Under the pieces are notes generated by a model that was given only the letters and a program-made list of their open reading frames with translations, had not been told where the DNA came from and made no database searches. A stretch of DNA of 64,000 bases from the NCBI GenBank assembly GCA_947499125.1, contig CANMMP010000004.1, forward strand, positions 186,001-250,000, in the 5' to 3' direction. Below are positions 1-64,000 of the stretch, piece after piece; within the stretch, counting starts at the first letter, position 1; every line of letters starts with the position of its first letter. The translations under genes were made by a program, and so were the position numbers. The stretch comes from an uncultured Pontibacter sp. Its GTDB lineage: Bacteria > Bacteroidota > Bacteroidia > Cytophagales > Hymenobacteraceae.

Positions 1-356
1 GCTTCGGGACCTATCCATCCTATATGAGTGTGTTTAAAGCTGTCCGTGAACTTTAAGCCATAGCCTAAGGCTCTATCCATGGCACTATGCCCAAAAAGCA
101 AGAGACCTGCAAACTGTAGCGTCTCATGGCCAAGATAGAATCCGGAAATGCCAACTGCAATGGCAATGCCCTGGTGGTGTAGCAGGTTATAGGTAAAAGC
201 ACCAACTCTTGAGCTAACCAGGTATCCGACCATTCCTATATCTGGAACAAGTAGTAGTGCAAAGTATAGCCACCAGTCATACCCTAAGTATAAGCTACCC
301 AAATAGGAGAGTACAAGCTTAGCCAGGTCTTCTGATTTTAGTAGTAGTTTCATCAT
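1..356 (-). CDS. DUF4260 family membrane protein (3' end cut by window)
   Basis: Reading the reverse strand from an ATG at 356 (or the adjacent in-frame ATG at 353) gives at least 118 residues with no stop before the window edge. The N-terminal KSEDLAKL, a WWLYFALLLVPD stretch, YNLLHH and the later DRALGYGLK and FKHTHIG segments match the DUF4260 family as I remember it: a small integral membrane protein of unknown function with about four helices. Known members are about 115-130 residues, so only the last few residues should be missing. It lies 9 bp downstream of the outer membrane barrel gene, so the two are probably co-transcribed. The function is unknown. Confidence 0.8.
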   Translation of the reverse strand, partial: MMKLLLKSEDLAKLVLSYLGSLYLGYDWWLYFALLLVPDIGMVGYLVSSRVGAFTYNLLHHQGIAIAVGISGFYLGHETLQFAGLLLFGHSAMDRALGYGLKFTDSFKHTHIGWIGPE

Positions 357-365
357 TAGCATAAG

Positions 366-926
366 TTAAAATCGGTAACCAACATGTACAGTAGGGAAGA
401 CTCCGAACTTGTCTTGCTTAAATTCATTGCCTTCAAACTTTATTTTATCTATATGAATGTTATAATCCAGGCTTACCCAAGGCGTAATGTATAGTCCTTT
501 AGGAGTTCCATCTTCATCTTTTTGGAAAAAGAAGCGATAACCAATGTGTGTGCCTACACCTATAGTTTTGCCTGTCTCTTCAACCCCACTTTCTTTATGG
601 GTTGCTTCATTAAAAGTATAGCCTGCTCCAAGGCCAGTGTAAAATCCAGTTGTTCCCTGCAGCAGGTAGCTTGCTTTCAAACCGAAGCCTTGCGTCATTA
701 AATTAAACCCTTTGTTCCCATGGAAGCTTTCCGGCTGCTGTACACCAAAAACGCCAACATCCAGGCGTACCCTGTCGGGCTGGTATATTACATGGGCGGA
801 GTAGCCTTTCAGGAAAAAGGCGATTGGATCAACTTCAACTTCCCAGGCCTGGGTTGGCTTCTCTGTCTGAGCTTGTGCAGCAGTGAACAGAAGGAGTGTA
901 AGAGCAGTAATGAGTAGCTTTTTCAT
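366..926 (-). CDS. Outer membrane beta-barrel protein
   Basis: This 186-residue protein has a clear signal peptide at residues 1-20 (MKKLLITALTLLLFTAAQAQ). The rest alternates polar and aromatic residues with glycine turns, and it ends in an aromatic residue (HVGYRF), as expected of a small outer membrane beta-barrel. GLGAGYTF and GTHIGYRFFF look like individual barrel strands. No catalytic motif is visible. The likely role is structural or small-molecule passage in the outer membrane. It is followed on the same strand by the DUF4260 gene, which suggests a two-gene operon. The exact family is not recognised. Confidence 0.75.
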   Translation of the reverse strand: MKKLLITALTLLLFTAAQAQTEKPTQAWEVEVDPIAFFLKGYSAHVIYQPDRVRLDVGVFGVQQPESFHGNKGFNLMTQGFGLKASYLLQGTTGFYTGLGAGYTFNEATHKESGVEETGKTIGVGTHIGYRFFFQKDEDGTPKGLYITPWVSLDYNIHIDKIKFEGNEFKQDKFGVFPTVHVGYRF

Positions 927-1198
927 GTTTTATTTTGTGTGTCGTGATTGATTCGCGCTTAACTTACCAGTACAGGAACAGCTTTAGATGACTAAGGCTA
1001 GTGCTAATCCTATAAGTAGTACAAATATCTGCCAACCAATCAGATGTGGGAAATTATCTTTCCCGAACACTTAAAATAAAAGGATGAGCTTTGGAAATAG
1101 GAGACTGAAGACTTTAGAGCAAAGTAGAGTGAACTACAAACTATAAAAAGCAGGCGACTTATTAAGACTGATGTGTTATAGTTCAATAATAGCATAGG

Positions 1199-1960
1199 CT
1201 AAGCATCAAGCCATTCTTTGAATGCAGTATACTTTTCTATACTTACAAAAGCATCTTTGGTAGTAGCAGGGCGCAGCTCTACTTTAAGTCGGGTAGGGGA
1301 ATACTTATGTATAGTGTCGATTGATTCCAGATGAATGATGAACTGCCGGCTTATTCTAAAGAAGTATTTCGGGTCGAGAATATTAAATAGCTTTTCTAAT
1401 GTATAATCTACAGGCAGGCGTTGTCCTTCCTTTGTTACCAGGAATGTCAGTTTTTCTTCAGAGTAAAAATAAGCAACATCAGCTATATCTATAGTTCTGA
1501 TTTTACTGCCCTGTGTTATTAGAAAGCGAGATTTATAAGCTGGTTCTTTGGGCAGCGCAGAATGTAGCAGTTCCTTAATAAAACCTGAGTTTATACCTGA
1601 AGTAGTTCTTAGCTTTTTGAACTTAGCAATACTGGCCTGTAGCTCTTCCGGATTTATTGGTTTTAGCAGATAATCGATGCTGTTCACTTTAAACGCCTTG
1701 ATCATGTAGTCGTCGTAGGCAGTAGTAAAAACTACCGGTGTAAAACACTCCACCTGATCAAAGATTGCAAAGCTTTGCCCATCGTCCAAGTGAATGTCCA
1801 TAAAAAGCAGGTCAGGTTGAGGATGGGTGCTTAGCCACTTTACACTCTCTTTTACAGACGGTAAAACAGCTTCTACTGTAATGCTGTCGTCACATTTAAT
1901 CAGCAGACTTTCCAGCCTTTTGGCAGCGAGTGACTCATCTTCAATGATTGCTACTTTCAT
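1199..1960 (-). CDS. LytTR-family response regulator
   Basis: This 253-residue response regulator has an N-terminal receiver domain (about 1-115) with the acidic pocket E7-D8-E9, the phosphoacceptor Asp55 in LLFMDIHLDD, a Thr at about 80 and the conserved Lys at about 100 (LLKP). A C-terminal LytTR DNA-binding domain follows at about 145-245 (FLITQGSKIRTIDIADVAYF, FFRISRQFIIHLESI). Such proteins bind promoter DNA through a beta-sheet rather than an HTH domain. The gene starts 81 bp after the histidine kinase stop on the same strand, so kinase and regulator form a pair. The target genes are not evident; the TonB receptor operon just upstream is a candidate by proximity only. Confidence 0.93.
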   Translation of the reverse strand: MKVAIIEDESLAAKRLESLLIKCDDSITVEAVLPSVKESVKWLSTHPQPDLLFMDIHLDDGQSFAIFDQVECFTPVVFTTAYDDYMIKAFKVNSIDYLLKPINPEELQASIAKFKKLRTTSGINSGFIKELLHSALPKEPAYKSRFLITQGSKIRTIDIADVAYFYSEEKLTFLVTKEGQRLPVDYTLEKLFNILDPKYFFRISRQFIIHLESIDTIHKYSPTRLKVELRPATTKDAFVSIEKYTAFKEWLDA

Positions 1961-2041
1961 GAGCTTAAAAATAAGGAGAACCAGAACAGTATCAACCCCT
2001 GAAACAGGAGAAGCCTTTACATTTTTACAGCTCTTTGCAGG

Positions 2042-3109
2042 CTAGGTCAGTAACGGAACCCTCGCCTGATACAGGCTGTCAGACAGCTGGAAAGTTACTT
2101 TTTTTGGTGTAAAATAACTATATTGGTTTGTAATATTTTTTAATCCAACACCTGTAGAAGCAAACTCCTGCTTCCTTAACTGTACATTATTCTGCACCAC
2201 CAGGTAATCGTCATCTTCCGCTCTTATGTCTACTACCAGCGGGCTGCTTTTAGATAGCTCATTGTGTTTAACAGCGTTTTCAATCAGCAGTTGTAAGGTT
2301 AGGGGTGGGATGTAAAGGTTCAGCTTTTCTGCAGGAATGGATATATTTACCTGTAGCTTATCTTCAAATCGAATCTTAAGCAGAAAAATGAAAGCGTTTA
2401 TAAAATCAATCTCTGTTTTTAGCGGTACTAACTCCTGATCACGCTGCTCCAGCACGTAACGGTAAGCTTTTGCAAGCCGATCAATAAACTTTTCCGATAA
2501 ATCTGCATCGACATGCACCAACGATGATAATACATTAAGACTGTTGAACAGAAAGTGGGGATTAACCTGGTTTTTTAAGCCTTCGTATTGCGCCTGTGCA
2601 ATTTCTTTTTGAAGTATCTCTGCGTTAACAGCTGCTTTATGGTAACTTTTAAGTGCATTCAAGCCTGTAAGAGCTGAGAAATAAACTCCCGAGAATAACA
2701 GGTTTATGACTGCGTTTAATCGTAATTCAACTTCAAAGTCTATCTTACCTATGGGCTCCATCTGAAGTATAAATACAAAGGGCACGATACCTATCAGAAA
2801 AACTAACAGCAGGCTAAACAACTGGAATACAAGCAGCCCAACAATATACTTTAGGTACAAGGCTTTTAAAAAGGACAGATACTTTTCCTGTTGTATTATA
2901 AGTAAGCGGTATCCTTCATATAAAAGCAAGAAATAAACAAAGGCGTAAGTTAGATCAAATACAAGGTGGCTTACCGGGTAAAACAAGGAGCCATAAATAA
3001 CAAATGCCAAAGCACTTGTATACAATACAGAAAGTAAGACAGCTGAAACGAGTTTTAATTTTACAGTTTCCTTATTACTTTTCTCTCTGATTAAGCTAGC
3101 TAGCTTCAT
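2042..3109 (-). CDS. LytS/YehU-type sensor histidine kinase
   Basis: This 355-residue inner membrane kinase has an N-terminal half with four or more hydrophobic helices (about 18-40, 46-70, 88-115, 130-150). A short linker leads to the His_kinase domain. The phosphoacceptor is His185 in QVNPHFLFNSLN, the hallmark of the LytS/YehU group. The N-box equivalent (LQLLIENAVKHN) and a G-box (STGVGLKNI) show an intact ATP-binding domain. No periplasmic sensor domain is visible, so the stimulus is probably sensed within the membrane. It is the partner of the downstream LytTR regulator, in kinase-regulator order. Confidence 0.93.
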   Translation of the reverse strand: MKLASLIREKSNKETVKLKLVSAVLLSVLYTSALAFVIYGSLFYPVSHLVFDLTYAFVYFLLLYEGYRLLIIQQEKYLSFLKALYLKYIVGLLVFQLFSLLLVFLIGIVPFVFILQMEPIGKIDFEVELRLNAVINLLFSGVYFSALTGLNALKSYHKAAVNAEILQKEIAQAQYEGLKNQVNPHFLFNSLNVLSSLVHVDADLSEKFIDRLAKAYRYVLEQRDQELVPLKTEIDFINAFIFLLKIRFEDKLQVNISIPAEKLNLYIPPLTLQLLIENAVKHNELSKSSPLVVDIRAEDDDYLVVQNNVQLRKQEFASTGVGLKNITNQYSYFTPKKVTFQLSDSLYQARVPLLT

Positions 3110-3232
3110 ACATTCATGTTTGTTCAGGTTGACTCTGAATAAAAGGTAAAGCTCTTCTTGAAAGCTTTAAGATCAAACCCTACTGTTCATAGGTGGAGCA
3201 GGGTTAGATCTGATGGCAAGTTGATGATTTGC

Positions 3233-4027
3233 TTATTGTGCTTCTGCTTCTATGATTGAAACTGCAGAAGCTCCAAAGTAGCCTATAGCCCCGTTACTAA
3301 TGTTGGAAGGAGCATTGGCAGGTGTACCTTCAAAAGGGCCACCAGAAGAATTTTGCTGGTTTAGAAGAGCAAACCAGAAGTCGTAAGCTGGCTTGTCGAT
3401 ACCATACACTTCAACTCTTAATCTGTCTCCTTTTTGTACAGCAAACTGCATATTGGCATGGCCATAATTACCGTCATAAAGCTCATCATTCAGCACAGCC
3501 AACTCATCGGGCTCTAATACTCCATTAATATAAACATTCCAGCGGTAGTTATTGCCTTTACCTGCCGGGTCTCCGAAATGGACGATAGGGTAATAACCTT
3601 CATCTTCCATATGTCCTGCAGCTTTGTATTCGAATGTTAATGAATCAAGCGGAGAGACAGCAGGCATATAGCTCTGAGCAGTGTATTCTTTGCCGTTAAC
3701 CACAGCTTTAAAATAATAGGTGTAGCCAGGGATACCCTGCAACGTGTTTGTCTGGTACAGACCCTCGCCGGCCGCTTTCAGTGTGTCTGTATGGCCATGA
3801 TTGTCGGATATAATGACCAATGCACCGTTAACGCCTGTTGTACGTCCTTCATCCAGGTACCCCTTGGTATTGGATAAGCGCACCTTATACGGGCCCGGCT
3901 GATCTGTTAACAAACCTTCCACTACTAATCTGCTCTCAGCTGTGTCCAGTTCGTAATCAATCACTTCTTCGCAGCTGGTAAAGGCCAGCATAAGCATAGC
4001 CAGCAAGTATAAAAGTATCTTTTTCAT
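3233..4027 (-). CDS. DUF4249 lipoprotein
   Basis: This 264-residue protein has a lipoprotein signal ending at lipobox Cys19 (LAFTSCEE). The rest matches DUF4249: a mixed beta domain beginning near RLVVEGLLTDQPGPYKVRLS, then GLYQTNTLQGIPGYTYYFKA. Proteins of this family are almost always encoded directly after a TonB-dependent receptor in Bacteroidota and are thought to sit on the outer membrane as partners of the receptor. Here the receptor gene ends 11 bp upstream, which fits co-transcription. The substrate is unknown. Length and domain content look complete. Confidence 0.88.
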   Translation of the reverse strand: MKKILLYLLAMLMLAFTSCEEVIDYELDTAESRLVVEGLLTDQPGPYKVRLSNTKGYLDEGRTTGVNGALVIISDNHGHTDTLKAAGEGLYQTNTLQGIPGYTYYFKAVVNGKEYTAQSYMPAVSPLDSLTFEYKAAGHMEDEGYYPIVHFGDPAGKGNNYRWNVYINGVLEPDELAVLNDELYDGNYGHANMQFAVQKGDRLRVEVYGIDKPAYDFWFALLNQQNSSGGPFEGTPANAPSNISNGAIGYFGASAVSIIEAEAQ

Positions 4028-4038
4028 TTTGCGTCTGA

Positions 4039-6372
4039 TTAAAAATTGAAGTTATAGGTAAGAGATGGCACAATACCGAACAGGTACGTTTTTACAGCTT
4101 CTGTTTTGCTGCTGTCATCTTCGTTCTCGCGGAAGTAGATAGAGAAAGCGTTTTTGCGTGCATATGCATTGTAGATACTCAGCGTCCAGGAACTGGTGTA
4201 TTTCTTAAACTCATTCCTCGGCTTCTCATAGGTAGCGGAAAGGTCTAAGCGGTGGTAATCTGGCAGGCGGTAACCGTTACGCTCAGAGTAAACAGGGTAA
4301 GTTTTGCCATTATACTCGTAACGGCCGACCGGCATGGTAATAGCCCCACCTGTAGCGTAAGTCCAGTTAGTTCCCAGGTTTATACTTGGGCTAAACTGAT
4401 AGCTAAGCACCAGGTTTCCGGAGTGGCGGCGGTCATAGCGCAGCGGGTAAGACTTGTTATTATTAATTCCTGGTACTGTGCGTTCTGTTTTAGATAAAGT
4501 ATAGCTTATCCAGCCAGTCAGTAACCCCTTCTGCTTGCGCAGGTAAAATTCAGCTCCATAGGCTTCGCCGCTGCCCCGTAGTAACTCTGTCTCCAGGCGC
4601 TCGTTCAGGAATATCTCTGCGTAATCCTTATAGTCGATCTGGTTGTCCATCCACTTGTAGTATACTTCCACAGAGCCTTCAAACATGTTATCCTGAAAGT
4701 TGCGGAAGTAGCCGGCTGCTACCTGATCAGCCTTCTGTGGTTTTACATACGTGCTGCTTGGTATCCATACATCAAATGGCATTGCGGATGTAGAATTTGA
4801 CACCAGGTGCAGGTATTGCAGTGTTCGGTTGTAAGATGCCTTAATAGAGCTTGCATCATTCAGTTCATACTTGGCTGCAAAGCGTGGCTCCAACCCACCA
4901 TAGCTTTTTATCTTCTCAAATCGGCTATAGGTTACAGTATCTACCGGCGTATCAAAGTTTTCATCGTACAGGTACACTTTGCCCGGTCCCATGTTCGTAA
5001 AGCTGGATAACCTTAAGCCATAATCAAGGGTTAACCGGTCCGTGATCTGGTGCTCATTGCTCAGGTATAGCGCTCCCTCCAGCGCACTCGTAGAATTTAG
5101 TTTAAGCGCGTTAACATAAGAGAATTTGCCCGGTTTAACTTCAGCAGGCATAAAGTTATAGTAAGTCAGGTGCAGGCCAAACCGCAGCTGGTTCCTTGGA
5201 TTTAGAAAAAGAGTGTAGTCATTCTTTAATCCATAATCTTTGATGTGTGACTTCCAGGTAAATTCAGATTCTTTTTCTTTTGAGCCAAGAGCATAGTCAA
5301 AGTCGGAGAAGATAAAGGTGGTGTTGGAGAAAAGTCTGTCACTAAACAGGTGGTTCCAACGCACAGTGGCAGTGGCATTACCCCAGTTCATCTTAAAGTC
5401 GTTGGTGGCTGCTACATCGCGTCCAAAGTAACCTGACACATATAGGCGGTTCTTTTCGTTTAAAGTATAGTTGAGCTTGGTGTTCAGGTCGTAGAAGTAC
5501 AGTTTGTTATTTTTTACATTCTCATCGCTGCTCAATCCAAAGAAGATGTCGGCATACGTGCGGCGGCCTGATACTATAAAGGAACTTTTGTCTTTGATAA
5601 TGGGTGCTTCAACTGTCAGGCGGCTGGAGATAGTACCTATACCACCCGATATTTCCAAGTTTTTATTGTTCCCCTCTTTCATGCGGATGTCCAGAAGGGA
5701 AGAAAGCCTGCCGCCATGTTGGGCTGGAATTCCCCCTTTGTAGAGCTGCACGTCTTTAATAGCATCGGCATTAAATACTGAGAAAAAGCCCATCAGGTGC
5801 GAGGCATTATACACAGGTGCTTCATCCAAAAGAATTAAGTTTTGGTCCACACCGCCGCCACGCACATAGAAGCCCGATGTGCCTTCGCCGGCATTCTGCA
5901 CACCTGGCAGTAGCTGTATGGCTTTTACCAGATCTACTTCACCCAGCAGGGCAGGCATGTTTTTTATTTCGGCCACCTGCATCTTCAGGGTGCTCATCTC
6001 CATGCTTTTCACGTTGGTGTCTTCCCTACGCGATACAACTTCCACTTCTTTCAACTTAGTCACATTTTGCTCCAATTCTGTGTCAAGTTTCGTGCTGCTC
6101 TGTAGGTGCACTTGTCTGGAGATAGTTATATACCCAAGATAATTGAAGGTAAGGGTGTAGGTGCCTTTAGGTAGGGTAAGAGCGTAGTAGCCGTACTCGT
6201 TGGTAGTAACGCCAGTACCCGGTAGCTCTTGCACGCTAACCGAAGAGCCGATTAATCCTTCGCCAGTGGCTTTATCTTTTACATAACCGCTGACGGTTAC
6301 TTTCTCCTGTGCTACTGCCACAGATGTCGATAGGCAAAGCAGTAGCACTAGTAAGCTCAATAATTGTTTCAT
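4039..6372 (-). CDS. TonB-dependent receptor with carboxypeptidase-like N-terminal domain
   Basis: The start is placed at the ATG at 6372, because the signal peptide (MKQLLSLLVLLLCLSTSVAVAQ) begins there; an upstream in-frame ATG at 6417 would put a poorly hydrophilic tail before it. The 777-residue product has a carboxypeptidase-regulatory-like domain (about 22-105, VSGYVKDKATGEGLIGSSV), a plug domain (about 120-225, LPGVQNAGEGTSGFYVRGGG, LDEAPVYN) and a 22-strand-type beta barrel to the C-terminal Phe. It imports an unknown ligand across the outer membrane using TonB energy. The downstream DUF4249 lipoprotein gene marks a receptor/lipoprotein unit that differs from SusCD. Confidence 0.93.
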   Translation of the reverse strand: MKQLLSLLVLLLCLSTSVAVAQEKVTVSGYVKDKATGEGLIGSSVSVQELPGTGVTTNEYGYYALTLPKGTYTLTFNYLGYITISRQVHLQSSTKLDTELEQNVTKLKEVEVVSRREDTNVKSMEMSTLKMQVAEIKNMPALLGEVDLVKAIQLLPGVQNAGEGTSGFYVRGGGVDQNLILLDEAPVYNASHLMGFFSVFNADAIKDVQLYKGGIPAQHGGRLSSLLDIRMKEGNNKNLEISGGIGTISSRLTVEAPIIKDKSSFIVSGRRTYADIFFGLSSDENVKNNKLYFYDLNTKLNYTLNEKNRLYVSGYFGRDVAATNDFKMNWGNATATVRWNHLFSDRLFSNTTFIFSDFDYALGSKEKESEFTWKSHIKDYGLKNDYTLFLNPRNQLRFGLHLTYYNFMPAEVKPGKFSYVNALKLNSTSALEGALYLSNEHQITDRLTLDYGLRLSSFTNMGPGKVYLYDENFDTPVDTVTYSRFEKIKSYGGLEPRFAAKYELNDASSIKASYNRTLQYLHLVSNSTSAMPFDVWIPSSTYVKPQKADQVAAGYFRNFQDNMFEGSVEVYYKWMDNQIDYKDYAEIFLNERLETELLRGSGEAYGAEFYLRKQKGLLTGWISYTLSKTERTVPGINNNKSYPLRYDRRHSGNLVLSYQFSPSINLGTNWTYATGGAITMPVGRYEYNGKTYPVYSERNGYRLPDYHRLDLSATYEKPRNEFKKYTSSWTLSIYNAYARKNAFSIYFRENEDDSSKTEAVKTYLFGIVPSLTYNFNF

Positions 6373-7042
6373 GGTTTTATTTTGTAATATATATAGGAAC
6401 AATGGGATAAGCGACACAAAGGTATTTTGCTACTGGAAGTAAGACTTTATAAAATTTCCGGAAAGCTTTATAGTTTTAATAACCTCATGTCATACTTTTA
6501 GTGCCACTCTCTAAATCATAAGCAAAATTATGGTGGTATTGGTACTGCTTAAAATGAACTTTTCCGAACACCGTATTTTGTTGTATGAAAGCTGATAAAT
6601 AGGGTATGAACTGATAAATAATTGTGAGTTCACACTTTAGTTGGTTAATTATACAAGTGCCGATTCTATGATGGGTACTGTGGAAAGATCTCTTCAACTT
6701 GACTGAGAAGGGCTGAAACTAATTGATTCAGGTTTCATACTGCTTCTGCGTTTCTAGCTTCAAAAGCTTGTTTCTGATGCAGCATAAGCTAGAACCTGAG
6801 CAGTTCAAAGTATACCAACTTATCACTGGAACCCGAAATTGATCCAGGTTAACCTGCTCAGACTAACGGCGATCTTGGAAGAGATCTACTACAGGCTTAC
6901 CGGATGAAATAGAAGTGAAGAAAAGCATTGCACGCCCAACACAAGAGCTAAAGGAGTAGACACAAAAGGCATTTTGCTTTTCGCGAGTTAAGAAAAGAAC
7001 TCTTTTGTACAATAATAGGGTATAATGTTTCAGCTAATATAG
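6373..7042. other. Intergenic region of about 670 bp without a supported gene
   Basis: This stretch separates the start of the TonB receptor gene from the stop of the copper ATPase gene (both minus strand). Short open frames are present but lack codon structure or a recognisable product. On the plus strand around 6778-6895 two short open stretches (ending ITGTRN and EEIYYRLTG) look faintly protein-like and are broken by stops, so a decayed gene is possible. The receptor promoter should lie near 6380-6470, but no clear TAnnTTTG element could be fixed. Confidence 0.5.
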
Positions 7043-9169
7043 TTACTTTATCTGTCTGCGCAACAGCTGCGCATTGATAGCTACAATCACGGTGCTCAGG
7101 CTCATAAGTGCAGCACCAATGGCCGGAGAAACCATGATTCCCTGCTGATACAGTACGCCAGCAGCCAATGGAAGTGCTATGACGTTGTAGCCTGTCGCCC
7201 AGATCAGGTTTTGGATCATTTTCCGGTAAGTAGCTTTGCCGAACATGATAAGCGAGGCAATGTCCTGCGGGTTGCTGTTTACCAAAATGATGTCAGCTGT
7301 CTCGGCGGCTACGTCGGTGCCAGAACCTACCGCAATGCCTACATCGGCCTGCGCCAGGGCAGGAGCATCGTTAACACCGTCTCCGGTCATGGCCACAAAC
7401 TCTCCCTTGGCCTGCAGCTCTTTTATCTTCTCCTGTTTCTGGTGCGGCAGCACGTTGGCCAGGTAACCATCCATACCCAGTTTATCGCTCACGTTTTTGG
7501 CTACGCGCTCATTATCACCGGTCAGGAGCAGGTTCTTGATGCCGTTCTCCTTTAATACTTTTATAGCGCCTGCAGACTCCGGTCGTATCTGGTCGCGCAT
7601 GGTAATGTAGCCGGCAACCTGCTGGTCCACCAGCACATAAACCACCGTTTCTACACCTTCTTCGGCCTTGCTTTCCGGCACTTGTATGCCATACTCTTTA
7701 ATATAGTTTGGTCCGACCACTTTAACATCGCTGCCTTCCACAGTGCCTTCCAGTCCTTTGCCAGGCAAGTAATTAAAGTTTTCTGAAGCAGGTACGGCAA
7801 TTCCATCCGCTTTTACTTTACGCAGAATACCCTGCGAGATGTAGTGTTCGGAATTCTGTTCCACACCCGAAGCCAGGCGTAGCAGTTCCTGCTCAGGGAA
7901 ACGCTGGTCGAAGGAAACAACCTGTTCCACTTCATGAGAGCCTTGCGTCAGGGTGCCTGTTTTATCGAAGATGATGGTCGTGATCAGGCGGGAATTCTCA
8001 AAGGCAGTTCTGTTGCGTATCAGAAGCCCGTTATTGGCAGAAACAGCTGTGGAGATAGCTACTACCAGCGGAATGGCCAGGCCTAGTGCGTGCGGGCAGG
8101 AAATCACCATCACCGTTACCATCCGCTCCAGGGCAAAGTCCAGTTCAGCGCCCACCAACAACCAGACGGCAAAGGTGCCAAAGCCGGCGACCAGTGCCAC
8201 GTAGGTGAGCCATTTAGCTGCTTTATCGGCCAGGCGCTGCGTGTCTGATTTTGTTTTCTGTGCTTCCTGCACCAGGTTGATCACTTTGTTCAGATAGCTG
8301 TCTTTGCCGGTGCTAACCACACGCACCTGCAGCGAACCGTTCCCGTTGATGGCTCCGCCGATTACGTTATCATCTTTCCTTTTCTGCACCGGTTTGCTCT
8401 CGCCGGTCAGCATGCTCTCATTCAGGTAACTATCACCCTGTACCACCACCCCGTCAGCAGGAACTTTCTCTCCGGGCTTTACCAGGATCAGGTCACCTGG
8501 ATGCAGGTCTTCAACTTTTAGGGTTATAGTCTCTCCGTTTCTGATCACCTGCGCTTCGGATGGCATCATGCTTACCAGCAGTTCCAGGGCTTTAGATGCC
8601 CCCAGCACCGATTTCATTTCGATCCAGTGCCCCAGTAGCATGATCACGATCAGGGTGGCCAGTTCCCAGAAAAAGTCCATGCCTTCGAGCCCGAACGCAA
8701 CGGCGGTGCTATACACATAGGCCACGGAAATGGCAACACCTATCAGCGTCATCATGCCCGGTGCACCTTTCTTTACTTCTTCCACTAAACCTGTCAGGAA
8801 AGGCCAGCCACCGTAAAAATAGATGATACTGGAAAGTGCAAAAGCGATGTACATGCCATAGGGCACATCCAGCGAAAAGCCAAGAATGTGCTGCACCATC
8901 GGGCTTAGCACGATCACCGGAACCGACAGCACCAGCGATACCCAGAAACGCTTCTTAAAATCTTCAATCATCATGCGGTGATGGTCATGCCCGGCTTCAC
9001 CGTGTGCCGCGTGTCCCTGGTGTGGTGGGTGATGGCGCGTGTCGCTGTGCATGGCATCGCTATGGCCATGCAGGGTTTTTTCTTGCAGGCGCTCTTCTAT
9101 TTTTTCTGCCTTGTTTACAGACTGTTCTTTGTGGCTGTGATGTTCGTGGTGTCCGTGATCTTTATTCAT
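7043..9169 (-). CDS. copB: CopB-type copper-translocating P-type ATPase (P1B-3)
   Basis: This 708-residue heavy-metal P-type ATPase has no N-terminal HMA domain. It begins instead with a histidine-rich cytosolic tail (residues 1-66, about 20 His). The metal-binding transmembrane motif is CPH (358-360) in [13 protein letters not shown], which defines the CopB/P1B-3 class that exports copper or silver. Other motifs: TGES 255-258, phosphorylated Asp402 in DKTGTLT, and the hinge GDGVND near the C-terminus. The P1B family usually has SEHP in the nucleotide domain, whereas this protein reads SEHY. The gene stands alone on the minus strand; the copper regulator, porin operon and multicopper oxidase lie 8-17 kb away. 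Confidence 0.9.
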
Positions 9170-9293
9170 AGCTTTTCAGTTTTATGGACCTGTATCGGGT
9201 AACCTTTTCGGATATATCATGTACGGTCATTTGCCCCACGATGCTCTGAAGACTACCAAACCACTATGCTGATTTTCGCTGAGTAAGGATGTC

Positions 9294-12200
9294 TTATTTC
9301 ACATATTGTTCTTTCTCCGTCTTCCTTAGTAATCCTAACCCATGAAGCGTTTGCAGCAGGCTTTCGATCTGTTGCAGGCGCTGGGGCTGCAGTGGTTTGG
9401 CTACGGGCTTAAACTGATGCAGCAGATCTGCTGCGGTGGCCGGGCGCTCGTGCAGCTGCAGGGCGCGTTGCACGGCCTGTGCCTGCTCCGAAAGCGTTTT
9501 TGGCCAGGCCAGTACTTCCTTAGCGGTGGCTTTCACAGCTTTGGATTTGGTTTCGATGCCCATATCGGTTTGCTGGGTGCCTTGCGGGTTCTGGTATTCG
9601 GGGCGGAGCCAGCGGATGTGGCCGCGTGCTTCTTCGGCAGAACGTTCCTTGTTCAGGGCCACGAGGCGCTCGAGTATTTCTTCTTCGGGCAGGTGGACGG
9701 GCCAGTTATAGGCGGCGGCTACGGCGGCATCCAGCTCCTGGTGCAGCTGCAGGAGTATACTGACCAGCCCCTGCTCGTGAGTCTTCTGTTCTTTGGGAGT
9801 AAGCACCTCGCCCGACCGCAGTTTCTCGAGCACGTTGTACATGTCGGTGATGGTGAGCGTGGGATGCTGCGCCTGCCGCTGCTTGCGGTGAGCGTCCAGC
9901 TGCTCGGCTATAGTTCGGATCTGCTCCTGCTGCGCTTCGGTGGCGGCAGGGAAGGGGAAGGTTTGGAAACAGCGGGTGCTATTATAAACAGGTCTATCTT
10001 CTAACGTGCCACCTGCAGCTAAAGCCCATGTGATATGTATCTTAGATGATAACACCCCCAAATGGAATGCATCTTCTGTAGCTATAGCTATAACTTTATG
10101 ATCTGGAAGTATACTTTCATCTAAAAACTGAAAAACTCTGTGTTTGGCGGTTTCAGGTGTAGCGACGTATCTTGACAGTCCTTTAAGTGCTGACCTTAAA
10201 CCTTTTCGCGTTTCACCAAATTCCCACCATACTTCTTTTAGTTTCTTTCTATTATTTTGATCTCTTTCTGGCTTTACTTTAAGATAAACATGTTGGTAAA
10301 GTGTAGGGAGTTGATTTCTAAGTTGGCTTTCACTAAAGCCGAATAAGTCAATCAACATCACTCCGCGAGGGGTAGCTGAGATGTCTCTACCATTCCTATA
10401 GTTTCGGATATACTTTGATAAATTAGGGTCTGAACCTAATCCGAGAGATTTAGCTTCATCTGGAGTAACTATAAAGCCACTTCCAGCAAGCATCATCCCG
10501 AAGCTGCTAACTTTTTGGTTGGATTCTAAAGGAGCTACACTTGATACATCGGCCCCTACAGATAAATCAGAATTTACATCTCCCTTTTTCTCCGAAAATT
10601 CTACACTCGCAGCGTCATCACTATTACTATAAGATTCACTTTTTATCAAATGTATACTTCCTTCGGATTTTAATCTTGTACCTACAGTCATAGCTACTCT
10701 AACTGCAGCACCATCAGCACTATCTACCCAAGGGTGGTCAGGAATGGCAAATTTTAATGTTAATGGATTCTTTGCATCTAAAAATTTCTGAACGACTCTC
10801 CTGTTGAAAGTCATAGTTATTGAATTTGTTGTAATGAAACCGAATTGTTCAGCTCTCTTAGAAAGTATAATTTCAGCAGCTTTATTCCACCAGAACATTA
10901 CGAAGTCTGCACTCTCCGGAACTATAGATTTGTAAGCTTTTCGCAACGCATCTACATAACCATCACCTAAAGCACCACGCATCGCCTTATCACCTATAAA
11001 CGGTGGGTTGCCAACTATAAAATCGGCTTCGGGCCAGGTGGCGGGTTTGGGGTCGAGGTAATCGTAAACTATAGTTCGGGCGGTTTCATCGGGCACTTCC
11101 TGTCCGGTAACCGGGTGCGGTTTGGTGCTGTGGCCGTCCCAGCGGGTAACGGGCTGGCCGTTGCTGTCGAGGCGTGGCTTGCGCTCGGAGTAGCTCAGCA
11201 CTGCGTCCTGCTGTTTTATGTTGCCGTACTCACGCAAAATAGGGTTGCTCAGGCGGGTGGCCGAACCATGCGCTCTGAAGTGCCATTGCAAATACCCGAT
11301 CCAGAGCACCACGTCGGCAATGGCCGCTGCGCGTGGGTTTACTTCCAGGCCCAGCAGCTGCGCCGGCGTTACGGTAAAGCCGCCTGTCATGTCCATCTTC
11401 AGCTGGCGCGGGAAATGCTCCAGGTACTCCAGCACTTCGCCTTCCAGCCTTTTGAGGTGCTCCAGGGTTACGTACAAAAAGTTGCCGCTTCCGCAGGCCG
11501 GGTCCAGCACGCGCACCGAGCACAAGCGCCTGTGAAACGATTCAATCTCTTTGCGGGCTCCGGCTTCTTCGCCGCTGTCTTCTAGTATAGCCGAGGCAGT
11601 ACGGGCTGCTTCCCACTCTTCGCGCAAAGGCTCAATTACGGTTGGCATTACCAGGCGCTCCACGTAGGCGCGGGGCGTGTAGTGGGCACCCAGCTTGTGG
11701 CGCTCGCGCGGCTGCAAGGCCCGCTCCAGCAAGGTACCAAAGATGGCAGGTTCCACATCGGCCCAGTCGGCTTCGGCGGCCAGTATCAGCAGGTCAAGCT
11801 GTGCTTCAGAAATAGGCAACGCTTCAGGGTCTTTAAACAGGTAGCCGTTAAACTGCGGAATGTTGGTGCGCAGGGCAGGGTCGAAGCCGCCTTTGTCCAT
11901 GCTTTGCCACAGCGCCTTCAGGGCATCGGGGAAGTAGGTGATGTTCTGGCGGTAGTCCTGCAGCAGTCTGGTAAATGAGTTTTCGGGCAACAGCTGCACG
12001 TCTTCGGCAAACATGGTAAACAGACAGCGCATCAGAAAACCCGATACCTGCTCCGGAGTATAGCCGGTCTGCTCCAAAGAGGCCGCCAGTTTTGCCAGCC
12101 GCTCGGCCAGCTGCCGGGTAACACGGGCTGCACGGCGGCTCGGGTCCAGTTCCAGCGGGTCGGTAAAGAGCAAACGCAGGCGCTCGCGCACTTCGTCGCG

Positions 12201-12764
12201 GTGCAGTTCGTCTAAGGTAATTCTATAGTTCTGCGGGTCCGGAAACGGCACATAGGTCTTTCCCTGCCGCGCAAAGTCGGCATACAGGTCAATGCAATAA
12301 CCCACATCCACCACCGCCAGGAACGGTGGCCAGCCTTCGGTGGCCGGCAGCGAGCGGGCGTAGCGCAGGGCCTGTTCCTTGGCCTTTTTCATTTCACGCT
12401 CCCAGGTGCGGGTGTCGCGGGTGGCAGTGCCGGTTTTGGTCTTTGCCCGCTCCGCGCCGAGCTGTTCCGCTTCTGTTATACCTGCCTTGTCGGAGCCCTG
12501 CTTGGCTTCCAGCACAAAGCAGTCTTTTTTGTAAAGGTCTATAAAGTTGGTGCTCGTCTTGCCTTCGCCATCATCAAACACCACGGGCCTCTCAAAAGTA
12601 TAGTTGGCTTCGTGTACCTTGTCGGTGGCCGGCATCGGTTTTTCCACGCCCAGCAGCTCACACAGCTCCGTCAAAAACAACTGGTAATTAGCACGTTCTG
12701 AAGCGCCGGAAGCTTTCCATCGGGAGATGAAGCTTTCTATAGTTGGAGTAGAAGTAGAGGGCAT
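9294..12764 (-). CDS. MmeI-like (type IIL/IIG) restriction-modification enzyme
   Basis: This 1156-residue single-chain enzyme combines a nuclease with an adenine-specific DNA methyltransferase. A PD-(D/E)xK-type nuclease site is near the N-terminus (Asp76, then EAK at 86-88 in CFVLEAKQG). A helical spacer follows. The methyltransferase core has motif [10 protein letters not shown] at about 420 and motif IV NPPF at about 586-589. A target recognition domain and a C-terminal helical region come after. Such enzymes modify one strand for self-protection, so no separate methylase is needed. About residues 587-925 (nt 9985-11005) are much more AT-rich than the flanks: a hand count of one 60-base line gave about 25% GC there, against about 60% in a methylase-core line. 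DISARM-type DrmMI is an alternative relative, but no DISARM partners are present. Confidence 0.85.
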
Positions 12765-12863
12765 AGTTTGCTTTCGGGTAAAGTATGATTTTGCAGTTGC
12801 AGTATATTAAAATTTAGCGATATTTACGCACTCTTTTTAAGGTTTAGCATCGTAGCTTAATAT

Positions 12864-12895
12864 AAAAGCCGCATCCAAAACAGGATGCGGCTTTT
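12864..12895 (-). terminator. Rho-independent terminator (bidirectional)
   Basis: A perfect inverted repeat has arms AAAAGCCGCATCC (12864-12876) and GGATGCGGCTTTT (12883-12895), with a 6-base loop. The A/T-flanked arms give a U-tract in both directions. It follows the stop of the DUF5694 gene (12944) on the minus strand and protects the upstream region of the restriction-modification gene. Confidence 0.88.
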
Positions 12896-12943
12896 GCTTT
12901 TGCAGGGCTATAGTTCCAGCTTTTTAGCCCTAGGTTGGCAGTG

Positions 12944-13810
12944 CTACTTCAGCAACTTATAGGCATGTGCTAACCTGTGCGTAGGCGAGCTTTCTACGGC
13001 CTGCTGTATAGTTGCCACATGGGCTGCGCCATATATCACCAGTATTCGATCCTCCGGGCTTTCGGTAATGCGCTGTATGTTGCGGAAAATGCGCAGGTTA
13101 CGGTTAAACCAGGTAGCGCTGTACCAGTCTACACCCATGTAATCGTGCGTCTGTTCTTCGTAACGGAATGCTTCCCTAAAATAGTTGGCATGCCGTGTGC
13201 GTATCGTTTCCGGCTGGTTTTCATAGCGTAGCATGTCATAAACGGTGCGTGGCATTTTGCCAGATAGCTTGGCTACAGAGTCGCGGGCGATGGTGGTTTT
13301 GCGCAGGTACTTCCAGAAGTTGGCATGGCGGGCTGCAGCTTCTTCACTTATCTCCAGAGGTTTCCCGCCAGGCTTCTGGTAGCTATCCAGGTTACCCCAG
13401 GCATTGATGCAGTACACCCGCTGATGACCCAGTTGCTTTGCCAGCCTGAAGCCTAACTGGTATACTTCATCTACACCAAGCTCGTAGCGGCCATCCAGGT
13501 AGGCCTGGTACAGCGAGTCTATTCGGGGTTGTTCTTCGGGCATTATTTCTACAGCAATCTTGGTGGGCTTAAACTTAGCCATCTGTTTGGTGATCTTCTG
13601 TATGTCGCGCTGGCCTTCTTCCGAGAGCACATCCAGCTGGTCTTTTTTCTCGGTTACAATAATGTCTTTGTTGCGGTAGGTAAAATGGAAGGTTCCGAGT
13701 AGCATTACCTGTGCCTGCTCATTTTTGCCTTCCGAAGTTTTGACCTGCGCCTTAACAGGACTGCCGTTAATACTTGCTAACAGGGCTAAGGAGAGTAATA
13801 TCTTTTTCAT
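12944..13810 (-). CDS. DUF5694 secreted protein (TraB/ChaN-like)
   Basis: This 288-residue protein has a signal peptide at 1-21 (ending SPVKAQ). The mature part starts with AQVMLLGTFHFTYR and continues with a KIAVEIMPEEQPRID stretch, typical of DUF5694, a family distantly related to TraB/ChaN-like proteins. The C-terminal ILVIYGAAHVATIQQ segment supports this. The function is unknown; a periplasmic location is likely. A TTTGTCC-type tandem repeat at 13963-13990 and a -7-like element at 13931-13938 lie upstream, giving a leader of about 115 nt. A strong terminator follows. Confidence 0.82.
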   Translation of the reverse strand: MKKILLSLALLASINGSPVKAQVKTSEGKNEQAQVMLLGTFHFTYRNKDIIVTEKKDQLDVLSEEGQRDIQKITKQMAKFKPTKIAVEIMPEEQPRIDSLYQAYLDGRYELGVDEVYQLGFRLAKQLGHQRVYCINAWGNLDSYQKPGGKPLEISEEAAARHANFWKYLRKTTIARDSVAKLSGKMPRTVYDMLRYENQPETIRTRHANYFREAFRYEEQTHDYMGVDWYSATWFNRNLRIFRNIQRITESPEDRILVIYGAAHVATIQQAVESSPTHRLAHAYKLLK

Positions 13811-13930
13811 AGTGTTAGGTTGGCTTTTGTTTAGAGATGAAAATAATTAGGTGTCGGTTGCCTGTAGTTATTGTTTGCGCTGTAACTATAAGTTTATCAA
13901 AAGTTTGTTTCTGACTATAGTTGTATGTGG

Positions 13931-13990
13931 CAAAGTACGTGTAGAGGAGTTGCCGGCTCAATGGATAAACCGTTACTTGTGTTGGACAAT
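13931..13990 (-). promoter_or_regulatory. TTTGTCC-type tandem operator and promoter (copy A)
   Basis: On the minus strand the half-sites ATTGTCC (13990-13984) and TTTATCC (13969-13963) start exactly 21 bp apart. The -7-like element GTACTTTG starts 31 bp after the second half-site (13938-13931). Three other promoters in the window share both the period and the offset. The binding factor is not known; an AraC-family protein is inferred. Confidence 0.6.
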
Positions 13991-14003
13991 TGTGCAGGAA
14001 ATT

Positions 14004-15197
14004 CTAGTTCTTAAGTTTTACAGCATAGAGGTACCCGTCTGAGCTCCCGAAGTAGATGGTTTGCCCGTCGATGGCTGGCTTCGATAGTATAGAGCCCAGT
14101 TGGTGGATCTTGCTTTCTGATTGCTTCACCTCCTCCATTGTTTTGCCATAGAGCACAAAGTCTTTCCTGAACTCACCTTTTTCGTCGTACACTTCCGAGG
14201 AGTTTATCCTGCTGCTTTCCGTCTGAAACTCCCACTTCACCTCGCCGCTAGCGTGGTCAACGCCATAGAGTTTTCCGTTGAAGCAGCCGAAGTAAATAAG
14301 GTTTTCATGTGCCACTGCCGCTCCGAACACACGCATGTTAAGCGGTAATTTCCACTTCATCTGCCCATCCGTTTTGCTTAAGCAGTAGAAGGCATGGGTG
14401 TCGGAGGTGCCTACGTAGAGGTTATCCTTGTAGAGCAGGGGAGTGGCGATGATCCAGCTGCCGCGCTCCTTCATGTTCCATTTCCCTCTACCGGTTTTAA
14501 CATCCAGGGCATAAATGTTGTAGTCCCGGCTGCCAAAGTATACCACGCCATCTTGCACAAGCGCAGCTTCCTGTATTTCTCCTTTCGGAAAGTGAGTATC
14601 GCCGACTGTCCGGAACTGCCACAGTAGCTTGCCGCTCTCTGCATCCAGCGAGTAGAAGTGGCCATCGAAGCTGCCGAAGTACACCTTACCATCCTGAACA
14701 GCTGGGGAGGCATGAATGGTGTCTCCGGTCTTAAATTTCCACTTCAGCTTGCCCGTTGCATTATCCAATGCATAGAGGTGGCTGTCCCCGCTTCCCCAGT
14801 AAACGGTGTTGTGCTCTACGCTTGGAGAAGACAAGTAATAATCCCACAGGTCATAAGCTTTTTCACCTTCGGATTTAAAGACCCACATCAGTTTTCCGTT
14901 CGCTTTGTTCAGGGCATATAGGTTACCGTCAGCGCTGCCGATGTATACCAGGCTACCCTGCACAACAGGAGAGGAATATACGGCGCCACCGGTTTTGAAC
15001 TTCCATACTTCTTTGCCGCTAAATTTATTCAGCGCATAAAATGTGTGATCACCGCTTCCTGTAAATAGCAACTCTCCATCTACTAAAGGGGAGGAGTACA
15101 CTCTGCCTTTGGTTTCAAATTTCCATATAACATTCTCCTGGCCGTGCACCAGCAGTTGTGTAAGAAAGAGTAGTAGTGTTAGTATTAACCTGATCAT
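14004..15197 (-). CDS. Secreted PQQ-like beta-propeller repeat protein
   Basis: The start is set at the ATG at 15197, where a signal peptide begins (MIRLILTLLLFLTQLLVHGQ); a longer frame to 15242 adds a non-signal-like tail. The 397-residue product consists of PQQ-type propeller blades repeating the pattern SSP-V-G-YFGS-D-LYALD-TGK-W-F about every 40 residues (for example YIGSADGNLYALNKANGKL and YFGSFDGHFYSLDAESGKL). The C-terminal YAVKLKN closes the propeller. There is no quinoprotein catalytic subdomain, so it is probably a scaffold or binding protein in the periplasm, similar to BamB-like folds. The partner is unknown. It stands alone between two minus-strand genes. Confidence 0.88.
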   Translation of the reverse strand: MIRLILTLLLFLTQLLVHGQENVIWKFETKGRVYSSPLVDGELLFTGSGDHTFYALNKFSGKEVWKFKTGGAVYSSPVVQGSLVYIGSADGNLYALNKANGKLMWVFKSEGEKAYDLWDYYLSSPSVEHNTVYWGSGDSHLYALDNATGKLKWKFKTGDTIHASPAVQDGKVYFGSFDGHFYSLDAESGKLLWQFRTVGDTHFPKGEIQEAALVQDGVVYFGSRDYNIYALDVKTGRGKWNMKERGSWIIATPLLYKDNLYVGTSDTHAFYCLSKTDGQMKWKLPLNMRVFGAAVAHENLIYFGCFNGKLYGVDHASGEVKWEFQTESSRINSSEVYDEKGEFRKDFVLYGKTMEEVKQSESKIHQLGSILSKPAIDGQTIYFGSSDGYLYAVKLKN

Positions 15198-15282
15198 AGT
15201 TTTACTTTTTGTGTTGTAGGAATTAAGTAGCCAATAATACACTTTTATCTCAAGCAGCTACAGCAGAGCATTTTACTTTAAC

Positions 15283-15435
15283 CTAAGATAACAGTGCCGT
15301 CTCAACTGCCTGTGTGGCATGTATGGTGGATGTATCGAAGAGCACCACATCCCTGTCCTTTGGCCTGACAAGAAGCGGAACCTCGGTACAGCCCAGGATC
15401 ACGCCTTCGGCATCATTGGCTATCAGATTGTCTTG
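15283..15435 (-). pseudogene. C-terminal remnant of an aspartate/glutamate racemase
   Basis: Read on the minus strand, 50 codons from 15435 to a stop at 15283-15285 encode DNLIANDAEGVILGCTEVPL followed by LLVRPKDRDVVLFDTSTIHA and an Ala-rich end. GCTE (the second catalytic Cys) and DTSTIHA are hallmarks of the C-terminus of Asp/Glu racemases. The frame has a stop codon directly upstream, and the first three-quarters of the gene is absent, replaced by the tail of the next gene upstream. It is a dead fragment left by a deletion. Confidence 0.8.
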
Positions 15436-15463
15436 TTAGGTTTTATGTGTAGGTGATGATGTG

Positions 15464-16762
15464 TTACTTCTTTTTTGAAAGTATGTAGTTGCCACTGCTG
15501 CTGTTCATAGTCAGCGTGTAAGACTCGTTCAGTTCAAGAGTCCAGCCGTCTCCTGAGATTTTATTTCCGTTAAGTTCTGTCGGCAATGTGAGGGAGATCT
15601 TTTTCCAGTCCGGGCTCATCAGGGCACCATTTTCTACTGTCAGGATACCCCAGTTGTCGGTGACACGGATGGTAGGATAAACGGTGCCTTTGTCTTCTAA
15701 GGGCATCATGTTACGGGGGTCGAAGGAGACATTCATCTTCTCAAAGTATAGCTCCACGTGCGGCTGCTCCACAAATTTGCTTTTGTACTCGGCTACAAGT
15801 TTTCTTTTCTCTACTGCCCGTTTTGTTTCTTCTGCCATTATTTGCCTGCCGTTATAGTCCGCTGCTATTCGTTCGGCTTCATGCCTCAGATCTTGTGGTA
15901 CCTCTATTTCGAAAGCATCTATAAAATAGCTGGTGAGATCAGTGTCGGGGGAGATTTTCTTGTTCCAGTACTTGTTGCGGCTGCTAAGCAAATAACCGTA
16001 AACTGGGATGGTGTGGTAGGCAAAGGAGCGCACAAACGTCGGGTTTTGCTGAAAGGAATTGATGCTGTTCTCAAAATGCACAACCGCCTGCTTTCTGCTT
16101 CTTTCGCTGATCACAAAACCCGTATACTCTGCCAGTCCCTCGTTAAGCTCCAGCAGGTTTTCTGTGGAGTCAGCATCCGGGTAAAGCTGGTGGCGATACT
16201 TTCGGAAGGTAAAGGCATGGGTGAGGTATTGCTTTCGCTCCCGATCGGGTGATGCCTGTAGTGCCTTTTTGAGTGCTTCCAGCTCCAGCCGTAAATAGAT
16301 TCGCCCGTTCTTCTCATCCAGGTGGTTGTTGGCCGCGTTATGGAGCGCAAAGCCCAAGGACGGCTGCGTTTTATGGAACAGCTCATGAGCTAGTAAATTG
16401 ATCCGCTCGTGTTTATCCTGAGGCAGTGGAAGCAGGAGCATGGCCCAGTGTTTACCGCCCCAATGCAGGGCTGTGTTGGCTACGTTTACTTGGGGTGGCA
16501 GGTAACCTGTAAACCGGTCTGCGCTGCCGGTTAAAATTCCTGCTGTGTCGGCTTCGTTCGCTACTATTTTTCTGGTCTGTGGGTCCACGATCAGGATGGA
16601 AGTATATAGGTCCATGTTCCAGAGCTGCCTGTGCTTTTTTGTGGCGGTCTCTATCTCCTTAAAATAAGTTGTAAAGCTGATGGTGTCTGGTTTTGCGGAT
16701 TGGGTGCGCCCTGTATTTGCAAGTTGCAGCAGCAGGAGCAACAGTAGGTAGGACTTTTTCAT
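15464..16762 (-). CDS. Secreted putative zinc metallopeptidase (HELFH)
   Basis: The start is set at the ATG at 16762, where a signal peptide begins (MKKSYLLLLLLLQLANTGRTQ). The 432-residue product carries HELFH at 126-130 (INLLAHELFHKTQ). About 80 residues later is NEGLAEYTG, whose glutamate could be the third zinc ligand, a gluzincin-like arrangement. The rest is unfamiliar, and the C-terminus looks like a small beta domain. It is probably a periplasmic or surface peptidase, inferred only from the motif pair. A TTTGTCC-type tandem site lies upstream (16898-16957), shared in a divergent region with the HMA-AraC regulator gene. Confidence 0.65.
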   Translation of the reverse strand: MKKSYLLLLLLLQLANTGRTQSAKPDTISFTTYFKEIETATKKHRQLWNMDLYTSILIVDPQTRKIVANEADTAGILTGSADRFTGYLPPQVNVANTALHWGGKHWAMLLLPLPQDKHERINLLAHELFHKTQPSLGFALHNAANNHLDEKNGRIYLRLELEALKKALQASPDRERKQYLTHAFTFRKYRHQLYPDADSTENLLELNEGLAEYTGFVISERSRKQAVVHFENSINSFQQNPTFVRSFAYHTIPVYGYLLSSRNKYWNKKISPDTDLTSYFIDAFEIEVPQDLRHEAERIAADYNGRQIMAEETKRAVEKRKLVAEYKSKFVEQPHVELYFEKMNVSFDPRNMMPLEDKGTVYPTIRVTDNWGILTVENGALMSPDWKKISLTLPTELNGNKISGDGWTLELNESYTLTMNSSSGNYILSKKK

Positions 16763-16897
16763 AGTGGAAGTTGGTTTAGGTTTAGAGATGTACACCCTAA
16801 GGTGCCGGTTGCCTCAGCAGGTAAGCTGCATGAGAGATTTTTATTAATTGTCTGAGACTCAAAAAGTATTTTTTGTGCTACTCCTGTTGTACAGGCA

Positions 16898-16957
16898 CAA
16901 AGATCTCTTGTTAGTGCTCCGGACTCAATAGACAAACAGGTACTTCTCTTGCACAAA
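16898..16957 (-). promoter_or_regulatory. TTTGTCC-type tandem operator and promoter (copy B)
   Basis: On the minus strand, TTTGTGC (16957-16951) and TTTGTCT (16936-16930) start 21 bp apart. The -7-like GATCTTTG begins 31 bp after the second half-site (16905-16898). It drives the putative metallopeptidase gene with a leader of about 130 nt. It matches copies A, C and D in period and offset. Confidence 0.6.
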
Positions 16958-16999
16958 TGTACAGCTCTCTGCGGCGTGTTTTTAGCAAAACAGAAAATC

Positions 17000-17055
17000 T
17001 GTAAATCAAACAGAAGATGATGTAATAGCTGGCCTGTATAGAGCTGCTAAGTTTG
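17000..17055 (+). promoter_or_regulatory. TGTAACA-type tandem operator and promoter (HMA-AraC gene)
   Basis: The half-sites TGTAAAT (17000-17006) and TGTAATA (17021-17027) start 21 bp apart. The -7 element TAAGTTTG (17048-17055) fits the Bacteroidota TAnnTTTG consensus and starts exactly 27 bp after the second half-site. Transcription would start about 10 bases before the ATG at 17073. The position suggests autoregulation by the AraC protein encoded next to it. Confidence 0.68.
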
Positions 17056-17072
17056 CTGTACAAAATATAACT

Positions 17073-17645
17073 ATGGAGACTACCAAAATCTATATCAAAA
17101 ACATGGTGTGCGACCGTTGCAAACGGGTAGTGGAAGAAGAGCTGACTAAGCTTGGCTACACGGTGCAGCAGGTAGAACTAGGCGAAGCTGAAATAGCAGA
17201 CAACACTATAAACTTGGTAGAAATACGACAGGTGCTGGCAGAAAATGGTTTTGAGTTGCTGGATGACCGAAAGACCCGACTGATAGAGCAAATAAAACTG
17301 GCCGTGATAGAGCTGATACACCAGCAAGGCGAAGCAGGCATGCACCTGAATACATCGGATTACCTGGCAAAGAAACTGGGAGTGGATTACCATACGCTAA
17401 GCACCCTGTTCTCATCTACCGAAGGGGTAACGATAGAGAAGTACGTGATCCTGCAGCGCATCGAGAAGGTGAAGGAACTGCTGGTATACAATGAGCTAAG
17501 CCTGAAAGAGATTGCCTATGAACTGGGCTATAGTAGTGTGGCGCATCTCTCGAACCAGTTTAAGAAAGTAACCGGCCTTACCGCCAGTCATTTTAAAGAA
17601 ATTAAGACCAGCAAGCGCAAAACTATAGATAAAGTAATAGATTGA
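17073..17645 (+). CDS. AraC-family regulator with N-terminal HMA-like metal-binding domain
   Basis: This 190-residue protein has an N-terminal ferredoxin-like HMA domain (about 1-68) with the metal-binding pair Cys13/Cys16 in MVCDRC. A C-terminal AraC/XylS double helix-turn-helix domain follows (about 85-180, ELSLKEIAYELGYSSVAHLS, FKKVTGLTASHFK). The fusion is common in Bacteroidota next to copper and heavy-metal genes and is thought to sense the metal through the CxxC. Its own promoter carries a TGTAACA-type tandem repeat also found upstream of the SDR gene, the porin/CDF operon and the multicopper oxidase. It is the best candidate regulator of that set. A terminator follows at 17667. Confidence 0.9.
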   Translation: METTKIYIKNMVCDRCKRVVEEELTKLGYTVQQVELGEAEIADNTINLVEIRQVLAENGFELLDDRKTRLIEQIKLAVIELIHQQGEAGMHLNTSDYLAKKLGVDYHTLSTLFSSTEGVTIEKYVILQRIEKVKELLVYNELSLKEIAYELGYSSVAHLSNQFKKVTGLTASHFKEIKTSKRKTIDKVID

Positions 17646-17666
17646 GTAACTATAGTTGAAAGGAGA

Positions 17667-17698
17667 GAAGCCGGTAATATACTTGTGTTACCGGCTTC
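17667..17698 (+). terminator. Terminator hairpin after the HMA-AraC gene
   Basis: A perfect inverted repeat, GAAGCCGGTAA (17667-17677) and TTACCGGCTTC (17688-17698), with a 10-base loop, sits 21 bp after the stop. It is followed by ATTAATC rather than a long T-run, so termination is probable but not certain. Confidence 0.7.
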
Positions 17699-17735
17699 AT
17701 TAATCATGGTAGGTGCGCCTGTGCTATTCAAATTA

Positions 17736-17791
17736 TGCAACACGAAGCTATAGTTGTGTAACAGGTGTGGCTGCGTAAGTTGCGTCCTTTG
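17736..17791 (+). promoter_or_regulatory. TGTAACA-type tandem operator and promoter (SDR gene)
   Basis: TGCAACA (17736-17742) and TGTAACA (17757-17763) start 21 bp apart. GTCCTTTG (17784-17791) starts 27 bp after the second half-site, with the TTTG of the -7 element in the conserved place. The leader to the ATG at 17820 is about 20 nt. Confidence 0.65.
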
Positions 17792-17819
17792 CAGGTATAA
17801 ACTATACTATACCAAAACT

Positions 17820-18422
17820 ATGAAGATCATTTTAGTAGGTGCCACCGGCACCATTGGCCGCCATCTGCAGCAGGCACTCGCCTCAAAGCACCACCTGATA
17901 ACCGCCAGCCGCCACAACGCAGATACAAAACTGGACATCACGCAGCCCGACAGCATCTGGGAGATGTTTGAGACTGTAGGTAAGTTTGATGCGCTGGTTT
18001 CGGCAACAGGGCATGGCGTGTTTGCCAGCCTACCCGACCTGCGCACCGACGACTTTTACGAAGGCATTAGAAGCAAACTGATGGGGCAGATAAACCTGGT
18101 ACTGATAGGACAGCACTACATAAACCCCGGCGGCTCCTTTACCTTAACATCCGGCATCCTGGCCGACGAACCCATACGTGGTGGCACTTCGCTGAGCATG
18201 ATCAACAGTGCCCTGCACGGTTTTACCATGGCCGCCGCCACCGAACTGGAAAACGGCGTGCGCCTGAACACCGTAAGCCCCGGCCTGATAGAAGACTCCG
18301 TTGCCACTATAGGTTCCAGCTTTCCCGGCCACAACCCGGTGCCGATGCCCCGCGTGGTAAATGCCTATATCAAAAGTTTAGAAAGTGCGCTGACGGGGCA
18401 GGTACTGAAGGTGTATGGGTAA
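17820..18422 (+). CDS. Short-chain dehydrogenase-like protein (PRK07578-like)
   Basis: The start is set at the ATG at 17820 because the nucleotide-binding glycine motif (GATGTIGRHL) must be near the N-terminus; an in-frame ATG at 17754 adds a Cys-rich, unlikely tail and overlaps the promoter. The 200-residue product is a compact Rossmann protein close to the PRK07578 group. It lacks the usual SDR Tyr-x3-Lys: the segment reads LSMINSALHGF, as in relatives with altered catalytic residues. The substrate is unknown. A TGTAACA-type operator upstream places it with the copper genes. An imperfect hairpin follows at 18445-18479. Confidence 0.85.
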   Translation: MKIILVGATGTIGRHLQQALASKHHLITASRHNADTKLDITQPDSIWEMFETVGKFDALVSATGHGVFASLPDLRTDDFYEGIRSKLMGQINLVLIGQHYINPGGSFTLTSGILADEPIRGGTSLSMINSALHGFTMAAATELENGVRLNTVSPGLIEDSVATIGSSFPGHNPVPMPRVVNAYIKSLESALTGQVLKVYG

Positions 18423-18444
18423 ACTATAGTTGGGGAGAAAAGAA

Positions 18445-18479
18445 AACCGCCACGCAGTGTTTGGGCTGTGTGGCGGGTT
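18445..18479. terminator. Imperfect hairpin between convergent genes
   Basis: AACCGCCACGCAG pairs imperfectly with CTGTGTGGCGGGTT (one bulge, one mismatch). It sits in the 60 bp between the convergent ends of the SDR gene and the DndC-like gene, so it could stop transcription from either side. Confidence 0.5.
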
Positions 18480-18482
18480 GCG

Positions 18483-19583
18483 TTATATCGCAGTGAAGTC
18501 TACGTCCGTATTCTCTATGTATTTGGGGTTATTATAGTCAATTTGCCAGAGATTTTTAATTTTAGCTAGTTCTTCATCAGAAATCAAATCTAATCCGCTT
18601 GCTTCCTGTGCATAAAGCAACTTCTCTAAAATGACTCTTCTCCCTTCTAATGTTATTGGTCCTAATCCTATTTGACCATTTCTTCTGTAGCTACACCTGT
18701 ATTTTTTTATGTCTCTAAATTCAATCAACCAGTTTCTGAAATTATGGAGTGGCTCTAATATATCATATCCATTCTTTACCATACTATCTACTGATTTATC
18801 TTTCCTAACTACAGTGCAAGTCCAGCAACCAAACCTTCCTTTCCCACATGGAGTACCTTTAGTTTCTCTAAAAACTGGACATTCAGCTCCAGCATCCTTA
18901 TATAAAGTGCCTATAACTTTGTAATTTATAGATTCGGGTATCGGATTAAACTTAATTGTACTCCAAATATCCTTTACTGTATAATTAAGTACAGGACTAA
19001 AAATCTTCACCTTACTGGAAGTCTTTTGATTTAAGTAATAATCTACATTAGTAGAGTGTTTGGAAATTATTTTATCCCTCTCCGCACTTTCACCATTTCG
19101 GACACCAAGTAAGACTATTGCATTTCTATTTTTGTCTATAATAGTATTGATTGGATTTATTCTAAGTCTGTCAGTGCACCATCTAAAGATGTTTGTTGGA
19201 GGAGGGTAGCCTCGTCCAATTACCTTCACGAAATATCTATCGTCAAGCTTAGGTTTAGCAACTTTAATTATAAAAGGTAGATTGTACTTAAACGACTCTT
19301 TTTCTAAGTGGTCGAGAGTTTGATAAACGTAATCTGTTATAGTTGGAATCTCAACGCCGGTATCGCAATAAACAATAGTTACAGGTTTATGATATTCCTT
19401 TAATGTTAGTAAAGCATTAAATGTCAATACTAATAAAGCAGATGAATCTTTACCTCCACTATAACCTATATACCAAGGAGTATCGTCTCTTTGATATTCC
19501 TTTACAATTAGTTGCATAGCAACTCTATCTTTTTCTGAGACAGAAATTAGGCAACTACTGCAAAATTTGGTGGATTCTATCAT
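18483..19583 (-). CDS. DndC-like PAPS-reductase-family sulfurtransferase
   Basis: This 366-residue PP-loop enzyme has the ATP-pyrophosphatase motif SGGKDSS at 42-48, RWCTDRL at 134-140 and LLGVRNGESAERD at 158-170. A four-cysteine set (C235, C246, C253, C256), with GRFGCWTCTVVRKDKS, is characteristic of DndC, the sulfur-mobilising subunit of DNA phosphorothioation. An extra CSSC pair lies at 8-11. DndC is usually about 500 residues, so this is a short version, and no dndB, D or E is present. It overlaps by 29 bp the upstream gene for a four-helix membrane protein, which implies translational coupling. The pair is AT-rich relative to its surroundings and looks acquired. A defence role is inferred. 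Confidence 0.85.
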   Translation of the reverse strand: MIESTKFCSSCLISVSEKDRVAMQLIVKEYQRDDTPWYIGYSGGKDSSALLVLTFNALLTLKEYHKPVTIVYCDTGVEIPTITDYVYQTLDHLEKESFKYNLPFIIKVAKPKLDDRYFVKVIGRGYPPPTNIFRWCTDRLRINPINTIIDKNRNAIVLLGVRNGESAERDKIISKHSTNVDYYLNQKTSSKVKIFSPVLNYTVKDIWSTIKFNPIPESINYKVIGTLYKDAGAECPVFRETKGTPCGKGRFGCWTCTVVRKDKSVDSMVKNGYDILEPLHNFRNWLIEFRDIKKYRCSYRRNGQIGLGPITLEGRRVILEKLLYAQEASGLDLISDEELAKIKNLWQIDYNNPKYIENTDVDFTAI

Positions 19584-20202
19584 TTACATCATTAACATGG
19601 TGTGTCTCTATATACTCTATCTGCTCATTTGATAATGATATATGCTTAAAAAAAGCAAGTATGTGCAAGCCAAAAGAAATAAAACCTGAAACGATTAGCA
19701 AAAAGCCTCCTATTAATAGTTCCTGCTTAACATCAGTGTAAATTAGAATCGAAAGAAAAAATACTATTGAAAATATTAGTGAGATAATAAAATAATCAGC
19801 TGTTGTCGTCCAAATCAAGCCATTAAAATATACGTTCTTGCTTTTCTTTGAAAGAGACTCGTCATTATCTACTATGTTATAAAAGATATTCTTTAACCTA
19901 TTTTTCTGATAAAGAAATTGCCTTTGCTCATTAGTTAGGTCATGTGTATACAATTTAATTATATGATTTTTAATATTTAAATCTATTTTTTTATGAGAGT
20001 AATTTGTAATGAGATGTCTTACATCTGTTAAATAGTAAAATACACCAATTACTAATGCAATAAGAAAGGGAATCGAATATTCTGAAAAATCTACTTGCTT
20101 GAATTCCTTCTCTGTAATTATAGAAATGAAATACAGTGAGATTAATACAGTAATAATTCCAGGTATGATTAATCGTAATTTTTTAAGAGTTTCTTGCTCC
20201 AT
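19555..20202 (-). CDS. Four-helix membrane protein coupled to the DndC-like gene
   Basis: This 215-residue protein is unrecognised. Predicted helices are at about 10-29, 42-58, 135-156 and 161-186, giving two membrane hairpins around a soluble, Lys/Asn-rich central segment (60-130) with a TNEQRQFLYQK stretch. A short C-terminal tail is rich in His/Asn. It is the first gene of a two-gene operon: its last 29 bp overlap the start of the DndC-like gene. Low GC and poor codon match to the flanks suggest horizontal acquisition. Membrane proteins with few helices are common effectors in bacterial defence pairs, so a membrane-damaging or sensing role is possible. That is inference only. Confidence 0.75.
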   Translation of the reverse strand: MEQETLKKLRLIIPGIITVLISLYFISIITEKEFKQVDFSEYSIPFLIALVIGVFYYLTDVRHLITNYSHKKIDLNIKNHIIKLYTHDLTNEQRQFLYQKNRLKNIFYNIVDNDESLSKKSKNVYFNGLIWTTTADYFIISLIFSIVFFLSILIYTDVKQELLIGGFLLIVSGFISFGLHILAFFKHISLSNEQIEYIETHHVNDVNDRIHQILQ

Positions 20203-20715
20203 AAAATGAAATTAACTTCTTATATAGAAATTCATTTAGATTTTAAGTAAAAAATCAAATATATAAATTTTATAATATATAAAATCATAGGATTAAGAAC
20301 TATCTCTGTAAATCCTGCAACACTCCCCCAAAATTCTGTAACAACTCCACCCATCGCTCATCCTACCTTTGGCATGTTCAATAAAATAAAACTACAGGAA
20401 CATGAGAGAGCCACAATTTAAAACCACTATCAACTGAAAGTCCCGGTAAACTATAGCTGCCCTATACATCCTGCTACGGTTTGCAGAATTGTGCAGCAAA
20501 ACTGCTGTTCTGTGCATTGAACTATAGTTGGCAACTATAGACTTTTGCACTGCTGCTACAAAGACCGGCCTTTTCGCTCAGCGCTACTGGCAAACCTCCG
20601 GAACAAAGGAGCACTGCCAGTAAAATAACAGTCATCCAGAACTATAAACTTTACACTAAAGCTGCCCCTGAAAAGGCGGCCAGCTACCTTATTGTCCAAA
20701 TTTTACAGATAGAAC
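20203..20715. promoter_or_regulatory. Leader region of the porin/DoxX/CDF operon
   Basis: From about 20203 to 20300 the DNA is AT-rich and belongs to the end of the insert. The TGTAACA-type operator and -7 element follow at 20316-20371, leaving a transcribed leader of about 340 nt before the ATG at 20717. Within it, TACTGGCA (20585-20592) and TGCCAGTA (20615-20622) form a hairpin with a smaller CTCC/GGAG stem inside. An 11-codon open frame begins at 20401; there is no evidence that it is translated. Confidence 0.5.
20316..20371 (+). promoter_or_regulatory. TGTAACA-type tandem operator and promoter (porin operon)
   Basis: TGCAACA (20316-20322) and TGTAACA (20337-20343) start 21 bp apart. TACCTTTG (20364-20371), a perfect TAnnTTTG -7 element, starts 27 bp after the second half-site. 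The spacing is identical to the three other copies. Confidence 0.7.
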
Positions 20716-20716
20716 T

Positions 20717-21955
20717 ATGAAAAAAATAGTACACACCGTTTTAAGTGCAGCTGCCATCAGTATGCTGCTAACCCAACAGGCAAATGCCCAGATAGACCTG
20801 AGCTTTCCGGCAACTCCAAAACCGGATACCACGCAGGCAGGCAAGCCATATTTTAAGTCCAGTATAAACGGGATCATCACGGCGTCGGGCTTTGTGCAGG
20901 ACGGTACCTTTGGTATGGGCGACGGCTCCATTACCATGTGGGCTAACCCGAAACAGCCTACTCAGGACGAGTACCAGTTTGGTGGCGACCTGCGCAAGAC
21001 CTGGCTCATTTTTAAAGGCACAGCTTATAACCTTCCGCACGGCATAATGGCCACTGGTCGTGCCGAGCTGGACTTTTTAGGGGGAACGGCAGGGGCAGGT
21101 GGTTTTGCCGACGAGAACCTGCTGCCACGTGTGCGCCTGGCCTACGTGGAAGTACAGAAAGGCCAAACCCGGGTGCGCCTAGGCCAGAACTGGACCCCGA
21201 TGGTAGCGCATTTTCCTAACTCCGTAACGCACTTTGCGATGGGCTATGGCTCGGCAGGTGGCATCGGTTTCCGTAATCCCGGCCTGTTTTTGTACCAGGG
21301 CCTGAGCAGCACGGAAGCTGCTACCAAAGTGCGCCTGGATGTGGCTGTTTTCCGCGGCTCCTGGACCGGGCCGAAAGCAGAAGCCGACGGTCGTGATGAA
21401 GGCGAAATTGGCGTGCCGCAGACAGAAGTGGGCCTGAACATCAGTAACCAAGCCAGGCCGCTGAAATGGGAAGTAAACATAGCCGGTCACTACGACCGCA
21501 AACGCCTGGTGCAGGGCGATACACGCAGTAACCTGGCAGGTAAAGCCGTGCAGGCTGGTACCAGGCTAACCTATGGTGGCGCAACGTTGCAGGGCAATGC
21601 CTATTGGGGGCGTGCCATCGGCCAGAGCTGGGGCCAGTTGCTGCAGTTCGGCGACATAGCAGGCCACGGTGCCTGGGGGCAGGCAGGGTACAGGTTCGGT
21701 AAACACCTAAGCGCCTGGGTAATGTATGGACAGGATAACCCAAATGATACCGATGTGCTGGCAGCAGTACCCGGCAATGCCCGCCTGAAGAATGAGATCA
21801 TTGTGCCCATGCTTCGCTATGATGCAGGACCGCTGGGTATAGCCCTGGAGTGGTACCGCGCCAACACAGAATGGCAACTGCTGGAGAACGGACAGGAAAT
21901 CTACAAAACCACATCGGCTAACCAACTGGCGCTGGGCGCACAGTTTGTATTCTAA
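20717..21955 (+). CDS. Outer membrane porin-like protein
   Basis: This 412-residue protein has a signal peptide at 1-24 (ending QANA). The mature sequence is a beta barrel with short amphipathic strands (RVRLAYVEVQKGQTRVRLGQ), Gly/Tyr-rich turns and a C-terminal Phe (LALGAQFVF). It resembles DcaP/porin-type trimers of Proteobacteria in its N-terminal GFVQDGTFGMGDG region, but the substrate is unknown. It is the first gene of a likely operon with DoxX and a CDF exporter, with gaps of 83 and 65 bp, under a TGTAACA-type operator. This points to envelope permeability under metal stress. Confidence 0.8.
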   Translation: MKKIVHTVLSAAAISMLLTQQANAQIDLSFPATPKPDTTQAGKPYFKSSINGIITASGFVQDGTFGMGDGSITMWANPKQPTQDEYQFGGDLRKTWLIFKGTAYNLPHGIMATGRAELDFLGGTAGAGGFADENLLPRVRLAYVEVQKGQTRVRLGQNWTPMVAHFPNSVTHFAMGYGSAGGIGFRNPGLFLYQGLSSTEAATKVRLDVAVFRGSWTGPKAEADGRDEGEIGVPQTEVGLNISNQARPLKWEVNIAGHYDRKRLVQGDTRSNLAGKAVQAGTRLTYGGATLQGNAYWGRAIGQSWGQLLQFGDIAGHGAWGQAGYRFGKHLSAWVMYGQDNPNDTDVLAAVPGNARLKNEIIVPMLRYDAGPLGIALEWYRANTEWQLLENGQEIYKTTSANQLALGAQFVF

Positions 21956-22038
21956 CCCTGCAAAATTCTGAAGAGAATCCAGCTTCAAAACTATTCAAAG
22001 TTCACTCAATTACTCAATCAAAATTAAATTCAGAAACT

Positions 22039-22437
22039 ATGAAAAATTCATCTGTTAAAACCTTTGTATTTGTGTCCCGCATCCTGATCGGGGTTACATT
22101 TCTGATAGCCGGACTGCATAAAGCGCTGTTCTGGGATGGCCCTGCCATGTGGATGGCTTCTAAAGGATTGCCATTCGTGCCGCTGCTGTTAGGTGCAGCT
22201 ATGGTTACAGAACTGGTAGGTGCCTTGCTGCTGTTTGCCGGTTTCAGGGTAAAACAAGTGGCTATCGTACTCATCCTACTGTTATTGCCCATGACGCTAT
22301 TGATGCACACGTTCTGGAACATGGAAGGGATGATGCAGCAAACGGCTGTCATGGACTTCATTCAAAACATTGCCATTATGGGTGGCCTGGTAGCGCTAGC
22401 GGCAGTAGCGCATCTTTCATCCAAGCAATCCATTTAA
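22039..22437 (+). CDS. DoxX-family membrane protein
   Basis: This 132-residue inner membrane protein has four helices (about 8-30, 50-70, 75-95, 105-125). FVSRILIGVTFLIAGLHKAL and VPLLLGAAMVTELVGALLLF match the DoxX family, small membrane proteins linked to redox stress and quinone metabolism. It lies between the porin-like gene and the CDF exporter gene on the same strand. Membership of this metal-responsive operon is inferred from spacing and from the shared promoter. Confidence 0.85.
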   Translation: MKNSSVKTFVFVSRILIGVTFLIAGLHKALFWDGPAMWMASKGLPFVPLLLGAAMVTELVGALLLFAGFRVKQVAIVLILLLLPMTLLMHTFWNMEGMMQQTAVMDFIQNIAIMGGLVALAAVAHLSSKQSI

Positions 22438-22502
22438 AATGAAATAAAACAGTAACCATCAGTCGTGCTTCGGATTACCGGGCACGGCTTTAACTATACA
22501 CT

Positions 22503-23396
22503 ATGGGACATCATCACCATCATCACCACGGCCATCAGCACCATGCTACGAGCAACATCCGGTTTGCTTTTTTCCTGAACCTGGGCTTTGCTATAGTTGA
22601 GCTGATCGGGGGCTTTTTTGTGAACAGCGTTGCCATTATGAGCGATGCGCTCCACGACTTCGGCGATGCCTTTACCCTGGGCGTGAGCTATTTTCTGCAG
22701 CGCAAATCAGAACAGCAAGGCAACGAGCGCTATACTTATGGCTACAAACGCTACTCGGTGGCAGGCGCGCTGTTAACATCCGTTATCCTTATCACAGGCT
22801 CTGTGTTTGTGCTTTCAGAAGCTACCGAAAGGCTGCTGAGCCCCCAGATGCCAGACCCCTACGGCATGCTGTTCTTTGCTATAGTTGGGCTGGGTGTAAA
22901 TGGGGCGGCTTTTTTCAGGCTGCGCGGCGGGCATAACCTGAACCAACGGGCCGTATCGCTGCACATGCTTGAAGATTTGCTGGGTTGGGCAGCGGTGTTG
23001 GTAGCCAGTGTGGTGCTGCTGTTCTTCGAGTGGCCGTGGCTCGATGCGCTGCTCTCGATCGGGATTGCCTTGTTTATGCTGGTGAATGCGGTAAAAGGTG
23101 CCTGGGCTGCTATAAAAGTGCTGCTGCAGGAAAACCCGCTGGCAACGGAGCTGGATGCTGTAAAGGCGCAGTTGCTTTCTGTTACGAATGTGCAGGATGT
23201 GCATCAGCTTAAGCTATGGTCTTTGGATGGGGAGCATCATGTACTGTCGGCGCATGTGGTGGTGGAATCTGTAAAAGAACCTACTGCCATAGCTGCCCTG
23301 AAGCAGGAGATACGCGACATCTTAAAATCCTTTGCCATAACTGATGCAACTCTTGAACTGGAGTACGCCGGCGAACGCTGTAAAATGAACGTATAA
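22503..23396 (+). CDS. Cation diffusion facilitator (CzcD/ZitB-like) metal exporter
   Basis: This 297-residue CDF transporter exchanges protons for Zn, Co, Cd or similar ions. It starts with a striking histidine run, MGHHHHHHHGHQHH, a putative metal-binding tail. Six helices follow, with the metal-site residues DALHDFGDAF (HxxxD, TM2) and HMLEDLLGW (TM5). The cytosolic C-terminal domain (about 215-290) has VQDVHQLKLWSLDGEHHVL. It is the last gene of the porin/DoxX/CDF operon, and a strong terminator follows 20 bp after the stop. The specific metal cannot be read from the sequence. Confidence 0.92.
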   Translation: MGHHHHHHHGHQHHATSNIRFAFFLNLGFAIVELIGGFFVNSVAIMSDALHDFGDAFTLGVSYFLQRKSEQQGNERYTYGYKRYSVAGALLTSVILITGSVFVLSEATERLLSPQMPDPYGMLFFAIVGLGVNGAAFFRLRGGHNLNQRAVSLHMLEDLLGWAAVLVASVVLLFFEWPWLDALLSIGIALFMLVNAVKGAWAAIKVLLQENPLATELDAVKAQLLSVTNVQDVHQLKLWSLDGEHHVLSAHVVVESVKEPTAIAALKQEIRDILKSFAITDATLELEYAGERCKMNV

Positions 23397-23415
23397 GCCA
23401 GTAATATAAAAATGT

Positions 23416-23445
23416 AAAAGCCGCTACCAACCAGTAGCGGCTTTT
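23416..23445. terminator. Bidirectional rho-independent terminator
   Basis: A perfect inverted repeat, AAAAGCCGCTAC (23416-23427) and GTAGCGGCTTTT (23434-23445), with a 6-base loop lies between the convergent CDF and MBL-fold genes. Both ends give U-tracts. Confidence 0.9.
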
Positions 23446-23457
23446 GTTTTATAGTTG

Positions 23458-24384
23458 TTAGCCTTCATAAATTTTCAGGTAGCGGTTCACCGATCTTCTG
23501 AAGGCATCCTTTGCGCCTGTAGCTATAAGCTGCCCGTCAAAAGCGCCATGAATGGTGTCGAACTCCAGCGGCTCTACACGGCTATTAACTTGCTCGATGG
23601 CTTTTTTAGGAAGCGGCACCAGGTTGGGGTAACTATACATCATCGAAACATGCCGGCGGTCGCGGGCAACGTACAGGGTATCGCCGGTGAGCAGGGTGCC
23701 GTTGCCGTGGTGGGGCAGGTGCATAACGGTACTTCCATCAAAATGCCCGCCTGTGTGCACAACTTTCATCCCGTCCCATAGTGGCAGTTCGTTGCCTTCC
23801 CATAGTTGTAGGTGCTTGCTTTTGTCCTGTATCCATTGTTTGTCGAGGTGGTGCAGGTAAATGGGGCAGTTAAAGGCGGCAGCCCATTCGGCCATTAAAC
23901 TATAGTAGTGCGGGTGCGAAATGGCAATGGCTTTTATGCCACCCAACGCCTTGATGTAGGTTATAGTCTGCTCGTCGAGGTAAGGAATACAGTCCCACAG
24001 CACGTTGCCATTTTTCGACAGTACCAGGTGCGCTTTCTGGCCGATGGCAAAATCAGGGGTGATCTTCAGCTCATATAGGTTCTCCTGCAGCTTAGTGATC
24101 TTTATGCTGTGCTCTTTTGCCAAACTGTTGTAGCTGAGCCAGGTTTGGCCGCCATCACCTACGTACTGGCGCTCGTCGGTGCAGACAGGGCAGGTGTCGG
24201 TAGCGGTTTTGGCAGTGGCGTAGCGGGTGCCGCAGGTAGCGCAGATGTTTTTTTGCTGCGGCTCGCGGACAGTTATTTTTACTGGCTTGACACTGCTGCC
24301 CGAAAAGAAGTGGTGCGCAGGGCCTGGCAGCAGCAAAAGCGAGGAGCCCAGCAGCGAATTTTTCAGAAATGATTTACGATTCAT
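23458..24384 (-). CDS. MBL-fold hydrolase with N-terminal zinc ribbon
   Basis: This 308-residue protein has a hydrophobic signal-like N-terminus (residues 8-20), then a zinc ribbon (Cys48, Cys51, Cys65, Cys68: CATC and CPVC) and a metallo-beta-lactamase fold. The canonical HxHxDH is altered: the motif reads SHPHYYS, so the Asp and the final His of the second metal site are missing. Later ligands persist (GGHFDGS, LLTGDTL). It may be a mono-zinc or non-canonical hydrolase of unknown substrate. A TTTGTCC-type operator lies directly upstream, and the cupin-AraC gene precedes it on the same strand. Confidence 0.82.
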   Translation of the reverse strand: MNRKSFLKNSLLGSSLLLLPGPAHHFFSGSSVKPVKITVREPQQKNICATCGTRYATAKTATDTCPVCTDERQYVGDGGQTWLSYNSLAKEHSIKITKLQENLYELKITPDFAIGQKAHLVLSKNGNVLWDCIPYLDEQTITYIKALGGIKAIAISHPHYYSLMAEWAAAFNCPIYLHHLDKQWIQDKSKHLQLWEGNELPLWDGMKVVHTGGHFDGSTVMHLPHHGNGTLLTGDTLYVARDRRHVSMMYSYPNLVPLPKKAIEQVNSRVEPLEFDTIHGAFDGQLIATGAKDAFRRSVNRYLKIYEG

Positions 24385-24423
24385 AATATGCTGTTTTACG
24401 AGATAACACGTTGTTTAACAGCA

Positions 24424-24483
24424 CAAATGTCTATAGTTAGTCGGCTGGCTTCAATGGACAAAGCACCGCTTATCCTGCACTTA
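24424..24483 (-). promoter_or_regulatory. TTTGTCC-type tandem operator and promoter (copy C)
   Basis: On the minus strand, TAAGTGC (24483-24477, weak) and TTTGTCC (24462-24456) start 21 bp apart. GACATTTG starts 31 bp downstream of the second half-site (24431-24424). The leader to the ATG at 24384 is about 35 nt. Confidence 0.58.
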
Positions 24484-24490
24484 CAGGAGC

Positions 24491-25393
24491 CTAACTTACG
24501 AGTTCCAGCTCTTTGCTTCGGAAAGCCAAGGGAGAAGCGCCACTGTTTTTTGTGAAGAAGCGGGTAAAGTAGGCGGCATCTTCAAAACCCAGCTGTGCCG
24601 CTATTTCTTTTACCGATAACTGACCGTGGTGCAGCAGGCGTTTTGCTTCCAGCATCAGCCGTTCTTTTATCAGTTGGCTTACATTCTTGCCGGCATATTT
24701 GTGCGTGATTTCGTTCAGGGTGCGGGGCGTCAGAGAAAGGGCATCGGCATAGTCCTGCACGGCATGTTGTTGCTGGTAGCGCTCTTCCAGCAATTGCTTA
24801 AAAGTACGGTAGGTCAGGTAGCGCGGCTCGGGTACAGGTTGTGCTATCGTTTGCGTGTGTATGTCCTTCAGCTTAAAAACCTGCAGCAAAAATATCTTCA
24901 GGTAAGAGGCAATGATTACTTCTGACAGGTCAGTTGGCTGCTTGTACTCCTGCAGCATTTTCTGCATCAGGTCATCGAGCAGGGCTACCGCGGTAGCATC
25001 CAGGTGCAGTACAGGCTGCACGTTTATGTTATCGAAAATGCCATACTTCAGCAACAGGTTCTCGGCACCCGCTTCCACGGCAAACACCGACTCGTTGAAC
25101 TTAAGTACAAAGCCTTTGGTAGGGCCATCTTTCCGGATCTGGTGAATGTGACTGGGCTGCAGCAAAAACAGGCAAGGCCCTTTAAATTTATACGGCTGAA
25201 AGTCGATGGTATGCAGGCCGCTTCCTTCGGTAATCCAGATGATCTCATAGTATGTATGGCGGTGGGGCGCAACACGTCGAAGTCCTGCATCGGGCGCATC
25301 CTGGTACGAGGCAATGTAAAAATCGCGGAACTTGCTCTTGGTAAAGCTTTCTGCTTCGGTGAAAACAGGAATAGGAATGCTTGCCTTGGCCAT
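24491..25393 (-). CDS. AraC-family regulator with N-terminal cupin
   Basis: This 300-residue regulator has an N-terminal cupin-like sensor (about 35-130; HRHTYYEIIWITEGSG, where the histidines may bind a ligand) and a C-terminal AraC double HTH (about 195-295; ALSLTPRTLNEITHKYAGKN, VKEIAAQLGFEDAAYFTRFF). It lies 100 bp upstream of the MBL-fold gene on the same strand. Its ligand is unknown. It is a plausible regulator of the TTTGTCC-type sites, because one of these sits immediately downstream of it and three more lie within about 11 kb. No such site was seen before its own start. Confidence 0.9.
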   Translation of the reverse strand: MAKASIPIPVFTEAESFTKSKFRDFYIASYQDAPDAGLRRVAPHRHTYYEIIWITEGSGLHTIDFQPYKFKGPCLFLLQPSHIHQIRKDGPTKGFVLKFNESVFAVEAGAENLLLKYGIFDNINVQPVLHLDATAVALLDDLMQKMLQEYKQPTDLSEVIIASYLKIFLLQVFKLKDIHTQTIAQPVPEPRYLTYRTFKQLLEERYQQQHAVQDYADALSLTPRTLNEITHKYAGKNVSQLIKERLMLEAKRLLHHGQLSVKEIAAQLGFEDAAYFTRFFTKNSGASPLAFRSKELELVS

Positions 25394-25497
25394 AGTTTTA
25401 TGTGTTAGATGCGGAGTTGGTAAAGATAAAAAACTGTAGGTAAAAGTATAGCCTGCGGAAGCATCCTGCTGGCTATATGTATGGTTTTATGCTTGTA

Positions 25498-26784
25498 TTA
25501 GACCACTTCCAGGTTTCCCATCATACCCAGATCTTCGTGCTCCAGGATGTGGCAGTGGTACATCACGCTGCCTTTATAGGTTGTAAAAGGGATTGCAATA
25601 CGTACGGTACTGTTGGCCGGTACATTTACCACGTCTTTCCAGGCCCGGAAATCTACTGCTACACCATTTACACTAATTACCTGGAATGGAAAAGTATGCA
25701 GGTGAAATGGGTGGTCCATTGCCATCGGGTTTACAATATCCCATACTTCCATTGTTTCGGCTTTGGCAGTTAGATCAGTGCGGTGATGATCGAAGGCTTT
25801 TCCGTTAATGGTGAATTGCAGCGGCTGCATGGTGGCACCAAAAGTTATTGTTTTATAGTTAGTGACAGAAGCTAAATCCAGTGCCGGAATGTGAGTAAGT
25901 TTAGTTGGCAACGCTATAGTTTTAGGCTCACCAGTGATGCTGAACTTTGCCAGAACCATCCCTTCAGCAGGTGTATCAGCACTGGATCCGGCAGGTGTAC
26001 GGCTGTAAGGCAGGTTTGTTAGTTGCAGCTCTTCTTCCTGCGTGGCTTCTATCAGTATATCGGCTCTTTCGCCGGGTGTGAGTAGGAGCCTTTCCATAGC
26101 CAATGGCGCTTCCAGGAAACTGCCATCCATCCCAATCACCTGCAGTCGTTTTCCGCGAATGTTCAGATTATAGTAGCGTGCGGTTGAAGCGTTTACGATG
26201 CGAAGTCGGAGCAGACCTGTAGGGGCGGACATTTCCGGTTGGTTTTGCCCGTTTACCAGCACCAGTTCTCCTTCTTTTCCTTTTCCCCAGTCCATGCCCG
26301 TATGCGACGCAACTTCGCCATTTTGCAGCCCGATGTCGTGCAGCACCAACACCTTTTCAGTCGCAGAAGCGACGGGCTCCAGCTTGTCCACGGCTCCGCG
26401 GATGATGATCGGCCCTGATAAACCTTCAAATAGCTGACGGGTAACTTTGCCATGGGCATGTGGGTGGTACCAATACATGCCGGCGCTTCCCAGATGCGCT
26501 TCGAAATTATAAGTTAGAGATTGACCTGGCTCTACAGTTTGATGTGGCTTGTCTTCATCCGGCGACATAAAAATACCATGCAGGTGCAGGTTGCTTGGCT
26601 CACGCAGTTGGTTATTAAAGTTTACCGTTACCACGTCGCCTTCTTGTACTTCCAGCAAAGGCCCTGGAAAGCTCCCGTTGTACGTTAATAGTTCTGCATT
26701 CTGGCCGGCAATGGTGATGTTGCGTTGCTGTGCCGTCAGGTCGAAATTGCGTGTTGCGGTTTTTGGGTGTTGTAGCGTATTCAT
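25498..26784 (-). CDS. Multicopper oxidase
   Basis: This 428-residue oxidase carries all four copper motifs: NLHLHG, WYHPHAHG, HPFHLH and the T1/T2/T3 set HCHILEHEDLGMM near the C-terminus. It probably oxidises Cu(I) or an organic substrate while reducing O2 to water. No signal peptide is visible at MNTLQHPKTATRNFDL, which is unusual for CueO-like enzymes and leaves the location uncertain. Its promoter has a TGTAACA-type tandem operator and a perfect -7 element. This links it to the HMA-AraC regulator and fits a copper-detoxification role. Confidence 0.92.
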   Translation of the reverse strand: MNTLQHPKTATRNFDLTAQQRNITIAGQNAELLTYNGSFPGPLLEVQEGDVVTVNFNNQLREPSNLHLHGIFMSPDEDKPHQTVEPGQSLTYNFEAHLGSAGMYWYHPHAHGKVTRQLFEGLSGPIIIRGAVDKLEPVASATEKVLVLHDIGLQNGEVASHTGMDWGKGKEGELVLVNGQNQPEMSAPTGLLRLRIVNASTARYYNLNIRGKRLQVIGMDGSFLEAPLAMERLLLTPGERADILIEATQEEELQLTNLPYSRTPAGSSADTPAEGMVLAKFSITGEPKTIALPTKLTHIPALDLASVTNYKTITFGATMQPLQFTINGKAFDHHRTDLTAKAETMEVWDIVNPMAMDHPFHLHTFPFQVISVNGVAVDFRAWKDVVNVPANSTVRIAIPFTTYKGSVMYHCHILEHEDLGMMGNLEVV

Positions 26785-26812
26785 AGTTTTATGGTGTAGC
26801 GTTTAACTTTGA

Positions 26813-26868
26813 CAAAGCTATAAGCTAGGCCAGTCTCAGGTGTTACAGGATTCAGGTAAAGCTTTACA
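26813..26868 (-). promoter_or_regulatory. TGTAACA-type tandem operator and promoter (multicopper oxidase)
   Basis: On the minus strand, TGTAAAG (26868-26862) and TGTAACA (26847-26841) start 21 bp apart. TAGCTTTG (26820-26813) starts 27 bp after the second half-site and fits TAnnTTTG. The ATG at 26784 follows after about 20 nt of leader. Confidence 0.7.
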
Positions 26869-26890
26869 GATTTTCAATAGGAGGGCTAGT

Positions 26891-27859
26891 TTATATTTGT
26901 AGCACTTCAGGGTTGGCTATATTTACAGGTGTACCACTGGCAAAGGCAGTAACGTTTTCAAATGCCTTGCGGAAGTATAGTTCATAGCTGTGTTGCTCCA
27001 CGTAACCCAGGTGCGGCGTACAGATCACATTTGGCAATTGCAGCAGTGGATAGTCTTTATCGTAGATAGGCTCTGTTTCATACACATCTACGGCAGCAAA
27101 GCCGGGTCTGCCTAGTCTAAGCGCATGCAACAGCGCGCCTTCTTCTATCAATTCTGCCCGGCTGGAATTTACCAGCACCGCATTCGGTTTCATTAAGCCT
27201 AAATCTGATGCTGTAACAATACTTCTGGTGCTATTCGTTAAGCGCAGGTGCAATGTTACTACGTCAGCTTTGGAAAAGAACGCTGCTTTGCTCTCAGCTA
27301 TTAATAAGCCATCTTGCAGGGCCTGCGTACGGGAGTTTTCACTGCCCCAAACCATCACTTTAGCACCAAAGGCTATGGCGTAGTCAGCCATACGTTTACC
27401 TATCTTTCCATAGCCCCAGATGCCAATCAGCCTTCCGTGAATGGTGCTACCGATGTTGGTTTGCCACTGTCCGGCTTTCATGGCTTCTGTGGCCTGTGGT
27501 ACCTGCCTTACTGCATTCATGATCAGGAGCCAGGCCAGCTCTGCCGGAGCTACTGGGGAGCCAATGCCTTCGGTAACTGCAATATTATGCCTGGTGCATG
27601 CCGCCAAATCTAAATGGTTTGAGATTTTACCGGTCTGGCTGATAAGCTTCAGTTTAGGCAACTGCGCGACCAGTTCTTCGGTAATGGCTGTTCGTTCACG
27701 CGTTAGCACCAGAGCATCGGCATTTTTAAAGCGTGCAACCATTGTTGAGATGTCCTTAACCGTATCGTTATAGATAGTAACCTGATGGTCTTTCAGCAGC
27801 TGAAAACATGGCAGGGAACGAATAACATTCTGGTAATCGTCAGGAATGATGATGTGCAT
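26891..27859 (-). CDS. D-2-hydroxyacid dehydrogenase
   Basis: The start is set at the ATG at 27859 (MHIIIPDDYQNV); an upstream frame to 27919 would overlap the promoter repeats. The 322-residue NAD-dependent enzyme has an N-terminal catalytic domain, a Rossmann domain with GIWGYGKIGKRMADYA, and catalytic residues in the RSTI, NSSRAELIEEGAL and CTPHLGY regions (Arg, Glu and His). The family reduces 2-oxoacids or oxidises D-2-hydroxyacids. The exact substrate is unknown. A TTTGTCC-type operator is directly upstream. Confidence 0.9.
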   Translation of the reverse strand: MHIIIPDDYQNVIRSLPCFQLLKDHQVTIYNDTVKDISTMVARFKNADALVLTRERTAITEELVAQLPKLKLISQTGKISNHLDLAACTRHNIAVTEGIGSPVAPAELAWLLIMNAVRQVPQATEAMKAGQWQTNIGSTIHGRLIGIWGYGKIGKRMADYAIAFGAKVMVWGSENSRTQALQDGLLIAESKAAFFSKADVVTLHLRLTNSTRSIVTASDLGLMKPNAVLVNSSRAELIEEGALLHALRLGRPGFAAVDVYETEPIYDKDYPLLQLPNVICTPHLGYVEQHSYELYFRKAFENVTAFASGTPVNIANPEVLQI

Positions 27860-27881
27860 TAGAAAGATAATTGTATGCCTG

Positions 27882-27941
27882 CAAAACTCTGTTTTATGTA
27901 GGAAAAGCGCAACGGACAAATGAGTATATTAGTTGGACAAA
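27882..27941 (-). promoter_or_regulatory. TTTGTCC-type tandem operator and promoter (copy D)
   Basis: On the minus strand, TTTGTCC (27941-27935) and TTTGTCC (27920-27914) start 21 bp apart. GAGTTTTG starts 31 bp after the second half-site (27889-27882). The leader is about 20 nt. It overlaps the last codons of a gene remnant. Confidence 0.62.
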
Positions 27942-28132
27942 CAGGTATGCTCTATAGGAGGCGCTGATTCTGTTTCCAGCTGAGCCAAGCTATTGAGACG
28001 CATGTCGATTGTAGAGCGGATTACGATACTACGCTTTTTAGAGAAGTCTACTAGTGGGATGGGAGCGAGGCTATAGTTAGTTTTGTAGTTGGTGCTGGCT
28101 TGAGAAAGTGCAAGTGAGTAGAGCTGTGATTT
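27929..28132 (-). pseudogene. Unrecognised gene remnant (C-terminal part)
   Basis: On the minus strand, 67 codons without a stop, ending at TAA 27929-27931, give a protein-like sequence (NYSLAPIPLVDFSKKRS and TIDMRLNSLAQLE), preceded by an in-frame stop. No start codon and no full domain are visible. It reads like the end of a gene whose 5' part was lost where the AT-rich leader of the mobile region begins. The family was not recognised. Confidence 0.4.
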
Positions 28133-28746
28133 TTAGGATCTTTAAGGAACTAGTAAAAAGTGCGATATCAGCCATGAAACTGGTAGCTAAAAACAGGATT
28201 AAAGCAGGAGTACAGAAAGGCATAATTTAGCGCCGGTAACCGTTCAAAAAGCTTACTCCAAACTGCGGGAATTTGTGCTTTCAGACCCCTTTATTCAATA
28301 ACCTGATAATTTGCGGTAACACTAGTAGAGTCTACGTGCGGAAACAGTCACTTTGCCTACTTATAACTAGTTCCCAGAATAAAATACATTGCGGAGTTGA
28401 AAATGTGTGCGGGAATGCGTGTAACATTCTGTAACAGCCTTTCCGGCGACGGAAAAATGTTCCGCTATTAAACGTGATCCTGCCTGCTGGAGAAGCTGGA
28501 GCCTATAACTGTTTTTCCGGCTTAATTTTATAAGTGCGGAGTTGTCCATTTTGCGGTTACGGACTGCTTAAACGGATTCGCTTACACTTTCCTTTTACAC
28601 CGTTTGGTTCCGGCTTCCAATTAAGCAATACGCGGACTGTTTTCTGTTGTACTTTTCAGTGAAACAGAGCTGAGTGATCTGGTGGTTTTCTGATTGTGTT
28701 AAATATTTTCTTTTTTTGACCTTGTGGAGCGGAAACACGGAAACCG

Positions 28747-28777
28747 CATTTTTAGCATGTTTTGGATGCTAAAAATG
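28747..28777. repeat. Perfect inverted repeat
   Basis: Arms CATTTTTAGCAT (28747-28758) and ATGCTAAAAATG (28766-28777) are separated by 7 bases. It can act as a terminator in either direction or as a protein-binding dyad. Confidence 0.7.
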
Positions 28778-29292
28778 AGTGTAACCAATTGATACAATGT
28801 GATTTAATGGTGTTTTGGTGCGCCTGTTTGAACTGCTAATGCGGAAACATGCTGCGGACATCGATTTTGCAGGTTCCGCAAAAATTGCTGGAAAACTATC
28901 GTTTCCAGCGCATTTCCGCATGTAAAACACCCTGCTACAGTAGCGCATTTTGCCTGTTTCCGGCAAATATAAAAGTGAGTGTAACTACTTGTGCGCACGT
29001 AACTTAGCTGTCCGCAAATTTTCCGCAAAGACGCTGATTTTAACAGTTCTTACGGAAACTACACTGTCTACTGCAAACCCGCATTTCCGGCTCGTCTTTT
29101 CCGTTTCCGCAATCTGTAATAACACTTCTAAAATCGCGCCCGCCTGCGCATGATGCGCGCGTACATGCGTGCACGCGAGATCCGTTTTCAATCTTTTGGA
29201 GTTTTCTCTCTTGCTTACCAAATCTACTGTTTTGAACTCAAGGACCGGTTTCACAAAATATTTTATCCTGAAATAAAACAAATTTTACGGAG

Positions 29293-29325
29293 TTGTTGTA
29301 TAGTAAAAACTAAATATTACCTTTG
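29293..29325 (+). promoter_or_regulatory. Putative promoter of the recombinase module
   Basis: TACCTTTG (29318-29325) fits the Bacteroidota -7 consensus TAnnTTTG, with TTGTTG at 29293-29298 about 20 bp upstream as the -33 element. The ATG follows at 29354. Confidence 0.5.
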
Positions 29326-29353
29326 GGTAAAATATAGAATTTAGCTACACAAG

Positions 29354-30304
29354 ATGGAAGAGACAGAATTATTGAAAATAGGCGCTTCGAAAGACGCAGC
29401 GGATTTTACGCTGCAACTGGACCTGCAGGAAATGGAGCAGCTACCCGAACTTTACGAAAAGCTTCGCGAGCCCATCTTCTCGCTAAAGCAAACTGGTATT
29501 GCCCCCAAGCTTTACGTGGACTGGAAGAAAGCCGGACTGGCGCCAAAAACGGAAGAGCAAGCCTGGACCAAGCTCTCGTTTCTGGAATACCTGTGGCTGA
29601 AGATGGCCAAGGAACTGCGGGAACTGGGGCTGCCGTTAGTACGGGTAAAAGCCTTGCGCGAGTACCTGATGAACATACAGGAAATACCTGCTGATGCGCT
29701 TACGCCAGAGATGATCGCAAAGCTTCGGGAAGAGTTGATCAAAACGATGTCCGGAAAGCAAGCAGATGCATGGATAGAAGAATACCGAAGTGGGCAGGTG
29801 CAGGCTGCACAGGCAAACTATGGTATCCAGTTTTCGCTGCTCGAAACACTGGTGTACGCAGCCCTCTACCGCAAGCAGGAAGCCGGCATCCTGATCTTTC
29901 CAACAGGAGATCTGGCACCGTGGCTAGATGAGATGCAAGGATTGGGACCGGAAGCGCAGGTTTTATTAGGCAGAACGCATGTCTTCTTGTCTATTACCCA
30001 GCACCTGGCTTCTTTTATACTAGACGAAGACAAAGCCGATTACATTCCGCGCTTATCCTTGCTATCTGAAGAAGAACTTCAGGTAGTGCGTGCCATCCGC
30101 AACAAAAGCTTCCGGCAGGTAACCATCACCTTTGATGAAAAGCGCCAGATCACCTTGCGCACTACATCAGACGGTATGCTGGATGAACGAATATCAAAGC
30201 AACTGATCGAGACGCTGGCCCTGAAGAATTACCAGTCGGTGGAATTAGAAAACCGTGGGGGCTCTAAGCTACGCTTTACCAAAGAACACCGCTACCGGAT
30301 TTAG
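29354..30304 (+). CDS. Hypothetical protein, recombinase-associated
   Basis: This 316-residue cytosolic protein is unrecognised. The segment at about 50-110 (LYVDWKKAGLAPKTEEQAW, EYLWLKMAKELRELGLPLV) resembles a MerR-like winged-helix DNA-binding domain. The C-terminal part (FRQVTITFDEKRQITLRTTS) forms a small beta region. It is the first gene of a set that runs into the small lysine-rich protein and the serine recombinase, separated by a structured 125-bp spacer. A recombination accessory or control role is inferred. Confidence 0.65.
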   Translation: MEETELLKIGASKDAADFTLQLDLQEMEQLPELYEKLREPIFSLKQTGIAPKLYVDWKKAGLAPKTEEQAWTKLSFLEYLWLKMAKELRELGLPLVRVKALREYLMNIQEIPADALTPEMIAKLREELIKTMSGKQADAWIEEYRSGQVQAAQANYGIQFSLLETLVYAALYRKQEAGILIFPTGDLAPWLDEMQGLGPEAQVLLGRTHVFLSITQHLASFILDEDKADYIPRLSLLSEEELQVVRAIRNKSFRQVTITFDEKRQITLRTTSDGMLDERISKQLIETLALKNYQSVELENRGGSKLRFTKEHRYRI

Positions 30305-30429
30305 TACTTAGTTAGTACCTTCTTATAGTAGCTTACTCTTACCAGGCGCTGATCTGGTAAGAGCCAAGGGTAGCGGTTACCCCGCACCCTAACGTAATAG
30401 CCCGCCTTGGTACCGGTCGCCCCGGACTT
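30301..30429 (+). repeat. Structured GC-rich spacer with inverted repeats
   Basis: After two TTAGTAC repeats (30301-30307, 30312-30318), a perfect dyad CTCTTACCAG (30336-30345) / CTGGTAAGAG (30354-30363) is followed by CCAAGG and CCTTGG, which enclose a GC-rich part with further short palindromes (GGTTACC-like). Possible roles are a terminator, an RNA structure or a recombination site. Confidence 0.5.
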
Positions 30430-30876
30430 ATGGCACTGGCAAACACAACAGTGAAAACCTTAACCCCAAAACCAAAACAGAAAACCCAAAGAAAAACCAG
30501 TAAACACAAACAAGCACAGCCAAAAGGCAAAGTAAGCGCTGCTAATGCTGTAGTACTTGACGAAACACCGGAACAGCTGAGCGCTTATGATAGCTACTAT
30601 AAGCAGCTCTCGGAGGAAGTAGAATCAGTAGAGCGCCATGTGCGCGAGCTACGGCAAACCCCGGGATTAGAACACTTAACCGAAGCAGAAGCACACGCAA
30701 AGGTAGATTTTATGCTTCGCTATAGTGCCTGGGTTTTTAACCAGCACCTAGCAGAACAATTGATAGCAACTATTGATGACAGTGTTAATTTATCGACTAA
30801 ATCATCAAACGTTTCTAAAGTAGAAAAATCAAAAGGCCAGAGTAACAAAAAAGTAACAAAATCCCTTTCCCGTTAA
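30430..30876 (+). CDS. Small lysine-rich protein upstream of the serine recombinase
   Basis: This 148-residue protein is unrecognised. A strongly basic N-terminal tail (KPKQKTQRKTSKHKQAQPK) precedes a helical central region (LSAYDSYYKQLSEEVESVER, a possible coiled coil) and a second basic tail (VEKSKGQSNKKVTKS). It ends 11 bp before the recombinase ATG, so the two are almost certainly co-translated. The basic tails suggest DNA or RNA contact. Function unknown. Confidence 0.65.
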   Translation: MALANTTVKTLTPKPKQKTQRKTSKHKQAQPKGKVSAANAVVLDETPEQLSAYDSYYKQLSEEVESVERHVRELRQTPGLEHLTEAEAHAKVDFMLRYSAWVFNQHLAEQLIATIDDSVNLSTKSSNVSKVEKSKGQSNKKVTKSLSR

Positions 30877-30887
30877 CCCAACAGAAC

Positions 30888-32669
30888 ATGAAAAAGCAAA
30901 CCACCGCAGCTGTGCTTGAAGAAGCTAAGGCTGCACCTAAAACAAAGAAGACAGCTAAAGCAACGAAGGCAACTGCTGCAAAGTCTGCTGCGAAAGCTAA
31001 AGCTGCTACGGCTAAGCCTGCGCCAGCTAAAAAGCCAGCAGTACTTCGGGCTACGACTGGGAAAGGGAATGAGCTAAGCATCTTTGCACGGCCATTGCAA
31101 AAGGGCAGCAAGAAAGCGGCACCACGCGGTAAGGTGGCTATCATCTATACCCGTGTATCGACCAAAGAGCAGGCTGAGACCAATCAAAGTCTTTCGACGC
31201 AGTTGGATCGCTGCACAGCCTATGCCGAGCGCCACGGCTACCAAGTGGTCGGCAAGTTCGGTGGCACCTACGAAAGTGCCAAATCAGACGAACGTAAGGA
31301 ATTCCAGAAAATGCTCGAGTTCGTGAAGAAAAGCAAACTGCGGGTCGGCTATATCATTGTCTACTCCCACGACCGCTTTTCCAGAACCGGCTCGTCAGCC
31401 ATTGGCATTGTAGACGAGCTCAACCGCATGGGTATAGCCGTAGTAGCTGTCACGCAGCCGGTAGATACTATGACGGCATCGGGTAAACTGCAGCAGGGTA
31501 TTCAGTTCCTGTTTTCGCAGTTTGATAACGACCTACGCCGGGAAAAGTGCATGACGGGCATGGAAGCGCGCGTCAGACGTGGTTTATGGGTGGGTAAAGT
31601 GCCGATGGGCTATGATAAAGTGATCGTAGGGAAAGAAGTCATCTTAAAGCCTAACAAGATTGGCAAACTGATCCGTTTAGCCTTTCAGCTTAAAGCAGAG
31701 CAGGGCTTATCAAATACGGACATCATTAAACGCCTGAAAGCGCAAGGCTTGGTGCTCTATAACCAAACTATCACAAAGCTATTCAAAAACCCCTTTTACT
31801 GCGGTTTAATCTCGCATGGCTTACTCGAAGACGGCGAGGTGGTGGAAGGCCAGCACGAGCCTCTGATTACCCGCCAAATGTTTTTGAAGGTAAACGGTTT
31901 GCAGGCCCAAAATGCGCACGGCTATACCCAAGTCAAAGAAGACGAAGAATTGCCGCTGCGTCATCACATCAAGTGTGGTAGTTGCCGAAAGCCACTGACA
32001 GGCTATGAGATGAAAAAGAAAGGTATACATTACTACAAGTGTAATACCATTGGCTGCAAGCTCAACCGCAATGCTGGAAAGCTACATAACCTGTATGAAG
32101 GTTTTTTAGCTGAACTCGAAGTAGACCCGCGCTATTTGCCTAAGCTGGCCGAGATCATGGAAGAGACTAATTATAAGCTTACCGAAGAAAGTAGGGCAGA
32201 AGAAAAACGATTGCAGACCCAGCACACAGAACTTAAAAAGAGACTGGATGTGATAGAGCGTCGTTATGCCTTTGGTGAAATAGAGAAAGACATGTTTGTC
32301 AAGTATAGCTCTGAGCTGAAAACAGAGCTGCTGGAAATCGAGCAAAATCTGGAAAAGTGTGCGCCCGCGTTATCGAACCCAAAAGAATTCATTAAAATGG
32401 GGCTTGAAAAAGCGGTAACTATCTCACAATCATGGAGTAAAGCAAATGTGCAAGGCCGCAAGCAACTGCAAGCGATGATGTTTCCGGAAGGTGTGTATTT
32501 TGACCGCGAAATGGAAGGTTATCGAACCACAAGGGTAAATGGATTTTTTGCCCTTTCCAGCCAGATACAAGGGTTTTTAGTGGAAAAAGAAAAAGGGAAA
32601 AGCGATCAAAATAATCACTTTTCCCTTTCAGTAGTCCGTAGGGGACTACCAGGTGTTTTACAACGGTGA
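30888..32669 (+). CDS. Large serine recombinase with histone-H1-like tail
   Basis: This 593-residue recombinase begins with about 60 residues rich in Lys and Ala (KTAKATKATAAKSAAKAKAA), resembling a histone H1 tail. The resolvase domain follows (YTRVSTKEQAETNQSLSTQ, where the first Ser of RVSTKEQ is the nucleophile; SHDRFSRTG; QFDNDLRREK). Next come the recombinase domain, the zinc ribbon (CGSCRKPLTGYEMKKKG, then CNTIGCKLN) and a C-terminal coiled coil. It is the site-specific integrase or excisionase of a mobile element and sits in an operon with two small genes. Inside the 3' end are an 11-bp dyad (32592-32628) and a GTAGTCC hairpin (32631-32649) that could be att or terminator elements. 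Confidence 0.93.
   Translation: MKKQTTAAVLEEAKAAPKTKKTAKATKATAAKSAAKAKAATAKPAPAKKPAVLRATTGKGNELSIFARPLQKGSKKAAPRGKVAIIYTRVSTKEQAETNQSLSTQLDRCTAYAERHGYQVVGKFGGTYESAKSDERKEFQKMLEFVKKSKLRVGYIIVYSHDRFSRTGSSAIGIVDELNRMGIAVVAVTQPVDTMTASGKLQQGIQFLFSQFDNDLRREKCMTGMEARVRRGLWVGKVPMGYDKVIVGKEVILKPNKIGKLIRLAFQLKAEQGLSNTDIIKRLKAQGLVLYNQTITKLFKNPFYCGLISHGLLEDGEVVEGQHEPLITRQMFLKVNGLQAQNAHGYTQVKEDEELPLRHHIKCGSCRKPLTGYEMKKKGIHYYKCNTIGCKLNRNAGKLHNLYEGFLAELEVDPRYLPKLAEIMEETNYKLTEESRAEEKRLQTQHTELKKRLDVIERRYAFGEIEKDMFVKYSSELKTELLEIEQNLEKCAPALSNPKEFIKMGLEKAVTISQSWSKANVQGRKQLQAMMFPEGVYFDREMEGYRTTRVNGFFALSSQIQGFLVEKEKGKSDQNNHFSLSVVRRGLPGVLQR
32592..32649. repeat. Two inverted repeats at the end of the recombinase gene
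   Basis: Dyad AAAGGGAAAAG (32592-32602) / CTTTTCCCTTT (32618-32628) is followed by GTAGTCC (32631-32637) / GGACTAC (32643-32649). They overlap the coding end, where recombination sites of serine integrases are often found. No flanking direct-repeat pair was identified. Confidence 0.5.
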
Positions 32670-32771
32670 ATACTATTTTACACCATTTGATATTTTAGCT
32701 TGATAAACAGCTACTTAGAAATATTTAAATGTAAAAATAAATATATAAAAGTATAGCTATGTTTAGAAAAC

Positions 32772-32792
32772 TTGTACGCATATTTGTACGCA
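32772..32792 (+). repeat. TTGTACGCA direct repeat upstream of tyrosine recombinase
   Basis: TTGTACGCA occurs at 32772-32780 and again at 32784-32792 (12-bp period), 22 bp before the integrase start. This could be an arm-binding or autoregulatory site of the integrase. Confidence 0.5.
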
Positions 32793-32813
32793 CACTCCAA
32801 ACCACGTACAACT

Positions 32814-34205
32814 ATGGGATACTCCTTCAACCTTTACCTAGACCGGGCTATATCGGCCAAAGAGCTGACCAGGCTCAAAAGCCTTCCTGACCAGACAGAG
32901 CGCAAGGAAGCAGAAAAAATAATGGCAACAAAGCCCCTTCAGATCTTTCTTTACCTGCGCTACCCCGGCAACACACTTAAGATCTATGTGGAGCGCAAGG
33001 CCACCCAAAAGCAGTGGGACGCTGCCAAACAGCGCGTCAATCCAAATTACTACAAGGCAGGTCCTGTAGAGCTGAACGATTATTTGGAGGCCGTTCTCAA
33101 GCAAGCACAAAGGATCAATGAAGCCAATGTACTCGAAGGCAGGCAGACGACACGGGAGCAGCTACGAGAGCTGATCGACCGGCTGAACCTGAAACAGACA
33201 GGGCCTAAGCAGCTGACACTGGCAGAAGCCTATGAAGAGTTCCTGAAGATGGCTGATCACCATCGTGCCGCCAACACCCGGAAGAACTATGTTACGGTTA
33301 AAAACCATCTGTACGAATATGCAAAGGTTAAGCGGAAGCCACTTGATTTTAATTTGTTTACCACTGCCTTTCCAAATGTCTATTCTGAGTACCTGAGTAA
33401 GCAACTGCTGGGCTATAATACGATTGCCAAGCACCTACGCATCCTCAAAACTTTTCTGTTCTTTTGCTCCGACGAGCGAGGCTACAACCAGCTGCAGGAT
33501 TTTAGGAAATGGAAATCGCTATCCGAAAAAGCAAAAGAAGTGCACACCCTAACTAAGGAGGAGCTGATGAAGCTCTACAACCATACCTTTGATAGTAAAT
33601 GCTACAACCAGGTGCGGGATGTGTTCTGCTTTGCCTGCTTCACCGGCCTTCGCTACTCGGATGTGGAAAACCTGAGATGGCAGGCGATCAAAGACGGCAG
33701 CATACAAGTGCTTCCGGTTAAGACCAGACACCGTGACTCCAAGCCCATCACTATACCGCTGAATCCATTTGCTAAACAGATACTCGAAAAATACAAAGGG
33801 CAGGAGCGGCCATTGCCTGTGATCAGCTCTCAGAAAACTAATGAGTATCTCAAGAAGATGGGGGCAGCAATCAAATTGAACGATCCTGTAAAAATACTAA
33901 CCCACACAGGCAGCACAACTACCGAAAGCTATGTGCCCAAACATCAGATACTCACCTTTCATGTGGCCCGAAAGACCTTTATCACTACTTCGCTGATACT
34001 GGGTATTCCGGAGCGAGTGGTGCGTGAGTTTTCCGGACATAAAACCGAAAAGGACTTTGCCAAATATGTGAAACTGGCTGATACCTACAAAGAGCAGCAC
34101 ATGCTTAATGCCTGGTCTTTGGAGGCTTTTGCAGATCCTAAAGAAAAAGAAGAACAGAAAACTAATTTTAAAGAAACCATTACAGAAGAACTACAGACAA
34201 TATGA
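32814..34205 (+). CDS. Tyrosine-type site-specific integrase
   Basis: The start is set at the ATG at 32814 (MGYSFNLYLDRA); the frame extends back to 32772 but there runs through the repeat. The 463-residue protein has an Arm-type N-terminal DNA-binding domain, a SAM-like core-binding domain (about 130-240) and a catalytic domain with Arg in FACFTGLRYSDVENL, HVARKTF (HxxR) and a final Tyr near KDFAKYVKL. It overlaps the next gene by 4 bp (ATGA). It resembles integrases of Bacteroidota conjugative or mobilisable elements. Confidence 0.92.
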   Translation: MGYSFNLYLDRAISAKELTRLKSLPDQTERKEAEKIMATKPLQIFLYLRYPGNTLKIYVERKATQKQWDAAKQRVNPNYYKAGPVELNDYLEAVLKQAQRINEANVLEGRQTTREQLRELIDRLNLKQTGPKQLTLAEAYEEFLKMADHHRAANTRKNYVTVKNHLYEYAKVKRKPLDFNLFTTAFPNVYSEYLSKQLLGYNTIAKHLRILKTFLFFCSDERGYNQLQDFRKWKSLSEKAKEVHTLTKEELMKLYNHTFDSKCYNQVRDVFCFACFTGLRYSDVENLRWQAIKDGSIQVLPVKTRHRDSKPITIPLNPFAKQILEKYKGQERPLPVISSQKTNEYLKKMGAAIKLNDPVKILTHTGSTTTESYVPKHQILTFHVARKTFITTSLILGIPERVVREFSGHKTEKDFAKYVKLADTYKEQHMLNAWSLEAFADPKEKEEQKTNFKETITEELQTI

Positions 34206-35185
34206 GTGCTATTGAAGGAGAAAGTATTCTTGAAGAAGCCTTAAGAATGGCTGCTGAATCAAAGAAAGAAAGTGAAGAACGAATGAAGCTAGTTACCAAA
34301 GGGCTCAGAATGTATAATGTTGAAGTTGCTATTATGAAGCGCGAAGACCTTAAAAGAGCCCATTCCGCTGTGTCGGAAAGACTATGGCTGGCAAGCATAG
34401 ACATCAGTGAAAAGTACCTGCTGCTCACCCCCATTCAGGAGCGGTTTAACTTCCTTTTGCAGGCTAAAAATCAGGCAATCGCAAAAATAAAAGCCAACAA
34501 GCTTCACGGCAGATTTGAAGGAAGGGTGCCGTTGAACGCGACAGCTAAGACGATGTGGAGTCTATACGCCAAATTGCATGCATCCGAAGTAAAACATGTA
34601 ACAGATTATCAAACGGCAAGGGAGCTTTATCTTTATCTATTGCCCTATGTACAAGCTCATGGAGCCGAGCTTGCGAGAGAAAATGCGAAGGGAGTAGTCA
34701 TAAAGAGTGAACACGACTCAGAAAAACTCGATCAGGCTGAACCCGGACCCATTTCACATGCTAGTGAAGTGGCATTTGTTGAAGTGAAGCCTGCCGTTGA
34801 AACAATTGGGAATGCAGGTACTCAGGGTGCAGAGACCAATAAGGCTGCTCTTGTTGGCAGGCCTAAAGGCAAGGAATTTAGATCTTTCATTAACTTGTTC
34901 ATTAATAAGAAGGATGCCGAGAACGTTCTTCGCACTCTAATAGAAAATAAGATTATAACAGATCAGCATGTTTGGATAGGTTCATCACAATACAAGTCTG
35001 AGATTTTTGTATTGGCAGGCGTCTTAAAGCAGAAAGAATACTTTATCTTTTGCCTACAAACGGAACTGGCAAGAGCGATCGTTTCTTTTTTCAATGTGAA
35101 AGTAGACATCACCAACTACGGCAAGTTTGAAAATAAACACTTAGAGAGATACTATAAAGAAATAATGCCAAGTCGCTGTAAATAA
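34202..35185 (+). CDS. Hypothetical protein of mobile element
   Basis: This 327-residue protein is unrecognised. The N-terminal 60 residues are highly charged helix (ILEEALRMAAESKKESEERM). The middle holds a helical region (LLTPIQERFNFLLQAKNQAI). The C-terminal 120 residues form a compact domain (FINLFINKKDAENVLRTLIE, ENKIITDQHVWIGSSQYKSE) typical of proteins that accompany integrases in Bacteroidota elements. Its start overlaps the integrase stop by 4 bp, which indicates translational coupling. Confidence 0.7.
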   Translation: MSAIEGESILEEALRMAAESKKESEERMKLVTKGLRMYNVEVAIMKREDLKRAHSAVSERLWLASIDISEKYLLLTPIQERFNFLLQAKNQAIAKIKANKLHGRFEGRVPLNATAKTMWSLYAKLHASEVKHVTDYQTARELYLYLLPYVQAHGAELARENAKGVVIKSEHDSEKLDQAEPGPISHASEVAFVEVKPAVETIGNAGTQGAETNKAALVGRPKGKEFRSFINLFINKKDAENVLRTLIENKIITDQHVWIGSSQYKSEIFVLAGVLKQKEYFIFCLQTELARAIVSFFNVKVDITNYGKFENKHLERYYKEIMPSRCK

Positions 35186-35216
35186 GAGTTATATGTAGTC
35201 ATAAAAGAATTCTTGA

Positions 35217-35266
35217 TGACTCTCCAGATTCTCCTGATGAGAATCTGGAGAATTTCCTGAGAGTCA
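35217..35266. repeat. Long inverted repeat between hypothetical and HTH genes
   Basis: Inner arms CTCCAGATTCTC (35222-35233) and GAGAATCTGGAG (35239-35250) are perfect with a 5-base loop. Outer arms TGACTCTC (35217-35224) and GAGAGTCA (35259-35266) extend the dyad. There is no T-run, so an operator or recombination site is as likely as a terminator. Confidence 0.7.
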
Positions 35267-35286
35267 CTTCGACGGAATTTTGATCC

Positions 35287-35601
35287 ATGAAACAAGAGTT
35301 CTTTTTCCAATTAAGTCTGGATGATGCTAAGAGCTTCATCAATGACTGCGTGCTACTTTCAGTTGCACAAGCCCTGCAACAGGGTGCTAACCTGGCATTG
35401 GCCAGTGCAAACCTACCTAAAGAAGAGAAGCTCCTCAACACCAAAGAGGTATGCAAGCTGCTTCACATCACACGCGCTACCAGCATTGCCTGGCGTAAGT
35501 CCGGCAAACTGCCCTTTGAGCGAATGGAGGGCCGCATCTACTTCTATGAGAAAGATGTACTGGCCGCCTTGAAATCCTTTAACAGGAGGGCCAAGTCATG
35601 A
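35287..35601 (+). CDS. Helix-turn-helix (excisionase-like) protein
   Basis: This 104-residue protein has a C-terminal MerR/excisionase-type HTH: LLNTKEVCKLLHITRATSIA, then WRKSGKLPFERMEGRIYFYE. The N-terminal 45 residues are helical and probably mediate oligomerisation. Two such proteins in a row are typical of the control/excision block of Bacteroidota integrated elements. Its stop overlaps the next start by 4 bp. Confidence 0.85.
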   Translation: MKQEFFFQLSLDDAKSFINDCVLLSVAQALQQGANLALASANLPKEEKLLNTKEVCKLLHITRATSIAWRKSGKLPFERMEGRIYFYEKDVLAALKSFNRRAKS

Positions 35602-35876
35602 TGATGGTGCAGTTGACAGTACTCGAGTTTCGACGGATCATAACCGAAGAAGTAAACCGGGCAGTATGCCAGGCAGGCTTCATAAAGGGATTACCCATGA
35701 AGGAAAAATTCATGGACGTGAACGAGGCTGCCGCATTTCTTAAGGTAAAGCCTTCTACCATTCACCGTCGCAAGTCCAGGGGAGAGCTACTTCCTATTAA
35801 AAAAGGGGGTAGGCTACTATTCAAAGAATCCGATCTGATGAAGTACCTGGAAGGAGGTAGCGATGCAGCTGTATAA
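35598..35876 (+). CDS. Second helix-turn-helix (excisionase-like) protein
   Basis: This 92-residue protein has an HTH_17-type domain at 35-85 (MDVNEAAAFLKVKPSTIHRR, then KSRGELLPIKKGGRLLFKES) and a short helical N-terminus. The ATG overlaps the previous stop (ATGA). An alternative start is at 35698, just before the HTH, but translational coupling favours the upstream ATG. It probably acts with the preceding HTH protein in excision or regulation. Confidence 0.85.
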   Translation: MMMVQLTVLEFRRIITEEVNRAVCQAGFIKGLPMKEKFMDVNEAAAFLKVKPSTIHRRKSRGELLPIKKGGRLLFKESDLMKYLEGGSDAAV

Positions 35877-36258
35877 TCGTATCACTGTTCCTGCTGCTAT
35901 GAGCCCTAGTATGGCGCTGGCTGAATCCATTGATTTGACCGCTAAAGGAATTATAGCCATGGAAGCCAAACTTAGTCAGAGCATCGCTATTGGCAGCTTA
36001 TCTGATGCGGGTATCAGAGCGAAAATAGAGTTTATAGAAAATTTCAAAAGAGCGCAAGCCTACCAGCTCTATAATCAGGGCAGTACACCGCCTCATATTG
36101 TTGATGAAGTAAGTCAGATTGTTAATGATATGATGACTGGAGGGCAGGTAAAGTCAGGATTTATCAAACTTTTGGAAAATGAACATGCTCTTCACGTCCA
36201 TGACCCTAATCGCCTGCCTAAACTGTACACCATTTTCTTGAAACCCACATTAATTTAA
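35863..36258 (+). CDS. Hypothetical small protein of mobile element
   Basis: This 131-residue protein is unrecognised and largely helical (SIAIGSLSDAGIRAKIEFIE; VDEVSQIVNDMMTGGQVKSG). The ATG overlaps the preceding gene by 14 bp, so the frame is probably translated by coupling. It lies between the HTH genes and the RepA-like ATPase in what looks like a single operon (35287-37414). Confidence 0.6.
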   Translation: MQLYNRITVPAAMSPSMALAESIDLTAKGIIAMEAKLSQSIAIGSLSDAGIRAKIEFIENFKRAQAYQLYNQGSTPPHIVDEVSQIVNDMMTGGQVKSGFIKLLENEHALHVHDPNRLPKLYTIFLKPTLI

Positions 36259-36262
36259 TTCC

Positions 36263-37414
36263 ATGCAGCATAACATAGCTACCAGGGCAATGACCCATGT
36301 ATTGCAATCATTCCAATATATTCTAGATTCTCGAACCAGGTTGAGAGCACGCAGCACAGAGGAAATCGTTTTCGCAGATCCTATTCTGCATTTTCAAGAT
36401 CATGGCCTGATTTACTCTAACACCATTAACCTTGTGCAGGGAAAGTCCGGTGTGCACAAGAGCCGGATCGTAGAGGCAGTGTGTGCCTGTTTCCTTTCCA
36501 ATGATCCGGCTAATCCGGGAAACTACATCGGCTTCAGGCAGGGCACACGCAAACGCAAAAAAGTGATCTACGTGGATTCGGAGCGAAACGAGCGCGATCA
36601 GTTCCCCTACGCCATCCAGCAGATTAAGAAAATGGCTGGTTACCACATCCGTGACCAAATCCCAAACTTCGACTTCTTTTCACTTATACAGGTACCCAGA
36701 GCGGAAAGGCATGCCGTTCTGCAGCAATACCTTTTGCAGGAGCTGGAGACGGACCCAGATACGGAAACGCTGGTCGTGCTGGACGTGGTGACGGACTGCG
36801 TAGAGAACTTCAACGATGCCCAGGGCTCTATGCAACTGACAGACTTTCTGAATCAGCAGATCTCGCACCGCAACGTTACCTTTATCTGTGTCATCCATGA
36901 GAACCCGGGTGGTGGCGATAAGGCGCGCGGGCACCTAGGCACGGAACTGATGAACAAGGCGAGCTCCGTGCTGCAGATAGGGTTTGAAAAAGATGCTACC
37001 GGTAAAGATTCAGAGCTTATCAAGGTTTCAATTCTTAAGAACAGGGTACAAGCCAGGCAGCAGTCCGTCTACATGCGTTTTGATTCATATTTACGTGCAT
37101 TGGTATTGGCTGAAAGTGAGTTAATAGATAATTTGTCAGATTCAAAGCGCACTGCCTTAAACGAAGTAGACCTGTTGAACTTCCTGTGCCAAGAACTGAC
37201 GGTGCCATTGACTAGTAATGAGCTAGTTGGAAGGATTATAAAGCATTTTAAGTGCAGTAAATCCACGGTTCGGGAAAGACTAAAGGAGCTTCACTATAAG
37301 GGCAACACGCAACTTGCAAATGCGAACATCGAAGGTCCTCGACTGGAGAAGAACAGGCAAGGCAAGAATGAATTGTACAGCATTGTTTACCCTACCGAAT
37401 TAGCCACTGTTTGA
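36263..37414 (+). CDS. RepA-like AAA/RecA-fold ATPase
   Basis: This 383-residue protein has a RecA-type ATPase core. The Walker A-like motif is GKSGVHKS (in VQGKSGVHKSRI), where the residue before Lys is His rather than Gly, as in Bacteroidota RepA-like proteins. Walker B is in TLVVLDVVTD, followed by a helicase-like VTFICVIHENPGGGDKARGH segment. The C-terminal 100 residues may be a winged helix (SNELVGRIIKHFKCSKSTVR). It resembles replication or mobilisation helicases of integrated plasmid-like elements. A strong dyad and an iteron-like region follow. Replication activity is inferred. Confidence 0.8.
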   Translation: MQHNIATRAMTHVLQSFQYILDSRTRLRARSTEEIVFADPILHFQDHGLIYSNTINLVQGKSGVHKSRIVEAVCACFLSNDPANPGNYIGFRQGTRKRKKVIYVDSERNERDQFPYAIQQIKKMAGYHIRDQIPNFDFFSLIQVPRAERHAVLQQYLLQELETDPDTETLVVLDVVTDCVENFNDAQGSMQLTDFLNQQISHRNVTFICVIHENPGGGDKARGHLGTELMNKASSVLQIGFEKDATGKDSELIKVSILKNRVQARQQSVYMRFDSYLRALVLAESELIDNLSDSKRTALNEVDLLNFLCQELTVPLTSNELVGRIIKHFKCSKSTVRERLKELHYKGNTQLANANIEGPRLEKNRQGKNELYSIVYPTELATV

Positions 37415-37463
37415 TAGGTACAGGTCCAACACCCCCTATATGGCCGTTGGACCTGTACCTATC
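37413..37463. terminator. 18-bp perfect inverted repeat after RepA-like gene
   Basis: Arms GATAGGTACAGGTCCAAC (37413-37430) and GTTGGACCTGTACCTATC (37446-37463) have a 15-base loop and overlap the RepA-like stop codon. GCTTTTA follows. It is a terminator or a dyad for a replication protein. Confidence 0.75.
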
Positions 37464-37718
37464 GCTTTTATACCTTACATAATTAACTTGAAGCATATTA
37501 AAGTGGTACTGAAATGAGCTGATGCATGTTAATGCGCTTTGCAAGTACTTGACTTTTCTGTGCACTTAGGTAAAGTCCATTTCAATCTAGGGTAAGGTAA
37601 AGTCAAGTAGAGTGCAGCTATAGTCAAGTTGCATGCAAGTAGTAGGGTGCAAAGCCTGATCGCAGCATGCGGTATAGGTACCTTTACTTTATCTAATCAC
37701 CCATAAAAAACTAACAAA
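37464..37718. repeat. Iteron-like AAGTCAAGT region
   Basis: The word AAGTCAAGT or its reverse occurs at 37547-37555 (reverse), 37600-37608 and 37622-37629 (partial), with GTAAAGTC at 37570-37577 and TGCAAGTA twice. TGCAAGTACTTGACTTT (37540-37556) and AAAGTCAAGTAGAGTGCA (37599-37616) form an imperfect dyad. This is iteron-like DNA next to a RepA-like gene, so it may be a replication origin or a control site. Confidence 0.5.
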
Positions 37719-38069
37719 ATGGAAACTAGAAATGATTTACTGACAGGGGAGGAGTTCACCCCCAGCCGCCGCAACCAGCGCTTTGCCAGCAGAGCCAATC
37801 AGGTGCGCTACAACAATCTATTGGCACAGCAGAAACGTGATGCTAAACGCCCGCTTGATCTAGCTTTAGATCGCAACCGCAGCATTTTGATCCGGCTATT
37901 AGGAGAAGCTAAAAGTGTTACCAAGAGCAAAGACTATTTATTAGGTGCGGGTTATGATTTCACAGCCTTTACACAAACGGCTAAGGATGAAATGTTCAAC
38001 TTCTATTGTGTCTATGACATGGCGCTTTTGATTATTGGGGAAGGTAAATACATGATCAAAAGAAGATAG
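37719..38069 (+). CDS. Hypothetical protein of mobile element
   Basis: This 116-residue protein is unrecognised. It is Arg/Asn-rich at the N-terminus (RRNQRFASRANQVRYNNLL) and helical later (SILIRLLGEAKSVTKSKDYL). Its stop abuts the next small gene (GTG overlap at 38069), suggesting a two-gene unit downstream of the iteron-like region. Similar small genes are common cargo in Bacteroidota elements. Confidence 0.55.
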   Translation: METRNDLLTGEEFTPSRRNQRFASRANQVRYNNLLAQQKRDAKRPLDLALDRNRSILIRLLGEAKSVTKSKDYLLGAGYDFTAFTQTAKDEMFNFYCVYDMALLIIGEGKYMIKRR

Positions 38070-38071
38070 TG

Positions 38072-38272
38072 ATGGAGCAAATATTAGAAATAGGGCAGGG
38101 TTGGGAGCTAGATAGCTCGACCTTTGTTATAAATACTGAAGTTCAAGTTAAAAATAATAGTAAGTCTTGGGTGTTTATTTTATTCATTATTATGCTAGTT
38201 GTAGTAACTGCTTTATGCTACTTAAGTTATAAGGCAGAAGAAAATAAACGAAAGCAGATACCATATAATTAG
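38072..38272 (+). CDS. Small single-helix membrane protein
   Basis: This 66-residue protein has one hydrophobic helix (SWVFILFIIMLVVVTALCYL) flanked by charged ends. The ATG at 38072 is used; a GTG at 38069 overlapping the previous stop is possible. Function unknown. It is followed by a terminator hairpin at 38306-38334. Confidence 0.5.
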   Translation: MEQILEIGQGWELDSSTFVINTEVQVKNNSKSWVFILFIIMLVVVTALCYLSYKAEENKRKQIPYN

Positions 38273-38305
38273 TTATAAAAAGTTAATAATTATCAATGGC
38301 AAGAG

Positions 38306-38334
38306 AGCCACTTATTCTGTTGGAATGAGTGGCT
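38306..38334 (+). terminator. Terminator after small membrane protein gene
   Basis: AGCCACTTATTC pairs with GAATGAGTGGCT (one mismatch) around a 5-base loop. It is followed by TTCTTGTTATTGTTT, a good U-rich tail. Confidence 0.75.
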
Positions 38335-38777
38335 TTCTTGTTATTGTTTCTATTTTCTATAGCTTACTTTTAATTGTAATACAACTGTCTATGTAGTACA
38401 CTATCATCCTTAGTGTCAGCCTAATAATTTAGTTTTTATAAGAGATCAATTCAGCCTGATGAAATTTTAAATCAAGTACAGTATTGCAAAGGGTATAATA
38501 ATATCTTTTTGTTTCAACTAAATATTATATTTTGATATTATAAATATACATAAATCACTTATTACGTTTTGCTTTAAATTAAATGCTTATAGTTTAGAAT
38601 ACTAGATATACTTCTCACAATTATAGCTACCTATTAATTGTCGTCCACCTGACAAACATTTACCTTTTTCCTTAAAGAAACGCTCAAATCATCACTTATC
38701 ATCACTTTCTATCAACCTTTATTATTTTGTCTGAGTTAAATTAATAGTACTAGTTTAACTTAATACCAAGAATATTT
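38335..38777. other. AT-rich intergenic region, element boundary
   Basis: Over 440 bp of AT-rich DNA separates the mobile region from the SDR gene. No gene or clear repeat is visible. The SDR promoter is presumably near 38720-38760 (TTATTATTTTGTC), but the -7 element is not a clean TAnnTTTG. The right end of the mobile element probably lies in or before this stretch; no att duplication was found by eye. Confidence 0.45.
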
Positions 38778-39782
38778 ATGCAGTCTCAGGGAGAGAATGA
38801 TGTTGTTGTAATAACGGGAGCTTCTGCTGGATTAGGTAGAGCCATTGCGCTGGAATTTGTAAAACATGGCGCTAGTGTTGCCCTGATTGCCAGGGGAGAA
38901 GAACGTTTACAAGATGCTAAATCGGAAATTGAAAAGCTAGGGGGTAGGGTGCTGACATTTTCTGCCGATGTAGCAGATTATAATGCTTTGGAAAGTATAG
39001 GAGCTGAAGTAGAAAGAACATTAGGCCCTATTGATGTATGGGTAAACAATGCCATGGTAGGAGTATTAGCCAGAGTGAAAGATACCACACCTGAAGAGTA
39101 TAAGCGTGTTACGGAAGTAACTTATCTGGGACAGGTATATGGCACAAAGGTAGCGCTGAAATACATGCTCCCCCGCGATAAGGGCAGTATCGTTCTAGTT
39201 GGATCAGCACTCGCTTACAGGGGCATTCCTTTACAGTCTGCCTACTGCGGGGCAAAGCATGCTACAATGGGCTTCTATGATTCATTGCGCTCGGAATTGA
39301 TGCACGATAAAAGTAGTGTAACTGTAACTACGGTTCAGTTACCGGCTATGAATACCCCGCAATTTGACTGGATGCGAAACAAACTTCCTAACAAGCCCCG
39401 ACCAATGGGTAAAATTTACCAGCCAGAAGTAGCTGCCCGAACAATATACCATGCTGCTTATCATCCTGAAAGGGAGTACAAAGTTGGTTTTCCAACGCTG
39501 CAGGCTGTTATAGGTAATAAACTGTTCCCTTTATTAGGCGATCTGGTACTGGCAAAGACTGGATTTAAAGGACAACAAACAGATGAGCCTGCAGGAGAAG
39601 ATAGACTAGACAATCTTTTTGATCCGGCGCCGGGACTTTTTAAAGCACATGGCAGATTTGATAGTAAGTCATATAACACCAGTGTGGTAGGCTGGCTGGG
39701 TAGAAACCAGATTGTACCTGTTTTAGTGGGTGTTTTATCTTGCCTGGCCACAGTAGGGCTTTTAAGGCAAGCTAAACAATAG
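38778..39782 (+). CDS. Short-chain dehydrogenase/reductase
   Basis: This 334-residue SDR has the cofactor motif TGASAGLG (about 14-21), NNAMVG for the usual NNAG, a catalytic Ser (LVGSAL) and Tyr-x3-Lys in SAYCGAKHA. The C-terminal 80 residues extend past the SDR core and end in a hydrophobic helix (IVPVLVGVLSCLATVGLL), a likely membrane anchor. The enzyme probably uses NAD(P) with an unknown substrate. It lies 28 bp upstream of an isochorismatase-type gene, so the pair forms an operon of stress-type enzymes. Confidence 0.9.
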   Translation: MQSQGENDVVVITGASAGLGRAIALEFVKHGASVALIARGEERLQDAKSEIEKLGGRVLTFSADVADYNALESIGAEVERTLGPIDVWVNNAMVGVLARVKDTTPEEYKRVTEVTYLGQVYGTKVALKYMLPRDKGSIVLVGSALAYRGIPLQSAYCGAKHATMGFYDSLRSELMHDKSSVTVTTVQLPAMNTPQFDWMRNKLPNKPRPMGKIYQPEVAARTIYHAAYHPEREYKVGFPTLQAVIGNKLFPLLGDLVLAKTGFKGQQTDEPAGEDRLDNLFDPAPGLFKAHGRFDSKSYNTSVVGWLGRNQIVPVLVGVLSCLATVGLLRQAKQ

Positions 39783-39810
39783 CTTAAAAATTTTTAACTG
39801 ACCAAAAACT

Positions 39811-40839
39811 ATGAAAATGATGAATCAAGAAAATAAGGCAAAGGCTACGTACCTGCCAAGAGAAGAAAAAGTAATTTCTTTCCCTATCGATAAAACTGCC
39901 TTGCTGGTAATCGATCCGGTTAATGATTTCTTATCAGAAGGCGGTGCAGCTTACGAGCTGACAAAAAACACATTGAAGATGCATGACATGATTGAGCATC
40001 TTAAGAAAACGATTGATGGAGCACGGGCAAAAGGCATTCCTGTTCTATTCGGTCCTATGGCTTACACAGAAGATGATTATGCGGATGAGAAACTGCAGAA
40101 GAAAAGTGGTATAAATCGTATGATGTTCGAAACTAAAATGTTCCTGGCAGGTAGTTGGGGCGCTGATTTTCACCCGGACTTACAGCCGCAGCCGGAAGAT
40201 ATAGTGCTTTTGCCACATAAGAGTTGTGATGTTTTCCGAAGTGATCTTCCGGAACAATTGCAGCAGCTTGGAATCACGCATCTTGTAATAGCTGGTATGG
40301 CCGCTAACCTGTGTTGCGAATCTACTGCCCGTCATGCGATGGAAGATGGGTATGATGTAACTATGATAAAGGATGCCATGGGAGCAGCCAGTATACCAGA
40401 ATACGAAGCAGCGGTACACCTGAACCTTCCATTAGTATCTAATGCAGTTATTACGACTGAAGAGTTTCTAAATGCGTTGGAAGTTTCAGCTCCTAATCAT
40501 ATGGTTGATGTAAGAGAAGGCGATACTGTAAAAGGATCTGATAATGGAGAAATCGGAACGATTGAAAAAGTAGTGGTGGCAGCGAATGAATCAGAAAGCT
40601 ATATCTTAGTACCACAAGGGCTGATCTTTAAAACGGATATTTATATTCCACTAGATGCTGTTACAAAACGCAGTGGAAATGAAGTCTTCATTAATATACC
40701 TAAGTTAGTGGTAGGGGAAATGCCATGGAAAGAGGCGCCTACCCAACAAGAACGTACCTCAAAGCAAGGTCCGCCTGCACAAGATGTAGATAATCTTTAT
40801 CGATCCAGAACAGCTACTGTTCTCTCAGATCGTTTATAA
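39811..40839 (+). CDS. Isochorismatase-like cysteine hydrolase with C-terminal PRC-type domain
   Basis: This 342-residue protein has an isochorismatase fold (about 25-225) with catalytic Asp (ALLVIDPVNDF) and Cys (MAANLCCESTARHAMEDGYD). A PRC-barrel/DUF2171-like beta domain follows (about 230-310; VKGSDNGEIGTIEKVVV, PLDAVTKRSGNEVFINIP). The fusion is unusual; the C-terminal domain may bind the envelope or a protein partner. The start is at the first of three close ATGs. It is an operon partner of the SDR gene upstream. Substrate unknown. Confidence 0.85.
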   Translation: MKMMNQENKAKATYLPREEKVISFPIDKTALLVIDPVNDFLSEGGAAYELTKNTLKMHDMIEHLKKTIDGARAKGIPVLFGPMAYTEDDYADEKLQKKSGINRMMFETKMFLAGSWGADFHPDLQPQPEDIVLLPHKSCDVFRSDLPEQLQQLGITHLVIAGMAANLCCESTARHAMEDGYDVTMIKDAMGAASIPEYEAAVHLNLPLVSNAVITTEEFLNALEVSAPNHMVDVREGDTVKGSDNGEIGTIEKVVVAANESESYILVPQGLIFKTDIYIPLDAVTKRSGNEVFINIPKLVVGEMPWKEAPTQQERTSKQGPPAQDVDNLYRSRTATVLSDRL

Positions 40840-41015
40840 GTTAGTTACAGGTAACAACAGCAATATGAACTTTAGTTAGTGAATTATTGCTGTTGTTATT
40901 TTTATACATGTATTATCAAACAATACCGTTTATTAGCAGTTAAAACGATTTCGATGCTCTACAATTCAGAAAGAAAACTTTAGCTGTATCATTATTGTAT
41001 TGGTCTGAATAAGTC

Positions 41016-41726
41016 ATGTCTGCAAGCATAAGTATTGTTATTCCTACATACAACGAGGCCGAAGGTATTCAACGGCTTGTACATTACTTATTATCTTCAA
41101 GTAACGGATCTGTAACTGAAGTTATCGTATCTGATGGAGGCAGTACAGATAGTACTCCTATCCTAGCTGAGGCAGCAGGTGCCAGAGTAATACATTCATC
41201 GGAGAAAGGCAGGGCAGTACAAATGAATGCAGGTGCAGCAGCAGCCAAAGGTGACATACTCTATTTTCTCCACGCTGATACATTCCCGCCTTCCGATTTT
41301 CAAAATTCTATTATGAATAGTTGTCAGTATGGAGCTGGAGCAGGTTGCTTTCGTTTAAGATTCGATGAAAACCACTGGTTTCTAAAACTAAATGCCTGGT
41401 TTACGAAGTTTGACCTAGATCATTTTCGCTTCGGTGACCAAAGCCTTTTTGTACTAAATACTGTTTTTAAGCGAATTGGCGGCTTCCGAAAAGATCATAT
41501 TGTGATGGAAGATCAGGAAATCATATATCGTATCAAGAAGGTCACCAGATTTAAAGTATTGCCAACTGTTGTCACTACATCTGCACAAAAGTATAAGGAG
41601 AATGGTTTTTACCGGCTGCAGTTTATCTTCACCATCATATGGCTACTATACTACCTGAAGGTTCCACAGCAGAAGCTTGTTTCTATCTACAACAGACTTA
41701 TAAGAAAGTCAAAGCTGAAGAATTGA
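41016..41726 (+). CDS. GT2 glycosyltransferase, TIGR04283-like
   Basis: This 236-residue family-2 glycosyltransferase has IPTYNEAEGIQRLV, the nucleotide-sugar motif VSDGGSTDSTPI, DTFPP after LYFLHA, and the acceptor-side MEDQEI. It matches the arsenosugar-linked TIGR04283 family in length and in GAGAGCFRLRF. It transfers a sugar to an unknown acceptor. It stands alone here; a second TIGR04283-like gene lies in the terminal operon. No ArsM or ArsS gene is visible nearby, so the arsenosugar link is only by family. Confidence 0.85.
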   Translation: MSASISIVIPTYNEAEGIQRLVHYLLSSSNGSVTEVIVSDGGSTDSTPILAEAAGARVIHSSEKGRAVQMNAGAAAAKGDILYFLHADTFPPSDFQNSIMNSCQYGAGAGCFRLRFDENHWFLKLNAWFTKFDLDHFRFGDQSLFVLNTVFKRIGGFRKDHIVMEDQEIIYRIKKVTRFKVLPTVVTTSAQKYKENGFYRLQFIFTIIWLLYYLKVPQQKLVSIYNRLIRKSKLKN

Positions 41727-41846
41727 CCTTGATCTGTGGTCAATCCTTCAGCTTTAATTTATAGTTACTTAAATACCCATTTCAATTCTGTTTTTCTAGC
41801 AAATACTTTTACCGCTTTACTCAGGTATTTAATATTGAATTTTATC

Positions 41847-42434
41847 TTAATTTCTGCTCCAGGTTCTGCCGCTGAACATGTCATCTACCTCAGTGTGGAA
41901 AATATGATTGGAGTAGTTGCTAAGTGTTTTAACGGCAAGGGCAAGTATGATTTCCAGAATATGTTTTTCTTCATAACCTGCCCCTAGAAAAGCCTTAACA
42001 TCTTCCTGCGAAGGATTACCTCGCTTATCAAACATGATGCGCGTGAACTCAGACAGCGCGTTCAGTTTTGCATCTGGTATTTCTTTTTCTTCACGGATAG
42101 CATCTGTAACTTCAGTTGGAACTTTAGACATGTTATCAGCAATAAAGCTATGAGCGGCAGCACAGTATTCACAACCATTTGCTATACTTACTGTCACAAA
42201 AACAACTTCCTGTTCTACAGGGGTAAAGCCGCTGTTTTTCCGGAAATTATCATACCCCACTGCATAAGTCTCCATTAATCCTGGAGAGTTTACCATATTT
42301 TTATACATGTTAGGAATCATACCCGTTTGCTTCTGGGCGATCTCTAAGTGCGGTTTTTGTGCCTCATTGGCATTCTCAAGTGTAACGGGTTCTAAGCTTG
42401 TTCTAAAGGTTTTATTTTCTGTTTTAGTTGTCAT
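41847..42434 (-). CDS. Carboxymuconolactone decarboxylase/AhpD-like protein
   Basis: The start is set at the ATG at 42434 (MTTKTENKTF), which leaves 32 bp after the upstream thioredoxin gene; a longer frame would overlap it. The 195-residue product has the CMD/AhpD signature: GCEYCAAAHSFI (CxxC with a downstream His) and a helical bundle. Such proteins act as peroxidase or alkylhydroperoxide-type reductases. It is probably co-transcribed with the thioredoxin-fold gene, giving a redox pair. The exact peroxide substrate is unknown. Confidence 0.88.
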   Translation of the reverse strand: MTTKTENKTFRTSLEPVTLENANEAQKPHLEIAQKQTGMIPNMYKNMVNSPGLMETYAVGYDNFRKNSGFTPVEQEVVFVTVSIANGCEYCAAAHSFIADNMSKVPTEVTDAIREEKEIPDAKLNALSEFTRIMFDKRGNPSQEDVKAFLGAGYEEKHILEIILALAVKTLSNYSNHIFHTEVDDMFSGRTWSRN

Positions 42435-42466
42435 TTTTATAATGTTATAGTTTAAAATTAATTTAA

Positions 42467-43093
42467 TCAAACGAACAGGTTCGCTTTATTCAGCAACTCG
42501 ATTAACTCCCGCTGCAAGGTGTTTGTTTTATCCTTTGCATACCACCTGTGCAATTGCTCGGCATAGCCGGTAGCTGTCACCGGATCGCTTTTTAAAAATT
42601 TCACCAACTCCTGTGCCGGCTTTGGCCGTGGCCCCCATTCACCTAGGTAAGTGAATTCTGAGTCGAGCTGTATAAGTTTAGGTATAGCGCTGCCTCCATT
42701 GGTGAGGTGCTTTTCCATCAGGTCGGGAAATTTATCCCGGTATAAAAGCCGGAGTGATATTTTGCCATCCGAGGCTTGTGCGATCTTTTGTAAAAGTGGC
42801 AGGCTTTGGGCGGCATCACCACACCAATATTCTGTGAGTACAAGCCAGTAAACTTTATTCTCCATTCCTGCTAAAGCTTGCAGCAACTCCTGGCTCAACG
42901 TACTTGTTTTCGCAATACGCTGCATGCGTGTCAGGTTGATAAGGAAATATTCTGCATGGACATTATCAGATTTTAAACCAATCGTGATATTTGCAACGGT
43001 TTGCTGCAATTGTGCAAGGTAGGCATCATAAGATATGCCCCTGATCAGGTAATATTCGTAATCAATCTGTGGTTCTACGGCTGTATCTTCCAT
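42467..43093 (-). CDS. Thioredoxin-family protein
   Basis: The start is placed at the ATG at 43093 (MEDTAVEPQ), although an in-frame ATG at 43144 is possible. The 208-residue protein has a thioredoxin fold in which the CxxC is changed to a single Cys (TEYWCGDAAQS, reading CGDA). A long N-terminal helical part precedes it (YDAYLAQLQQTVANITIG). With one Cys it is more likely a monothiol or structural redox partner than a classic disulfide reductase. It shares an operon with the AhpD-like gene. Confidence 0.78.
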   Translation of the reverse strand: MEDTAVEPQIDYEYYLIRGISYDAYLAQLQQTVANITIGLKSDNVHAEYFLINLTRMQRIAKTSTLSQELLQALAGMENKVYWLVLTEYWCGDAAQSLPLLQKIAQASDGKISLRLLYRDKFPDLMEKHLTNGGSAIPKLIQLDSEFTYLGEWGPRPKPAQELVKFLKSDPVTATGYAEQLHRWYAKDKTNTLQRELIELLNKANLFV

Positions 43094-43285
43094 ATTAGTT
43101 ATCTTAAATACACGTTTGCAGGTCTGTAAGCCCAGCTTCATCATTATAACAAGAGTGATAATTTAGGCAACCTGCAATACAAAGGTGCACACGGAAGCTA
43201 TACTGATTTGTCAGGGGTACGACAATCTGGAATATTAGCTTTCCTGCAGCTAGTAGACTAAATCTTTGGCTAGGTTGTTCAGCGT

Positions 43286-44137
43286 CTAATTGTTTATCTC
43301 GGCTTTGTCGATAAAGTAACTCCTGCCTTTCGGAAGAACGTGCATGATCAGGTGTTCCAGACAGAGAGGTTCCCCAATTTTCAGTTGTTCAAAATTATTC
43401 TCCTGCAGCTCCCTACCATCCAAAATAACTACCAAACCGGAACCTATTGTCTCTATTTCGTTCCCTTTAGAGATAAGAATGCCAGTATCTTCCCCCAGAC
43501 CAATGCCCACCAATTGTGGATGAATGGCGATTGCTTCAATCAAGCGAGGAATGCGCCTGCGGTTTACAAAGTGCGTGTCTATGATAACATGTGGTAGTAA
43601 GTTCAGTCCTTTGCCAAGAGAAACAATTCCCTTAACAAGCGGGGTAGTTTCATAAGAGCCTTGTATCATGGTACTGCAAAGTGCCATAGCGCCTGCACTT
43701 GTACCGGCAATCAGGAATTTTTCCTCGTGATGATAGCGGTGCGTGATAAGTTTAAGGGCTTGCGTTTGGTCGAACGCAGCCGTAATTTTTAGTTGGTCAC
43801 CCCCTGTGAAGATAACAGCGTCAGTCTTTTGAAGGCGCTGGAGTGTTTCGGGGCTATCAGCATTTTCCCTAGATGGGATTTTTAAGTGCCCTACATTATC
43901 GCAGCCCAGGAGCGTAAAACCATGCAGGTATGCCTGAAACAGTTCATCCGGGATACTGGTAGCCGTAGTGATCACTTCAATGCGAGTGCCTATGCCATAC
44001 AGCTCGTCGTGGATTCGCTTTAAAATGCCTTGCTCAAAAAATAAGATTCGTTGTGCCTGATCAGCATTGGAAGGAAGTGGTATACTCCCTTTATCTTCAT
44101 TGCCGCCGATGGCAACTATTTTGCCCTTAGGTACCAC
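43286..44137 (-). CDS. cphB: Cyanophycinase-like peptidase (S51)
   Basis: This 283-residue peptidase has the catalytic Ser motif GTSAGAMALC and GGNEDKGSIP near the N-terminus; FTGGDQLKIT and the IDTHF(V)NRRR region complete the family pattern. Cyanophycinase cleaves the storage polymer of Asp and Arg, but homologues occur in organisms without the polymer. No cyanophycin synthetase is visible. It lies 24 bp downstream of a membrane protein gene of the same strand, so a shared operon is possible. Confidence 0.88.
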   Translation of the reverse strand: MVPKGKIVAIGGNEDKGSIPLPSNADQAQRILFFEQGILKRIHDELYGIGTRIEVITTATSIPDELFQAYLHGFTLLGCDNVGHLKIPSRENADSPETLQRLQKTDAVIFTGGDQLKITAAFDQTQALKLITHRYHHEEKFLIAGTSAGAMALCSTMIQGSYETTPLVKGIVSLGKGLNLLPHVIIDTHFVNRRRIPRLIEAIAIHPQLVGIGLGEDTGILISKGNEIETIGSGLVVILDGRELQENNFEQLKIGEPLCLEHLIMHVLPKGRSYFIDKAEINN

Positions 44138-44160
44138 GTTGCATCCTTTCTGCTTATAAT

Positions 44161-44682
44161 CTATTGATCATGTTCATATGCTTTCCGGAGCCACTTCGCC
44201 AGATAATCCGCTGTAATACCTGCTACTATGGCGTATACGCCATGAAACAGAGCGTCCTCAGCTATGGCTCTAGGTTTCCAGGTTGTTACAGGCTCGGCAA
44301 TATCCATGGATGGTAACATGATCAACTCTGTACCCCAAACAGCACCAAAATGGGATGTGGAGCCAGCCACGCCTTTGGCTCCAAAGGCAGCCATTAGACC
44401 CCTGGGTATTCCCCAGCTGGAGCCGTAGGCAAAATGAGTTACATTTGATACAAATTCCTTGTCTTCATCCGTCTTAGTTTCAATACCGAAAGTTTTCTTA
44501 ACTGCTTGGTAGGGCGTATCACTGGGTTTACGCCCGCTGAAATGCATTTCTATCATTTGTGCTGCTGTCATAACGGCTGTCCCTACCAAACCCGCCACTA
44601 AGCCGATTCCGATTCCTGCCGATACTATTGCTAAAGTGGCTGATACGCTTTCTTGTTTTTGATTTATCTTTCTTATTTTCAT
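44161..44682 (-). CDS. Small membrane protein, DUF1440/YagU-like
   Basis: This 173-residue membrane protein has two clear hydrophobic helices (about 14-44, IVSAGIGIGLVAGLVGTAVM, and 145-163) and a glycine-rich middle (GSSWGIPRGLMAAFGAKGVA). It resembles the YagU/DUF1440 group of acid-resistance membrane proteins, though I am not certain of the assignment. It is encoded directly upstream of the cyanophycinase gene and downstream of another small membrane protein gene. Confidence 0.65.
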   Translation of the reverse strand: MKIRKINQKQESVSATLAIVSAGIGIGLVAGLVGTAVMTAAQMIEMHFSGRKPSDTPYQAVKKTFGIETKTDEDKEFVSNVTHFAYGSSWGIPRGLMAAFGAKGVAGSTSHFGAVWGTELIMLPSMDIAEPVTTWKPRAIAEDALFHGVYAIVAGITADYLAKWLRKAYEHDQ

Positions 44683-44839
44683 AGTTACTGTTATGGTATT
44701 AAAAGTATACTCACTAGGTTTTATTGGTGTTTTATTTTGGCAGTTCGTTTATCAGGAAAGAATAAAAAGACTCCCACTCCCAAGCCTTAATTCTAGTGAA
44801 TGATCGTTGAGAGCGGGAGCCTTAATCCAGAGTAAATAA

Positions 44840-45325
44840 TCATATGGATGTTGCAGTAGTATGACCCCTGTGAGTGGAAGGGTGCAGGAGTCCTATATAA
44901 GCCCACGCGGCTCCAATTCCAAAACTGACGTGCGCAACAGCTGACACCCAGTTACGGGCCATGGCAAACCAAGGAAATAGTACAGTCATCCCGTAGAAGT
45001 TCACAAAGTAAATGATCAGCCCGACAGCGGCACCAACTGCTAACGCTTTACCCAGTGTCATATTCTTCACAAGGAAGGCTATAACGATGGCATAGATTAT
45101 AGACAGCGCCATATGAAGAACAAGAGCTGACATGAATATACCAAATTCAAATGTGGCAGGGGGTGGAAGTACGATTTCACCCAATATAATGGCCGCAATC
45201 ATGCGAGGGGGTGCCCACGGGCTGCCTCCCAGGAAAAGGGGTACCATGATCATTTCAAGCATCATAAAAATGAGACCTGCTATGACACCGGCCCAGATAG
45301 CTGATTTCCAGTTTATAGTTCCCAT
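44840..45325 (-). CDS. Small polytopic membrane protein
   Basis: This 161-residue protein has four hydrophobic helices (about 8-32, 62-86, 93-115, 125-148). No family is recognised. The sequence WKSAIWAGVIAGLIFMMLEM is typical of a membrane-embedded stress protein. A short His/Thr tail ends it. An imperfect hairpin lies between this gene and the next (44771-44815). Confidence 0.6.
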   Translation of the reverse strand: MGTINWKSAIWAGVIAGLIFMMLEMIMVPLFLGGSPWAPPRMIAAIILGEIVLPPPATFEFGIFMSALVLHMALSIIYAIVIAFLVKNMTLGKALAVGAAVGLIIYFVNFYGMTVLFPWFAMARNWVSAVAHVSFGIGAAWAYIGLLHPSTHRGHTTATSI

Positions 45326-45685
45326 AATATTATAATTTAAAGTTGAACATCAATTCTGATTTTCAGGAGAATTTGCATATCACCTTCAGTTGCATGCTGG
45401 TAGTTTAGGACTCAGGAATATGTAGTAAAGTACTGCACTACTTAGTGCTTCTATAAGTGTATAGTATCATTTTTTATAATAAGTTTTACAGAAATGGGCA
45501 GTTGTCAGATAGCCGACAATTAGAGACTTGAAAGAACAATATATTTAACAAGTGTTTGAAACATACGTGTTTATGATCGAGAATCTAGTGTCTGCGGTTT
45601 CTAACAGTGTAAGGCGCACTTGGTTACTTGTAAAAGAACTTTAGATTTTGAATAGCCTGCTTGTTACACTTTATATAAGTTTGAT
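45326..45685. other. Intergenic region, divergent promoters
   Basis: 360 bp separate a minus-strand membrane protein gene from the plus-strand DUF3179 gene. No gene is visible. Both promoters should lie here, but no clean TAnnTTTG element was found in the plus direction. Confidence 0.4.
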
Positions 45686-46840
45686 ATGATACGCTCTACT
45701 TATGTTTTACTATTAATTTCGCTCGTAGCCGTATCAATTGAGGATGGACTGGCTCAGCTTAAAAACCCACGGAGCATTCCGTACCTCTGGAAGACCGATA
45801 CAGCTCGGAAGGTCGTGCCGCTTTCTGAGTTTACCGTAGCTGTTCCCAAAGGCGCTTTTACAGTTTTAAATACTCCCCAATTTATAGGTGCAGAAAAGGG
45901 GCGGCAGGTTTATTTCAGACATGAGCCCGTTATTAGTTTGTCTATTGATGGTCAGGCAAGAGCTTATCCCCTCAACGTGCTGACGGTGCATGAGATTGCC
46001 AACGATACACTAGCAGGAGTTCATATACTCGTCACCTACTGCCCACTTTGTAATGCTAGCGTAGTGTATGACAGGCGACTGAAATACCGAGGCAAGGAAT
46101 GGCTTCTTTCATTTGGTGTATCGGGTATGTTGCGGAATAGCGACATGGTAATGTACGACTTGCAGACTGAGACATGGTGGCAGCAGCTGATGGGAGATGC
46201 TCTCGTAGGAAGCTTAGCTGGAGCAGAACTAAAGGTAATACCCTCGCTGGTAATCTCGGTGGAAGAATTCTTTCAACGCTTTCCATCTGGGAAGATACTC
46301 TCGCCACAAACTGGCCTTGCTAGTAGCTATGGACAAAACCCTTATGTTGGCTATGATAATCTTAAAGGGTCTCCCTATAATGACTTTATCGACAAAGGCA
46401 AGATAGACAAGCGTCTTCCACCTATGGAACGTGTGGTAGATGTAGAAAGTAAGGGTAATCGTAAGATCTACCCGTTCTCACTGATCTCAAAAAAAGGTGT
46501 TATTAACGATACCTTTCATGATAAACACATTGTCATATTCTACAAATCCGGAACGGTATCTGTGCTGGATGAAAGAGACATTAGAAAATCCAAAAATGTA
46601 GGTACAGCTACACTTTTCAACGCCATGCTCGACGGTAAAAAGCTAACTTTCCAGAAGAAGGGTATACAGTTCGCTGACCAGGAGACAAGTTCTACTTGGG
46701 ACATTACTGGTCGCAGTATAGCAGGACCATTAAAAGGCCGGCAACTACAAATTGAACCCCATAGCAATCACCTGGCATTTGCCTGGCTTGCCTTTTACCC
46801 GGAATCAGAAATCTACAATGAGAGGAATAAAAGGGAATAA
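45686..46840 (+). CDS. DUF3179 secreted protein
   Basis: This 384-residue protein has a signal peptide at about 1-23. DUF3179 is recognised by the motif VTYCPLCNASVVYDR and by the preceding ARAYPLNVLTVHEIANDTLA. The two Cys in CPLC and the Tyr-rich motifs suggest a metal- or disulfide-based site, but no reaction is known for the family. It has about the usual length. It is followed by an amidohydrolase gene 163 bp later on the same strand. Confidence 0.88.
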   Translation: MIRSTYVLLLISLVAVSIEDGLAQLKNPRSIPYLWKTDTARKVVPLSEFTVAVPKGAFTVLNTPQFIGAEKGRQVYFRHEPVISLSIDGQARAYPLNVLTVHEIANDTLAGVHILVTYCPLCNASVVYDRRLKYRGKEWLLSFGVSGMLRNSDMVMYDLQTETWWQQLMGDALVGSLAGAELKVIPSLVISVEEFFQRFPSGKILSPQTGLASSYGQNPYVGYDNLKGSPYNDFIDKGKIDKRLPPMERVVDVESKGNRKIYPFSLISKKGVINDTFHDKHIVIFYKSGTVSVLDERDIRKSKNVGTATLFNAMLDGKKLTFQKKGIQFADQETSSTWDITGRSIAGPLKGRQLQIEPHSNHLAFAWLAFYPESEIYNERNKRE

Positions 46841-47002
46841 TGAGAATAGTTTCTTTCATTATAAGGATAATTGACATTTCATGTATCTTGGTAGTGTCCA
46901 TATTCTCACACATAGCACTAAAATATCATTCATATCCATGTAAGGAATCGCTGGCTATTTATTGTTTCCCTTAATGTCCTTATTTAAAATGTTTTAATTG
47001 AA

Positions 47003-48565
47003 ATGATAAATAAGAAAATCAAATTCCTTAAAGTTTTTTTTGGAATCATTCTGTTTGTGTTTTTAACTATTGTGCTAGCACTTTTATGGCCAATGCCACA
47101 GCTAAAACCACCTGCCAGGTACGCTTCAGTTTTCATACAATCAATTAATATAATTGATGTCAAATCTGGTAAAATATTTAAAAACCGCGATGTCGTTATT
47201 AAAGAGAATACTATTCTAGCCATAGATACCTCGGGCATTTTAAAAGCACATCCTTCTTCACTCGTAATTGATGGCAATAACAAATACATAATGCCCGGTC
47301 TATGGGATATGCATACTCATTCAAATCAACATTCTGAATGGCTTCACCATCCACTCTACATTGCCAATGGCGTTACAGGAATTAGAGATATGTCGGGGCA
47401 GTTGAACAAAAGAGATAGTTACTGGGCTGGCAGCAAAGAGCGCCTGGTATGGAACGCCGGATTGAGTGATAACCAAAGGGTAACCCCAAGGTACGTGTTG
47501 CAAAGCAGCTATCAAATGGATGGAGTAGCTTCTGTGCCGGACGGTTTTCCAGGATATTTTAAGCTTCAGAAAAAGGACGATGTCGATGCACTCTTGCGCT
47601 TTTACAAAAATGAAAAGATAGATTTTATTAAAGTATATGAACAGATACCAACTGAAACTTACAAATACCTTGCTTTGCAAGCACCGAATTATGGAATGCA
47701 CCTTGCTGGCCATAAACCCATATTTACGAGCCTAGAAGATGCCATTGTTCTAGGACAAAGAAGCTTTGAACATGGTCGTATTTTCCTATACGAATGCTTC
47801 CCTAATGCAGATAGTTTACGAACATCAGACAATTGGAGAAAATTCTATTCAAAATCGAAGGGGGCAATGGTTAAGGACTATAAACCAGAAATGGCAACAA
47901 GATTAATGCAACTGATGAAAGAGTATAATACGCACTGGACCCCTACACTTCAGACACTTAAGTTTGAAGCTTATGCCCATGAAGCGACCTTTCTTGAAAA
48001 CCCAAATTTAAAGTATATCACTTATGTAAGAAGAAAGCTTTGGTGGGATTTCGATGTTCAAAACAACAGGAATAAAAACCTATCCAAAGAAGGAACAAAC
48101 ATAAGTGCAGACTTTTACAATGCAGCTAAGGAACAAATTAAATTAGCCAGTGAAATAGGTGTACCCATTATGACTGGTACCGATGTTACCGACTCTTATA
48201 TTTTCGCAGGATTTAGCATCCATGATGAATTAGAAGATTTGACCAAAAGTGGCTTGTCAAACTTAAAGGCACTGCAAAGTGCAACTATTATTCCTGCAAC
48301 ATTTGCTGGTAAAGAGAAAGCTCATGGATCAGTTGAAGTTGGGAAAATGGCAGACTTAGTCATTTTAAATAAAAACCCATTAGAAAACATTACCCATTCA
48401 AAAACGATTAACGGAGTCATTTTAAATGGAATATTTTATGATGCAGATAGACTAAAAGAGCTAAAGGACTTCACGCAATCGCTTTCATCAAGTCTTCATT
48501 TAAACGTCAAAGTTCTTTACAGTCTTATCAGTAGCCCTTTAATTAGAGTGCAATTTGCTGATTAA
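47003..48565 (+). CDS. Membrane-anchored amidohydrolase
   Basis: This 520-residue protein has one hydrophobic helix at the N-terminus (about 10-32) acting as a signal anchor. An amidohydrolase TIM barrel follows: the metal motif HTH in GLWDMHTHSNQ, Lys in FIKVYEQ, His in HLAGHKP and HGRIF, and the Asp-containing GTDVTDSYIF. The C-terminal strand domain (KMADLVILNKNPLENI) is typical. It probably hydrolyses a cyclic amide or imide, or dipeptide-like substrates. Substrate unknown. Confidence 0.88.
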   Translation: MINKKIKFLKVFFGIILFVFLTIVLALLWPMPQLKPPARYASVFIQSINIIDVKSGKIFKNRDVVIKENTILAIDTSGILKAHPSSLVIDGNNKYIMPGLWDMHTHSNQHSEWLHHPLYIANGVTGIRDMSGQLNKRDSYWAGSKERLVWNAGLSDNQRVTPRYVLQSSYQMDGVASVPDGFPGYFKLQKKDDVDALLRFYKNEKIDFIKVYEQIPTETYKYLALQAPNYGMHLAGHKPIFTSLEDAIVLGQRSFEHGRIFLYECFPNADSLRTSDNWRKFYSKSKGAMVKDYKPEMATRLMQLMKEYNTHWTPTLQTLKFEAYAHEATFLENPNLKYITYVRRKLWWDFDVQNNRNKNLSKEGTNISADFYNAAKEQIKLASEIGVPIMTGTDVTDSYIFAGFSIHDELEDLTKSGLSNLKALQSATIIPATFAGKEKAHGSVEVGKMADLVILNKNPLENITHSKTINGVILNGIFYDADRLKELKDFTQSLSSSLHLNVKVLYSLISSPLIRVQFAD

Positions 48566-48641
48566 AATTTTTACTGACTCAGTAGGAAATCAATTGCTAA
48601 AACAACGAGACTAAACTTATACTTCACTGTTCATAACAGAA

Positions 48642-48782
48642 ATGGCCTATGATGACCTGACGGAGGAGCAGCATAGCAGGCTGCTGGAGATTGCTGAGAA
48701 TTGCCCGGTGCACAAAACCTTTAGCAATAAAATCAAGATCATATCATCTCTGTTGCCCCAAACAGAATACGAGCATCAGTAA
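48642..48782 (+). pseudogene. OsmC-family C-terminal remnant
   Basis: Forty-six codons and a stop (TAA at 48780-48782) give [20 protein letters not shown], the characteristic end of OsmC-type peroxidases with the conserved Cys and VHKT. The first two-thirds is absent. The fragment directly adjoins the truncated DUF427 gene, which marks a deletion junction. Confidence 0.78.
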
Positions 48783-48783
48783 C

Positions 48784-48993
48784 AAATCGATAGAAAGCGT
48801 TAAGAAAGAATACTTTAAGGATAGCGATACGCAGACGGTCTGCCATTGGAAAGGAACAGTTTGTTATTACACCCTGAAAGTAGATGGAAAAGAAAACCAG
48901 GACGCCGCCTGGTACTATGCTGATCCAAAGGAAATGGCAAAGGGTATAAAAGGCGGTGTGGCTTTCTGGCGGAGCGTGGAAGTTGTGAAGTAA
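48784..48993 (+). pseudogene. Truncated DUF427 gene (C-terminal half)
   Basis: From about 48784 the sequence encodes SVKKEYFKDSDT..., then VCHWKGTVCYYTLKVDGKEN and AAWYYADPKEMAKGIKGGVA. This is closely similar to the complete DUF427 protein at 54180-54461, but the first 30 residues (including the WNG motif) are missing and it has no start of its own. An open frame running back to 48691 crosses the OsmC remnant in another frame, so it is not a real N-terminus. It is a likely non-functional duplicate. Confidence 0.75.
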
Positions 48994-49060
48994 TCACTCC
49001 ACAACCTTAAAAGTATACTCTAAACTTACAAAAGTTCACGTGTAGGCGTAGTGAATTTAC

Positions 49061-50401
49061 TTATACCATATAAGGTATATCGGATACCATGGTAGGGTAG
49101 GAGAAAGGGAAGCTTTTCAGGTCCTTTGCCGTCATGCCTGCCTTCATAGCCAGGGCGAATGCATTGATGGTTTCTTCAACATGTGGCCCTACCAGATGAG
49201 CACCTAATATAGTGCCTTTTTCTATATCCAGAAGTACTTTGTAAGCATAGGCCGTTGCAAGCGTTCTGCGACCATTGTACCACTTGCGGGCATCACCTGA
49301 ATTGACTTTGTAAGCCAGTTCCTGTTGCTTTGCCTGTTCTTCGGTAAGGCCTACTGAAGCCAGGGGAGGCACTGTAAACACTACAGTTGGTATTTCGGGG
49401 TAGGCTGTTTTGGTACGGTTGCCCTTTACCAGGTTGGATGCCAGTATATGTCCTTCGTACACCGCTACAGGCGTCAGGGGGATCCCTTCCGTGTCGGCCG
49501 CATCGCCGGCGGCGTAGACTCTTGGGTTGGAGGTGCTCTGCAGGTACTCGTTCACTGCGATGCCTTTTAGGCTGTGCTTTACCTGGCCTCTGTCTAGCTG
49601 CAGCTGTTCCACTTCCGGTACCCGCCCGATGGCGCTTACTACCAGCCCTGTTTCAAATTTTTCTGTTCCGCTGCCCACCGAGAGTGTATAGCCATCGCCG
49701 TTCCTGATTATCTCACTTACTTCGCAATTCAGCCTTATGTTGATACCGGCTTTTTCTGATGCTTGCAGCAACTGTTTTACCATGTCCTGCTCAAAGTGCT
49801 TGAGCGCCTTGGGTCCGTGCTCGATAATAGTGACTTTTGCCCCAGCCCGGGCAGCCAAGTGCGCAAATTCAAACGAGATATAGCCGCCGCCAACAAAGGT
49901 AATATGTTTTGGCAACTCCTGCAGGTTTAGAAAATCGGTGCTGTAGACGGTGTGCTCTCCGCCAGGTATAGATAGCAGGCGTGACCTGGCTCCTGTTACA
50001 ATAGCTATTTTCTCAGCGTGTACCTGCACTTCCCCAACTAGCAGCGTACTTTTATTAACGAAAGAGACGGGCCCGTGGTAGGTGTGGATACCTGCTTTCT
50101 CAAAGCCGTGCTCCATCTTTTCGGGCACAGGATCTGTGAAAGTATTTTTAAAGGCCATAAGCTGCTGCCAGTTTATACATTGCTCGCCCTGTAGCCCCTT
50201 GCCTTGATGCTGCTGAAGCTGCTCGTACAGTTGTGCCGCATCCACCAATACCTTTTTTGGGTCGCAGCCGCGCAGCGCACAGGTTCCCCCATAAGGCCTG
50301 AAGTCGGAAATAGCAGTTTTTAGTCCTTTGGCGGCGCATTTACGGGCAACGGCGGCCCCGGCCATTCCCGCCCCGATAACAAACACATCGTATTTTTTCA
50401 T
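49061..50401 (-). CDS. MerA/glutathione-reductase-like FAD disulfide oxidoreductase
   Basis: The start is set at the ATG at 50401 (MKKYDVFVIGAGMAG); a longer frame upstream covers the operator. The 446-residue flavoprotein has FAD-binding GAGMAGA, the redox-active pair in GGTCALRGCDPKK (CxxxxC) and NADPH motif GGGYISFEFAHLAARAG. The usual C-terminal HPTxxE active-site His is replaced by Tyr (FSYPTMVSD), and the N-terminal HMA domain of MerA is absent. It is divergent from the ArsR/MerTP genes across a palindrome. Mercury or thiol reduction is inferred from the neighbourhood. Confidence 0.85.
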   Translation of the reverse strand: MKKYDVFVIGAGMAGAAVARKCAAKGLKTAISDFRPYGGTCALRGCDPKKVLVDAAQLYEQLQQHQGKGLQGEQCINWQQLMAFKNTFTDPVPEKMEHGFEKAGIHTYHGPVSFVNKSTLLVGEVQVHAEKIAIVTGARSRLLSIPGGEHTVYSTDFLNLQELPKHITFVGGGYISFEFAHLAARAGAKVTIIEHGPKALKHFEQDMVKQLLQASEKAGINIRLNCEVSEIIRNGDGYTLSVGSGTEKFETGLVVSAIGRVPEVEQLQLDRGQVKHSLKGIAVNEYLQSTSNPRVYAAGDAADTEGIPLTPVAVYEGHILASNLVKGNRTKTAYPEIPTVVFTVPPLASVGLTEEQAKQQELAYKVNSGDARKWYNGRRTLATAYAYKVLLDIEKGTILGAHLVGPHVEETINAFALAMKAGMTAKDLKSFPFSYPTMVSDIPYMV

Positions 50402-50411
50402 CCTGCGTATA

Positions 50412-50437
50412 ATTAAGTACTTGCTTAAATACTTAAT
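50412..50437. promoter_or_regulatory. Palindromic operator between divergent mer-like genes
   Basis: The 26-bp near-palindrome has outer arms ATTAAGTACTT and AAATACTTAAT (one mismatch) and sits between the oxidoreductase start (50401) and the ArsR-type gene (50470). It is the expected place for an ArsR/SmtB dimer to bind and repress both genes. Confidence 0.65.
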
Positions 50438-50469
50438 TAAGCTTATGTTTGTTTCATAAACATGGTCTA

Positions 50470-50856
50470 ATGGAAGAAGATAAAAACTGTATAAGAGTAT
50501 ATGCCGACCAGGAGCGCCTGGAGGCCTGCGCCCATAAACTGGAGGCGGCAGGAGACATGATACAGCAGTTGAGCCAGGTGCTAAGCCTTGCTGGCAGCGA
50601 AACAAGACTGCAAATACTTTACCTATTGGAAGAGGAGGGAGAGCTGTGCGTGTGCGACATCAGTGATGTGCTGAAGATGACCATGCCTGCCGTGTCGCAG
50701 CAGTTGCGCAAGCTGCGAGACGCGAACATCATCCAAAGCAAAAAAGTAGGGCAGACGGTATTTTATTCGCTTAAGGAAGAACACTTGGAGGTGATACGAC
50801 CGCTGTTTCAATTCATTCACAGTAAATCATCAGCTAAATCAGAAAACAGCTTATGA
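50470..50856 (+). CDS. ArsR/SmtB-family metal-responsive repressor
   Basis: The start is set at the ATG at 50470 (MEEDKNCIRVYADQ); the frame also offers 50449, which would add seven residues. The 128-residue winged-helix repressor has the metal-binding ELCVCDISD motif (CxC in helix alpha3) and the recognition helix in MTMPAVSQQLRKLRDANII. Cys7 may add a ligand. It overlaps the MerTP start by 4 bp. It probably represses the mer-like genes until a thiophilic metal binds. Confidence 0.9.
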   Translation: MEEDKNCIRVYADQERLEACAHKLEAAGDMIQQLSQVLSLAGSETRLQILYLLEEEGELCVCDISDVLKMTMPAVSQQLRKLRDANIIQSKKVGQTVFYSLKEEHLEVIRPLFQFIHSKSSAKSENSL

Positions 50857-51452
50857 AGTATACATTTCAAAATCTGATAGGCGGTGGCCTGCTGGCTGCT
50901 GTATTTGCTTCCCTTTGCTGCATTGCCCCACTTCTTGCGGTAGTAGGTGGTGCCACGGGTGCACTATCTACATTTAGTTGGGTAGAACCCTTGCGGCCAT
51001 ACCTGATCGGTGTAACCGTTGCTTTACTGGCCGGTGCCTGGTATCAGCGGCTGCGGAACCGTAAGTCTGACGTAGACTGTGCCTGCGATGAAGAGGAGAA
51101 GCCTGTTTTCTGGAAGACCAAAGCATTTCTGCTGGTGGTAACGGTACTGGCGGTGATCTTCCTGGCCTTTCCCTATTATGCGGATGCCTTCTATGAAAAG
51201 CCGGCATATGCCGAAACCATCCAGGAGACTGTAAAGCAAACCCTTCACTTGCAGATCAAGGGCATGACCTGTACCGGATGCGAGGCCCACGTGAACCAGG
51301 AAGTTGGCAAACTGTCCGGTATAATGGGTGTAACTACTTCCTATGAACAGGAAAGCGCCACCGTAACCTACGATAGCACACAGGTTCAGCCAGCCATAAT
51401 TTTGGAAGCAGCCCGCAAAACAGGGTATGTTGTAACATTAGAATATGAATAA
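50853..51452 (+). CDS. merTP: Mercuric transport protein MerTP
   Basis: This 199-residue protein is a fusion of MerT (three helices, with the Cys pair in FASLCCIAPLLA and a second CAC pair in VDCACDEEE) and a periplasmic-type MerP/HMA domain (KGMTCTGCEAHVNQEVGKL, residues about 130-195). It takes up Hg(II) and passes it to a reductase. The ATG overlaps the ArsR stop by 4 bp (ATGA). It is followed 2 bp later by a small CxxC-rich gene. Confidence 0.92.
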   Translation: MKYTFQNLIGGGLLAAVFASLCCIAPLLAVVGGATGALSTFSWVEPLRPYLIGVTVALLAGAWYQRLRNRKSDVDCACDEEEKPVFWKTKAFLLVVTVLAVIFLAFPYYADAFYEKPAYAETIQETVKQTLHLQIKGMTCTGCEAHVNQEVGKLSGIMGVTTSYEQESATVTYDSTQVQPAIILEAARKTGYVVTLEYE

Positions 51453-51454
51453 GT

Positions 51455-51667
51455 ATGGAAGCGATAAAGTCTAACTCTGTGATTACCTGCCCTAACTGTG
51501 GTCACAGCAAGGAGGAGGAAATGCCAACAGATGCATGCCAGTATTTCTATGCCTGCGAGAAATGTAATCATGTACTAAAGCCTAAACCCGGAGACTGCTG
51601 TGTTTATTGTTCTTACGGATCGGTTGGCTGCCCACCTGTGCAGCAGGAAAGAGGATGTTGCAGTTGA
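51455..51667 (+). CDS. Small cysteine-rich protein (GDCCxxCS) of mer operon
   Basis: This 70-residue protein has the Cys pairs CPNC and CEKC and the motif GDCCVYCSYGSVGCPP, with a CC near the end. It resembles small proteins encoded after MerTP in Bacteroidota. Four or more thiols in a short chain suggest metal binding (Hg or Zn). It lies 2 bp after MerTP, so it is translated from the same mRNA. Function not established. Confidence 0.82.
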   Translation: MEAIKSNSVITCPNCGHSKEEEMPTDACQYFYACEKCNHVLKPKPGDCCVYCSYGSVGCPPVQQERGCCS

Positions 51668-51694
51668 TCGCAGCTATAACTTCTCATGCTTTGG

Positions 51695-52159
51695 TCAGGA
51701 AAAGTCACCTGGTTTAGCGCCTATCCATTTTTCTTCCAATAGCTGCACAATCATCAATTTAGCGGGCTCTGTACCGACTGTACCAGAAACATGCCCCTTA
51801 TGGCCCTGTGCATTTGCTTTGGTGTTCTGGTCACCTCCAAATGACACTTCACCTGGTCCCATCTCTACACGCTTTCCGTCCATGGTCTCCACATACCATC
51901 GCCCTGATAAAGGTATGATCCATTGGGGCTTTGGGTTCTCGTGCCAGGTGCCGACCCAACCAACAGGAAGTTCGGTAAACAATACTTTTGAATTAGCTTC
52001 AGGTAGGTGTTTATTCCATTGTTCATCCGCATCTCCTCCCATGCTTTCTTTTTTAAATGAAGTCAATTCTGTGCGGGTTTGGTGGCTGACGCCCTCATCG
52101 TCTGTCCATACGTGCCAGTAGTACTGTTTTGGCTTCTTATCTTGGCTATTTTCTGACAT
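51695..52159 (-). CDS. Cupin-like small protein
   Basis: This 154-residue protein has a cupin-like centre (LSGRWYVETMDGKRVEMGPG, then EVSFGGDQNTKANAQGHKGH, with one His pair that could bind metal). It is a likely single-domain cupin. It shares the strand with an alpha/beta hydrolase and an SDR, and the three may form one operon (51695-53878). Function unknown. Confidence 0.72.
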   Translation of the reverse strand: MSENSQDKKPKQYYWHVWTDDEGVSHQTRTELTSFKKESMGGDADEQWNKHLPEANSKVLFTELPVGWVGTWHENPKPQWIIPLSGRWYVETMDGKRVEMGPGEVSFGGDQNTKANAQGHKGHVSGTVGTEPAKLMIVQLLEEKWIGAKPGDFS

Positions 52160-52219
52160 GGTATTGTTAAATAAAGCAATAGGGTGTTTTCACCTGAAAT
52201 TTGCGATTAGCCGGAGCAG

Positions 52220-53008
52220 TTAAGGTTTCACTTTAGAACCATTCTGATTTGCTCTACCGGGCTTCATCGTGTGCCTGATCTGTTCGACAATCCAATCCGG
52301 GTCTTCCATAGGAATCAAGTGACCTGTCTGTTTTGTATTGATTAATTCAGCAGATTTCAAGACCTTCATTACCCGCTCATTGATCACGGCAGGAGTCATG
52401 ACCGGATCATCTATAGAAGCAAGCACTGTTATGGGTAATTCTAAAGCTGCTACATGTTCAGCAATGGAATGATCCATCCCTTCTTCCAGCCACCATTTCC
52501 AGGTAGTCTGATCGATAATGAGTTGTGTTTCGACTGCCAACTGGTGCCGTTCCTGAGATAACTTCTTCTTAATCCCATTCTCTACTGTTTTTTCTGCTTC
52601 CTGTCTGTCAGGGTGTTGGAGCATGCGCTTCTTTTCTTTTTCAGGCATAGGTTCCGTAGTAGGTGGTGAAGGGGCAATCAGAATCAGGCGATTTACGGTA
52701 TCTGTAGAAGCATCAGCTGCAATTTGCATAGCAATTTTACCACCCATAGAATGTCCGATAAGTGAATAAGATTCGATGCCAAGTCGCTTCAGCGCCTTTT
52801 GTACAAAGTTTGAAAATCCCTTTATAGAAGGTTTATTCAAAGCCTTCGTTTCTCCAAAGCCCGGTAAATTAAAAGCGATACAGCGGTACTCATTTGATAA
52901 CATTTCAGTTACCCATTTCCAGCTTTGGGCCGATCCACCAAAGTAGTGCAGGAACACCAGGGCTTCCCCCTGATCTCCCCACTGTTTTGTGATTTCGTTT
53001 TGAGGCAT
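52220..53008 (-). CDS. Alpha/beta-hydrolase
   Basis: This 262-residue hydrolase has an oxyanion HYFGGSAQSW near the N-terminus (HG-type), the nucleophile in GHSMGGKIA (Ser), an Asp in SIDDPVMTP and a His in TGHLIPMEDP. It is probably an esterase or lactonase of unknown substrate. The gene is 60 bp upstream of the cupin-like gene and 54 bp downstream of the SDR gene on the same strand, so all three are probably an operon. Confidence 0.88.
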   Translation of the reverse strand: MPQNEITKQWGDQGEALVFLHYFGGSAQSWKWVTEMLSNEYRCIAFNLPGFGETKALNKPSIKGFSNFVQKALKRLGIESYSLIGHSMGGKIAMQIAADASTDTVNRLILIAPSPPTTEPMPEKEKKRMLQHPDRQEAEKTVENGIKKKLSQERHQLAVETQLIIDQTTWKWWLEEGMDHSIAEHVAALELPITVLASIDDPVMTPAVINERVMKVLKSAELINTKQTGHLIPMEDPDWIVEQIRHTMKPGRANQNGSKVKP

Positions 53009-53062
53009 TTGATTTATATTTTATGCATTTTCACTTTTAATTGAAGCAATTATGGCATCGGT

Positions 53063-53878
53063 TTACCCGAATGCTGTTCCCACTGAGCCTCCATCAACCC
53101 GGTAGTTGCTTCCGGTAACATAGCTGGCATGCTCTGAGCACAGAAAGGCGATCACAGCAGCTACTTCTTCTGCTTTTCCCCGTCTGTCCACCACAATGTT
53201 AGGACGCTTGTTATCCAGGAACCACTGAATCACTTCATCTTTAGAAGCATTCCGTTCATCTGCCAACTGATCCATCATTTCCTCTGTCATGGGAGTTTTT
53301 ACATAAGCAGGAGAAACACAATTAATCACAAAGCCTTCCTTGGAGTACGCTCTCGATAAGCACTTTGTGAGGTTAATGATACCGGCTTTACAGGCATTAT
53401 AAGGTGTTTCTTCTTCATAAGGCTGCAGGGCATTTTCTGATGCCACTAACACAATCCTTCCCCAGCCGCTTTTTTGCATCTGCGGTATAAAGGCACGGCA
53501 TACACGCACAGCTCCCATCAGATCAACATCAATGGATTCGAGCCAGTCTTCGTCGGTGAGTGTAAGAAAGTCGCCGGCAGCCCCCCTAATGCCTGCGCAG
53601 TGCACGAGCATGTCTGTTGTACCAAACTTGTCTTTTGCCTGTTTGGCCAGCTCAATAACTTCTTCGTTTTTTGTAACATCTGCTGTTATTGCAACTACGG
53701 TAGCCCCATCTTTGGCATATTTCCGAACTTCCTCAGCAGCATTTTCAAGTTCTTCCGTTGTTTTATCACTTAATACAATGTTCACACCTTCGCTTGCTAA
53801 AATCTTAGCTGTGGCTAGCCCCATTCCAGAGTCACCCCCGGTAATGACAGCTGTCTTTCCTTTTATTTTTAAATCCAT
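53063..53878 (-). CDS. Short-chain dehydrogenase (FabG-like)
   Basis: This 271-residue classical SDR has GGDSGMGLAT (cofactor glycine motif), HCAGIRG in place of NNAG, LVASENAL for the catalytic Ser region and Tyr-x3-Lys in EETPYNACKAG. Complete and of ordinary length. It is first in an operon with the alpha/beta-hydrolase and the cupin-like gene; the products may act on one pathway. Substrate unknown. Confidence 0.9.
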   Translation of the reverse strand: MDLKIKGKTAVITGGDSGMGLATAKILASEGVNIVLSDKTTEELENAAEEVRKYAKDGATVVAITADVTKNEEVIELAKQAKDKFGTTDMLVHCAGIRGAAGDFLTLTDEDWLESIDVDLMGAVRVCRAFIPQMQKSGWGRIVLVASENALQPYEEETPYNACKAGIINLTKCLSRAYSKEGFVINCVSPAYVKTPMTEEMMDQLADERNASKDEVIQWFLDNKRPNIVVDRRGKAEEVAAVIAFLCSEHASYVTGSNYRVDGGSVGTAFG

Positions 53879-54179
53879 CGTTCTAGGTTAGTTTGTAATA
53901 TTTAATTCAAATTTTGGCTCAACCATCATACCTACTCACATACCAACTTAAACGGCTTGTAAAAGCTTGAAGACCACCTATAATCCTGAATTGTCGGCTT
54001 ACTGACATAAACACAGTCTCGCTATCTGTATTATTGGCTATACCGTTAAAGAGAATTCCTTATTCACTTAGCAACTCTTAAAATGAATTATCAATGGCTT
54101 ATTTCATTGGACCAGAATCAAAAAGGAATCTTGTGCTAAGTGTGGGTTCTCTTATATTTTTCAATAACAAATTATACAG
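53879..54179. other. Intergenic region, divergent promoters
   Basis: 301 bp separate the SDR start from the DUF427 gene. AT-rich and without a gene or strong repeat. No clean -7 element was fixed in either direction. Confidence 0.4.
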
Positions 54180-54461
54180 ATGAAAGCGATTTGGAACGGC
54201 GAGGTAATTGCCGAAAGTGACAGTACTATAGTCATCGAAGGGAATCACTACTTTCCTAAAGACAGTATAAAAGGGCAGTATTTCGAAAGCAGTAAAACGA
54301 ATACCGTTTGCCCATGGAAAGGCATGGCATCTTATTACCATATAAAAGTGGATGGTAAAGAAAATAAAGATGCAGCCTGGTATTACCCTGATCCCAGAGA
54401 AATGGCAAAGGGGTTTAAAGACTATGTAGCATTTTGGCGTGGGGTTGAAGTAAAAAAGTAA
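54180..54461 (+). CDS. DUF427 protein
   Basis: This 93-residue protein is a complete DUF427 member: MKAIWNGEVIAESDS at the start, then YFPKDSIKGQYF, VCPWKG, KVDGKEN and AAWYYPDPREMAK. The family forms a compact beta domain of unknown function. A truncated copy lies 5 kb upstream (48784-48993). The gene is 43 bp upstream of the second FAD oxidoreductase, so the two are probably co-transcribed. Confidence 0.9.
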   Translation: MKAIWNGEVIAESDSTIVIEGNHYFPKDSIKGQYFESSKTNTVCPWKGMASYYHIKVDGKENKDAAWYYPDPREMAKGFKDYVAFWRGVEVKK

Positions 54462-54504
54462 AATTTGGCTCCATAGCTCTACTCAATTAATCACAAGAAA
54501 TACC

Positions 54505-56025
54505 ATGTCAGTAACCACCTTAGCACCACCATCCAGCCAAGCAAATAAGATAACTTCTGCTACTGAGATTCAAGAATTAACTCCAGAAAAAGTGGCACCA
54601 ATAGTATATGATATTATAGTAATTGGAGCCGGTTCTGGTGGCTTAAGTGTAGCCTTGCCTTTGCATGAATTCGGCATGAAGGTACTACTGATTGATAAAA
54701 AGGACGAAGCGATAGGGGGGGATTGCCTGAATGATGGCTGCATACCCAGTAAAGCACTTATTCATGTTGCCAAGATAGTTCAACAGGCAAAGGAATCTGA
54801 AAAATTTGGCTTGCAGGTGCAGGGTGTGGCTGATATGGAGAAAGTAATGGCATATGTGCGCGAACGGCAAGGCATTATCCGGAAACATGAAAATGCGGAC
54901 TTCTTCCGGAAGAAAGGTATAGCAGTAGCACTGGGTATTGCCAGGTTTATAAGCGAAGATTCCGTTGAGGTAGCAGGTAAACAGTATAAGGGCCGGAAGA
55001 TCGTAATCGCAACAGGATCCCGACCCCGTAAGCTCTCATTTCCTGGTAGTGATGGTCAGCACTACCTTACAAATCAAAGCGTTTTTGACTTAAAACACTT
55101 ACCTGAAAAACTACTGGTTATAGGTGGTGGACCGATTGGAATAGAGATGGCACAGGCTTTTCGAAGATTGGGATCTGAAGTAACGGTTGTCCACAATAAA
55201 GAATCAATTCTGGATAAAGAGTCACAAGAAATTTCTAACATCTTGTTGCAAAGGCTGAAAGAAGAAGGCATACATTTTCTGCTGGGATCTGAAACAATAC
55301 GGTTTACGGATACAAAGCACCTGCTCATTAAAACGCAGGAGCAGCAGGAAGTAACCCTGGAATTTGACGAAATGCTGGTTTCCATTGGCCGCGAACTGAA
55401 CACTGAACAACTAGACTTATCAAAAGCAGGAATAGCGACAGATGAAAATGGCATTGTCGTAAACGAGTACCTGCAAACATCCAACAAGCAGGTGTATGTT
55501 TGCGGTGATATTGCTGGTTCTCTGATGTTTTCCCATGCAGCCGAGCAGCAAGCCACCGTTCTGCTCAATAATTTTATGTCTCCTCTTAAGAAGAAGCTGG
55601 ATAACAAAAATATGTCTTGGGTAACTTTCACTGACCCTGAAGTGGCTACTTTTGGTTATAGCGAGCAGCAGCTAAAAGAGAAACAAATCAGCTACGAAAA
55701 GCTTACTCTGAATTTTAAGGAAGACGACAGGGCCGTAGTGGAAGCTTACCAATATGGTAAGCTTATCTTGTATATTCAGAAAAGCAGTCTTTTTAACTGG
55801 AACCTTAAACTCCTTGGTGGGACTATGATAGCACCCCATGCAGGTGAGATGTTTCAGGAATTGGTGCTGGCCAATACAAATAAAATAGGTATAAATGCCT
55901 TCTTTAATAAAATATATGCCTACCCAACCGGCTCCACGATTAATAAGCGCATTGTGATGGCTAAGAAACAAGAGCAACTTAAACCGTTTGTCAAAAAAAT
56001 ACTGCAATTGCTTTACAGGATATAG
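54505..56025 (+). CDS. MerA-like FAD-dependent disulfide oxidoreductase
   Basis: This 506-residue flavoprotein has a 35-residue Pro/Ser-rich N-terminal extension, FAD motif GAGSGGLSVALP, redox-active Cys in GGDCLNDGCIPSK, NADPH motif GGGPIGIEMAQAF and the second FAD motif VCGDIAGS. The C-terminal active-site HPT motif is changed to YPTGST (Tyr for His), as in the other MerA-like gene at 49.1-50.4 kb. The two proteins are otherwise diverged. It probably reduces a thiol or disulfide substrate, with substrate unknown. Confidence 0.85.
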   Translation: MSVTTLAPPSSQANKITSATEIQELTPEKVAPIVYDIIVIGAGSGGLSVALPLHEFGMKVLLIDKKDEAIGGDCLNDGCIPSKALIHVAKIVQQAKESEKFGLQVQGVADMEKVMAYVRERQGIIRKHENADFFRKKGIAVALGIARFISEDSVEVAGKQYKGRKIVIATGSRPRKLSFPGSDGQHYLTNQSVFDLKHLPEKLLVIGGGPIGIEMAQAFRRLGSEVTVVHNKESILDKESQEISNILLQRLKEEGIHFLLGSETIRFTDTKHLLIKTQEQQEVTLEFDEMLVSIGRELNTEQLDLSKAGIATDENGIVVNEYLQTSNKQVYVCGDIAGSLMFSHAAEQQATVLLNNFMSPLKKKLDNKNMSWVTFTDPEVATFGYSEQQLKEKQISYEKLTLNFKEDDRAVVEAYQYGKLILYIQKSSLFNWNLKLLGGTMIAPHAGEMFQELVLANTNKIGINAFFNKIYAYPTGSTINKRIVMAKKQEQLKPFVKKILQLLYRI

Positions 56026-56074
56026 CTTGATGGAAGTTTAAAGAAACATTGACATAAATTTAAAGGCATATAGA

Positions 56075-56413
56075 ATGGAATGGTGGAGTCAGGCACAGGA
56101 TTGGTTTTGGGGTCTAGGAGAAAAATACCAGGTAGACCCGCTTATTTTTGGCGGTATCTATGTTGGAGCCATTCCATTTTTCTTTCTCTCGCTTGGGTGG
56201 CTGATCCGAAATATCAGGGCTAAGAAATCAATTGCAATTCCTATATTACTGACAGGTTTCTTTTTTATCTCTGCTTACCTTTATCTGATGATAGTTGGTG
56301 AAAACATCCCCTGGTGGGTGTACCTTTTTATCATAGCCTTGGTAGGATATGGCGCTTTCTCCACCTACCAAAAAGTGATGGAAAAAAGTAAGCAGACATC
56401 AACTGAATCCTAG
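56075..56413 (+). CDS. Small polytopic membrane protein
   Basis: This 112-residue protein has three hydrophobic helices (about 26-46, 50-73, 78-96). No family is recognised. Aromatic residues are frequent at the start (MEWWSQAQDWFWGLGEKY). It is the third gene of a run with DUF427 and the oxidoreductase (gaps 43 and 49 bp), so a shared operon is likely. Confidence 0.6.
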   Translation: MEWWSQAQDWFWGLGEKYQVDPLIFGGIYVGAIPFFFLSLGWLIRNIRAKKSIAIPILLTGFFFISAYLYLMIVGENIPWWVYLFIIALVGYGAFSTYQKVMEKSKQTSTES

Positions 56414-56481
56414 CAACTTAAATTAGATGATTATATTTAAAGGATCGTATTTTTGTGTTGCAAACTATATACTAAAATCGA

Positions 56482-57042
56482 ATGGCACGCATCCAGGTAA
56501 TTGATTATAACGAAGCAACAGGAGATTTAAAAGACGTTTATGATGATCTGTTGGGTAAGCGCGGCAAGTTGGCGGAAGTACATAAAATTCAGAGCCTGAA
56601 CCCCGCCACTATTATACACCATATGGACCTTTATATGGCAATTATGTATGCCCGCTCTCCATTAAGCCGTGCCCAACGGGAAATGATGGCAGTAGTAGTT
56701 TCAGCGGCAAATAACTGTGAATACTGCCAGGTGCACCATAAGCAAGCACTTCAGCATTACTGGAAAGATCAGGATAGAGTTGATAAATTAGCAATTGATT
56801 ATAATGCAATAGCATTAGACCAATCTAACCTGGCCTTATGTGACCTTGCTTATCATTTAACAGCAACGCCTAGCAGCCAACAGGTAGAGCAGGCGATTGA
56901 TAAGCTAAAGCAGTTGGGCCAGGATGACAGGTCCATACTGGACGCTCATTTGGTTATCGCCTACTTTAATTTTGTCAATCGCCTGGTATTGGGATTGGGA
57001 GTAGCAATTGAAAGTGACCAGGGAGAAGGGTATAAATACTAA
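56482..57042 (+). CDS. Peroxidase-related AhpD-like protein
   Basis: This 186-residue protein has the AhpD/CMD core with CEYCQVHHKQA (CxxC and two His) and the peroxidase-related family pattern (SRAQREMMAVVVSAANN). It is probably a single-domain alkylhydroperoxidase-type protein. Its stop overlaps the convergent DUF6503-like gene by 4 bp. It is the last gene of the plus-strand run starting at 54180. Confidence 0.85.
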   Translation: MARIQVIDYNEATGDLKDVYDDLLGKRGKLAEVHKIQSLNPATIIHHMDLYMAIMYARSPLSRAQREMMAVVVSAANNCEYCQVHHKQALQHYWKDQDRVDKLAIDYNAIALDQSNLALCDLAYHLTATPSSQQVEQAIDKLKQLGQDDRSILDAHLVIAYFNFVNRLVLGLGVAIESDQGEGYKY

Positions 57043-57839
57043 GCCTCCACCTCAGCCTGCTCTGGTTTCTCAAACTGTTTTTGGTCAGGCTGCTCTTCCT
57101 TTAGCTGCAGGTTCTCAATCGTTACGGTGTAGCGCACATCGCCTATCTGATTGTTCTCAAATTTATGACCGATCATTCTCTGAGGAAACAACAAGCCCTG
57201 GTGCTCCTGGTAATCTTCATATTTCAATGCGTTGAACTTTTCGCTTGGTTTTCCATCAAAGAAAGTTACGGTATATAGAAGCCATTCCATGCGATTAGTT
57301 TCAGGGTTTATGAGCAGGCGATATTCGTCTTCTGGAGTGTCGCCAATGCCTTCCCCAAAAGAGACGCCAATAACATTAAACTCTTTCCCCTGCAGTTTCA
57401 TGGGTTCCAGTTGTTCATATTTTACCCCCGGGTCAGCTAGCACAAATGGGATGGCATAAAAGTAAAAGTATAGGTTATGATAAAACTTAGCTGATTTACC
57501 TGGGAAAGATTCCCTTTTTGGGGCCACCCATACCTGCTCTCCGTCATATCCGATGGAATAATTTTCGGCTTTTACTAAGTCTTTACGGTTTTTCAGGTCA
57601 ATGACATGCTTTTCGGTAGTTCCGTTGTTGCTAAGCTGAAATTCCATACTGCTCATTTTTTTCCACTGCTCTAAACCGCCGTGTGCTGCTATCACTTCGC
57701 TAAAGTAGGACGGGTATGTTTGCTGTTCGGTAACATCATTCGCTACCTCTTCTGTAGCTGCTGTTGTCTTATCTTCTGCTGGCTGGCAGGCTTGTAAAGA
57801 AAATGCCGTGAGTGCAAGGTAAATCAGGTTTTGTTTCAT
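57039..57839 (-). CDS. Lipoprotein, DUF6503-like
   Basis: This 266-residue protein has a lipobox at Cys18 (FSLQACQPAEDK). The mature part has an alpha/beta pattern: EQWKKMSSMEFQLSNNGTTE, then MEWLLYTVTFFDGKP. This resembles the DUF6503/outer-lipoprotein-type families, and the family is not certain. It is exported to the envelope and is convergent, with a 4-bp overlap, to the AhpD-like gene. Confidence 0.72.
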   Translation of the reverse strand: MKQNLIYLALTAFSLQACQPAEDKTTAATEEVANDVTEQQTYPSYFSEVIAAHGGLEQWKKMSSMEFQLSNNGTTEKHVIDLKNRKDLVKAENYSIGYDGEQVWVAPKRESFPGKSAKFYHNLYFYFYAIPFVLADPGVKYEQLEPMKLQGKEFNVIGVSFGEGIGDTPEDEYRLLINPETNRMEWLLYTVTFFDGKPSEKFNALKYEDYQEHQGLLFPQRMIGHKFENNQIGDVRYTVTIENLQLKEEQPDQKQFEKPEQAEVEA

Positions 57840-57888
57840 TGGATAGTATTTATTTTAAGTATAAAATATAGTCAGATATGGGTTTAAA

Positions 57889-59010
57889 TTAATGTAGGTT
57901 TATTTCAGCTTTAGTGAGTTTATCTTCAAGTAGTTTTTTCAGGTTTTTCAGGTTTTTTATGCTGCTTTGCTGCATAAAGTATTTAGCTATTGGTAAGATC
58001 ATGTTAGAAAAAAAGCCATGCTGTGGGGTGAGATGTATACCAATCCCTACGACGGCTTCCTGATCACCAAAAGGTTCAATTTGGTATAGCGTCGTGATTT
58101 TTAGAGACGGAACTTGAATGGTGCCGGTCTCTATCAGCTTGATCTTACTGCCGTCCTGTGTATAGTCTTCTATCTGAACCTCTACCTGCTGATGACCAAG
58201 GATGCATTCATGCTCCGTTTTAACCCTGTTTATCTTGTGCTTTCGTAACGTGATGCGCTTTAACCCAGTCATCCAGCACAACCGTTGCGAAGGTTCTGTG
58301 AGCGCATAGAGTACTTCTTCTGCAGTAGCCTTTATACGGATTTTTTCCATTTTCCTGATGACGGGAAGCTGAAAACGCTCCAACGGGGTTGGTTCCGGTA
58401 TAGACTTTAACCAGCTATCCAGCGGTTTATAGGAGTAAGATATTTCGCCAAGCCCTTCAAAAGGTTCTTTTACAGGAATGTAATCTTTAAGTTCTTCCGG
58501 CCGCGCTTTGCTGCTCTGAGCAAGGTCGCTGCTAATTATAATATATTCCTTAAGCGGAACGCTGTTCTTGAGAAAGCGGTGTACTGCAATTACATCCCTG
58601 CCTGCAAGCTTTACTCTATCCCCAACTGAGAGGGTGGAAAGCTGGCCATAATGCAGCACGAATTTAAGCGAGAGATTGCTAACACTCGAGCAAGCTCCAC
58701 AATGGCAAATCAGGTCTCGTTGGTAGTATTTCAGATGCTGGTGAAAGCTAGTGTAAATGTGATGCACCAACTCTTCGAGCTCATGTAGCACGGGCTGTTC
58801 CTGCAGACGAAAAAACAAGATGGCATCGCCTTCTATTTCCGAAACTTCAAACGCGTTGCCTGTCGCTTGTATAATAACCTCCAGCAGTTCGGCTATGATA
58901 TGCTGGCTATGTGAGATAGCTGTCTCATTTACAAACTTGGTAAAGCCGCTGATGTCCGGCATAAAAAGTATACCGGGGCGTGGCGTAGGTATGATGGTGT
59001 GTGTGTGCAA
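57889..59010 (-). CDS. DUF2652 (cyclase-fold) with C-terminal SRPBCC domain
   Basis: This 373-residue protein has an N-terminal domain (about 1-190) matching DUF2652. It has the FMPDISGFTKFV start of a class III adenylate/guanylate cyclase fold, with the metal-binding Asp of the DISGFT motif; the second Asp is not in the usual place. The C-terminal part (about 215-365; RIKATAEEVLYALTEPSQRL) resembles SRPBCC/START-like ligand-binding folds. The combination may sense a ligand and control a cyclase-like activity, but no product is known. Its neighbour is a small membrane protein gene. Confidence 0.78.
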   Translation of the reverse strand: MHTHTIIPTPRPGILFMPDISGFTKFVNETAISHSQHIIAELLEVIIQATGNAFEVSEIEGDAILFFRLQEQPVLHELEELVHHIYTSFHQHLKYYQRDLICHCGACSSVSNLSLKFVLHYGQLSTLSVGDRVKLAGRDVIAVHRFLKNSVPLKEYIIISSDLAQSSKARPEELKDYIPVKEPFEGLGEISYSYKPLDSWLKSIPEPTPLERFQLPVIRKMEKIRIKATAEEVLYALTEPSQRLCWMTGLKRITLRKHKINRVKTEHECILGHQQVEVQIEDYTQDGSKIKLIETGTIQVPSLKITTLYQIEPFGDQEAVVGIGIHLTPQHGFFSNMILPIAKYFMQQSSIKNLKNLKKLLEDKLTKAEINLH

Positions 59011-59107
59011 TTTGTTATACTGTATACTTTGTCAGTTATCAGGTATAGGTGCTATTTATGAGTCCTTTGCAGTAATTGCCTTATAGTTAGCTTGCCATTC
59101 TATAAGT

Positions 59108-59593
59108 TTAGTTGAAGCCTGTGCCAGGTGATTTTGAAGAGAATGCACGCTCCTTCACGTAAAGCGCCACGATAATTCCAAAAATAATATGGCCTATCAG
59201 GCTGCTAATTAGTAGGATCAGTTTGTTTTCAACCGGGATGGCCATGCCGCCTAATAAGGCTTTCATGATCAAGTTAACAACTTGAGAGCAGGCAAAAATG
59301 ATTATTCCGAAAATTGCCCCTTTTATGTACCTGTTTGAGATTTTCAATTGGATGCGGTCGTTGAGTTTGTTTTCGAATCTTAAAAACAAGAAAGCATAAG
59401 CCAGTGCAAAAAATATCCCCATTATAAAATGCATGATCCATCCGACTACCAGCGGCACTTCCATCATTTTAGCAAGCTCGCTGGGCGCACTCCTATAGGG
59501 CAATCCCAGAAGTGGTGTCAGAAACAGGGCAATAGTCATCAGCCCGGTACCAACAAGCCCACCCTTTAACACCTGTACTAAGATCTTTTTCAA
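59108..59593 (-). CDS. Small polytopic membrane protein (DUF6789-like)
   Basis: This 161-residue protein has four helices (about 8-30, 50-72, 85-110, 125-147), with GLVGTGLMTIALFLTPLLGL near the start. No enzyme motif is present. It is about 100 bp upstream of the cyclase-fold gene on the same strand, so a shared operon is possible. The family assignment is tentative. Confidence 0.6.
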   Translation of the reverse strand: MKKILVQVLKGGLVGTGLMTIALFLTPLLGLPYRSAPSELAKMMEVPLVVGWIMHFIMGIFFALAYAFLFLRFENKLNDRIQLKISNRYIKGAIFGIIIFACSQVVNLIMKALLGGMAIPVENKLILLISSLIGHIIFGIIVALYVKERAFSSKSPGTGFN

Positions 59594-59867
59594 AACTGAT
59601 TATGCTAACATAACACCTGTCTAATCTTCGTTTTCATTGTAAATCAACAGTCTATATACGTGTAAAACTGTTCTTTATAGTTCGTGAAAATATACTTTGG
59701 TTAACCTTCTCCCATCAGCAGCTTTTGCTGTTGCCAAGTTAGCCTCCTTAAACGGTGGCTTTTGTCATGTGTGCGACAATACAAGAAGTTATGAATAGGT
59801 TTCTTTGTAAAAAGCCTAGTTGGGTTGACCAAAGTGGAGAACTGTCACTTATTTATGGATCAGGAAA

Positions 59868-60410
59868 ATGCAGATCAGTTTAATTGTTCCGTTGCAGGAA
59901 AAAGAAGAAGCCATACAAGAGCTTTGCAGGTATGTGAAATGCTGTGCTGCTTCCCAGATTGTAAAGGAGATCATCCTTATAAGAATGAATGGCGACCAAG
60001 TTGTAATGCCATACCTGGGCAACACGCCTAAAGTAAGGACATTACTATTCTCGGGTAATAGCAAATCAGACTGTTTGGAGGCAGGAGCATTTGAGGCTAC
60101 CGGCGACATACTTTTCTTTTTAAAGCCCGGCCTTTTCCCAAAGCCGCAGTTCTATCAGCTTATCCTGGCAAGTGTTAAGAATAAAACCAAAGCAGGCGTA
60201 CTGATGCAACCCGACAGAGGTTCGCTTTGGTGGAGAATCAGGGCAATGCTGCCCTTGCGATGCGCCCTTTGCTTTACATCAGTCAATAATTTTTTCACCA
60301 GTAGGCAGGCGTTTCATTTAAAGAGCCGACATTATTCCCTACAAAAGTATGGCACCTTCAGTCAGGTGCTACACCAGTATGCTGTCTCTTTTAAGGCAAC
60401 ATTGGTTTGA
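59868..60410 (+). CDS. Degenerate GT2-like protein
   Basis: This 180-residue protein resembles the N-terminal half of TIGR04283 glycosyltransferases (MQISLIVPLQEKEEAIQELC, then GDILFFLKPGLFPK where others have LHAD). The DxD-like metal motif is missing (LKPG). It may be an inactive or specialised paralogue. It overlaps by a few codons a longer open frame of the next gene, and the two genes follow closely. Confidence 0.65.
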   Translation: MQISLIVPLQEKEEAIQELCRYVKCCAASQIVKEIILIRMNGDQVVMPYLGNTPKVRTLLFSGNSKSDCLEAGAFEATGDILFFLKPGLFPKPQFYQLILASVKNKTKAGVLMQPDRGSLWWRIRAMLPLRCALCFTSVNNFFTSRQAFHLKSRHYSLQKYGTFSQVLHQYAVSFKATLV

Positions 60411-60450
60411 TACACGACTGCACAAACAACTTAGACTTCCAGATGCTAAA

Positions 60451-61080
60451 ATGTATCAAATGAAACAGACAGATACCGTTATACTCGTGTTCTTAAAACC
60501 CTTTGAAGCAGGATATGTCAAAACGCGGCTGGCGGCAACTATAGGAAACAACCAGGCACTGAAAGTATATAGGCATTTGGTTGAACACACCATACTGCAA
60601 TTGCATCAAATGAGTCATACCACAGACGTTGTGCTTTGCTATAGCCGGCAGCCTGCTAGTAACGAGCTTTCCAATGCTGACTTTCCGCACATGTTACAGA
60701 AGGGGGAAGATCTTGGAAGCAGGATGCTGCATGCATTGGAATGGGCACACGACAGAAAGTATAAAAAGAAAATCATAATCGGAACAGATTGTTACGATCT
60801 CACATCAGAAATACTGGAACAGGCTATCCGTGCGCTTCAAACAAAGGAAGTTGTACTTGGGCCTGCAGAAGACGGTGGTTATTTCCTTATTGGGATGAAA
60901 ATGCCGCACCCTGATCTGTTTACTGATATTCCTTGGAGTACTTCAGGTGTACTTTCTGCCACAGAAGAGGTGCTCGTGCGCATGCAACCAGATTGGCTGG
61001 CACTTCCAACGCTCACTGACATTGACCAGGAGCAGGACCTGCTCAGGTATCCTGAACTATGTCAGTTGGTGAATTTATAG
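60451..61080 (+). CDS. TIGR04282/DUF2064 glycosyltransferase-like protein
   Basis: The start is set at the ATG at 60451 (MYQMKQ), 40 bp after the previous stop; 60460 is an alternative. A longer frame from 60349 overlaps the preceding gene. The 209-residue protein has the nucleotidyl/glycosyl-transferase-A fold of DUF2064: FLKPFEAGYVKTRLAATIG (KTRLA), IIGTDCYDLT (DxD-like), LGPAEDGGYFLIG and PWSTSGVL. The family is linked to arsenosugar synthesis by genome context. It is the second gene in a five-gene operon. Confidence 0.85.
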   Translation: MYQMKQTDTVILVFLKPFEAGYVKTRLAATIGNNQALKVYRHLVEHTILQLHQMSHTTDVVLCYSRQPASNELSNADFPHMLQKGEDLGSRMLHALEWAHDRKYKKKIIIGTDCYDLTSEILEQAIRALQTKEVVLGPAEDGGYFLIGMKMPHPDLFTDIPWSTSGVLSATEEVLVRMQPDWLALPTLTDIDQEQDLLRYPELCQLVNL

Positions 61081-61170
61081 GCTGCACAACTGGTAAATTG
61101 TACAACTGTCGCACGCACGACAGTACACATAATATAAAACAACCATCTTTGGTAAACAGCATCAGAAACT

Positions 61171-61929
61171 ATGAGACTATTACCTATAATATTTCTTCTA
61201 TTCATGGGCTGCAGTTGCCAGGGTGCATCTACTCTCGGTGCTGAAGGTTCCCAGCCGCCATCTCACCAGGTCTGGAACCAGTTACTGCAGCAACATGTAA
61301 GCAAAACAGGCGAAGTGAGTTACAAAGGTTTTATAAAGGACAAAGCCAAACTGCAAAAATACCTAGACACGATCAGCAACAACCCACCCGATAAGAAAAC
61401 GTGGTCGGAAGCCGAACAGCTTGCTTATTGGATCAATGCTTATAATGCTTATACCGTGAAACTCATTATTGATCACTATCCTCTTAAAAGTATACAGGAC
61501 CTGCATCCAACTTTAAAAATACCGGGGGTTAACACAGTTTGGCACAAAAAGTTCTTCAAAATAGGAGGCCAGCCAGCCAGCCTGGACGAGATAGAACATA
61601 AAATTCTGCGGAAGCAGTTTGACGAGCCACGTATCCATTTTGCCATAAACTGTGCTTCCTTTTCGTGCCCGCCCTTGCTTAACGAAGCCTTTGTGGCGAA
61701 TAAACTGGATAAGCAACTAAACGAGATGGCCCGTGCATTTATCAATGACCCCAAACGGAATAAGCTTACATCTGGACGGGTAGAAGTATCGCAAATCTTT
61801 AACTGGTTTAAAGGCGACTTTACTAAAAACGGAAGTTTGATAGATTATCTCAATAAGTACAGCAGCACAAAAATTAAACCCAATGCAGAAGTAGATTATA
61901 TGAAATATGACTGGAGTCTGAATGAATAG
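61171..61929 (+). CDS. DUF547 lipoprotein
   Basis: This 252-residue protein has a lipobox near Cys14-16 (FMGCSCQGAS). The mature part is DUF547, recognised by AYWINAYNAYTVKLI, FFKIGGQPASLDEIEHKI, PRIHFAINCASFSCPPLL and the C-terminal FNWFKGDF segment. The family has a papain-like fold in some members, and the Cys and His in the IHFAINCASFSCPP part could be catalytic. It is embedded between glycosyltransferase genes of the same operon; the role is unknown. Confidence 0.88.
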   Translation: MRLLPIIFLLFMGCSCQGASTLGAEGSQPPSHQVWNQLLQQHVSKTGEVSYKGFIKDKAKLQKYLDTISNNPPDKKTWSEAEQLAYWINAYNAYTVKLIIDHYPLKSIQDLHPTLKIPGVNTVWHKKFFKIGGQPASLDEIEHKILRKQFDEPRIHFAINCASFSCPPLLNEAFVANKLDKQLNEMARAFINDPKRNKLTSGRVEVSQIFNWFKGDFTKNGSLIDYLNKYSSTKIKPNAEVDYMKYDWSLNE

Positions 61930-61931
61930 CC

Positions 61932-62627
61932 ATGCGCAGGATCAGTGTCATCATACCCGTTTATAATGATAGAAAATCGCTTCAGGAACTACTAAAGCAC
62001 CTTGATCTGGTATTCGATAAAAAGCTATTGGAGATTATGGTTGTTGATGGGGGGAGCGCAGAAAGTATAAATGACATAGTGCCTGCTGCAGTAAAATTGC
62101 TGAAAACAAGCCATGCCAGCCGTGCCGTGCAGTTAAATGCCGGTGCCCGGATGGCAACCGGGGATTTGCTTTATTTTCTGCATGCTGATTGCCTACCTCC
62201 GTTAACACTGGTAAAAGATATAAACAATGCAATAGATGCAGGGCATTTAGTAGGCTGCTACAGGCTGAAGCTTAAACCAGGAAACTGGCTACTTAACATC
62301 AACTCTTTTCTATCCAGGTTTAGGACGATGTTTAGTGGCGGCGGCGATCAGTCGCTGTACTTGCCTAAAATGGTTTTTGAAGAAACAGGTGGGTACAATG
62401 AAGACTATTGTGTGATGGAAGATTTCGAACTGGTGCACCGTCTGATACCACTTTACGGGTATCATATTCTCCCTAAAAATATACTTGTATCGTCACGAAA
62501 GTACAGCTACAATGGTTACTTTAAAGTAAACCTTGCCAATTACCTCACCTTTAGGCTCTACAGAAATAAGGTGCAGCCAAAAATAATCCAGGAGCATTAC
62601 TATGCAATGCTGAAGCGAGTTAAGTAA
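61932..62627 (+). CDS. TIGR04283-like glycosyltransferase
   Basis: This 231-residue GT2 protein has IPVYNDRKSLQELLKHL, VVDGGSAESIN (nucleotide-sugar motif), LYFLHADCLPP (DxD-like), GGGDQSLYLPK and VMEDFELVHRL. The start lies 2 bp after the DUF547 stop and its stop abuts the next gene, showing co-translation. It is related to the single GT2 gene at 41.0 kb. It transfers a sugar to an unknown acceptor, possibly in arsenosugar or exopolymer synthesis. Confidence 0.9.
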   Translation: MRRISVIIPVYNDRKSLQELLKHLDLVFDKKLLEIMVVDGGSAESINDIVPAAVKLLKTSHASRAVQLNAGARMATGDLLYFLHADCLPPLTLVKDINNAIDAGHLVGCYRLKLKPGNWLLNINSFLSRFRTMFSGGGDQSLYLPKMVFEETGGYNEDYCVMEDFELVHRLIPLYGYHILPKNILVSSRKYSYNGYFKVNLANYLTFRLYRNKVQPKIIQEHYYAMLKRVK

Positions 62628-64000
62628 ATGAAGATGAAGGAGGAAAAGCTTATAGGAGAGTTCTGTATCCGTTCAAAAGCACGTCATGTGGTCATTATTG
62701 GTAATGGCATAGCGGGTATAACATGTGCCCGCCACCTGCGCAAGCGTGACAGTTCTTCCCGCATCACGATCGTTTCTGGCGAAACCGAACATTTTTTCTC
62801 CCGAACAGCCCTGATGTACATCTACATGGGCCACATGAAGTACGCGCACACCAAACCTTATGAAGACTGGTTCTGGGAGAAGAACCGACTGAGCCTGTTA
62901 CACGATTGGGTGACCCTGATCGATTTCGAAAAAAAAGAATTACAACTGAAAGGGCAGGAATTACTGAAGTATGATATTCTTGTGCTGGCCCTGGGATCCA
63001 AACCCAATTTGTTCGGCTGGCCTGGTCAGGAACTGAAAGGTGTACAAGGGCTTTATAGTTACCAGGACCTGCAAAATATGGAAGCCAGCACAACTGCCTG
63101 CGAACGTGCTGTTGTAGTGGGCGGCGGCCTGATCGGCATCGAGATGGCCGAAATGCTGCTCAGCCGGCACATTCCGGTTACTTTCCTGGTTCGGGAGCAG
63201 GAGTTTTGGGACAATGTCCTGCCTGTAGAGGAAGCACAACTGGTTGGCCGTCACATTCGGGAGCACCACATCGACCTGCGTTTGGGTGAAGAACTGGATA
63301 AAATACAGGACGACGGAAATGGAAATGTCAACGCTATCGTAACGAAAGCAGGAGAAGAGATTCCCTGCCAGTTCGTAGGCCTGACAGTAGGAGTGAGCCC
63401 AAACATTAGTTTGGTGCGCGATACGCAACTGGAAATAAACAAAGGTATTTTGGTGAATGAGCACTTTGCTACTAATATACCTAATGTATTCGCTATCGGC
63501 GACTGTGCCGAGTACCGTACTCCGCCGCCCCTGCGACGGTCTATTGAGCAGGTATGGTACACAGGCCGCATGCATGGTGAAACGCTGGCCCATAACTTAG
63601 CCCATGAGCCGGTACCCTACCAACCAGGTCCTTGGTTCAACTCTGCTAAGTTCCTGGATATTGAATACCAAACTTACGGCCTGGTAACGAACAAGTGGGA
63701 GGAACCCTTAATATCCTTTTATTGGGAACACCCGGATGGTAAAAAATGCCTGCGGTTGCTCTTCGACAAAAATACACGTCAGGTGCAGGGAGTAAATGCC
63801 TTCGGCATACGGCTGCGGCATGACTTTTTTGATAAAGCCCTGCAAAACAACATAACGGTGGAACAGGTAATGGAGCAGTTGCACAAGACCAACTTTGATC
63901 CTGAATTCTACGACAGGCATTACGAGGAAATCTTGCAGGCATTTAATGCAAAGTTTGGCACTAGCCTTCGCCTGCCTGTTAAGAGTAAAAAGAAAAGCCT
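62628..64000 (+). CDS. FAD/NAD(P)-dependent oxidoreductase (3' end beyond window)
   Basis: From the ATG at 62628, which touches the preceding stop (TAAATG), an open frame of 457 codons runs to the window end. It encodes a pyridine nucleotide-disulfide oxidoreductase: FAD motif VVIIGNGIAGITCARHLR, NADPH motif VVVGGGLIGIEMAEML and AIGDCAEY. The redox Cys pair of disulfide reductases is absent, so it is closer to ferredoxin/nitrite reductase-type or rubredoxin reductase-type enzymes. Long open frames on the other strand across this gene are only its shadows. It is the last visible gene of the operon. Confidence 0.88.
   Translation, partial: MKMKEEKLIGEFCIRSKARHVVIIGNGIAGITCARHLRKRDSSSRITIVSGETEHFFSRTALMYIYMGHMKYAHTKPYEDWFWEKNRLSLLHDWVTLIDFEKKELQLKGQELLKYDILVLALGSKPNLFGWPGQELKGVQGLYSYQDLQNMEASTTACERAVVVGGGLIGIEMAEMLLSRHIPVTFLVREQEFWDNVLPVEEAQLVGRHIREHHIDLRLGEELDKIQDDGNGNVNAIVTKAGEEIPCQFVGLTVGVSPNISLVRDTQLEINKGILVNEHFATNIPNVFAIGDCAEYRTPPPLRRSIEQVWYTGRMHGETLAHNLAHEPVPYQPGPWFNSAKFLDIEYQTYGLVTNKWEEPLISFYWEHPDGKKCLRLLFDKNTRQVQGVNAFGIRLRHDFFDKALQNNITVEQVMEQLHKTNFDPEFYDRHYEEILQAFNAKFGTSLRLPVKSKKKS

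Follow-up and report, generated by a model that had tools for sequence, protein, structure and literature searches.

Domain layout of the MmeI-like gene

The reverse strand of the window (the whole 64-kb stretch of Pontibacter DNA that was analysed) carries, at 9294..12764, a gene for an MmeI-like single-chain restriction-modification protein of 1156 aa, as indicated by Pfam, PADLOC and structure matches. All four Pfam domains (MmeI_N, MmeI_hel, MmeI_Mtase and MmeI_TRD) exceed their cut-offs, and the PADLOC model REase_MTase_IIG (PDLC03627) matches with 1563.8 bits. The sequence matches the MmeI structure 5hr4 (E 6.8e-51), which the predicted fold also resembles in Foldseek (E 8.1e-32; 22-23% identity in the fold alignment). 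Motif I (DPACGSG, from residue 421) precedes NPPF (from residue 586), the order of gamma-class adenine methylases, in agreement with the MmeI_Mtase match. The recognition domain lies C-terminal of the methylase in the same chain and is followed by helices from residue 943 in the model, which is the domain order of Type IIL enzymes. Judged from its sequence, the gene product is a Type IIL (MmeI-like) single-chain restriction-modification enzyme, and its own genome holds one match to it. Two other identities were rejected: the DISARM model DrmMI scores 255.1 bits, far less than the 1563.8 bits of the Type IIG model, and PglX of BREX 21.8-25.7 bits, against curated cut-offs of 400-900. DISARM partner genes were sought by PADLOC among the five flanking proteins (4042-9169 and 12947-16762), and none of the five gives a match.

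All features of the gene are given here on the reverse strand. The GC-rich core (aa 1-583; 11016..12764; GC 58.5%) comprises the nuclease, the helical spacer and the first half of the methylase, and is 86-95% identical at the amino acid level to the other 22 Pontibacter-type genes. It includes a PD-(D/E)XK-type nuclease motif, D76...E86-A-K88 (12501..12539), with all three residues invariant in a 29-row alignment (A1), and methylase motif I (aa 421-427; 11484..11504). Motif IV, NPPF (aa 586-589; 10998..11009), marks the upstream edge of an AT-rich block, as indicated both by the edge in third-codon-position GC (GC3) and by the invariance of N586, P587, P588 and F589 in A1. Shortly after it comes a hypervariable triplet (aa 592-594, DKA here; 10983..10991) flanked by the conserved G591 and M595-R596. 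The triplet has the same offset from NPPF as K487/S488/K489 in the alignment to MmeI, where these residues are described as touching base pairs 2 and 4 (PMC4833311), and its identity goes together with that of the recognition domain. Part A of the block (aa 592-720; 10605..10991; GC 38.0%) is the second half of the methylase fold and part B (aa 721-925; 9990..10604; GC 39.2%) is the target recognition domain, overlapping the Pfam MmeI_TRD match at 745-940. The GC3 edge at the FQTFPFP motif (aa 933-939; 9948..9968) closes the block downstream, and the C-terminal region is again GC-rich (aa 950-1156; 9297..9917; GC 58.9%).

The GC step and its distribution among relatives

The original prediction described a low-GC block of about 1 kb in an otherwise GC-rich gene, and this block is clearly present: the stretch 9985-11005 has 38.7% GC, against 58.9% at 9297-9917 and 58.5% at 11016-12764, and the hand counts given for two 60-base lines are exact (25.0% at 10621-10680 and 60.0% at 11401-11460). 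A two-breakpoint scan of GC3 delimits the block to codons 581-928 (9981-11024) with a log-likelihood gain of 95.5, GC3 being 0.26 within and 0.70 outside; no internal segment gains more than 12.4 in any of the window's 47 other ORFs with 150 codons or more. The dip of 1 kb relative to its flanks (0.221) is the strongest in the 64 kb, the next elsewhere being 0.132, but the block is not the lowest-GC kilobase, lying below 89.9% of 1,021-base windows. Both sides of the step are unusual among the ORFs of the window (mean GC3 0.476, SD 0.097): the core, at 0.70, has a higher value than any complete ORF (up to 0.67), and the block equals the lowest one. The block extends beyond the recognition domain: starting at NPPF, it also covers the second half of the methylase, and this start is also the onset of the DNA-contacting residues in MmeI. 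Similar edges are found in most of the 23 Pontibacter-type genes, upstream at codons 579-597 in 16 and downstream at codons 919-938 in 20.

For comparison, 87 genes were aligned; ORFs shorter than 1000 aa (partial or broken relatives) were excluded, a few genes truncated where a contig or locus ends were included, and genes with identical last 900 residues were merged. A frameshifted gene (L020) was excluded from the first alignment, and one gene (L078) has no host estimate, so that some counts refer to 86 genes. In all 87 genes, the recognition domain has a lower GC3 than the core. A dip common to the family, which the original prediction named as an observation that would speak against it, is therefore what the genes examined have, and attributing the dip to an AT-rich donor is not supported. 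Six further genes outside the 87 show the dip as well (L181, L184, L186, L187, L191 and L194); the loci of the Algoriphagus and G500 families lie outside the 87, 7 of 21 having no 950-codon ORF and several duplicating genes of the 87. In five low-GC hosts (L180, L181, L184, L189 and L190; flank GC 33-40%), the core has a GC3 of 44-60 and the recognition domain 21-31. The N-core is richer in GC than the neighbouring genes in 82 of 86 cases. Block and host GC3 are correlated across the 86 genes (rho 0.48), a relation expected from partial amelioration. The Pontibacter-type genes have a homogeneous part B (GC3 24, SD 3.6) that does not follow the host (rho -0.04).

Amino acid composition was rejected as the cause of the dip, fourfold-site GC in part B being 17% in invariant columns and equally in highly variable ones (80% and 68%, respectively, in the core), and so was fast evolution, variable C-terminal columns still having 78% fourfold-site GC. 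The Hymenobacter set is more varied. Its part A spans core-like to block-like GC3, three of its blocks (L100, L154 and L155) have core-like fourfold-site GC of 0.83-0.90, and one pair (L124/L129) looks to be ameliorating, with 32 of 41 differences being AT/GC; the pattern of these blocks fits import followed by amelioration. The drop is at most 10 points in six of eight relatives from Pseudomonadota; of the 130 plasmid records matching the block, 10 were measured. In a second MmeI-like subfamily, one of seven loci (L166) has a strong dip (N 53, B 22), and the other six combine an N-core GC3 of 20-34 with a drop of at most 10 points.

An analogous split is found in Type I systems. Among 150 matched genomes, 40 hsdS loci were taken, one best-scoring locus per genome, 20 from the genus of the window and 20 from genus g4; 19 of these have no HsdM by the motif rule and were compared with neighbouring genes only. 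Where HsdM is recognised, HsdS has the lower GC3 in 11 of 11 and 10 of 10 host-family loci, and HsdM GC is above that of the neighbouring genes in all 21. On plasmids, 13 hsdM loci were picked for taxonomic spread from 60 listed of 210 records; HsdS again has the lower GC3 in 11 of 11 loci from four other phyla, a count that omits L254 (no annotated hsdS) and L246 (hsdS assumed, unannotated), and HsdM GC is above its neighbours in 8 of 11. The same holds for Escherichia coli K-12 (GC3 of 32 for HsdS and 66 for HsdM). Altogether, the combination of AT-rich specificity and GC-rich partner methylase genes extends across five phyla. PglX was considered as a third architecture but gave no match in the host family, nor in the control genomes. 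Because both the relatives and the unrelated Type I class show it, the AT-richness appears to be a standing feature rather than the mark of one recent import.

Exchange of the recognition block

In the 253 pairs formed by the 23 Pontibacter-type genes, identities of the N-core (aa 1-583) and the C-core (aa 950-1060) are correlated (Spearman 0.65), and those of the N-core with part A (-0.04) and part B (0.12) are not; parts A and B are likewise unlinked (rho 0.04). Among the 59 pairs whose cores agree at 92% or more, part B identities span 36-96% (median 50); among the 50 pairs with cores below 88%, they span 36-82% (median 49). A branch of the N-core tree (SH-aLRT 91) separates the 23 genes from the others, and the AU test on part B rejects this 23-member core clade (lnL 233 lower, p-AU 0.000178); the part B tree requires 11 changes, at least 5 of which are forced by starred branches. 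Same-genome paralogues, in 3 of 3 genomes looked at, have cores 89-95% alike and recognition domains 44-48% alike. In the aligned relatives, the ends of the GC block coincide with the drop in identity, and uniform identity across the block, the other observation that the original prediction would have counted against itself, is not seen. The exchange part of that prediction is supported by the coincidence of the GC step with loss of identity and by a block history decoupled from that of the core; its derivation of the dip from an AT-rich donor is not supported.

A shared block is conserved: L004 and L006 have blocks with 99% (A) and 96% (B) amino acid identity at fourfold-site divergences of 0.31 and 0.29, in line with the view that block alleles are kept under purifying selection while retained. 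Block identity is not strictly all-or-none, 8 of the 253 pairs falling at 65-96%, and parts A and B travel together inconsistently, so that the block is not always one unit. The gene L032 from Adhaeribacter is a natural recombinant and the single clear tract with visible arms: GC-rich arms and the AT-rich block extend over approximately aa 400-1060 between ends with host-like GC3. Systematic hitch-hiking of the arms with the blocks was rejected; no excess of arm similarity is seen in 6 block-sharing Pontibacter-type pairs, and 62 such pairs of the Hymenobacter set have a weak excess upstream (reached by 64 of 2000 permutations) and none downstream.

Fast divergence of the recognition domain in place, without any exchange, would agree with such domains being the variable part of these enzymes but is highly improbable, given that recognition domains do not become less alike as their cores diverge (medians of 50% and 49%), that a shared block is 96-99% identical despite a fourfold-site divergence of 0.3, that the trees conflict strongly in the AU test on part B and that variable C-terminal columns remain GC-rich (76-78%).

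Swapping of the block among relatives whose flanks share one history is well supported by these sequence comparisons. The region from just after NPPF to FQTFPFP holds the predicted base-contacting residues and appears to behave as an exchangeable specificity block, whose alleles would be replaced most likely via homologous recombination in the conserved GC-rich arms, presumably the general route. Different blocks are expected to confer different target sequences. Since the recognition domain is common to the nuclease and the methylase, its change would retarget both activities together. Altogether, we assign a probability of roughly 80% to the reading that this is an exchangeable specificity block with alleles that are replaced and then conserved, its AT-richness being a standing property and not the trace of one import.

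Possible causes of the AT-richness and comparison with known systems

The account of the AT-richness that seems most coherent is a lack of partners for GC-biased gene conversion. Rare blocks without homologous partners would escape conversion and stay near an AT-rich mutational equilibrium, and conversion acting on the shared framework only would push the latter above host GC. We put this forward tentatively, at somewhat less than even odds. GC-richer genes are reported to have more intragenic recombination across bacteria (PMC4450053). A framework above the host and specificity DNA below it occur together, the two anomalies meet at the borders of identity loss, and many differences between related blocks of Pontibacter-type pairs are A<->T (17 of 41 and 27 of 54). 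In the Hymenobacter set, GC3 is higher in blocks that have close relatives (rho 0.50, p 1e-4), which amelioration predicts likewise, but no such correlation is seen among the Pontibacter-type genes (rho -0.03). The fourfold sites of the block, with a GC of about 0.23, also lie below the intergenic GC of the window (0.384), and neither the small drop in most Pseudomonadota relatives nor the 3 of 11 plasmid loci in which HsdM does not exceed its neighbours is in line with the account.

Alternatively, blocks might be imported repeatedly from a hidden AT-rich pool of unsampled bacteria or phages and replaced before ameliorating, a possibility that we take seriously and still consider doubtful. The uniform, host-independent GC3 of part B in the Pontibacter-type set agrees with it, as do the wide variation of Hymenobacter-set blocks, some host-like and some apparently ameliorating, and the core-like to block-like range of their part A. 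No such pool was located, however: phages were rejected as donors, with two phage records at 22-24% identity and two viral contigs at 53% and 42% in one scan. Four related-block Pontibacter-type pairs (parts A and B at least 68% identical, block and core divergence within 0.15) are AT-rich in both members, with fourfold-site GC of 0.14-0.35 at a block synonymous divergence of 0.29-0.60; a donor does not explain a framework richer in GC than the neighbouring genes, for N-core and HsdM alike; and the pattern recurs in several phyla.

Selection acting on AT-richness as such, for instance through slower translation, lower expression or effects on recombination, would account for a consistent dip with similar edges in two unrelated architectures. 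It is nevertheless unlikely: homologous recognition domains have a GC3 of 63-81 in 7 of 8 plasmid genes from Pseudomonadota and 62-74 in several genes of the Hymenobacter set, so the domain does not depend on being AT-rich.

A single exchange from an AT-rich donor, with the dip as its unameliorated trace, is likewise very unlikely and largely refuted by the presence of the dip throughout the family. The sharp edges (codons 581 and 928), the independence of block from host GC3 in the Pontibacter-type set and the presence of nearest blocks both outside and inside the genus would agree with it. Against it stand the dip in every one of the 87 aligned genes, with edges that often coincide, and in the six further ones, its presence in low-GC hosts, and the search for a source: among the measured relatives of the subfamily, none has a core as AT-rich as its AT-rich block, and close relatives are few, being found in 3 of 395 genomes of a class sample (own genome included), 2 of 245 of the Algoriphagus family (one already known) and 14 of 222 of the G500 family.

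Returning to missing partners, specificity DNA might be kept AT-rich in place across phyla and architectures, as rare alleles without gene-conversion partners set in a framework driven above host GC; we regard this broader proposition as possible, if rather speculative. If true, GC steps would be a footprint of negative frequency-dependent selection, marking specificity borders in uncharacterised enzymes. Should the step be a general marker of such borders, composition could be enough to delimit exchange units in enzymes that have not been studied. In the present gene, this unit would run from NPPF on and thus include methylase residues equivalent to the DNA contacts of MmeI, and its boundaries suggest themselves for building new specificities. 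If missing partners are the cause, pairs of specificity and framework sequences in databases would provide a test, within genes, of GC-biased gene conversion in bacteria, which is debated. For annotation, a low-GC stretch inside the gene of a restriction enzyme calls for comparison with relatives before it is interpreted as a single recent import, because all aligned relatives and nearly all sampled Type I hsdS genes share the dip.

Among known systems, MmeI itself (PDB 5hr4) is described with the same order of nuclease, helical spacer, gamma-class methylase and recognition domain, with NPPF as motif IV, one recognition domain serving both activities, and D70...E80-M-K82 as the counterpart of the nuclease motif found here; wide diversification of specificity is documented in its family (PMC4833311). 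Adenine methylation at the target with cleavage some 20 nt away characterises the Type IIL family. The present enzyme differs from it in length (1156 versus 919 aa) and is only 22-23% identical in the fold alignment. Replacement of recognition domains by recombination at conserved flanks is likewise described for domain movement (DoMo) in Helicobacter pylori specificity genes (PMC3077401, PMC3983042). DoMo requires a gene with repeats and two positions for such domains, and was rejected for this locus, where the enzyme has a single recognition domain and its genome a single match, with no second position or copy. The GC-biased gene conversion hypothesis, as presented in PMC4450053, predicts a GC-rich recombining framework such as the one observed; there it concerns whole genes, whereas here the step is intragenic and falls at the specificity borders. 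As in Type I HsdS, exchangeable recognition domains are flanked by conserved regions (PMC3874165), and in both the specificity part is AT-rich and its methylase GC-rich; HsdS, however, is a separate subunit with two recognition domains, whereas here a single domain is part of a fused enzyme.

The enzyme gene and its surroundings

The minus-strand gene at 9294-12764 encodes an unremarkable representative of a known enzyme type, a protein of 1156 amino acids that matches four MmeI domain families, the MmeI structure 5hr4 and the Type IIG model PDLC03627 (1563.8 bits). The same structure is the top solved one found with the AlphaFold2 model of the enzyme (29 sequences; mean pLDDT 73, pTM 0.56), in which confidence is best in the recognition and C-terminal domains. 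The gene is the single match in its own genome of 3.98 Mb, and its closest relatives among named records come from Pontibacter. Among the larger neighbours, an E1-E2 ATPase gene lies on one flank, and genes for a DUF5694 protein and a beta-propeller protein lie on the opposite flank; none of the five flanking proteins tested matches a defence model, so the gene appears to stand alone. Among relatives, the copy in Pontibacter sp. HSC-36F09 (L020) is frameshifted, and partial matches in three genomes (G144, G170, G185) represent broken or fragmentary copies. Relatives of the enzyme (L169-L177) are found on plasmids of Pseudomonadota and one cyanobacterium, in some cases close to genes for toxin-antitoxin systems or recombinases, and the AT-rich block of the gene (approximately 9985-11005) is matched by 130 plasmid records.

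A compositional step shared by the family

A two-breakpoint fit to GC at third codon positions (GC3) places the block at codons 581-928, with GC3 of 0.26 inside and 0.70 outside and a log-likelihood gain of 95.5; the maximum gain for the other 47 window ORFs of at least 150 codons is 12.4. The inside and outside values both lie far from the mean of the window ORFs (0.476, SD 0.097), and the hand counts of GC on two 60-base lines that accompanied the original prediction proved exact on recount. The lowest GC3 values in the window (0.27 and 0.26) belong to two adjacent minus-strand ORFs at 18483-20202. The first is DndC-like (PADLOC DndC, 300 bits; Pfam PAPS reductase domain), neither Pfam nor PADLOC gives a match for the second, and the two are possibly an acquired, defence-related pair.

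The AT-rich recognition block is not peculiar to this gene. Among 87 distinct aligned genes of at least 1000 codons from genome collections, the window's own included, GC3 of the recognition domain (part B, aa 721-925) is below that of the core in all 87, the drop ranging from 9 to 62 points with a median of 42, so the step is a family-wide regularity. In the Pontibacter-type set (23 genes from Pontibacter, Rufibacter and Adhaeribacter whose cores are >85% identical to that of the query), GC3 averages 73 for the core, 32 for part A (the second half of the methylase fold), 24 for part B, 74 for aa 950-1060 and 56 for neighbouring ORFs. The upstream edge falls at codons 579-597 in 16 of these genes, adjoining NPPF (586-589), and the downstream edge at codons 919-938 in 20, adjoining FQTFPFP (933-939). 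In a second set of 56 genes, most from a genus taken as Hymenobacter, the fit returns a segment of lower GC than the remainder of the gene in 55; the upstream edge lies at 570-600 in 17, at 680-725, close to where the recognition domain begins, in 16 and elsewhere in 23, and the downstream edge at 915-940 in 35. Low-GC hosts have the dip too (L180, L181, L184, L189 and L190; core GC3 44-60, part B 21-31). It is weaker in eight Pseudomonadota plasmid relatives (a drop of 6-28 points), where recognition-domain GC3 is 53-81; hence its strength is not universal, and GC-rich DNA can also code for the recognition domain. In L166, from a second MmeI-like subfamily (~32% core identity), the dip is confined to the recognition domain, with GC3 of 53, 50, 22 and 53 in the N-core, parts A and B and the C-core.

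Exchange of the recognition block

That the recognition block has been exchanged, as the original prediction proposed, is well supported by the decoupling of core and block, tree conflict, unlike paralogues and a natural recombinant. Over the 253 pairs of Pontibacter-type genes, N-core identity correlates with that of the C-core (rho 0.65) and is unrelated to that of part A (-0.04) or part B (0.12); nor are the two parts linked to each other (0.04). The query shares 95% core and 58% part B identity with L002, and 56% and 65%, respectively, with L097 of the Hymenobacter set. In the N-core tree, the 23 Pontibacter-type genes form one side of a branch (SH-aLRT 91), whereas in the part B tree they are not one group: 11 changes are needed, and forcing them together costs 233 log-likelihood units (p-AU 0.00018). 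There, Rufibacter hautae joins Chitinophagaceae (SH-aLRT 100) and two Pontibacter join the alphaproteobacterium Neomegalonema (SH-aLRT 93). In three genomes with two enzyme copies each, the cores are 89-95% alike and the recognition domains 44-48%.

Steady divergence in place would be expected to scale with core distance. Part B identity is not so graded, being 36-96% (median 50) in the 59 Pontibacter-type pairs with core identity of at least 92% and 36-82% (median 49) in the 50 pairs below 88%, and it exceeds 65% in only 8 of the 253. A shared block can nevertheless be strongly conserved: between L004 and L006, identity is 99% in part A and 96% in part B while ~30% of fourfold sites differ. 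Drift is therefore rejected in favour of block replacement combined with purifying selection.

The recombinant, L032 of Adhaeribacter aquaticus, is visible by both composition and identity at approximately codons 400-1060. Its first 400 and last 96 codons have host-like GC3 of 40-50 (neighbouring genes, 43), whereas codons 401-583 and 940-1000, the arms flanking the AT-rich block, reach 71-74; identity to other Pontibacter-type genes is 69-81% over codons 1-400 and climbs to 78-91% over the arms. Given the GC3 of the arms, the unit moved was GC-rich DNA already holding an AT-rich block, not DNA AT-rich throughout. A general excess of arm similarity was not found among block-sharing pairs, so L032 is one clear case.

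In MmeI, according to PMC4833311, bases are contacted by the recognition domain and by K487, S488 and K489, which follow NPPF by three to five residues. Residues 592-594 here have the same offset, so the upstream edge of the block lies just ahead of the first predicted specificity residues. Between the conserved G591 and M595-R596 they are hypervariable, with eight triplets among the 23 Pontibacter-type genes. Sharing a triplet goes with more similar recognition domains (a difference reached by 3 of 2000 permutations in the Pontibacter-type set and 0 of 2000 between sets) but not with core identity (574 and 1670 of 2000); for pairs inside the Hymenobacter set, the triplet is linked to both (0 and 2 of 2000). 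We infer that different blocks read different target sequences.

Origin of the AT-richness and comparison with Type I systems

In the Pontibacter-type set, GC3 follows host GC3 in the core (rho 0.61) but not in part B (-0.04); for the block over all 86 genes, rho is 0.48. The view of AT-richness as the trace of import from an AT-rich donor fits poorly with four Pontibacter-type pairs of related blocks: at a block divergence of 0.29-0.60, each member has fourfold-site GC of 0.14-0.35, which argues for persistence rather than a fading import unless the members were imported separately. A/T exchanges are common among the differences (17 of 41 in L004/L006, 27 of 54 in L012/L032). In the Hymenobacter set there are a sign of amelioration (32 of 41 differences AT/GC in L124/L129) and core-like blocks (L100, L154, L155).

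Two nearly equal explanations could each account for the AT side. Unpartnered blocks might escape GC-biased gene conversion, a process hypothesized for bacteria (PMC4450053); this alone also explains framework GC above that of neighbouring genes (82 of 86 cores), but block fourfold-site GC (~0.23) is below the intergenic GC of the window (0.384). Alternatively, a hidden AT-rich pool might supply the blocks, which leaves the elevated framework unexplained. Amino-acid content is rejected as the cause because part B has a fourfold-site GC of 17% at invariant and highly variable columns alike (23% at those between; core, 80% and 68%, respectively), and fast evolution because C-terminal columns that vary remain at 78%.

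To see if the AT-richness of specificity DNA extends to another architecture, 40 Type I loci from the host family were examined, in 21 of which HsdM was recognized. HsdS GC3 is below that of neighbouring genes in 39 of the 40 (the exception is L205) and below HsdM in 11 of 11 loci of one group (means 36 and 71; neighbours 50) and 10 of 10 of the other (49 and 81; neighbours 72), with HsdM above its neighbours in all 21. The 11 plasmid loci from Pseudomonadota, Actinomycetota, Cyanobacteriota and Bacillota all have a lower GC3 in HsdS than in HsdM; HsdS is also below neighbours in 10, and HsdM exceeds neighbours in 8. The pattern thus spans five phyla, counting Bacteroidota. In E. coli K-12, GC3 is 32 in hsdS, 66 in hsdM and 64 in hsdR. 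Among the HsdS genes viewed window by window, many have GC3 troughs on either side of a higher-GC middle, a shape that would arise if the AT-richness lay in the recognition domains and not in the conserved centre.

In the search listings and passages covered, mostly of non-subscription papers, no statement on AT-rich recognition-domain DNA relative to the framework was found. Early studies of the E. coli hsd genes may mention it. The step, apparently a regularity wider than the family, deserves a proper test. Restriction-modification genes are known to depart from host base composition (PMC12707154), and one paper reads small whole-system GC differences as recent acquisition (PMC5198162). Recognition-domain exchange is documented for Type I systems and related ones (PMC3874165, PMC3077401, PMC3983042), as is wide diversification of specificity in the MmeI family (PMC4833311).
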